Shown: positions 1-26,059 of the stretch, one piece after another
Layout: each line of letters begins with the position of its first letter
Position numbering within the stretch: position 1 is the stretch's first letter
IMG/VR virus record: IMGVR_UViG_3300037635_002403
Span: 1 to 26,059 of that record
Length of the DNA stretch: 26,059 bases
Direction: 5' to 3' (one strand)
From: a virus
Made by a program: the position numbers and the translations under genes
The notes under the pieces: model-generated
The model's input: the letters and a program-made list of their open reading frames with translations, nothing else
Database searches by the model: none
Told to the model about the DNA's origin: nothing

Positions 1-2
1 TA

Positions 3-161
3 TCATTGCTTCAAGCGATTTGCGACAACTCTACTGAACGTGAAAATGAGGTATATGGCTGTTATTACACTGGCTGCCTATACTTCGGGACGGAGAATAA
101 TTCGTACCAAGTAAGCAAAAAAAGATTTAGAAATGCTTACTTGGTTATTTCACAGGAGTAG
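3..161 (+). CDS. C-terminal end of an unknown upstream gene (partial)
   Basis: An open frame enters from the left edge and gives 52 residues before TAG at 159-161. The peptide has a natural charged and aromatic composition (it contains the stretches TERENEVYGCYY and SKKRFRNAYLVISQE) and no recognisable domain. Its last codons (CAGGAG) double as the ribosome binding site of the recombinase gene that starts 4 nt later, the tight packing seen through the rest of the window. A second frame is also open from 1 to 114 but ends without any relation to the next gene. No function can be given. Confidence 0.55.
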   Translation, partial: SLLQAICDNSTERENEVYGCYYTGCLYFGTENNSYQVSKKRFRNAYLVISQE

Positions 162-165
162 ATAT

Positions 166-1299
166 ATGCCGAAGAGTAAGAAGGCAGTAGTTAAGGCTGG
201 TCGTCTTTCCATTGCCGATATGCGCGCATTGGTTAACAAGAAGGCCGGCCAAGAAGTGGCTCATAACCTTAAGGAAAACAACCCTACAGAAGTAACTGAC
301 TGGATCCCCACAGGCTCACGCTGGCTGGATTCTATCATTTGCCGAGGAAGGTTGGCTGGCCTCCCGGTCGGTAAGATCTGCGAAATCGCCGGTCTCGAAG
401 GAACTGGCAAGTCCTATATGGCAGTCCAGACAGCAGCCAACGCCCAGAAGATGGGAATCGATGTTATTTATTTTGACTCGGAGTCTGCAGTTGATCCCGG
501 CTTCCTCGAAGCTTCAGGGTGCGACCTCAGTAAGATGCTCTACGTTCAGGCTACCTCAACTGAGATGGTACTAGAGACTATCGAAGAGCTCCTTGGCTCA
601 AACTCCAACCGTATGTTGTTTGTTTGGGATTCTCTTGCTAATACCCCTTGCGAGAGTGATCTAGAGACTGACTTTAATCCCCAGCGTACTATGGCTGTCA
701 AGCCACGTATTCTATCAAAGGCATTCTCCAAGCTAACAATTCCAATTGCAAACACAAATTCAACTCTTCTAATCATCAACCAGCTTAAGACTAACATCAC
801 AAGCAACATTGCAGAAGCATTGACTAATCCTTACTTCACTCCCGGTGGCAAGGCAGCGGCTTACGCATACAGTCTTCGGATTTGGCTCACTGGTCGTAAG
901 TCAAAGGCAAGCTTTATTCTTGATGAGCGCGGTTTCCAAGTCGGCTCTGAGGTTAAGGCTAAGATCAAGAAGTCACGCTTTGGCTCGCTCCATCGCGAAT
1001 GTACTTACAAGATCATTTGGGCTGGCGGCGAAGCTAAGATTCTTGATGAAGAAAGCTGGCTAAACGCGATCAAGGGCTCAAGCCAGTTGGTTCAGAAGGG
1101 TGCTTGGTTTGCACTGCAGTACGAAGATGGCACAGAAGAGAAGTTCCAGTCCGCTCACTGGGAAGATAAGCTCAAGGATGAGAAGTTCCGAGCGCGTGTT
1201 CTAGAGATTATGGATCAGGAAGTTATCGTTAAGTTCCAGAATGCTGAAGGTGATGCAGCATCATTCTTTGATGTCGATGGCACGTCAGGAGACGCTTGA
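166..1299 (+). CDS. recA: RecA/UvsX-type recombinase
   Basis: This 377-residue protein should be the phage strand-exchange recombinase, forming ATP-dependent filaments on single-stranded DNA for recombination-dependent replication and repair. The Walker A motif is GLEGTGKS at residues 76-83, preceded by the family's TGSRWLD segment. A Walker B strand (MLFVWDS) lies near residue 150, and STLLIINQLKTN resembles the RecA strand before loop L2. An ATG at 133 is in frame, but AGGAG at 154-158 is seven bases from the ATG at 166, so 166 is preferred. The length suits either RecA (about 350) or T4 UvsX (about 390), and I cannot decide between the subfamilies. Its stop codon lies inside a TTGACA hexamer of the next promoter region. 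Confidence 0.92.
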   Translation: MPKSKKAVVKAGRLSIADMRALVNKKAGQEVAHNLKENNPTEVTDWIPTGSRWLDSIICRGRLAGLPVGKICEIAGLEGTGKSYMAVQTAANAQKMGIDVIYFDSESAVDPGFLEASGCDLSKMLYVQATSTEMVLETIEELLGSNSNRMLFVWDSLANTPCESDLETDFNPQRTMAVKPRILSKAFSKLTIPIANTNSTLLIINQLKTNITSNIAEALTNPYFTPGGKAAAYAYSLRIWLTGRKSKASFILDERGFQVGSEVKAKIKKSRFGSLHRECTYKIIWAGGEAKILDEESWLNAIKGSSQLVQKGAWFALQYEDGTEEKFQSAHWEDKLKDEKFRARVLEIMDQEVIVKFQNAEGDAASFFDVDGTSGDA

Positions 1300-1350
1300 C
1301 AGTTACTTGACATTTAAACAATTACCCCACTGCCCTCTCTATGCTATAAT
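1296..1350 (+). promoter_or_regulatory. Promoter region with TTGACA doublet and extended -10
   Basis: Two TTGACA hexamers (1296-1301 and 1307-1312) start 11 bp apart and are followed at once by TTTAAA. Further down is an extended -10, TGC-TATAAT, with the hexamer at 1345-1350. No good -35 lies 16-18 bp upstream of that -10; the second TTGACA is 32 bp away. The same doublet plus TTTAAA occurs before the UV endonuclease at 21514-21536, so it is probably a regulatory box, possibly for an activator, and not a plain -35. Confidence 0.55.
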
Positions 1351-1371
1351 CTAAGCGTAGGGAGGGCTTTG

Positions 1372-1803
1372 GTGTCTAAGCGAAGCGAAAGATTTTTGAA
1401 GATCGCGGCCCGCATTGCAGAGGGTAGCGGCAACCGCGATTACCGTCACGGCGCAGTCCTTGTGAAGGGTGGCAGTGTTGTCAGCACAGCTTGCAATAAT
1501 CTGCGTTTCGTCAACTGGGCGTCCAGATTCCGTGATCACGGATGTGGCCACGCTACTCACCACGCAGAGCTTGGGGCAGTACTAGGCGTTGACAAGTCGG
1601 TCACGAAGAATGCAGTCATCTACGTTGCACGTATTGGACGTCAGGGTCACCACCGACTCTCTAAGCCCTGCCCAATGTGCGTAGCCGTAATGAGGCACGT
1701 CGGCATCAAGAAGGTCGTCTACACAGTCGATGACGGTGAATATGAGACAATCAACCTTAAGCACGAAAATGAAGATTACTTTTACAAGGAGCAAGAAGAA
1801 TGA
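1372..1803 (+). CDS. dCMP deaminase-like zinc nucleotide deaminase
   Basis: This 143-residue protein belongs to the cytidine/deoxycytidylate deaminase superfamily. It has H64-A-E66, for the zinc ligand and proton-shuttle glutamate, and P99-C100-x-x-C103, for the other two zinc ligands. The likely reaction is dCMP to dUMP, feeding dUMP to the ThyX encoded further downstream. The substrate is inferred from phage context; the motif alone would also fit other small deaminases. I prefer GTG at 1372, five bases after GGAGGG, over the in-frame TTG at 1369. It overlaps the exonuclease gene by ATGA, so the two are probably translationally coupled. Confidence 0.82.
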   Translation: MSKRSERFLKIAARIAEGSGNRDYRHGAVLVKGGSVVSTACNNLRFVNWASRFRDHGCGHATHHAELGAVLGVDKSVTKNAVIYVARIGRQGHHRLSKPCPMCVAVMRHVGIKKVVYTVDDGEYETINLKHENEDYFYKEQEE

Positions 1804-2774
1804 GCGAGCAGAGCAGGATCGTAGTGATTGATGGACTTAATATGTTCCTACGGAATTACATTATCAACCCCAAGATTTCAACAAACGGAAATCCGGTAGG
1901 CGGCCTCGTGGGCACATTGGGCTCTCTGAGGAAGGTTATCCGAGAGACCAAGGCAACTACTGCAATTGTTTGTTGGGACGGCCCCGGAGGCTCCCTACGC
2001 CGTCGTGAGGTCATTAAGGAGTACAAGGAAGGCCGCAAGCCTATCAAGAAGAACTACGAGATTGACGGAATGGACAAGCAGTCAGAGCGGGAGAACCAAG
2101 TCTGGCAGCAATCATTGCTTATGGAGCTCCTTAACAACACTCCAGTACTTCAGCTTATGTTGCCCGGTGTTGAGGCCGATGACGTTATTTCTCACATTGT
2201 AAATCACTCACATTACCGTGGCGATCAGAAGGTTATCGTTTCTTCGGACAAGGACTTTATCCAGCTTCTAGACGACGAGACAATCCTCCTCCGCCCAATC
2301 CAGAAGAAGATCTTGACCCGTGTTAGTGTACGAGAGGAGTACGACATCACGCCAGAGAACTTTGCCCTCGCCCGCGCTATTGCCGGCGACAAGTCAGACA
2401 ACCTTGTTGGTGTTCCACGCGCTGGCCTCAAGACCATCGCAAAGCGCTTGCCTTTTATGGCGGACAGCGTTGCATACGGCCACGATCACCTAGAAGCTTA
2501 TTGCCAAGAAAAGCTTGGTGGTGTTAAGTTCTACCGTGACGTCTTGGAGAATATGCAGCTTGTTCAGGACAACTACCGCGTTATGAACCTCAACCCTCCT
2601 AGCATCTCAGTGAATGGGAAGGCTAAGATCGACTATGCCATCGAGAACTTCGACTACTCTCTAAATCTTACAGAATTGAAAAAGATTTCTATGACCAACG
2701 GATTTGCTGATTTTGACTGGTCCGGTTTGTCAGGTATGCTCAAGAGAATGGTAGAGCACAATAAAAGTGCTTGA
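1800..2774 (+). CDS. 5'-3' exonuclease / flap nuclease (T4 RNase H-like)
   Basis: This 324-residue protein of the FEN / Pol I 5'-nuclease superfamily probably removes Okazaki RNA primers and flaps. Visible family blocks in order are VIDGLN at the N-terminus (metal-binding Asp11), CWDGPGGSLRRR, the acidic cluster GVEADDVI, SSDKDFIQL, and the helix-hairpin-helix region with GDKSDNLVGVPRAG. These supply the usual series of metal-binding aspartates. Size matches free-standing phage 5' nucleases (T4 RNase H is 305). The ATG overlaps the deaminase stop, and the stop codon lies within the TTGACG -35 of the helicase promoter. Confidence 0.9.
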   Translation: MSEQSRIVVIDGLNMFLRNYIINPKISTNGNPVGGLVGTLGSLRKVIRETKATTAIVCWDGPGGSLRRREVIKEYKEGRKPIKKNYEIDGMDKQSERENQVWQQSLLMELLNNTPVLQLMLPGVEADDVISHIVNHSHYRGDQKVIVSSDKDFIQLLDDETILLRPIQKKILTRVSVREEYDITPENFALARAIAGDKSDNLVGVPRAGLKTIAKRLPFMADSVAYGHDHLEAYCQEKLGGVKFYRDVLENMQLVQDNYRVMNLNPPSISVNGKAKIDYAIENFDYSLNLTELKKISMTNGFADFDWSGLSGMLKRMVEHNKSA

Positions 2775-2799
2775 CGTAGAGCCCCGCTTGAGCTAAAAT
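2771..2799 (+). promoter_or_regulatory. Sigma70-type promoter before the helicase
   Basis: TTGACG (2771-2776), a 17-bp spacer and TAAAAT (2794-2799) lie in the short gap before the helicase gene, about 20 bp upstream of its ATG. Five of six -35 bases and five of six -10 bases match the sigma70 consensus. Confidence 0.7.
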
Positions 2800-2818
2800 A
2801 AAAATCCGAGGTAACAGT

Positions 2819-4216
2819 ATGATTAAACAAACCGCTTCATTCTCGAAGTACGGCAAGAACTTCCAAGAAGATCTTTGCCATCTGATCCTGAACGATAGGC
2901 CGTTCGCAGACAGAATCTTTGAAGTTCTTGATGAGAACTTTCTAGAACTTAAGTACCTACGTGTATTTGTGAATCTTATTCGCAACTACCGTGAGAAGTA
3001 CAAGATTCATCCAAACTACAAGGTGATGGTTAGCATCATCAAGTCAGGCTTGGGCGATGCTAACGACGCTACAAAGAAGCAGGTTATTGATTATACTGCT
3101 CGCATTATGGCGACATCAGACATTGAAAACTCTGAGTTCATCAAAGATACTTCTCTTGACTTTTGTCGCAAGCAGAAGCTTAAGGAAGTAATGATCAAGT
3201 CGGCTAGACTCATCAATGAATCTTCTTTTGATGAAATCACAACTTTGATCTCTGATGCTATCAAGCTCGGCGCTTCAAACGATTTTGGGTATGATTACCT
3301 TGCAGACTTTGAGAAGCGCTACGAACTCAAGACTCGTGATCCAGTCACTACAAACTGGTCTGAGATTGACCGCATCACAGGCGGCGGCCTTGGTTCTAGT
3401 GAGCTTGGCGTTGTAGTCGCGCCTACAGGCGCTGGCAAGTCTATGGTCCTCGCTCATCTCGGAGCTACGGCAGTTAAGGCCGGCAAGACAGTTGTCCATT
3501 ACACTCTGGAGCTAGCAGATACTGTTGTCGCTCAGAGATATGACAGTTGCATTAGCGGCGTCAATCTTAGCGATTTGTTCCAGTACAAGGACCTAATTAA
3601 GGAGACTGTCGAGGGAATCGATGGGACTCTTATCGTTAAGGAGTACCCGACAAAGACTGCATCTGTAGAGACGCTGCGTAACCATATGGAACGTTTGATT
3701 GCACGCGATGTAAAACCTGATATGGTTATTGTCGACTATGGCGATCTTTTGAAGCCAGTTAACAAAAATAGAGAAAAAAGAGTGGAGTTGGAGTCTATTT
3801 ATGAAGGTCTGCGCTCACTCGCACAGCAATTTAAGTGTCCAGTTTGGACCGCATCACAGACAAATAGGTCAGGGCTAAATGCAGAAGTTATTACAATGGA
3901 ATCAATCTCGGAGGCTTTCTCCAAGTGTTTCGTTGCAGACTTCATTTTTACCGTATCACGAACTATCGAAGATAAGCAAAGTGACGCTGGTAGAATTTTT
4001 GTAGCAAAGAATAGATTTGGTCCTGACGGTCTGGTGTTCCCGATAGAAATGAGAACTGCTAATGTCTTTATCAACGTGAAGACGATGCAGTCAATTAATA
4101 GTAGTGGTCAAGTTATGAGCAATCTAACAGCGACTACACAGTCAGATATTCTCAAAGAGAAGTATAAGCAATTCAGACAGCAGAAGAAAGATAAAATCAC
4201 CAACGGAGAAAAGTAA
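2819..4216 (+). CDS. dnaB: Replicative DNA helicase, DnaB/gp41 family
   Basis: This 465-residue protein should unwind the replication fork as a hexamer on the lagging strand. Residues 1-150 form an N-terminal helical region. A RecA-fold motor follows, introduced by the DnaB-family segment around W-SEIDRITGGGLGSSELGVV. Walker A is APTGAGKS at 201-208. The Walker B-like strand MVIVDYGDLLKPV and the later segments WTASQTNRSG and VAKNRFGPDG match DnaB motifs 2, 3 and 4. Length is close to DnaB (471) and T4 gp41 (475). No separate primase is recognised in this window. The RBS is GAGG before ATG 2819, and the stop overlaps the reductase start as TAATG. Confidence 0.93.
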   Translation: MIKQTASFSKYGKNFQEDLCHLILNDRPFADRIFEVLDENFLELKYLRVFVNLIRNYREKYKIHPNYKVMVSIIKSGLGDANDATKKQVIDYTARIMATSDIENSEFIKDTSLDFCRKQKLKEVMIKSARLINESSFDEITTLISDAIKLGASNDFGYDYLADFEKRYELKTRDPVTTNWSEIDRITGGGLGSSELGVVVAPTGAGKSMVLAHLGATAVKAGKTVVHYTLELADTVVAQRYDSCISGVNLSDLFQYKDLIKETVEGIDGTLIVKEYPTKTASVETLRNHMERLIARDVKPDMVIVDYGDLLKPVNKNREKRVELESIYEGLRSLAQQFKCPVWTASQTNRSGLNAEVITMESISEAFSKCFVADFIFTVSRTIEDKQSDAGRIFVAKNRFGPDGLVFPIEMRTANVFINVKTMQSINSSGQVMSNLTATTQSDILKEKYKQFRQQKKDKITNGEK

Positions 4217-6072
4217 TGGAAATCGCATCAAAGATCCTTTCAGATATTACAGTCCATATGAAGTATGCTCGTTACGATGCCGACAAGGTACGTCGCGAGA
4301 CCTTCTCTGAGATTGTCGACCGCAATAAGGCTATGCACATTAAGAAGCACCCACAACTCGCAGAAGAGATTGAGGCAGCCTATCAATTTGTTCACGCACG
4401 CAAGGTGCTGCCTTCAATGCGTTCAATGCAGTTCGGTGGCAAGCCTATCGAAGTTGCGCCAAACCGTATTTACAATTGCGCCTATATGCCAATTGATGAC
4501 CTACGTTCTTTTTCAGAAGCTATGTTCCTTCTCCTTGGTGGAACCGGCGTCGGCTTCTCTGTTCAACGTCACCACGTTGAGAAGCTTCCAGAGATTTCAA
4601 AGCCACGCACAAATCGCACCCGTCGCTTCCTAGTTGCTGATAGCATCGAGGGCTGGGCTGATGCTGTAAAGGCTCTACTCTACTCATACACCCGTGGCAC
4701 ATCAAAGATCCGTTTTGACTTCTCCGACATTCGTCCAAAGGGTGCTCGTCTCGTTACTTCTGGCGGTAAGGCTCCCGGCCCACAGCCACTCAAGGAGTGC
4801 CTTGTAAAGGTTGAGGGTATCCTTGCTAACAAGCAAGATGGCGACAAGCTAAGCCCACTTGAGGCGCACGATATTATGTGCCACATTGCTGATGCTGTCC
4901 TAGCTGGTGGTATCCGTCGCGCAGCACTAATCTCGCTCTTCTCCGCAGACGACGAGGAAATGATTTCCTGCAAGAGCGGCAACTGGTGGGAGACCAACCC
5001 ACAACGTGGTCGTGCAAACAACTCCGCAACTCTACTCCGTCACCGAATCACTGAGGAGTACTTTGCAGACCTCTGGGAGCGTATCCGTGCTTCTGGTGCA
5101 GGTGAGCCCGGTATTTATCTTTCAAACGACAAGGACTGGGGAACCAACCCTTGCTGCGAGATCGCACTCCGACCTTACCAGTTCTGCAACCTTACAGAGA
5201 TCAACGTAAGTGATGTGGAATCACAGGAAGACTACGAGGCTCGTGTCCGTGCAGCAACCTTTATCGGCACACTGCAGGCTTCATACACCGACTTCCATTA
5301 CCTCCGTCCAGTATGGCAGCGTCACACCGAAAAGGATGCACTTGTAGGCGTTTCTATGACCGGTATTGCTTCAGGTCGCATCCTCGATCTCGATATGGCA
5401 GCAGGCGCTGCTGTAGTCAAGGAAGAGAACGCTCGCGTTGCAGACCTTCTAGGAATTAGACCAGCTGCCCGTACTACCTGCGTCAAGCCTGCAGGAACTA
5501 CTTCACTAACTCTAGGTACCTCTTCCGGTATCCACGCTTGGCACAACGATTACTACATTCGTCGTATCCGCGTTGGCAAGAACGAAGCAATCTACTCTTA
5601 CCTCTCAGAGTACCACCCAGAGTTGGTTGAGGACGAGTACTTCCGACCACACGACACCGCTGTTATCTCAGCTCCGCAGAAGGCACCAGAGGGCGCTATT
5701 CTACGCTCTGAGACCGCTCTTGAGCTCCTAGAGAGAGTTAAGCGCGTCAGTGTTGAGTGGGTCAGAGGCGGCCACAGAAGCGGCCAGAACACACATAATG
5801 TTTCTGCTACAATTAACATTAAGGAACACGAGTGGGATGAGGTTCGCGACTGGATGTGGGCAAACCGCGCACACTACAACGGCCTATCAGTGCTCCCTCA
5901 CGACGGGGGCAGCTACATCCAAGCTCCCTTTACCGACAGCACAAAGGAAGAGTATGAGGAAATGCTCAAGCACCTTACAGAAGTAGACGTCCGTAACATC
6001 ATCGAGACGCAGGACGATACTGATCTTGCAGGCGAGATTGCTTGCGGCCCATCAGGGTGTGATCTAATCTAA
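4216..6072 (+). CDS. nrdJ: Adenosylcobalamin-dependent ribonucleotide reductase, monomeric class II
   Basis: This 618-residue enzyme reduces ribonucleotides to deoxyribonucleotides. Active-site residues line up with the Lactobacillus-type monomeric enzyme. C88 (in YNCAYMP) and C324 are the redox pair. C313 in N311-P-C-C-E315 is the thiyl-radical cysteine, with C324 at the expected +11. A C-terminal C610-x4-C615 pair can relay electrons from a glutaredoxin or thioredoxin. It is shorter than the 739-residue Lactobacillus enzyme. Needing B12 but no oxygen or iron subunit, it would depend on host or environmental cobalamin; no cobalamin riboswitch is visible. A glutaredoxin encoded at 23542 is a plausible reductant. 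An HNH gene follows directly. Confidence 0.94.
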   Translation: MEIASKILSDITVHMKYARYDADKVRRETFSEIVDRNKAMHIKKHPQLAEEIEAAYQFVHARKVLPSMRSMQFGGKPIEVAPNRIYNCAYMPIDDLRSFSEAMFLLLGGTGVGFSVQRHHVEKLPEISKPRTNRTRRFLVADSIEGWADAVKALLYSYTRGTSKIRFDFSDIRPKGARLVTSGGKAPGPQPLKECLVKVEGILANKQDGDKLSPLEAHDIMCHIADAVLAGGIRRAALISLFSADDEEMISCKSGNWWETNPQRGRANNSATLLRHRITEEYFADLWERIRASGAGEPGIYLSNDKDWGTNPCCEIALRPYQFCNLTEINVSDVESQEDYEARVRAATFIGTLQASYTDFHYLRPVWQRHTEKDALVGVSMTGIASGRILDLDMAAGAAVVKEENARVADLLGIRPAARTTCVKPAGTTSLTLGTSSGIHAWHNDYYIRRIRVGKNEAIYSYLSEYHPELVEDEYFRPHDTAVISAPQKAPEGAILRSETALELLERVKRVSVEWVRGGHRSGQNTHNVSATINIKEHEWDEVRDWMWANRAHYNGLSVLPHDGGSYIQAPFTDSTKEEYEEMLKHLTEVDVRNIIETQDDTDLAGEIACGPSGCDLI

Positions 6073-6091
6073 GGTTTATTGGCATTCTCGT

Positions 6092-6128
6092 ACCTCACAA
6101 ACTATTTATTAATATAAACCTGTGGGGT
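6092..6128 (+). promoter_or_regulatory. Hairpin sequestering the HNH ribosome binding site
   Basis: ACCTCACA (6092-6099) can pair with TGTGGGGT (6121-6128) over eight base pairs, one of them a U-G pair. The 3' arm includes the GGGG Shine-Dalgarno of the HNH gene, whose ATG is at 6134. The 21-nt loop is AT-rich and contains the AACTATTTATTA motif. Read-through RNA from the reductase would fold and hide the RBS. RNA starting inside the loop would lack the 5' arm. Confidence 0.6.
6100..6111 (+). promoter_or_regulatory. Candidate late-type promoter motif (copy A)
   Basis: The 12-mer AACTATTTATTA is identical to the one at 25415-25426, upstream of the acidic head-type protein. If it acts as a -10-like element, transcription would start near 6117-6119, inside the loop of the hairpin described at 6092-6128. 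Confidence 0.45.
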
Positions 6129-6133
6129 GCGAA

Positions 6134-6688
6134 ATGCCAAAACTCAAAGATTTAAGTGGTAAGAGATTTCATAATTTGCTGGTACTAGAGCGGGCTAGCG
6201 CAAACAGACAAGGCTCAGCAACTTGGCTGTGCCAGTGTGATTGCGGTAACCAGAAGGTCTACTCTAGTGACCATCTTACAAGAAAGAGAGGTCCTGTTAA
6301 AAGCTGCGGATGCAAGATGACAAAAAGGGGTCCAGATCACCCACAGTGGAATGGTCACGGAGAGATTAGCGGAAGATGGTTTTACCATCACGTAACTCGT
6401 GAAAGATTTCAAGGTGACAGAACTAGGGTTCCGGTCGAGGTAACCATCGAACAGATCTGGGACCTCTTCTTGAAGCAGGAAAGGAAGTGTGCGCTGACTG
6501 GTATGGAGCTGACAATTAGCCCCACAGCCCAATACAACGACGCTTCAATTGACAGAATCGATAGCTCAAAAGGATATGTAATTGACAACATTCAGTGGGT
6601 ACATAAGCACGTTAATATGATGAAGAGAACATATTCACAAGATTATTTTATAGCTATGTGTAAGAAGGTAGCCGAGCACAATGAATAG
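6134..6688 (+). CDS. Free-standing HNH homing endonuclease
   Basis: The protein has 184 residues. The N-terminal part begins KDLSGKRFHNLLVLER and holds a zinc-binding segment, C33-x-C35-x-C37 with C58-x-C60, as in many phage HNH enzymes that pair a DNA-binding zinc module with a nuclease. The C-terminal half has CALTGMEL, then ASIDRIDSSKGYVIDNIQWVHKHVNMMK, the typical D-R-I-D...G-Y...N-x-Q-W-V block of HNH homing enzymes. Such genes nick DNA at a site lacking the insertion and spread by repair. Its position directly after the reductase fits the known habit of phage homing genes to settle beside reductase genes. ATG 6134 is chosen for its GGGG RBS. The leader structure suggests late-only translation. 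Confidence 0.87.
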   Translation: MPKLKDLSGKRFHNLLVLERASANRQGSATWLCQCDCGNQKVYSSDHLTRKRGPVKSCGCKMTKRGPDHPQWNGHGEISGRWFYHHVTRERFQGDRTRVPVEVTIEQIWDLFLKQERKCALTGMELTISPTAQYNDASIDRIDSSKGYVIDNIQWVHKHVNMMKRTYSQDYFIAMCKKVAEHNE

Positions 6689-6700
6689 AACTAATTAGAA
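6689..6700 (+). promoter_or_regulatory. Candidate late-type promoter motif (copy B)
   Basis: AACTAATTAGAA begins just after the HNH stop and is followed by TAAAT, then a 12-bp hairpin. It matches 11 of 12 positions of the AACTAWTTAWWA pattern shared with sites at 6100, 14302 and 25415. The genes it would serve are the membrane protein and the GroES-like co-chaperonin, the latter plausibly a head-assembly factor. Confidence 0.4.
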
Positions 6701-6705
6701 TAAAT

Positions 6706-6739
6706 CGCCCTCGGATATTGTCAAATGTATCCGAGGGCG
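6706..6739 (+). terminator. Strong hairpin: intrinsic terminator or 5' leader stem
   Basis: CGCCCTCGGATA (6706-6717) pairs perfectly with TATCCGAGGGCG (6728-6739), a 12-bp GC-rich stem with a 10-nt loop, followed by TTATATTAT. As a terminator it would end the reductase/HNH transcript; the T tract is interrupted, so efficiency is uncertain. It also begins five bases after the copy B motif, so it could be the 5' stem-loop of a transcript starting there. Both roles are possible. Confidence 0.6.
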
Positions 6740-6763
6740 TTATATTATCAATGGAGCAAAACG

Positions 6764-6961
6764 ATGTTTGGGAAATCAATTAAAGAAATGGTTGGCTTTA
6801 CGCTAGGTGTTGTATTTGGCAGTGTTATCGCTACTATCACAACACACTATGCTTACTTGCTAATGCACGGCAGCCCACAAGTTACTGAGCTGCTACAGAT
6901 TAATGAATGCCTCATTGAAAGGCATCAGGAACTCAATGGAGAAGGTAATGTCAGAAATTAA
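6764..6961 (+). CDS. Small single-span membrane protein, unknown
   Basis: This 65-residue protein has one long hydrophobic stretch at about residues 9-34 (GFTLGVVFGSVIATITTHYAYLLM), preceded by two lysines and followed by a polar, acidic tail. It probably crosses the inner membrane once. A GGAG RBS ends seven bases before ATG 6764. It overlaps the next gene by 14 nt. A lysis or superinfection role would be a guess from topology only; no holin family is recognised, and it does not sit beside a lysin gene. Confidence 0.7.
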   Translation: MFGKSIKEMVGFTLGVVFGSVIATITTHYAYLLMHGSPQVTELLQINECLIERHQELNGEGNVRN

Positions 6962-7220
6962 GGTACACAACAAGAGAGTCCTCGTTCAGCTTGTAGAGAA
7001 AGAGCAGAAAGAGAAGGGCTTTTTTCTAATGCCAGAGACAGCTGAAGATAAGTCAGAGTGGACGCTCGCCTTGGCTATCGACGTTGCAAGAGAAGAAGAT
7101 GCACACCTAGTAGACCGTATGGTACTATTCCCAACTCATATGTTGGAGACTTTTGAGCACGGCGGAGAGACTTTCCACTTCGTTCAGGAGAACTACATTG
7201 TGGCGTCTTTCGCGGAGTGA
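6948..7220 (+). CDS. GroES-like co-chaperonin (T4 gp31-type role)
   Basis: The 90-residue protein aligns by eye with GroES: a start like IKVHNKRVLVQLVEKEQKEKG (GroES: RPLHDRVIVKR), a central variable mobile-loop region (FFLMPETAEDKSEW), LALAIDVAREED in place of GEVLAVGNG, DRMVLFP for GDIVIFN, and VQENYIVASF for MSESDILAIV. The usual GGIVL tripeptide of the mobile loop is replaced by FFLM, still hydrophobic. Phage GroES homologues cap host GroEL to fold the capsid protein, the likely job here. ATG 6948 follows GGAGAAGG. The call rests on pattern, so it is good but not certain. Confidence 0.7.
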   Translation: MSEIKVHNKRVLVQLVEKEQKEKGFFLMPETAEDKSEWTLALAIDVAREEDAHLVDRMVLFPTHMLETFEHGGETFHFVQENYIVASFAE

Positions 7221-7225
7221 TATAG

Positions 7226-8080
7226 GTGTCTAAACTAGATAGACATATTTATAAAACTTCAGAAGTAGTGATTGGTGGCTGTCTGGCCACCTTTCTTTTT
7301 GCTTATTATACGGGCAAGAAGGTAGCGTTTGTGGAAGCACAGCCACCTTTCCTATTTGATGAAGTAGCTGGTAACGCAATTCCGGGGATTGAGCCAAACT
7401 TCGGACATACCTTCCCAGCCGTACAAGTGTGGGAATATTTGCTATTTGCTCTGGGAATGAATGGGCAAATAATTGGCTCTGACTTGAATCGCTCTATTCG
7501 TGTGGATGATGGTATGTTAAAGATCACCACAGAGTATTCAAGGATGACAAGAGTGGAATTTGAAAAGCTATGGGTGTTTGACCCCCGGCAGGTCAAGGGC
7601 CTGCCTCCAGCAAGAAAGATTAAGAAGAATCTTAACAGAGTGATTGACTGGGTGAATGTCAAGAAAGGCAGCAACCACACCCACACATTCCACCAGAATG
7701 AAGATAAGTTTATGAACAAAGTGTGGTGGTATAACTCTCCACGTTTTGATAACAGTAATCTTAAAGACTGTGTGGTCGAGTCGTATCTTACCGACGAGCA
7801 AGTAAGAGACTTTGACTATTCAGAAACCATCGTGCGTATGGCACTCGAAGAGCTGTACAAAGACAAGGAAATTACAAAATACCCTAGACTAGACCACGCA
7901 GAACGTGTTATAATAGAGGACATTGATTATGTTTTCGACACACAGGAAAATGTAGAGCACGTAAGGCCCGATGCAGACTACATTATTGATCAATGGAAAT
8001 CTGAAGAGGTCAGTCCATATGTCAAGTTTTTTCCATCTAGCAGGTATAGTTCCGGTCGCATCACCGCCGACAGGGTATAA
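7226..8080 (+). CDS. Rossmann-like protein with degenerate dinucleotide-binding motif, unknown
   Basis: This 284-residue protein starts at GTG 7226 after a GGAG about eight bases away. Residues 14-37 (VVIGGCLATFLFAYYTGKKVAFVE) look like the first beta-alpha-beta unit of FAD/NAD enzymes: hydrophobic strand, glycine turn, helix, second strand ending in acidic E37. Two of the three canonical glycines are replaced (C19 and T22), so cofactor binding is doubtful. The rest has many aromatic residues (DFDYSETIVRMALEEL, PRLDHAERVIIEDIDYVF) and matches no family I can name. It overlaps the next gene by 62 nt, which suggests the two products work together. UDP-galactopyranose-mutase-like ancestry is only a possibility. 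Confidence 0.75.
   Translation: MSKLDRHIYKTSEVVIGGCLATFLFAYYTGKKVAFVEAQPPFLFDEVAGNAIPGIEPNFGHTFPAVQVWEYLLFALGMNGQIIGSDLNRSIRVDDGMLKITTEYSRMTRVEFEKLWVFDPRQVKGLPPARKIKKNLNRVIDWVNVKKGSNHTHTFHQNEDKFMNKVWWYNSPRFDNSNLKDCVVESYLTDEQVRDFDYSETIVRMALEELYKDKEITKYPRLDHAERVIIEDIDYVFDTQENVEHVRPDADYIIDQWKSEEVSPYVKFFPSSRYSSGRITADRV
7885..7914 (+). promoter_or_regulatory. Possible intragenic promoter before the nucleotidyltransferase-like gene
   Basis: TAGACT (7885-7890), an 18-bp spacer and TATAAT (7909-7914) with an extended TGT lie inside the upstream gene, about 100 bp before ATG 8019. The -10 is perfect and the -35 is moderate. Confidence 0.35.
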
Positions 8081-8870
8081 TCTGCCTTGGGACGATTGCC
8101 TGATCCCAATCGCACCTGACTATCTGGCAATTGACAATGCTATCTATCAGGCAGCAATGGCAGGCTGTGAGACAATCTGGGTTGTTGGCAATATGGAAAC
8201 CGTTCCGCTTGTAAGAAAGCGCATCGGTGATTTTATTTATGACCCAACGACAATTGGCAGCAATCCTTTTTCAAAGAATCCCGACAAGCACAGAAGACTG
8301 GTGTCAATCTATTATGTCCCGATCACGGAGTTTGAAGGACATAGGTCAAATTGTCTTCCTTGGTCCATCATCAAGGGGGCGGAATTTGCAAACGACATTA
8401 GTGGCGCAATCAGCAAGTGGACAAGACCTAAGATGTTCTGGGTCTCTTTTCCGTATGGCATCACGGAGCCAAAGCATCTTCGTGAGTTTCGAAAGAGCAT
8501 TTCGAAGGAGCAGAATACTTTTCTTCGTTATGATGAGGAAACAGTACTCGATGGCAAGCATCTTCCCTTTACATTTGGCCAAGAAGACTTAGCAAGGTTC
8601 TTAGAGCATTTTAGAGAGTATGAGAACCAAATGTCAATAAACAGTCAAGACGAGGATGAATACTTTACAGAGAAGGCCACCCTTGGTATAATAGTAAAAG
8701 AAAGCGAGATGAACATAGACAACGTTATCGACTTGTCTTGGTATCATCAGATTGACAGTTGGGACAACTATCGAAGCTTTCTATCAGATAGCGAGACTAG
8801 AGAAGTAAAGAGTCCCGGCAAAATATTTATCCACTATAAAGAGTGGAACCCTATTTCGGAGGAATTGTGA
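8019..8870 (+). CDS. Nucleotidyltransferase-like protein (sugar-nucleotide fold), unknown substrate
   Basis: The 283-residue product resembles the N-terminal half of NTP-sugar transferases: LAGIVPVA as the first strand, then LIPIAPDYLAIDNAIYQAAMAGCETIWVVGN, which mirrors the family's LLPV.kPliehaI..a..aGi..I.vV.G. A region like CLPWSIIKGAEFAND (residues 114-128) could match the later nucleotide-binding segment. The classical glycine-rich GGxGTRL loop is not present, so activity is uncertain. ATG 8019 has AGAGG upstream and sits at the expected start of the fold, even though it overlaps the previous gene by 62 nt. A sigma70-type promoter and an in-frame ATG (8709) lie within its last quarter. 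Confidence 0.7.
   Translation: MSSFFHLAGIVPVASPPTGYNLPWDDCLIPIAPDYLAIDNAIYQAAMAGCETIWVVGNMETVPLVRKRIGDFIYDPTTIGSNPFSKNPDKHRRLVSIYYVPITEFEGHRSNCLPWSIIKGAEFANDISGAISKWTRPKMFWVSFPYGITEPKHLREFRKSISKEQNTFLRYDEETVLDGKHLPFTFGQEDLARFLEHFREYENQMSINSQDEDEYFTEKATLGIIVKESEMNIDNVIDLSWYHQIDSWDNYRSFLSDSETREVKSPGKIFIHYKEWNPISEEL
8664..8692 (+). promoter_or_regulatory. Intragenic sigma70-type promoter upstream of zinc-ribbon and polymerase genes
   Basis: TTTACA (8664-8669), exactly 17 bp, then TATAAT (8687-8692) preceded by TGG (extended -10). It lies inside the nucleotidyltransferase-like gene, about 170 bp before the zinc-ribbon start, and could supply separate transcription of the polymerase. Confidence 0.5.
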
Positions 8871-9292
8871 AGACTTGGAACGAACCCGGACGTGGCCGCA
8901 AGGGCTGCCCAAAGTGTGGTATTTATATCGGTGTTAGGTCTATGAAGTGCCAGTGTGGCTTTTCTTGGATCATTGAGCCACGTAAGCCAGCGCCAAAGAA
9001 GAAGGTTGCGGCTACACAAGAGTCCGGCTCTAGCGGCGAAGGCTCAGGTCTTAGCCTTATTCACGCACCTCCCGGCTTCTGTCCGGTCGAACTTAAGGGC
9101 CTTGAGACAGAGCAGGTCCGTCAGTGGCTCAAGGAGCTAGTGAAGTTCCACCTCGCAAACAAGCAGCTGCTTAAGCCTTACGCAGCAAAATACTATGGTC
9201 GCCTGTTTTACGGAGTCTTTACAGACGAGTACTTTGAACTGTCGCAGAAAATTGATACAATGGCTGTGGAGGTAGGTCTATATGTCGACTGA
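8867..9292 (+). CDS. Zinc-ribbon protein of unknown function, upstream of the polymerase
   Basis: The 141-residue protein starts at GTG 8867 (GGAGG at 8858-8862), overlapping the previous stop; an in-frame GTG at 8843 would lack that RBS. Residues 13-32 hold a zinc ribbon, C14-x-x-C17 and C28-x-C30. A low-complexity linker rich in K, A, S and G follows (about 39-62), then a helical C-terminal domain (about 65-141, with ELKGLETEQVRQWLKELVKFHL). A DNA- or RNA-binding role is suggested by the ribbon only. It overlaps the DNA polymerase gene by 11 nt, so coupling to polymerase synthesis is likely. Confidence 0.72.
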   Translation: MKTWNEPGRGRKGCPKCGIYIGVRSMKCQCGFSWIIEPRKPAPKKKVAATQESGSSGEGSGLSLIHAPPGFCPVELKGLETEQVRQWLKELVKFHLANKQLLKPYAAKYYGRLFYGVFTDEYFELSQKIDTMAVEVGLYVD

Positions 9293-12200
9293 AAGAACAC
9301 AACCAACAATCCCATTCGTGGGACTTCACGCACACAGCGTAGCAGGATCGATCTTCGATGCGCTAGGCTACCCAAGCGCCCATATGGATTTCGCATATGA
9401 AAACGGTATGAACGCGCTAGCTCTGACCGACCACGGAAATCAAAATGGTTTGGCACATCAGGTTCTCCACGCCAAGAAGATGATGGAGGCTGGCAAGGAG
9501 TTCAAGCCCATCTTCGGATGCGAAGCTTACTTTATTCCTTCACACGAAGAGTGGAAGACTGATTACGAAGAAGTAATGGCCGACAAGAAGAAGGCACAGG
9601 CAGCCAAGCGTGCCGACACTAGCGGCGCAACTGTAGAGGACGAGAACGCCAGTAAGAAGGCGGCCAAGAGCGTCCTTAACCGACGTCGACACCTTATCCT
9701 TCTGGCGCAGAATCAAACTGGTCTTGAGAACTTGTTCAAGCTGGTTTCCGATTCATACCGAGACGAAAACTTCTACCGCTATCCTCGCGTTGATTATAAG
9801 ATGCTACAGGAGCACTCTGAAGGCATCATCGCGGCCTCCGCTTGTTTGGGTGGGGTCTACGCTGGATGTTTGTGGGAGAACCGCGAGGAGGGCGATGAGG
9901 CTGTCCTAGCGGCTATGCGACAGGTCACCGAGCGTATGATCTCTATCTTTGGAGATCGGTGGTATGGTGAGCTACAGTGGAACAACGTGCCAGAGCAGCA
10001 TCAGCTAAACAAGTTTATTATTCAGATGCACGAAGAGTACGGTATTAAGCTTATTTCTACTGCAGACTCTCACTACCCTTCGAAGGAGGCTTGGAAGGAT
10101 CGCGAGCTTTACAAGCGTCTAGGCTGGCTAGGAAAGGGTCGCCCACAATGGGCAGACGAGACAGAGCTCCCTGAGAACGTCGACGAGATCGGCTATGAGC
10201 TTTACCCAAAGAATGGCGACGAGATGTGGGCGGCATACCAGAAGTACTCTGCCGAATGCGACACAGAGTATGATGATGAGCTAGTGATGAATTCCATCAC
10301 AGAGACTTACAGCATTGCCCACGACCGTATCGAAACATTCACGCCTGATAATACAGTCAAGCTCCCCTCTTTCGTTGTCCCGGCAGGCGAGACCGAAGAT
10401 AGCGCACTAGAGAAGTTCTGTATGGAAGGTCTCCGCGCAAAGAATCTACACACCAACAACGAGTACACAGAGCGTCTTCGTTACGAGCTTGGCGTTATCT
10501 CTAGCCGTGGATTCTCAAAGTACTTCTTGACTATGAATGAGATCGTAAAGATTGCAAACGAGAGTATGATCACAGGTCCGGGTCGCGGTTCTGCAGCTGG
10601 CTCGCTTGTTGCATATGCCCTTGACATCACGCAGGTCGACCCGATCAAGTACGGCCTACTCTTCTCCCGGTTCCTTCGCACAGATGCAAAGGACTACCCA
10701 GATATTGACTTTGACGTTTCTGACGCAATGGGTATCAAGGATATTCTTATTGAGCGCTGGGGCGACAATGTAGTTGCTCCAATCTCAAACTGGAATACTT
10801 TGCAGCTCAAGTCACTAATTAAGGACATCTCTAAGTTGTATGGCATCCCTTACACAGAGGTAAACAAGGTCACAGGCGTGATGATGCAGGAGGCCACGCC
10901 CCTCGCAAAGAAGAAGCACGGCATCAAGGCTGGTATCTACGCCCCGACTTTTGAAGAGGTAAAGGAGTTCTCTACTTCTCTACAAAGCTTCTTGAGTAAG
11001 TACCCAGATGTCGCACACCATATCGACGCACTATATGGGCAGGTTCGCTCTTGTTCACGTCACGCTGGTGGTGTTGTTATCGGTGAAGATCTTGATCGCC
11101 GTATGCCACTTATCTCTTCTAAATCCGTTCGACAGACTCCTTGGTCGGAGGGCCAGAACGTCCGTCACTTGGAGCCGATGGGTTTCATTAAGTACGATCT
11201 CTTGGGCCTAGCAACACTTCGTATGTTCGAGGGAGCTATCACAAACATCTTGAAGCGCCGTCACGGTATTCAAGAGCCAACGTTCCAAGACATTCGTAAG
11301 TTCTACGATGAGAACTTGCACCCTGATGTGCTCGACCTAAACGATAGCAAAGTATACCGTAATGTCTTCCAGAAGGGCAACTGGGCTGGCATCTTCCAGT
11401 TCACAGAGCGCGGAGCGCAGGCATTGTGTCAGAGCGTCAAGCCAAAGAATATCATTGACCTTTCGGCTATCACTTCTATTTATCGTCCGGGTCCTTTGTC
11501 TGCAAACGTCGATAAGGACTTCATCAACGCCCGCCGCGCTCCGGGTATGATTACTTACTTCAACGAGAAGCATCGGGAGACCACAGAAGAGACTTATGGA
11601 TTTCTTATCTTTCAGGAGCAGATTGCTCTTCTTGCTCACCAGTTGGGTAAGAACATCTCTCTTGACGAGGGCAATTCACTTCGTAAGGTTCTAACCAAGA
11701 AGGGAACAGGCAAGACCAAGAAGGTTCTTGCTTCGCTCTATGGCCGCTTTGTTGATGGTTGTGTTGAGAAGGGAATGAAGGCTTCCGATGCCGAAGACCT
11801 CTGGCGTAAGTTTGAGTTCTTCTCTGGTTACGGTTTCAACAAGTCTCACGCTGTTTCATACTCAATCATCTCGTATCAGTGTGCTTGGCTGTTCACATAC
11901 TTCCAGCAGGAATGGCTTTGTGCATTCTTGGACAAGGAGCCAGAGACCCGAAAGGAGAAGGCAATCAATATTGCAAAGTCCTATGGCTACCACATCGAGC
12001 CTCTAAACATCAATACATCAGGCGTTTCTTGGGAAGTTAGCGAAGACGGTACATCATTTATTCAGCCGCTTACAAGTGTCAAGGGCCTAGGAGATACAGC
12101 AATCGAGCAGATTTTCAAGGGCCGACCTTTCCAGAAGGTTGAGGACTTCTTGTTCAATGAGAATATGCGATACTCCAAGCTCAACAAGAAGGCTCTAGAT

Positions 12201-12731
12201 GTGCTATGCCGCAGCGGCGCACTTAACAATCTTATGGACGATAGGTTCTCAGGCAGAAAGCACTTCTGGTCGGCTATCGCAGTTGATCGGCCTCGTAAGC
12301 CAAAGAACTTGGACGAGAATATTACGCTCTATGAACCAGAAGGCGACTTCACTAAGGAAGAGGAAATCCAGTTCTTGGTCGAGCTTACAGGCCAGTTCCC
12401 TCTGAACAGGGTGATCGATAGCCAGATTCTTGATAAGCTCGACAATATGAATGTTGTACCTATCTCTGAGCATCAGAACGGCTACGGCTTGGTCTGGTGT
12501 ATTCCAAGAAAGATTGTTGTGCGAACAACATCAACTGGCAAAGAGTACTTCCAAGTGGACGTAACCGACATAAACTCTTGCGATATTCGAATTCGATGCT
12601 GGGGAATTGACACCGGTATGGGCGATATGCTAGAACTCAACAAGCCATATATGTTGAAGCCACAGTACAATGCCCAGTGGGGCTTTTCTACACGAGGCCG
12701 TATCGGCAAGCTCTGGAAAAAGCTATCCTGA
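9282..12731 (+). CDS. dnaE: DnaE-type DNA polymerase III alpha subunit
   Basis: This 1149-residue family C polymerase is the window's only DNA polymerase. The PHP domain (about 1-270) keeps residues matching all nine metal ligands of active PHP exonucleases: H16, H18, D26, H51, E81, H137, C188, D262 and H264. The palm has the catalytic D474-x-D476 (PDIDFD) and the third aspartate D639 (KYDLLGL). The fingers region includes GYGFNKSHAVSYSIISYQCAW. The C-terminal part has the LTGQFPL segment that replaces the usual SGHPL, and an OB fold (about 1060-1149). E. coli DnaE has 1160 residues. GGAGG lies ten bases before ATG 9282. A lysine/alanine-rich insertion interrupts the PHP domain at about 100-130. 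Confidence 0.95.
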   Translation: MSTERTQPTIPFVGLHAHSVAGSIFDALGYPSAHMDFAYENGMNALALTDHGNQNGLAHQVLHAKKMMEAGKEFKPIFGCEAYFIPSHEEWKTDYEEVMADKKKAQAAKRADTSGATVEDENASKKAAKSVLNRRRHLILLAQNQTGLENLFKLVSDSYRDENFYRYPRVDYKMLQEHSEGIIAASACLGGVYAGCLWENREEGDEAVLAAMRQVTERMISIFGDRWYGELQWNNVPEQHQLNKFIIQMHEEYGIKLISTADSHYPSKEAWKDRELYKRLGWLGKGRPQWADETELPENVDEIGYELYPKNGDEMWAAYQKYSAECDTEYDDELVMNSITETYSIAHDRIETFTPDNTVKLPSFVVPAGETEDSALEKFCMEGLRAKNLHTNNEYTERLRYELGVISSRGFSKYFLTMNEIVKIANESMITGPGRGSAAGSLVAYALDITQVDPIKYGLLFSRFLRTDAKDYPDIDFDVSDAMGIKDILIERWGDNVVAPISNWNTLQLKSLIKDISKLYGIPYTEVNKVTGVMMQEATPLAKKKHGIKAGIYAPTFEEVKEFSTSLQSFLSKYPDVAHHIDALYGQVRSCSRHAGGVVIGEDLDRRMPLISSKSVRQTPWSEGQNVRHLEPMGFIKYDLLGLATLRMFEGAITNILKRRHGIQEPTFQDIRKFYDENLHPDVLDLNDSKVYRNVFQKGNWAGIFQFTERGAQALCQSVKPKNIIDLSAITSIYRPGPLSANVDKDFINARRAPGMITYFNEKHRETTEETYGFLIFQEQIALLAHQLGKNISLDEGNSLRKVLTKKGTGKTKKVLASLYGRFVDGCVEKGMKASDAEDLWRKFEFFSGYGFNKSHAVSYSIISYQCAWLFTYFQQEWLCAFLDKEPETRKEKAINIAKSYGYHIEPLNINTSGVSWEVSEDGTSFIQPLTSVKGLGDTAIEQIFKGRPFQKVEDFLFNENMRYSKLNKKALDVLCRSGALNNLMDDRFSGRKHFWSAIAVDRPRKPKNLDENITLYEPEGDFTKEEEIQFLVELTGQFPLNRVIDSQILDKLDNMNVVPISEHQNGYGLVWCIPRKIVVRTTSTGKEYFQVDVTDINSCDIRIRCWGIDTGMGDMLELNKPYMLKPQYNAQWGFSTRGRIGKLWKKLS

Positions 12732-12733
12732 GC

Positions 12734-12762
12734 TTGACTTTAAAAATTTTTACTGGTACAAT
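12734..12762 (+). promoter_or_regulatory. Sigma70-type promoter after the polymerase gene
   Basis: TTGACT (12734-12739), 17-bp AT-rich spacer, TACAAT (12757-12762) preceded by TGG. It sits in the 54-nt gap and would start transcription about 17 bp before the next ATG. Confidence 0.75.
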
Positions 12763-12785
12763 AGAAAAGTCCGTAGGAGGAACAA

Positions 12786-13223
12786 ATGGGAATTGAAGAT
12801 ACAATCGAAGTTGGGCGGATTGTCCAACTAGAAAACGGCCAGAGCAGCATTCGCTTGCGTCGTGATTTTTATGAATTGTTGGCTGGACTTGCCGACAGGT
12901 TTGCTGACGAAGGCGAAGAAGCAGACATCGAGGATGGCACAATCACCGCAGATGTGCTTACACCGTTCTTGCAGAATGCTCTCCGCGAAGTTGGCATCCT
13001 CGGCGGTCTCACAGAGCCGCAAGCTTATGACCTTGTTGGTATGTATGTCGACCTTTGCCTAAACGATGAACGCCTTCACGAAGAGCTCTCAGCGAAGAGA
13101 TTCACAGAAGTGTTGGAAGCAAGCCTTTTCGCTCTTGATTTGGACTTCTCGCTCCCAGAGAACGCAGGGCAGTCAATTCTAGACTCGCTAGCTAGCCAGA
13201 GGTTCTTTCAGCTTCTAGGCTGA
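12786..13223 (+). CDS. Acidic hypothetical protein
   Basis: This 145-residue acidic protein is not recognised. It begins with a short strand-like part (IEVGRIVQLENGQSSIRLRRDFYELLAGLADRF), followed by mostly helical sequence rich in leucine and glutamate. It has its own strong promoter (12734-12762), a GTAGGAGG RBS before ATG 12786, and a GC-rich hairpin directly after the stop, so it looks like a one-gene transcription unit. No cysteine motif, signal peptide or membrane span is present. Confidence 0.8.
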   Translation: MGIEDTIEVGRIVQLENGQSSIRLRRDFYELLAGLADRFADEGEEADIEDGTITADVLTPFLQNALREVGILGGLTEPQAYDLVGMYVDLCLNDERLHEELSAKRFTEVLEASLFALDLDFSLPENAGQSILDSLASQRFFQLLG

Positions 13224-13229
13224 CACAAA

Positions 13230-13250
13230 GCCCCCGCCTTATGGCGGGGC
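13230..13250 (+). terminator. GC-rich hairpin, probable intrinsic terminator
   Basis: CCCCGCC (13232-13238) pairs with GGCGGGG (13243-13249) around a TTAT tetraloop, with an outer G-C pair across one bulged C. ATTTATAAAA follows. The weak T tract suggests partial termination or attenuation before the next gene. Confidence 0.6.
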
Positions 13251-13269
13251 ATTTATAAAAGGTGGTATT

Positions 13270-13590
13270 ATGTTTGACGATCTTAATGATTTGGAAATTC
13301 AGTTGATCCTTGTTAGCCTTGAGGGCTCTGTTGCCAACTGGGCCGCGTGCGTGGAGGAGAAGCAATATCCGAGGGGCTTTAACGAGGAGACAGCAATTGA
13401 GACCTTGAAGATGCTCACAAATCTTGCAGACAAGTTGGCACTTCGATACCACAGACGCATTGCTGATGACGCGGCGGCCTTTGAGAAAGAGATTTTCGGT
13501 GACCTTGATCTAGACGAACTAGTATCACAGGTCTTCCCGTCTAGCTTCGGGCCACAAGGAGGGCAGAGTAATGATGACGACTGGAACTAG
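13270..13590 (+). CDS. Hypothetical protein
   Basis: The 106-residue protein, starting at ATG 13270 behind GGTGG, is not recognised. It is acidic and predicted mainly helical, with a central helix (NEETAIETLKMLTNLADKLALRYHRRIADD) and a glycine/aspartate-rich C-terminal tail. Its end overlaps the HAD gene by 20 nt, so the two are likely coupled. Confidence 0.75.
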   Translation: MFDDLNDLEIQLILVSLEGSVANWAACVEEKQYPRGFNEETAIETLKMLTNLADKLALRYHRRIADDAAAFEKEIFGDLDLDELVSQVFPSSFGPQGGQSNDDDWN

Positions 13591-14062
13591 CGTTTCGTTT
13601 GATTACGACAATACGCTCATCCGATACGAATATGTAAAGGACGAGGCAGGCAATGTCATCGATGCAGTCTACCGCGAGCCGCACCTAGGCAACATTCGCC
13701 TTATGCAGCAGTTAGCCAACGACGGCTACAGAGTTATCATTGTCACCGCAAGAGAGCAGGGCCTATCTTTTCCGAAGCACGATAAGTCCCCAAAGCCAGA
13801 AGAACTTGTCAAGGCTCTTAGGCTTCCAGTCGATGACATTTACTACACAGCCAACAGCTGCAAGATCGACACGCTTATGGAAAACAATGCCACTCTTCAC
13901 TTTGACGACTGTGAAGTACAATGCTTGGATATGCTTAAGCATAAACAAAAGACCGGCCTAGGCCCGCTTCCTATTTTGGTCGATGCCCCGAGAGGTATTA
14001 ATAACTTCCTGAAGCGCAAATTTAAGAAACTTATTGAGGAACGAAATGAAAGAAGCAGTTGA
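13571..14062 (+). CDS. HAD-superfamily phosphatase, nucleotidase-like
   Basis: The 163-residue protein carries three HAD motifs: FDYDNTL near residue 10 (nucleophile and acid/base aspartates, D-x-D-N-T), VTARE near residue 60 (motif II threonine), and FDDCE near residue 116 (acidic motif IV). Spacing and size fit the small 5'-nucleotidase and polynucleotide-phosphatase type enzymes of phages. The substrate is unknown; with the nucleotide genes around it, a (deoxy)nucleotide monophosphatase is reasonable, as is an end-repair 3' phosphatase. ATG 13574 is an alternative start one codon later. The basic C-terminus (FLKRKFKKLIEERNER) could bind nucleic acid. Confidence 0.82.
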   Translation: MMTTGTSVSFDYDNTLIRYEYVKDEAGNVIDAVYREPHLGNIRLMQQLANDGYRVIIVTAREQGLSFPKHDKSPKPEELVKALRLPVDDIYYTANSCKIDTLMENNATLHFDDCEVQCLDMLKHKQKTGLGPLPILVDAPRGINNFLKRKFKKLIEERNERSS

Positions 14063-14276
14063 CCACCCAAGCCATTATCAGAGTGGCGAATTAGATGAGG
14101 ACGGAACTTCAAAATACGAGGCCATCAAAGTTATTGAAGCTTGGGGTCTTGACTTTCATCTCGGTAATGTGGTAAAATATATTTCTAGGGCGGGAAAGAA
14201 AAGCGAAAACGCCTTAGAAGATATGCAGAAAGCAAAATGGTATCTTGACCGCTGGCTTGAAGTCAGGGGAGGATGA
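14046..14276 (+). CDS. DUF3310 family protein
   Basis: This 76-residue protein is of the small phage DUF3310 family, recognised by VDHPSHY near the N-terminus, the central YEAIKVIEAWGLDFHLGNVVKYISRAGKK, and the final KAKWYLDRWLE helix. The family is widespread in tailed phages and sits near nucleotide metabolism genes, but its activity is not established to my knowledge. ATG 14046 is chosen for its GAGGA RBS, giving a 17-nt overlap with the HAD gene. Confidence 0.88.
   Translation: MKEAVDHPSHYQSGELDEDGTSKYEAIKVIEAWGLDFHLGNVVKYISRAGKKSENALEDMQKAKWYLDRWLEVRGG
14149..14178 (+). promoter_or_regulatory. Intragenic sigma70-type promoter
   Basis: TTGACT (14149-14154), an 18-bp spacer and TAAAAT (14173-14178), with TGG before the -10, lie inside the DUF3310 gene about 180 bp before ATG 14361. 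It might add early transcription to a gene that also has a late-type motif. Confidence 0.4.
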
Positions 14277-14301
14277 AGTGAACATTTTTATGGACTTTTT
14301 A

Positions 14302-14313
14302 AACTAATTAAAA
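14302..14313 (+). promoter_or_regulatory. Candidate late-type promoter motif (copy C)
   Basis: AACTAATTAAAA fits the AACTAWTTAWWA pattern and is followed by TAG and a 7-bp hairpin. It lies 47 bp before ATG 14361, whose product carries a capsid-targeting-like N-terminus. Confidence 0.45.
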
Positions 14314-14317
14314 TAGC

Positions 14318-14340
14318 CGACATACGACGCACTTATGTCG
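14318..14340 (+). other. Leader hairpin
   Basis: CGACATA (14318-14324) pairs perfectly with TATGTCG (14334-14340) around a 9-nt loop. There is no T tract, so it is unlikely to be a terminator. It starts five bases after the copy C motif and would be the 5' end of that transcript. Confidence 0.5.
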
Positions 14341-14360
14341 CAGAAGCAAGGAGTTTTAAG

Positions 14361-15005
14361 ATGAAAACGATTATTGAGAACTGGCAGAGGTTTTTGAACG
14401 AGTCCAGCCTTTCACGTATCCACCAGCATATGACTGAACACGATACTGCTGTCATCACCGCATTCCGTGATGATCCCTTTGATGACGAAAAGTGTAGCGA
14501 TAAGAGCAATGTCTCAACTGACACGGAAATGAGCCCAAAGGAAGCCAATCTTGAGCGTAACCGGCAACTCAAGGCAGCCCTTCTCCAGATGGGTTATGGC
14601 GTGACTGCTGTTGATGGTAACTATGTTGAGAAGTATGGAACACCAGAGGCGGTTGAAGTAGGCGAGAACTCGTTCTTCGTAGTAAATCTTCAAGATGATG
14701 CTGACTTCACAAAGAACATTGTAAAGCTTGGCAAGCTATTTTGTCAGGATTCTGTTCTTATTATTCCAAAGGGCGGCAAGACAGCATACCTTCACGGAAC
14801 AAATGATGGCGACTTCCCCGGCCTTGACCAGAAGTATGATACTGGCGATTTCATTGCTGGAAAAGAAGCAGAGTTTATGACCCGTGTTGGTGGCCGACCA
14901 TTCACTTTCACGGAAGGGAAGGAGCCTGTACTTGAAACCTTGCAGGATCACAGCAAGAACTCACGTTGGGTTATCCGAAAGATTTATAACAAGATTATGG
15001 GTTAA
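14361..15005 (+). CDS. Candidate internal head protein with capsid-targeting-like N-terminus; DUF3293-like body
   Basis: The protein has 214 residues. Its start, MKTIIENWQRFLNESS, resembles the T4 capsid-targeting sequence of internal proteins (MKTYQEFIAEA). It contains L12-x-E14, the L/I-x-E site that T4-type prohead proteases cut. The body has ITAFRDD, a helix NRQLKAALLQMGYGVTAVDGNYV, ENSFFVVN and a segment FTKNIVKLGKLFCQDSVLIIPKGG. This order of elements recalls the DUF3293 family, by memory and not by search. A protein packaged and injected with DNA is the inference; the biochemical activity is unknown. The AAGGAG RBS is seven bases before ATG 14361, and its leader has a late-type motif plus hairpin. 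Confidence 0.78.
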   Translation: MKTIIENWQRFLNESSLSRIHQHMTEHDTAVITAFRDDPFDDEKCSDKSNVSTDTEMSPKEANLERNRQLKAALLQMGYGVTAVDGNYVEKYGTPEAVEVGENSFFVVNLQDDADFTKNIVKLGKLFCQDSVLIIPKGGKTAYLHGTNDGDFPGLDQKYDTGDFIAGKEAEFMTRVGGRPFTFTEGKEPVLETLQDHSKNSRWVIRKIYNKIMG

Positions 15006-15036
15006 GAACCGCTGATTTGAGATAAGGGGAAGAACA

Positions 15037-15684
15037 ATGAAGAACACAGTTGAACTACTCGGAACTTACGGCGACGACCTTACGCACGCTTGCTCAGCTT
15101 GGACATCGACCAGTCGTAATCTTACGCCCAACAAGTTGGCGCGTGTAGACAAGTTGTTGAATATGCTAGCTCGCGAAGGCCATATGACTCCGTTCGAGAA
15201 GAGCACGCTTCACTTCTTGGTATCAACAGATATTGCCAGCCACATTCATTTGCTTAAGCACCGAGTGGGCGTGAGCATCAACGCGGAGTCTGCTCGTTAC
15301 AAAGAGTTTAAGATCGATAAGTATTACGTCCCGCAGGACTGGCCACAGGAAGAGCAAGATAATCTTGAGGCTTTCATTAAGGACGCCTACGACCGCTACC
15401 ACGGCTGTATTGAGCGCCTTGAGGAGCAAGGCTACCCTCGTAAGCGCGCCAAGGAAAGCGCTCGCCTCTACCTTCCTTACGGAATCCAGATCACTTGCGA
15501 CATTATGTTCAACTGGCGTTCCTTCGCTCACTTCCAGAAGCTTCGCAACGACGAGCACGCACAGGTAGAGATCCGCGAGATTGCTGCTGAAATGCTGCGC
15601 TTGGTCGAAGAGCGCGCCAACTTCCCATACACCATTGCTGCTATGCGCAATTGCGGTATGGTGCCTCTGGAGAGCGAAGAATGA
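15037..15684 (+). CDS. thyX: Flavin-dependent thymidylate synthase ThyX
   Basis: This 215-residue enzyme converts dUMP to dTMP with FAD, NADPH and methylene-tetrahydrofolate. The signature RHRxxSxNxxSxRY appears as KHRVGVSINAESARY (residues 74-88), with lysine in place of the first arginine. Downstream, ARLYLPYGIQ, NWRSFAHFQKLRNDEHAQVEIREIA carry the substrate-binding arginines and histidine. Length is normal for ThyX. It would use dUMP from the deaminase and dUTPase in this window. The last residues, LESEE, are shared with three or four small proteins that follow, because the first copy of the junction repeat (15669-15684) forms its 3' end. Confidence 0.96.
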   Translation: MKNTVELLGTYGDDLTHACSAWTSTSRNLTPNKLARVDKLLNMLAREGHMTPFEKSTLHFLVSTDIASHIHLLKHRVGVSINAESARYKEFKIDKYYVPQDWPQEEQDNLEAFIKDAYDRYHGCIERLEEQGYPRKRAKESARLYLPYGIQITCDIMFNWRSFAHFQKLRNDEHAQVEIREIAAEMLRLVEERANFPYTIAAMRNCGMVPLESEE

Positions 15685-15890
15685 AAGTCGGCGATAAGGT
15701 TGTGAAGATCGGGTATGAATTCCCAAGTGGAGTGCCCGAAGGCACTCTTGGGGTTGTAGCAGAAGCTTTCGGTGAGCACCTAAGAGAGGATCCCCTAGAG
15801 TATCGTAAACAAGTCTGCGTAAGCTGGGCAAATGGGGTAGGTGAATGGACTCATCTTGGATATGTTGAACTTCTGGAGAGCGAAGAATGA
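15681..15890 (+). CDS. Small MKVGD-type protein 1 (SH3-like barrel suspected)
   Basis: The 69-residue protein begins MKVGDKVVKIGYEFPSG, has GTLGVVAEAF and VCVSWANGVGEWTHL, and ends LESEE. The pattern (start MKVGD-x-V, a G-V-I/V turn, a W-x-x-G strand pair) recalls small SH3/KOW-like barrels. It is a clear relative of the genes at 16108 and 16574. ATG 15681 is set by the junction repeat; an in-frame start further upstream would fully overlap ThyX without an RBS. Function unknown. Confidence 0.8.
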   Translation: MKVGDKVVKIGYEFPSGVPEGTLGVVAEAFGEHLREDPLEYRKQVCVSWANGVGEWTHLGYVELLESEE

Positions 15891-16111
15891 TTGAGTGGAA
15901 AGAAACTAATGGTGACTTTACTGCTGTGTGTTCTTATGATACACTCACAGAATCTTACACTGTTGAAGTCACACATACAGATGGCAGGCAAGATAGCGCA
16001 ACTTGGGTTCGGATGGGCTATGAGCCCAGATTTGGAATGGATGATCAGGACGCTCAAAGATCAATCCGTGAATCTGAAAGGATTTGTGTTAGAATGGAGA
16101 GCGAAGAATGA
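15887..16111 (+). CDS. Small hypothetical protein
   Basis: The 74-residue protein has strand-like sequence (DFTAVCSYDTLTESYTVEVTHTDG) then a helix ending MESEE. It is not related to the MKVGD neighbours yet is bounded by the same junction repeat on both sides. Another frame from 15891 is also open but has no RBS. A weak internal promoter (GTGACT, 17 bp, TATGAT around 15915-15943) may be present. Function unknown. Confidence 0.7.
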   Translation: MIEWKETNGDFTAVCSYDTLTESYTVEVTHTDGRQDSATWVRMGYEPRFGMDDQDAQRSIRESERICVRMESEE

Positions 16112-16314
16112 AGGTCGGTGATAGGGTTCGTCTTTCGCATTTCCACGGCTCTCTTACAGATCATTACCGTGCTTCACGAGCAGATGTAGGCGTAATCAAA
16201 AGCATTGAGGAAGAACCAGAACCAAATGTCCTAACACGATGTATTGAAGTCTTGTGGGATGACGGCATTAGTTGGCACTTTCGGCATAGGCTTGTTTTGG
16301 AGAGCGAAGAATGA
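16108..16314 (+). CDS. Small MKVGD-type protein 2
   Basis: This 68-residue paralogue of the gene at 15681 begins MKVGDRVRLS, continues with ADVGVIKSIEEE and IEVLWDDGISWHFRHRL, and ends LESEE. The order of elements (opening strand, GVI turn, W-x-x-G pair, terminal strand) is conserved across the three copies. It starts and stops within copies 3 and 4 of the junction repeat. Function unknown. Confidence 0.8.
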   Translation: MKVGDRVRLSHFHGSLTDHYRASRADVGVIKSIEEEPEPNVLTRCIEVLWDDGISWHFRHRLVLESEE

Positions 16315-16577
16315 AAAGATACTTTGCTAAACCCGACACTTGGTTCAAGGAAGGAACCGAAGCATTCTACGAAGAAGAAATGTTTCCAATTGGAACTCTA
16401 TTTGATGAAGACGGCATTTCACGCGGGTCAGCAATCTACCGAGGAACTTATGTTATTGGCCCAAATGAGGGTTACGACACCTATTGGCACAGCAAAGGCT
16501 ATAAAGAAGGCGACGAAGTTGAGATGAGAGAGCACTGCTGTAATAGCGAGTTTTATGTTTTGGAGAGCGAAAAATGA
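16311..16577 (+). CDS. Small hypothetical protein (KRYFAKPDTWF start)
   Basis: The 88-residue protein starts MKRYFAKPDTWFKEGTEAFY, has FDEDGISRGSAIYRGTYVIG and ends LESEK. It is acidic and rich in aromatic residues and glycine, consistent with a small beta-rich fold. I have an impression of seeing KPDTWF starts in other phage proteins but cannot name a family. It is flanked by junction repeats although unrelated to its neighbours. Confidence 0.75.
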   Translation: MKRYFAKPDTWFKEGTEAFYEEEMFPIGTLFDEDGISRGSAIYRGTYVIGPNEGYDTYWHSKGYKEGDEVEMREHCCNSEFYVLESEK

Positions 16578-16777
16578 AAGTCGGTGATCTTGTAAGACCA
16601 AAAAGTAAGTGGGACGAAAACTTCAAAAAGAAAAAACACAGTGTTGGTATTCTTATAGACATTGAAAAAGACTTCTATCGCCACAACGATTATTTTCAAG
16701 ACCGTCTGACTGTTTGGTGGATTCAGACCGATATGATTTCAAAGGAGCCTACTGCCTATGTGGAGGTTATGAAATGA
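16574..16777 (+). CDS. Small MKVGD-type protein 3
   Basis: The 67-residue third member of the MKVGD set begins MKVGDLVRPKSKW, then HSVGILIDIEKD and RLTVWWIQT. It is more lysine-rich than the other two and lacks the LESEE ending, finishing with VEVMK. It starts in the last and slightly changed copy of the junction repeat. The stop overlaps the next ATG as ATGA. Function unknown. Confidence 0.78.
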   Translation: MKVGDLVRPKSKWDENFKKKKHSVGILIDIEKDFYRHNDYFQDRLTVWWIQTDMISKEPTAYVEVMK

Positions 16778-17142
16778 GCAGGGAAGAGCAAATCGCAAAG
16801 GAAATCGCTCAAATGTCTGACGATGAAGTTATCCAAAATGCAAAAAAGTATTTCCCTGAATCTGCTGCAACTGCTGTTATGAAGCGTATGCTCACCAAAT
16901 ACGGACGCTTGGATGAACAAGTTTATTTTCTTGAGATTCTTCGTCTTGAATCTCTTTGTCGCAGAGCGGCAGAGGAGATCAAAATGCTTGACGACATTAT
17001 CATTGATTACGAAGAGGGAAATGCGAGCATTCCAAAGAGAGAGGATGGTTGCTATGGTTATGCTTCTGTAAATCTGCTTTCAAGACTTGACGGACGGATT
17101 GGTGGGTGGTATACTATGGCTGAGCCAAACGAGGAGGGGTGA
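16774..17142 (+). CDS. Hypothetical helical protein
   Basis: This 122-residue, mostly helical protein (SREEQIAKEIAQMSDDEVIQNAKKYF; LRLESLCRRAAEEIKMLDDIIIDY) ends in a glycine/tyrosine-rich tail. ATG 16774 is chosen because GGAGG precedes it and it overlaps the previous stop as ATGA; the frame is open further upstream to 16714. A promoter lies in its last 60 bases. No family is recognised. Confidence 0.75.
   Translation: MSREEQIAKEIAQMSDDEVIQNAKKYFPESAATAVMKRMLTKYGRLDEQVYFLEILRLESLCRRAAEEIKMLDDIIIDYEEGNASIPKREDGCYGYASVNLLSRLDGRIGGWYTMAEPNEEG
17087..17115 (+). promoter_or_regulatory. Sigma70-type promoter within the end of the preceding gene
   Basis: TTGACG (17087-17092), exactly 17 bp, TATACT (17110-17115). 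It would start transcription about 20 bp before the next gene's ATG at 17142. Confidence 0.55.
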
Positions 17143-17378
17143 TGAGCGCCGACAAGACTGAGACAAAGAAGAGATTGTTCCATCTTCATTACGACCCATA
17201 CGAAGTGGATTGGGGCGCTCTTCCACCAGAGGTCTTCGACCAATACACAAATGCCTGTGAAGAGGTTGAGAACCCTGTGATTGTTGAATCCACACCAAAA
17301 AAGAAGCAAAGCCACTTTGAGAAGTTGTATCATATGAATCTTCTCGTGAACGAAAAAAAGGTTGACACAGAGACCTAA
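17142..17378 (+). CDS. Small hypothetical protein
   Basis: The 78-residue charged protein has HLHYDPYEVDWGALPPEVFDQYTNACEEV in the middle and a lysine-rich C-terminal third. GAGGAGGGG lies just upstream of ATG 17142; an in-frame GTG one codon earlier is less well placed. Its stop overlaps the previous gene as TGATG. The -35 of the following promoter is encoded within its last codons (VDT). No family is recognised. Confidence 0.7.
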   Translation: MSADKTETKKRLFHLHYDPYEVDWGALPPEVFDQYTNACEEVENPVIVESTPKKKQSHFEKLYHMNLLVNEKKVDTET

Positions 17379-17390
17379 ATACGCTATACT
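17362..17390 (+). promoter_or_regulatory. Near-perfect sigma70 promoter driving the structured RNA
   Basis: TTGACA (17362-17367), 17-bp spacer and TATACT (17385-17390): full -35 consensus and five of six for the -10. Start of transcription is expected about seven bases after the -10, at or near A17397, which is also the first base of the closing stem of the RNA described next. Confidence 0.82.
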
Positions 17391-17396
17391 ATGAAC

Positions 17397-17593
17397 ATAG
17401 AGTGAGGCGGTATTACGCAGGGTTCTACTGAGACGATATACGACCCGGTTCAAGGAATAAGAGTCTAACAAAGGAATACTTGAACACCTGTGGGTTTAGC
17501 CCCACCACTCTATTGCATAATGAAGTTACCCCTCTTGTAGCGGGTGGGACTGGAAACAGTCAGTTAGGTGGGTTGGTTGCCTAACACCTTTTT
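17397..17593 (+). ncRNA. Candidate structured RNA (multi-helix junction plus tandem hairpins)
   Basis: This gap holds no supported gene. An 8-bp closing stem, ATAGAGTG (17397-17404) with CACTCTAT (17506-17513), encloses three arms: GGGTT/GACCC (17420-17424 with 17442-17446, one wobble), GTTCAAG/CTTGAAC (17448-17454 with 17479-17485), and GTGGG/CCCAC (17490-17494 with 17501-17505). A weak GCG/CGC arm is also possible. Three hairpins follow almost without gaps: TTACCC/GGGTGG (17526-17547), GACTG-GAAA-CAGTC (17548-17561, a GNRA loop) and GTTAGG/CCTAAC (17563-17585). AGGTG/CACCT followed by five T (17589-17593) is a competing, terminator-like fold. It could be a free small RNA or a regulatory leader for the gene at 17607. 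No known class is recognised. Confidence 0.6.
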
Positions 17594-17606
17594 GGGAGAG
17601 AAGAAA

Positions 17607-17930
17607 ATGAGCGATGAGTTTGTAGATAAGAAAGGTATTCGTTGGCGTCCTAAAGAAATGCTCGATAACTTGTCGCAGCGTCTCGAAACAGCCAAAGCAT
17701 TTCACAAAGTTGCCGTAAGAGAAAGAGACTATGAAAGAACTCTCTGCGACCGATACAAAAAAGAACTGTACGAACTTCGCTCACTTTACGAAGGTGTTCT
17801 TTCTCGCATAAACAAGCTGGAAGACGACACAAGAGCAGCGATAGAGTTTGCCGACCTCGCAGAAGACGATAGGGGAGCAGAAATGATCTTGGAATTCTGC
17901 GATGACATTACAAAGTTGGTTGGAGAGTGA
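17607..17930 (+). CDS. Coiled-coil hypothetical protein
   Basis: The 107-residue protein starts at ATG 17607 behind GGGAGAG. The middle (NLSQRLETAKAFHKVAVRERDYERTLCDRYKKELYELRSLYEGVLSRINKLEDD) is a probable long coiled coil, followed by an acidic helix. It is the first gene after the structured RNA and may be controlled by it. Function unknown. Confidence 0.75.
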   Translation: MSDEFVDKKGIRWRPKEMLDNLSQRLETAKAFHKVAVRERDYERTLCDRYKKELYELRSLYEGVLSRINKLEDDTRAAIEFADLAEDDRGAEMILEFCDDITKLVGE

Positions 17931-17933
17931 GAA

Positions 17934-18194
17934 ATGGATAGGATCGCAAAAGTAATGTTTCATAAAGGCGACTTTGGAATCTGCCGAGCAGCTATCATAC
18001 AGGCAGAAGAATACTGGAAAGCAGCAATAAACGACGAAGAAATGCGACCCGCAGGTTGGGCAGAAGAAGATTGTACGAATATTGTCAAGAACCTGCAAAT
18101 GGTGAAAGAAAAGATTGACTTGGTTCTCGGAATGGACTATAATGACATTAGACAAGAAACTTGGGATAGTCTTGTAGAGGATGTTAGCAAATGA
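17934..18194 (+). CDS. Small hypothetical protein
   Basis: The 86-residue acidic, helical protein (GICRAAIIQAEEYWKAAINDEEM; NLQMVKEKIDLVLGMDYND) has GGAGAG before ATG 17934, three bases after the previous stop. Its final third contains a good sigma70-type promoter (18115-18143). It overlaps the next gene as ATGA. Not recognised. Confidence 0.75.
   Translation: MDRIAKVMFHKGDFGICRAAIIQAEEYWKAAINDEEMRPAGWAEEDCTNIVKNLQMVKEKIDLVLGMDYNDIRQETWDSLVEDVSK
18115..18143 (+). promoter_or_regulatory. Intragenic sigma70-type promoter
   Basis: TTGACT (18115-18120), exactly 17 bp, TATAAT (18138-18143), about 48 bp before ATG 18191. Five of six -35 bases match and the -10 is perfect. Confidence 0.55.
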
Positions 18195-18571
18195 AAACAG
18201 TTAGTTCTATTGTTCAATCAGAGATTCTTCAACAACTGCTGGAAAACCAAAGGCGTTTTGCCGAGGTTGCTAAACCTCCTCTCTATCCCAAGACTTGGAA
18301 GGAGTTTCGCAATCGAGAACTCGCAAACTATATGAGTCGTGAAAGGGGAAAGAAGCGTCTTCGTAAGAAGAAGGCTCTCAAGAGAATGCGAGAAGTCTGG
18401 GGTTTCTATCTTCTCACTCGACCAGTAAGCCATTTTGTGAACTACCAAGAGTTGGGAAGAAAACTGTTTCCAGTTGAACCACTTCCAGATGGTGCAAAGC
18501 CCATTTACAGCAATCACACTGATAACGAAAGGCATCGCATCGCAGAGATTATCAGAGGGAAGATCAAATGA
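18191..18571 (+). CDS. Basic hypothetical protein
   Basis: This 126-residue, strongly basic protein has a central lysine/arginine block (ERGKKRLRKKKALKRMREV, near residue 53-70) that could bind nucleic acid, then FVNYQELGRKLFPVEPLP. It is coupled by ATGA to both neighbours. No recognised domain. Confidence 0.75.
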   Translation: MKTVSSIVQSEILQQLLENQRRFAEVAKPPLYPKTWKEFRNRELANYMSRERGKKRLRKKKALKRMREVWGFYLLTRPVSHFVNYQELGRKLFPVEPLPDGAKPIYSNHTDNERHRIAEIIRGKIK

Positions 18572-18858
18572 GTTCTAGCATCGAAATCAAAACAGACGGC
18601 TGCAAGTCTCTTTACCTTGATATAAATACCACAGGCGTAGAGTTTGAGGCTTGGAATCAAGATTATCCAGAAGCGGAACTTATTACGATGTGGTTTGATC
18701 TGAAAGATAAGGAAGATCGAAAGGCAATCAAGAATCTTATTTCACATCTCCAACATCAGTTGCAGGTTCACGAAACACCCCCTTATTCTACTTGTCCTTC
18801 TTGTTCTTGGCTAAAAAGAGAGCGAGGTGTTGAAGCCTGTGAGGAGCATAGCAAATGA
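18568..18858 (+). CDS. Small hypothetical protein with C-terminal CxxC
   Basis: The 96-residue protein has a strand-rich N-terminal half (SIEIKTDGCKSLYLDINTTGVEFEAW) and a C-terminal cluster CPSC...C..H that might bind zinc. ATGA overlaps at both ends. The T4-like TATAAATA string at 18621-18628 is within codons and is not taken as a promoter. Function unknown. Confidence 0.75.
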   Translation: MSSSIEIKTDGCKSLYLDINTTGVEFEAWNQDYPEAELITMWFDLKDKEDRKAIKNLISHLQHQLQVHETPPYSTCPSCSWLKRERGVEACEEHSK

Positions 18859-19259
18859 TTGGAACAGCAAAGAGGCTTGTTGAATGTCGTTATTTCCGGT
18901 GGCTTCCGGGTATGCGAGACTTGGGTGGAAACTTCTATCTTGGTCAAAGGGCAAATGCACCAGAAGGTGTTCATATGTGGGCCGGTTTTGATAGGGGAAG
19001 TTGGGAATGGAACGAAACCGAGTTTGGACTACCAGACCTTGAAGACCCCGCAACCCTTGGATGCGTTCTTGCTTTGGTTCGCAACGCTTGGAAAGACGAC
19101 GGCATTGCGTGTGTGACGGGTTCTTACACCGCAGAGTCAGGTTACAGGTTTCGCATCGTTGGCGGAATGCACCAAGATACAAAGTTCTTTATGATGAGCC
19201 AAAAGCATTACCTCTCAGAAGGTGAGGCACTTGCTGCTGCTTTGGAGTTAGCAGGATGA
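18855..19259 (+). CDS. Hypothetical protein
   Basis: The 134-residue protein has a compact globular look: WAGFDRGSWEWNETEFGLPDLEDPATLGCVLALVRNAWKDDGI, then strands and a closing helix (SEGEALAAALELA). The PDLEDPATLGCVLALVR segment is the most family-like piece, but I cannot name it. It is coupled by ATGA to both neighbours. Confidence 0.78.
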   Translation: MIGTAKRLVECRYFRWLPGMRDLGGNFYLGQRANAPEGVHMWAGFDRGSWEWNETEFGLPDLEDPATLGCVLALVRNAWKDDGIACVTGSYTAESGYRFRIVGGMHQDTKFFMMSQKHYLSEGEALAAALELAG

Positions 19260-19450
19260 AAGAAAGTATTATTGTCCTTTCGGATGACGCTGTGATTATA
19301 GACGGTAGATTATTTACCGCCAACACCTATCCAAATAGTTGTCCAAAGTGTTATAGTGAGATATATTGGAGCAAGCAAGATGGCTTTTACCCCAGACCCG
19401 GTTGCGTAAAATGTGACATATGGTTTGACAAAGTTTATTGTAAGCCGTGA
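19256..19450 (+). CDS. Small zinc-ribbon protein
   Basis: This 64-residue protein has two cysteine pairs, CPKC near residue 29 and CVKC near 49, spaced like a rubredoxin-type zinc ribbon. The N-terminal third is a beta hairpin (IIVLSDDAVIIDGRLF). Probable small zinc protein; partner unknown. Confidence 0.75.
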   Translation: MKESIIVLSDDAVIIDGRLFTANTYPNSCPKCYSEIYWSKQDGFYPRPGCVKCDIWFDKVYCKP

Positions 19451-19458
19451 GGAAATAA

Positions 19459-19641
19459 ATGACTAACGAAGATTTTAACAAGAATATGAGCAGAATGTTC
19501 TTTCGTCTTGGAAATGCTTTCCGTGATGTAAGAGACAATATGATCGAAAACTTTGGAAGAGAAAACGATACATCAGAACTTCTCTTTCGCCTTGAAGAAG
19601 TTTGCGATATTATGATTGAGAATTATGGGGAGGAAAAATGA
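19459..19641 (+). CDS. Very small hypothetical protein
   Basis: This 60-residue, largely helical acidic protein (NKNMSRMFFRLGNAFRDVRDNMIENFG; LLFRLEEVCDIMIENYGEE) repeats the element MIENFG / MIENYG, perhaps from internal duplication. GTGAGG lies before ATG 19459. The stop overlaps the next start as ATGA. Confidence 0.7.
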   Translation: MTNEDFNKNMSRMFFRLGNAFRDVRDNMIENFGRENDTSELLFRLEEVCDIMIENYGEEK

Positions 19642-19928
19642 ATAACCCTTGTAACGAAATCTGTATTGGGAAGGTGGATGATGTGGTTGAGTGGTGGCAG
19701 ATCAACTCCTACAATGCCGGTTACCACAGAGGACTAAACACAGAATACCATAATATTCCAATCAATATTCTTTTCACCAAGTGGATTGCTGATGTTCGCA
19801 GACCAGCATCAGAAGCACTTGATATTGTTGCCTTCGAGAAAGGTTACAACGACGGCATTGAAGATTACGAAGAGTCTATGAAAGGCGATAAAGACGTAGC
19901 AGCAACTACAGCAGGTTGGGAAGAGTAA
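19638..19928 (+). CDS. Small hypothetical protein
   Basis: The 96-residue protein contains VVEWWQINSYNAGYHRGLNTEYHNIPI and AFEKGYNDGIEDYEES. The two pieces AGYHRGLN and KGYNDGIE resemble each other and the G-Y-x-x-G elements of small phage proteins. Coupled by ATGA upstream and TAATG downstream. Function unknown. Confidence 0.75.
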   Translation: MNNPCNEICIGKVDDVVEWWQINSYNAGYHRGLNTEYHNIPINILFTKWIADVRRPASEALDIVAFEKGYNDGIEDYEESMKGDKDVAATTAGWEE

Positions 19929-20386
19929 TGGATATTAGACTAGAAAACAACAAAGACACTTTTCGCGGAAGAGGCAAAACCATCGAGGAGTTGAAAGAAC
20001 AACTTGGTGCTCTAAAGTCTATTATTCGCCAAACCTACAAGGCGATTGGCTGCTCTGACGATATTATCGAAGGAGAAGATTGGGGAGGTTTGCCTTCAAG
20101 GGTTGCTTGTCTCAAAGCGGCTGTTGATCTTGGAACCCATCAAGAACTGGATATTCTTCACGACCGTCCTCACAAGGAAGTAGGAAGGGGAAGAGCGGCA
20201 AGGGTCCATAGAGTTCCAACTGCTGATGAGATGGTCGCGGCTCAACAAATGACTGCACCAACAAGGCTGGAAATTGAATGGAGAAACATTCAAAAAGTGA
20301 ACGAAGACACTACAAAATGGTATACCTGCGCTCATTGCGATGCGGGCTACCCAGATCAAGAATGTACTTGCAAGGAAGACAAATAA
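19928..20386 (+). CDS. Hypothetical protein with C-terminal zinc-binding tail
   Basis: This 152-residue protein has an N-terminal helical domain (GKTIEELKEQLGALKSIIRQTYKAIG), a middle segment with RPHKEVGRGRAARVHRVPTADEMVAAQQ, and a C-terminal C-x-x-C...C-x-C cluster (YTCAHCDAGYPDQECTC) likely to bind zinc. ATG 19928 shares its A with the previous TAA. A start four codons earlier is possible but poorly supported. Confidence 0.75.
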   Translation: MDIRLENNKDTFRGRGKTIEELKEQLGALKSIIRQTYKAIGCSDDIIEGEDWGGLPSRVACLKAAVDLGTHQELDILHDRPHKEVGRGRAARVHRVPTADEMVAAQQMTAPTRLEIEWRNIQKVNEDTTKWYTCAHCDAGYPDQECTCKEDK

Positions 20387-20589
20387 TGTGGGAACTTTGG
20401 GAATGGAACGGCCATTACATCAAGGGCAAGAAACTAAAAAGGTCCAAGACAAAGAAAACCGTTTTTGATTATGCCGAGAAGAATCTTGAGTATGTAAAGA
20501 TTGCAGAAGGCTTGCCCGGAGAATGGTATCTTGAAAACCGCATTGGGCTCGCAGTTGGAATGATTATTGACAATAGGAAGAAGAAATGA
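20386..20589 (+). CDS. Small basic hypothetical protein
   Basis: The 67-residue, lysine-rich protein begins MWELWEWNGHYIKGKKLKRSKTKKT and ends IIDNRKKK. It is basic with an aromatic N-terminus. Start and stop overlap neighbours as TAATG and ATGA. Function unknown. Confidence 0.72.
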   Translation: MWELWEWNGHYIKGKKLKRSKTKKTVFDYAEKNLEYVKIAEGLPGEWYLENRIGLAVGMIIDNRKKK

Positions 20590-20789
20590 AGAACACATTG
20601 AAAGCAGTAATTATGGAGCTAGAAGCAAAAGAAGCAAAGGCACAAGCAACCATTGAGCTTTATCTCAACAATGCAGTTGCCATTGCAGACCACAGCGAAA
20701 TCCTTGATGAGATCACCAAGTGGGCGAGCTTTGGTGCCGAAGCGCGAGACACGAGAGAGTATTTGCTATCAGAGTTTGGAGAGGACTGA
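20586..20789 (+). CDS. Small helical hypothetical protein
   Basis: This 67-residue protein appears to be almost all helix (MELEAKEAKAQATIELYLNNAVAIADHSEILDEITKW). It is the last of the small coupled genes, and one base separates it from the methyltransferase ATG. A longer frame in another phase overlaps it fully but is only the upstream extension of the methyltransferase frame. Confidence 0.72.
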   Translation: MKNTLKAVIMELEAKEAKAQATIELYLNNAVAIADHSEILDEITKWASFGAEARDTREYLLSEFGED

Positions 20790-20790
20790 A

Positions 20791-21528
20791 ATGGATAAGG
20801 GATACAGCTTGCATTTGGGCGATTGCCTAGAGATTATGGAAAGCATCGAGACAGATTCAGTAGATATGCTTCTCGTTGACCTCCCATATGGCACCACACG
20901 ATGCCGTTGGGATCAGGTTATCCCTCTAGACAAGCTCTGGCCACACTACAACCGCATTGTAAAACATAATGGCGCTATGGTATTCACAGCCGCCCAGCCT
21001 TTCACAAGCGTCCTCGTAAGCTCTAACATTAAGAACTTTCGATACAATTGGGTGTGGGAGAAGTCTAAGGCTACCGGTTACCTAAACTCTAAGCGTATGC
21101 CACTTAAGGCTCACGAAGACATTTGTGTTTTCTATCGCAAGCTCCCAACATACAACCCACAGATGTGGCAGGGCACTCCATACAATAAGGGCCAAGCGTT
21201 GCGCGAGACAGATGTGTACGGAGCACAGACCAGCGTCCTCGTCAAGAACGACACCGGCCTTCGCTACCCAAGAACAGTGCAATACTTCAAGACTGCTGAG
21301 TCAGAGGGCGACTCGCAGCACCCAACGCAGAAGCCGCTATCGCTTATGGAGTATATGATCAAGACGTATACCAACGAAGGCGATGTTGTGCTTGACAATG
21401 CGATGGGGTATGGTACAACTGGTGTGGCAGCGCTTAACACAAACAGGAAGTTTATCGGTATCGAGCTAGACAAAGAGTGGTATGATCGTGCCGAACAACG
21501 GATCCAGAGTACCTTGACATCTACTTGA
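20791..21528 (+). CDS. DNA methyltransferase, beta class (N6-adenine or N4-cytosine)
   Basis: The 245-residue enzyme should transfer a methyl group from S-adenosylmethionine to a base in duplex DNA. Motif IV comes first, as DLPY (residues 30-33) in place of the usual DPPY. The SAM-binding motif I comes near the C-terminus in the segment LDNAMGYGTTGVAA (usual form DPFxGSGTT), followed by FIGIELDKEWYDRAEQRI. This order defines the beta class. The target site cannot be read from sequence. No cognate restriction gene is seen, so it more likely protects the phage genome or marks it. ATG 20791 follows GGAGAGG. The stop lies in the TTGACA of the next promoter region. Confidence 0.9.
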   Translation: MDKGYSLHLGDCLEIMESIETDSVDMLLVDLPYGTTRCRWDQVIPLDKLWPHYNRIVKHNGAMVFTAAQPFTSVLVSSNIKNFRYNWVWEKSKATGYLNSKRMPLKAHEDICVFYRKLPTYNPQMWQGTPYNKGQALRETDVYGAQTSVLVKNDTGLRYPRTVQYFKTAESEGDSQHPTQKPLSLMEYMIKTYTNEGDVVLDNAMGYGTTGVAALNTNRKFIGIELDKEWYDRAEQRIQSTLTST

Positions 21529-21557
21529 CATTTAAAACTCTCCTCCTGTGGTATACT
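21514..21557 (+). promoter_or_regulatory. Promoter region with TTGACA doublet and extended -10
   Basis: TTGACA at 21514-21519 and 21525-21530, 11 bp apart, followed by TTTAAA (21531-21536); the extended -10 TGG-TATACT has its hexamer at 21552-21557. Spacers are 32 and 21 bp, both unusual for sigma70. Same layout as 1296-1350. Confidence 0.55.
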
Positions 21558-21579
21558 AAGAAAGTAAGGAGGAAAGAAA

Positions 21580-22509
21580 ATGCTCTCTGTAGAAAACATC
21601 GGCTATGCGTGTATTAATCTCGAACTCAACGAGCGACCAAAGAAGCACCGTGTCACGACCAATCGTGCTATGGTGCGTCGTACTTTTGACAAGAAGGGCG
21701 TAGCTTACGCTTCTGATTTGGCATACCACAACGTTCAAGATCTCTACAAGATCCTTCAGTGGAACGAGGCCAACAATTTCAAGTTCTTCCGCTTGTCCTC
21801 GAATCTTTTTCCTTGGCATTCTCAGTACGACTGGGAAGAGATGCCTATGCACGACCGAATCGTCGAGTGGCTTCAAATCTGCGGCAACTATGCCAAGCAG
21901 CACGGCCATCGCCTGACCACGCACCCCGGCCCATTCAACAAGTTGACCAGCGCTGACGAGCGTATCATCAACAACACAGTCCGAGATCTAGAGGCACACG
22001 GCTGGATGTTTGACCAGATGGGCCTTCCCCGCTCGCCATTTGCAAAGATCAACATTCACGTCGGCGCTACCTATGGTGACAAGCAGATGGCCTGCGACAA
22101 CTTCTGCAGAAACTTCGAGCGCCTTTCTGATTCTGTCAAGTCGCGACTCACTGTAGAGAATGACGACAAGGCTAGCCTTTACTCTACCAGAGAGCTCTAC
22201 GAGATGATCTACGAACGTATCGGTATCCCTATCGTTCACGACGTTCACCACCACAAGTTCTGCACGGGTGGTCTCTCACAGGAAGATGCTATGCAGATGG
22301 CAGCATCCACTTGGGGCGATGTCCGCCCAGTAATCCACTACTCTCAGTCTCGTGCCATCGAACACAATGATCCGAAGATCAAACCACAAGCACACTCCGA
22401 CTCCTACTGGGAGCCAGTTGAAACATTTGACATTGACGTGGATGTGATGCTTGAAGCTAAGCACAAAGAGAAAGCCGCATATGCAATGCGCGGAATGTTG
22501 TTCGGATAA
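21580..22509 (+). CDS. uvsE: UV-damage endonuclease (UvdE/UvsE family)
   Basis: The 309-residue TIM-barrel repair enzyme should nick DNA 5' to UV photoproducts and other lesions. The sequence follows the family from the start: ENIGYACINLELN, then FFRLSSNLFPWHS, GHRLTTHPGPFNKL, INIHVGATYGDK, RLTVENDDK, PIVHDVHHHKFC and VIHYSQSR. Together these give the histidine and acidic metal ligands. Length is close to the Thermus enzyme (about 300). It has its own promoter region and a GTAAGGAGG RBS before ATG 21580. Confidence 0.94.
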   Translation: MLSVENIGYACINLELNERPKKHRVTTNRAMVRRTFDKKGVAYASDLAYHNVQDLYKILQWNEANNFKFFRLSSNLFPWHSQYDWEEMPMHDRIVEWLQICGNYAKQHGHRLTTHPGPFNKLTSADERIINNTVRDLEAHGWMFDQMGLPRSPFAKINIHVGATYGDKQMACDNFCRNFERLSDSVKSRLTVENDDKASLYSTRELYEMIYERIGIPIVHDVHHHKFCTGGLSQEDAMQMAASTWGDVRPVIHYSQSRAIEHNDPKIKPQAHSDSYWEPVETFDIDVDVMLEAKHKEKAAYAMRGMLFG

Positions 22510-22512
22510 TAG

Positions 22513-22541
22513 TTGACTGAAAGAAATTAATTTGGTATAAT
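22513..22541 (+). promoter_or_regulatory. Sigma70-type promoter
   Basis: TTGACT (22513-22518), 17 bp, TATAAT (22536-22541) with TGG extension, in the gap before ATG 22568. A strong match on all three elements. Confidence 0.8.
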
Positions 22542-22567
22542 AACTTTAGAAAGAAAAGGAGTGACTT

Positions 22568-22828
22568 ATGTCCCACAATGATGAAACACGCGCAAAGATG
22601 ATTGAGTACATTCGAATCCTGAAGTCCATTGAGGATGAGATGGAACCTTACAAGGAGGCCAAGCGCGAGCTTCGCTCCGATTTCACCAGCAACGGCTGGT
22701 TGACCAAGGAAGATATTTCTCACATCACTCGCGCTTACCGTATGCTCAAAAAGAATGAGAGTATCGATGAACTCGTTGAAGCCTACGCAGCACTCACAAG
22801 TGTGCGAGGGGGCTCCGATGATGCTTGA
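22568..22828 (+). CDS. Small helical protein, possibly GapR-like (DUF2312)
   Basis: The 86-residue protein has the helix-turn layout of GapR-type proteins: a first helix IEYIRILKSIEDEMEPYKEAKRELRSDFTSNGW, then TKEDISHITRAYRMLKKN, and a last helix DELVEAYAAL. GapR binds overtwisted DNA ahead of replication forks in alphaproteobacteria and has phage homologues. The match is by pattern and is weak in exact residues, so treat the family as a suggestion. It overlaps the dUTPase start by 11 nt. Confidence 0.75.
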   Translation: MSHNDETRAKMIEYIRILKSIEDEMEPYKEAKRELRSDFTSNGWLTKEDISHITRAYRMLKKNESIDELVEAYAALTSVRGGSDDA

Positions 22829-23273
22829 GTATGTAGCGCTACCACACTGCCAACACAAGCCAACCCGCGCTAATCCATCTGATGCGGGTCTGGATCTTAA
22901 GTTCAACCCAAAGGACGGGGCACCAGCTGTTCTTCGCTCCGGCGAGTCCGCTATTCTCGCAACTGGTCTTAAGTTTGGAATCCCGCACGGTTTTATGATG
23001 CAGATTATGAACCGTTCTGGCAATGCAGCCAAGCGCTCCCTCTTTGTGGGCGCTTGCGTTGTCGACGCAGGCTATGATGGCGAGGTGTTCGTAAACCTCC
23101 ACAACTTCAGTAAGATGAGTCAGACCATCAACCCCGGCGACAAGATCGCACAGGGCGTTGTAATTCCTGTCTTGCCAGTGCGTTTTGTGGAGACTTCTGT
23201 TAGCGACCCTTACTGGTACCCAATTGCTATCTCTGATCGTGGCGATGGCGCTCTAGGGAGCACAGGACAATGA
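22818..23273 (+). CDS. dut: dUTPase
   Basis: The 151-residue trimeric-type dUTP pyrophosphatase makes dUMP for ThyX and keeps uracil out of DNA. All five motifs are visible: SDAGLDL (1), MNRSGNA (2), GACVVDAGYDGEVFVNLHN (3, with the catalytic Asp and beta-hairpin Tyr), INPGDKIAQGVV (4), and RGDGALGSTGQ (5, where Ala replaces the usual Gly/Phe context). Two ATG codons, 22818 and 22821, follow GAGGGGG; either is possible. The frame continues upstream to 22755, but that part overlaps the previous gene and lacks family features. Confidence 0.95.
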   Translation: MMLEYVALPHCQHKPTRANPSDAGLDLKFNPKDGAPAVLRSGESAILATGLKFGIPHGFMMQIMNRSGNAAKRSLFVGACVVDAGYDGEVFVNLHNFSKMSQTINPGDKIAQGVVIPVLPVRFVETSVSDPYWYPIAISDRGDGALGSTGQ

Positions 23274-23545
23274 ATCGTAAGCAGCGCAGAGCATTGAAGA
23301 AGGACAAGGGTTCTTCCGAACTTGATTCGCATATGGCTTTGTTTGGTAAGCTGCCAGATCAGTGCCTAGCTTGTGACAAGTCCTTCGACAAGAAGGATCG
23401 CGATATGGTTATGTCTTGGTCGGTGGTTGTACACCAGAGCACAGAAGAGGTTCGCCTCTACTGCCCAGACTGCTGGGACCGAGCCAACAGCATTGTAGCA
23501 GAGATGAAGGAACGTATTGAAGCAAGAATGGAAGGTGAAGAATGA
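23270..23545 (+). CDS. Small zinc-finger protein
   Basis: This 91-residue protein starts MNRKQRRALKKDKG, a basic tail often seen on phage proteins, followed by CLAC near residue 33 and CPDC near residue 64, a probable zinc site. The C-terminus is helical and ends MEGEE, encoded by a diverged relative of the small-gene junction repeat (23530-23545). Overlaps both neighbours by ATGA. Function unknown. Confidence 0.8.
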   Translation: MNRKQRRALKKDKGSSELDSHMALFGKLPDQCLACDKSFDKKDRDMVMSWSVVVHQSTEEVRLYCPDCWDRANSIVAEMKERIEARMEGEE

Positions 23546-23862
23546 GTTTTCAGCCAAGATTTAAAATGTACATCAAGCCTACTTGTCCATTCTGTATTGA
23601 GGCACGCCGCATCATTGTAGAAGAGCTCCAGATGGGAGTAATGTCGGAAGACGTCACTGATGATAAGCTTCTCCGTGAGCGTCTAAAGCAAGAGACAGGT
23701 GTCAATACAGTGCCACTAATTTATTTTGGCGATCAGTTTATTGGCGGCTGCACCGATCTCAGGGCAGCTATCGATAGCGGAGAAATGGAAAAATACATTC
23801 TCAGAGAAGAGAATACTTACCTTAAAAATGAAATCAGCTTTTTGCGAAGGAGTATCGGATGA
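23542..23862 (+). CDS. Glutaredoxin-like protein
   Basis: The 106-residue thioredoxin-fold protein has the dithiol site C15-P-F-C18 and the cis-proline/GSH-site block NTVPLIYFGDQFIGGCTDL near 52-70. It probably reduces the C610/C615 pair of the class II ribonucleotide reductase at 4216. The last 25 residues (EENTYLKNEISFLRRSIG) form an extra helix beyond the usual glutaredoxin length of about 80. Confidence 0.88.
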   Translation: MSFQPRFKMYIKPTCPFCIEARRIIVEELQMGVMSEDVTDDKLLRERLKQETGVNTVPLIYFGDQFIGGCTDLRAAIDSGEMEKYILREENTYLKNEISFLRRSIG

Positions 23863-24014
23863 GTAAGAGAAACAGCACATCGGCTTGGAAGCCTAAGAAG
23901 CAGTGCAAGAAGACCTCAATCGGTCGTGGTCGTGGAACTCGTTACAAGGCGAAGGCATCTAACGGCACAGTGCCGAAGGGCTACCGTAAGCGTTACCGAG
24001 GGCAGGGCCGATAA
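23859..24014 (+). CDS. 51-residue highly basic protein
   Basis: A short gene overlaps the glutaredoxin stop by ATGA and ends directly against the next ATG. The product is about one-third lysine and arginine, starts MSKRNSTSAWKPKKQ, contains KKTSIGRGRGTRYK and ends KRYRGQGR. Similar KTSIG...YRGQG proteins are, to my recollection, common in marine phages, with no known role. Nucleic-acid or ribosome binding is suggested by charge only. The codon pattern and exact fit between neighbours support it as real. Confidence 0.82.
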   Translation: MSKRNSTSAWKPKKQCKKTSIGRGRGTRYKAKASNGTVPKGYRKRYRGQGR

Positions 24015-25070
24015 ATGAACTTTTTCAGTAAGGAGCCAGCACTATCATTTGACGATGTGCTCTTGCTCCCACAACATTCAGATATTGTTTCTCGCTCAGA
24101 GGTCTCTATGGCATACGAGCTAGAGAACATTGAGGGCCACATCTTTAGGCTACCAGTGGTCTCTAGCCCTATGGACACAGTTACCGAGTTCGAGACAGCC
24201 AAGCAGATGTTTGAGTCTGGCGGCTTTGGTATCGTTCATCGTTACCTCTCAGAGATAGAGCAGAAGAATATCTCTCTAAAATGTGCAGAGCAGGGCATCA
24301 TTGCAGGCTTTGCAGTGGGAACTGGCTCACAGGATCGTGAGCGTGCAAGGTTCCTTATTGAAGATGGCCTCGCGGAAATCATTTGTGTTGATGTCGCACA
24401 CGGCCATCATATTGCGGCTGCCGAGATGGTATCTTTCCTATCAAAGAACTGGGGCGACCAGATTCATATTATGGCAGGGAATGTAGCAACTCTAGAAGGG
24501 TTTAACTTCTTGGCAGACGCAGGGGCACACTCTGTTCGCGTTGGTATTGGCGGTGGCTCTATCTGCTCCACAAGGATTCAGACAGGCCACGGCTGCCCAA
24601 CATTGCAGAGCGTAATTGATTGTGCAAAGTCAGACCGTGACGCACTTTTGATTGCAGATGGTGGTATCCGTACAGCTGGCGACATTGTAAAGGCTCTAGG
24701 CGCAGGCGCAGACCTAGTAATGCTTGGTTCAATGTTGGCAGGTACCGACTGCAGCCCCGGCGACATTATTGAGCACGATAATGGCGAAAAGTGTATGGAG
24801 TATCGAGGTATGGCTTCACGCCGAGCACAGACAGCTTGGCGCGGCAAAGTTGCTTCCAAAGAGGGAGTTGCAAGCCATATCCCATACAAGGGCGAGCTAG
24901 AAGCGGTCATTGCAGATATTCAGGATAGACTACGTTCTGGGCTATCTTACAGCGGAGCCCGTAGCATTGAGCAGTTCCAGAATACTGCACTATTTATTAT
25001 GCAAACTAGCGCAGGCTGTAGAGAGAGTAATACTCACATTTCCAGCCTTGCAAAGGGTGTACGGGATTAA
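24015..25070 (+). CDS. IMP dehydrogenase / GMP reductase homologue without CBS domains
   Basis: This 351-residue TIM barrel acts on guanine nucleotides. [15 protein letters not shown] and PMDTVTE match the IMPDH start. [18 protein letters not shown] (catalytic C184), [39 protein letters not shown] and [10 protein letters not shown] are family blocks. IMPDH is usually about 490 residues with two CBS domains, absent here; GMP reductase is about 346. The flap after YRGMAS ([13 protein letters not shown]) lacks the IMPDH Arg-Tyr pair and also differs from GMP reductase. So direction (IMP to XMP, or GMP to IMP) is open. It starts one base after the previous stop codon. Confidence 0.88.
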
Positions 25071-25390
25071 TGTCGAAGATTGGTACTTCAAGCAAGAAAG
25101 TGGTCTTCTATGAGTCGGACAAGAAATACGCTGACTTTCGTATTGCTTTAAAGACTGATGGCTTTACTCAAGCCAACTTTATGAGGACTATCATCCACGC
25201 CTACATCAGGCGTGACAAAGACTTGATGCCGTTTATCGAAAAGATGCTCAAGAAAGAGGTAGATGTACCTAGGGCTTGGGTAAGACAGTCTAGAATGAAG
25301 AGAGAATCGGCTGAAGAGAAAATGAAGAACTTGGGCCTTTCAGATACCGAGATCGATAACATTTTCGACCTTATTGCTGATCAAGAATAA
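25070..25390 (+). CDS. Small conserved-looking protein, possible ribbon-helix-helix
   Basis: The 106-residue basic protein has a strand-like KKVVFYESDKKYADFRIALKTDG, then FTQANFMRTIIHAYIRRDKDLMPFIEKMLKK, which could be a ribbon-helix-helix DNA-binding unit, and a C-terminal helix pair. A DNA-binding or regulator role is an inference. It shares TAATG with the previous stop. It ends a transcription unit: the next gene is preceded by a late-type motif. Confidence 0.78.
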   Translation: MSKIGTSSKKVVFYESDKKYADFRIALKTDGFTQANFMRTIIHAYIRRDKDLMPFIEKMLKKEVDVPRAWVRQSRMKRESAEEKMKNLGLSDTEIDNIFDLIADQE

Positions 25391-25414
25391 AAAAAGTCAT
25401 TATACACTAAAAAG

Positions 25415-25426
25415 AACTATTTATTA
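25415..25426 (+). promoter_or_regulatory. Candidate late-type promoter motif (copy D)
   Basis: AACTATTTATTA is identical to 6100-6111. It lies 32 bp before ATG 25459 and is followed by a small hairpin (25430-25444). The gene served looks structural, which supports a late promoter. Confidence 0.5.
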
Positions 25427-25429
25427 TGA

Positions 25430-25444
25430 AAACCGAGAAGGTTT
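25430..25444 (+). other. Small leader hairpin
   Basis: AAACC (25430-25434) pairs with GGTTT (25440-25444) around GAGAA. It follows the copy D motif and lies just before the AGGAG RBS. Only five base pairs, so stability is modest. Confidence 0.35.
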
Positions 25445-25458
25445 AGGAGAAATTCGCA

Positions 25459-26059
25459 ATGTCTAAGAAGAATCTTTTGAATGAATCACAGATTCGTAAG
25501 TTTATGAAGTACGCTAATATCAGCTCCCTAGCAGACACCTTCATCAGCGAAGGCTACGATATGTCCGAAGAGGAAGTAGTAGCTGAAGAAGAGATGGGTG
25601 CCGAGATGGCCGAGATGGATATGGCTGCTGGCGATATGCCAGCTATGGACGATATGGATCTCGATGCTGACGTAGAGGCTGCTGACGCAGGCGACGCTGG
25701 CGTTATGGATAGCGAGGACGAGGTTGCTGACTTTGTTGGTGAGCTAATCGACGTTATCGAGAAGGCCACTGGTGTTAAGCTCTCAATGGAGCGCGCAGAC
25801 GACGCTGACGATATGGCTGATGAGGACGCTGCCGAAGATGCCGAAGAGGCTATCGAAGATCTCGCTGACGAGATGGCAGACGAGGCTGAAGCTGAAGCTG
25901 CTGCTGATGACGCCGAAGAGGCTGCTGACGAAGACGAGGACGAGGCCGCAGAGGTCGAGCTCGACGAGACCGTCACCCGCATCGCCGAGAGCGTAATGGC
26001 CCGCATCAACGACGCCAAGGCCAAGAGAGCATCCGTTGAGCAGATTGCAGAGAACATCG
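25459..26059 (+). CDS. Very acidic head/prohead core-type protein (partial, runs off the end)
   Basis: Two hundred codons are visible without a stop. The start, MSKKNLLNESQIRKFMKYANI, is followed by TFISEGYDM. L7-N-E9 and I29-S-E31 match the L/I-x-E cleavage site of T4-type prohead proteases. After that comes a long stretch dominated by Asp, Glu, Ala and Met (about 35-170), broken by DEVADFVGELIDVIEKATGV, then a more ordinary helical segment (ETVTRIAESVMARINDAKAKRASVEQI). Such acidic, protease-cut proteins form prohead cores or scaffolds, the likely role. RBS AGGAG precedes ATG 25459. The repetitive GAC/GAG/GCT codons create a false serine/alanine-rich frame on the other strand. Confidence 0.8.
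   Translation, partial: MSKKNLLNESQIRKFMKYANISSLADTFISEGYDMSEEEVVAEEEMGAEMAEMDMAAGDMPAMDDMDLDADVEAADAGDAGVMDSEDEVADFVGELIDVIEKATGVKLSMERADDADDMADEDAAEDAEEAIEDLADEMADEAEAEAAADDAEEAADEDEDEAAEVELDETVTRIAESVMARINDAKAKRASVEQIAENI

Follow-up and report, generated by a model that had tools for sequence, protein, structure and literature searches.

The question raised by this locus is whether the gap between an open reading frame (ORF) ending at position 17378 and an ATG at 17607 encodes a free small RNA or a leader that controls the gene behind it. The gap lies in the window, by which we mean the whole of the 26,059-bp IMG/VR virus record that was analysed. A sequence-only reading had described there a promoter-linked, multi-helix RNA and had left both alternatives standing. 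In this study, we find, from the comparison of its copies, that the element is a structured RNA conserved in evolution across related phage records from the environment, and that it is made of two separable domains, A and B, and is not the single unit first seen. The features of the window copy are collected in Table 1.

Table 1. Features of the element and its flanks in the window
Feature	Position	Strand	Basis or remark
Sigma-70-type promoter	TTGACA 17362-17367, 17-nt spacer, TATACT 17385-17390	+	11/12 consensus matches
Domain A, tRNA-like cloverleaf	17397-17513	+	Minimum-energy fold, alignments, pair counts, model R2
A closing stem, 8 bp	17397-17404/17506-17513	+	Sequence and minimum-energy fold
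A D-like arm, 3 bp	17407-17409/17416-17418	+	Sequence and minimum-energy fold
A anticodon-like arm, 5 bp, 17-nt loop	17420-17424/17442-17446	+	Sequence and minimum-energy fold
A variable arm, 7 bp	17448-17454/17479-17485	+	Sequence and minimum-energy fold
A T-like arm, 5 bp	17490-17494/17501-17505	+	Sequence and minimum-energy fold
Domain B core, AUGAAGnUAC and three hairpins, UGG linker between hp1 and hp2	17520-17585	+	Alignments
hp1, interrupted in the window by a single U.C mismatch	17530-17534/17540-17544	+	Hand alignment
hp2, GACTG-GAAA-CAGTC, GAAA loop	17548-17552/17557-17561	+	Hand alignment
hp3	17563-17568/17580-17585	+	Hand alignment
hp3 and T-run, terminator-like 3' end	17563-17593	+	T5 at 17589-17593
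ORF, 107 aa	17607-17930	+	No Pfam family; not a constant partner of the element

Results

Collection of copies and known RNA classes

With the 107-aa ORF at 17607 as query, 13 loci were collected, and further loci came from scans of viral_contigs with exact DNA patterns. Part of the loci were found through the 17607 protein, which is a sampling bias, and copies were fetched by exact letters, so that the invariance of GGTATTACGC, AUGAAG and UACCC is partly built in. In L001 and L007 the element of the window recurs without a single change across 245 nt. Judged by eye, L046, L048 and L050-L052 matched the patterns by chance, and among the 41 later pattern loci (L138-L178) only L140 is real. Model R3 matched none of L138-L178 at E<=0.1, L140 included, which it missed because A interrupts hp1 there. 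No convincing homologue was returned by blastn against INPHARED, and exact patterns for A and insert-free B gave 0 matches in genome_contigs, a search that diverged copies would escape.

The RNA had been said to belong to no recognised class, and this held against Rfam 15, where neither A nor B was matched (E<=10 for the window stretch, E<=3 to 5 for 13 loci). In the literature consulted, mainly the openings of abstracts, no description of the element was recognised. An unannotated region before the tRNA genes of Klebsiella phage RaK2 (177.4 kb; L063, 1150-1290) carries a motif that is similar in part, and a related 3' hairpin sequence occurs there twice; model R3 had no match in RaK2, and the similarity is no more than suggestive. 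A match in a 735-kb uncultured phage was discarded, for it sits in what appears by eye to be a coding frame.

Promoter and surroundings in the window

The promoter can be read directly from the sequence, and it predicts a transcription start near A17397, as had been expected. The promoter is the joint best of 15 promoter-like sites between 15600 and 20600 on both strands, and the first base of domain A follows its -10 box by 6 nt. This register is kept elsewhere: a promoter scoring at least 9 of 12 occupies it in 13/18 A contexts and in 9 of the 18 true B-only contexts, counts from which L048 and L051 are excluded as unrelated pattern matches, while the random background for such a score is 0.99% of 20,000 positions. 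The loci of thyX type and of L056 type, in which B stands upstream of a gene, have no good promoter score ahead of B.

A second promoter-like site, TTGACG-17-TATACT, is seen at 17087-17115 inside the upstream ORF. Domain A of L015 (reverse strand, ~3190) stands directly behind a site that matches it, so the element there is joined to a different upstream sequence. A strong promoter-like TTGACT-17-TATAAT also occurs at 18115-18143, within the ORF at 17934-18194. Small ORFs follow one another at 15651-16777 with similar starts (MKVGD) and ends (LESEE), resembling shuffled cassettes, and the three of them that were compared with Pfam gave no family. The phage also carries an IMP dehydrogenase/GMP reductase at 24015-25070 (PF00478, E 1.9e-90).

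Domain A is supported by covariation

The 8-bp closing stem, the 7-bp arm and the two 5-bp arms of the earlier description can all be traced in the sequence, and the minimum-energy fold contains them too. The folding energy of the window copy is unremarkable (z -0.48; 63/200 shuffles at least as stable), and it is the comparison of copies, not folding energy, that sets the element above chance. Over 18 distinct copies of A, pairing is kept in 97.6% of cells, and 8/28 pairs are changed on both sides: two in the closing stem and four in the 17448/17485 arm, where covariation had been proposed as the check, and two in the T-like arm. The D-like arm is invariant, and in the anticodon-like arm a single pair shows variation, confined to one of its two sides; this constancy is partly due to the search pattern. 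Shuffled alignments equalled the share of paired cells, the number of doubly changed cells and the score for covariation in 0/500 cases, the eight double-changed pairs in 2/500 and the number of pair types in 498/500.

The A2 alignment omits L015 and further copies that are nearly identical to one another or cut off, as well as L055, L089 and L140, which are divergent. The A3 alignment, fitted to the structure, joins the 18 close copies with L089, L140 (as L181) and L055, none of which came from an A pattern. With the three divergent copies added, 97.1% of cells remain paired and 17/28 pairs are double-changed, now in all five helices (closing stem 7, D-like arm 1, anticodon-like arm 2, variable arm 4, T-like arm 3); shuffles reached the same measures in 0/500 cases and the pair types in 3/500. 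Because this alignment was fitted to the model and the copies are related, the shuffle counts do not amount to probabilities. A decayed gene as the content of the gap is made unlikely by this covariation.

Domain A resembles a class II tRNA in outline

Domain A shares with class II tRNA (RF00005) the cloverleaf topology, the spacing of the junction and the T-like loop, which reads UNNRA in 17/18 rows, the window copy being one loop base short. True tRNAs are marked by a 7-nt anticodon loop, a GG in the D-loop and a CCA end. In contrast, A has a 17-nt anticodon-like loop (A2 columns 29-45), a 24-nt variable loop and a 6-nt D-like loop without GG (columns 14-19, GUAUUA), and in the window the closing stem is followed by TTGCATAA, that is, by no CCA. 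ARAGORN called no tRNA within the element, which also falls below the RF00005 gathering cut-off.

The covariance model R2 of A was built without any tRNA and run on 45 records chosen for holding the element or the neighbour gene. It found 26 places with at least 70 bits, in 25 of the 45 records, and nine places below 30 bits at E<=0.1. One of the nine is an A-like domain in L055; of the other eight, seven coincide at least in part with a tRNA gene that ARAGORN or Rfam recognised, and the eighth resembles, by eye, an uncalled tRNA ending in CCA. In record G001, the model matches one of seven tRNAs and misses six. The tRNA mimicry suggested by the outline of A may thus be a likeness of shape only.

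Domain B and its 3' end

The three hairpins that had been noticed downstream of the junction, the middle one with a GAAA tetraloop, are likewise present. In a hand alignment of 20 rows, made knowing the hairpins, paired cells number 69/69 in hp2, 123/123 in hp3 and 91/100 in hp1, and the columns with double changes are four, five and two, respectively. Shuffles scored as high in 0 (hp2), 2 (hp3) and 91 (hp1) of 2000 cases, with 9, 8 and 8 distinct helix sequences, so that covariation supports hp1 weakly. The MAFFT alignment of B gave no signal (162/500 shuffles reached its doubly changed pairs and 204/500 its covariation score); it misregisters divergent rows, and the hand alignment was used instead. 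The latter omits most copies with an insert in hp1, L010 (hp2 and hp3 partly deleted), L061 (a chimera), L036 (cut off), L089 and L140. The hp1 insert, of about 42 nt, is seen in many B copies (for instance L002 4578-4700 and L009 6593-6703) and may by eye hold a nested pairing GATT/AATC, AGC/GCT, GGAG/CTCC.

A T-run follows hp3 in 24/35 distinct contexts and is absent in 11/35; terminator-like sites in the region are not above shuffles (2 found against 4.1 expected). The stem of hp3 is kept in all 24 T-run copies, hp3 being itself a search anchor. The competing fold (AGGTG/CACCT before T5) that had been proposed for the terminator-like end did not prove to be conserved, since 10 of these 24 copies have no CACCT. 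If the start of B is read as a leader peptide, AUG AAG UUA CCC CGN UUG UAG, the third positions of AAG and CCC are invariant and L045, L035 and L017 have no stop, features that might argue against coding, although the search patterns partly fixed these letters.

The two domains are combined in several ways

In the window and in most records with A, this domain lies directly 5' of B. It lies instead inside hp1 of B in L089/L137 (fold z -1.25) and in L140 (z -3.71; 1/200 shuffles as stable). In L055 the A-like domain is found inside hp2; it scores 24.9 bits, a level that true tRNAs reach as well, and the fold predicted for it (z -1.43) keeps the closing stem and the D-like and T-like arms and loses the other two. 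Homology of this domain with A is probable, as far as can be told from score and predicted fold. In two records the domains stand several hundred bases apart: in L009, A is at 3978-4096 and B begins at 4726 (promoter scores 9 and 8.5), with an additional A+B copy at 6470, and in L022, A is at 13026-13144 and B begins at 13612 (promoter scores 6.5, which is not good, and 9.5).

Across records B reaches further than A; among the records in which model R2 matched no A are those of L039, L042, L043, L045, L057 and L059. Since A accompanies B wherever it is attached, the whole can be regarded as a composite RNA, yet many B copies occur without A. A strong B match (at least 37 bits) is found in 38/45 records, once in 37 of them and twice in one. 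In record G001 (232,533 bp), which was read from end to end, the only copy lies at 86.6 kb, and 7 tRNAs and a tmRNA are at 24-53 kb.

Records bearing the element also include tmRNA genes at L045 1815-2117, L062 1141-1269 (minus strand) and G001 52650-53026; those of L045 and L062 share the strand of B and precede it at a short distance. An apparent 5' half of a tRNA is seen 11 nt before A or an A remnant in L033 (4051-4220, minus strand) and L061 (2868-2945, plus strand), the latter resembling a chimera of a B start, a tRNA half and an A start.

The genes behind the element vary

The suggestion that the element leads the putative coiled-coil gene at 17607 is not borne out. When the ORF next downstream was compared across 32 contexts, 16 clusters resulted, and in L002 another ORF separates the element from the 17607 homologue. 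The largest cluster (9) includes the window ORF, and it is held together in part by residues that the RNA itself encodes when translated and by mosaic segments. The body of the window ORF is common only to L009 and L011 (78-81% over 67 aa), both found via that protein. B stands before thyX in L047 and L054 (Pfam Thy1) and, by clustering or identical context, in L049 and L053; L060, whose record is cut off before the gene, falls in the thyX group. In L056, B precedes a phage gene without a Pfam match, and the genes of L058 and L062 are in the same cluster. Small ORFs after the element in L009, L022, L043, L044 and others are mosaics in which segments recur in different combinations, with the shared N-terminal or internal segments MTDEIKELKKQVEELKK and QKEINKMVDEVESAAVKAAHKVMEQ.

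Discussion

Between a free small RNA and a leader, the copy number, the promoter of its own, the T-run in most contexts and a convergent ORF behind the element in L089/L137 favour the free RNA. Structure, copy number, promoter, architectures and the varying downstream genes together point to a single-copy noncoding RNA gene rather than to a leader for one gene. We propose, as a reading that we consider evenly poised between right and wrong, that this phage noncoding RNA gene combines a tRNA-like domain A with a core B and probably acts in trans with a tRNA-binding factor. Transcription from the sigma-70-type promoter would start at the first base of the cloverleaf, run through B and mostly stop at the T-run after hp3, giving a product of about 197 nt. 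B would be the core and A a peripheral domain attached 5' of it, within hp1 or, probably, within hp2. A would offer a tRNA-like surface to a tRNA-binding factor of host or phage, as partner or decoy, and B would hold or act on the complex of A with this factor. Read-through beyond the leaky end would feed whichever small gene follows. We infer the transcript ends, the action in trans and mimicry as the working principle. An RBS-like site with a start codon close by in 18/24 T-run copies, the contexts without a T-run, the promoterless B loci and the biased sampling count against a free RNA.

Less probable, though a serious contender, is a leader acting in cis on whatever operon follows, either as an attenuator or as an antiterminator like put or EAR that modifies its own polymerase. 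put and EAR antiterminators promote read-through of terminators in cis, and HK022 put and EAR are likewise structured RNAs near the head of the transcript, with few copies per genome. Such a leader would fit the fact that most window-like copies begin where transcription is expected to start, the position of the RBS-like site and the start codon no more than 36 nt behind the stem, and the presence of B before a gene (thyX, L056 type) with no promoter of its own, as might be seen for an EAR-like element. It is opposed by the mostly single copy per record and by the convergent ORF, and a promoter-like site before the next gene is present in 4/35 contexts, a raw count set against no background control. 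In its features, the element is set apart from put and EAR by the T-run behind many copies and by the ability to precede a convergent ORF. The lack of a T-run in the remaining contexts counts against a leader as well.

A metabolite-sensing riboswitch is improbable. The element is compact and has conserved unpaired bases, some of them fixed by the search patterns, and B precedes thyX at four loci; however, the spread of downstream ORFs over many clusters does not point to one pathway, thyX being confined to one group, and A can be added, moved and lost. Hardly better placed, and if anything slightly less probable, is a mobile recombination cassette of promoter and stem-loop, with RNA structure secondary, like the PeSLs of T4-type phages. 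PeSL cassettes occur in many copies per genome. As described in PMC4503421, they consist of a promoter followed by a stem-loop and are tied to gene shuffling. The element similarly combines promoter and stem-loops beside variable genes, is surrounded by small mosaic genes and lies at sequence joints in L015, L033 and L061, but it is present in one or two strong copies per record and, unlike PeSLs, has an elaborate fold with two covarying domains in nested architectures. A replication origin or primer RNA, to which a single copy with a promoter and a G-rich structured transcript might correspond, is very improbable, given that the cumulative GC skew of G001 rises from end to end with no inflection or coding-strand switch at the element.

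Bacterial Y RNAs such as YrlA are small noncoding RNAs that carry a tRNA-like module and have the Ro (TROVE) protein as partner. The element is similar to YrlA in holding a tRNA-like module inside a small RNA; a TROVE/Ro protein was found in 0/12 records searched, which may be fragments. GOLLD and ROOL are structured noncoding RNAs of phages and prophages, of unknown function and often near tRNA islands, and many GOLLD RNAs exceed 800 nt (PMC12286853). Compared with these RNAs, the element is far smaller, at about 200 nt, and its tRNA-like domain is a movable part of the RNA; the Rfam models of GOLLD and ROOL gave no match on it.

The element adds an RNA that is supported by covariation, has no match in Rfam release 15 and occurs in phage records from the environment that reach 281 kb. 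Attachment of its domain A to B is strongly supported at two positions and less strongly at a third, and in two records A stands apart from B. We entertain, tentatively and as rather unlikely, the more specific reading of a modular RNA whose core takes up a tRNA-mimicking domain at three positions, perhaps also as a separate piece, and so occupies a tRNA-binding host factor. On this modular reading, candidate host targets would lie in translation, in tRNA processing or in an anti-phage anticodon nuclease. The natural series of rearrangements would reveal which contacts between the domains matter, and the element offers a concrete candidate means by which such phages might disturb the tRNA-handling machinery.
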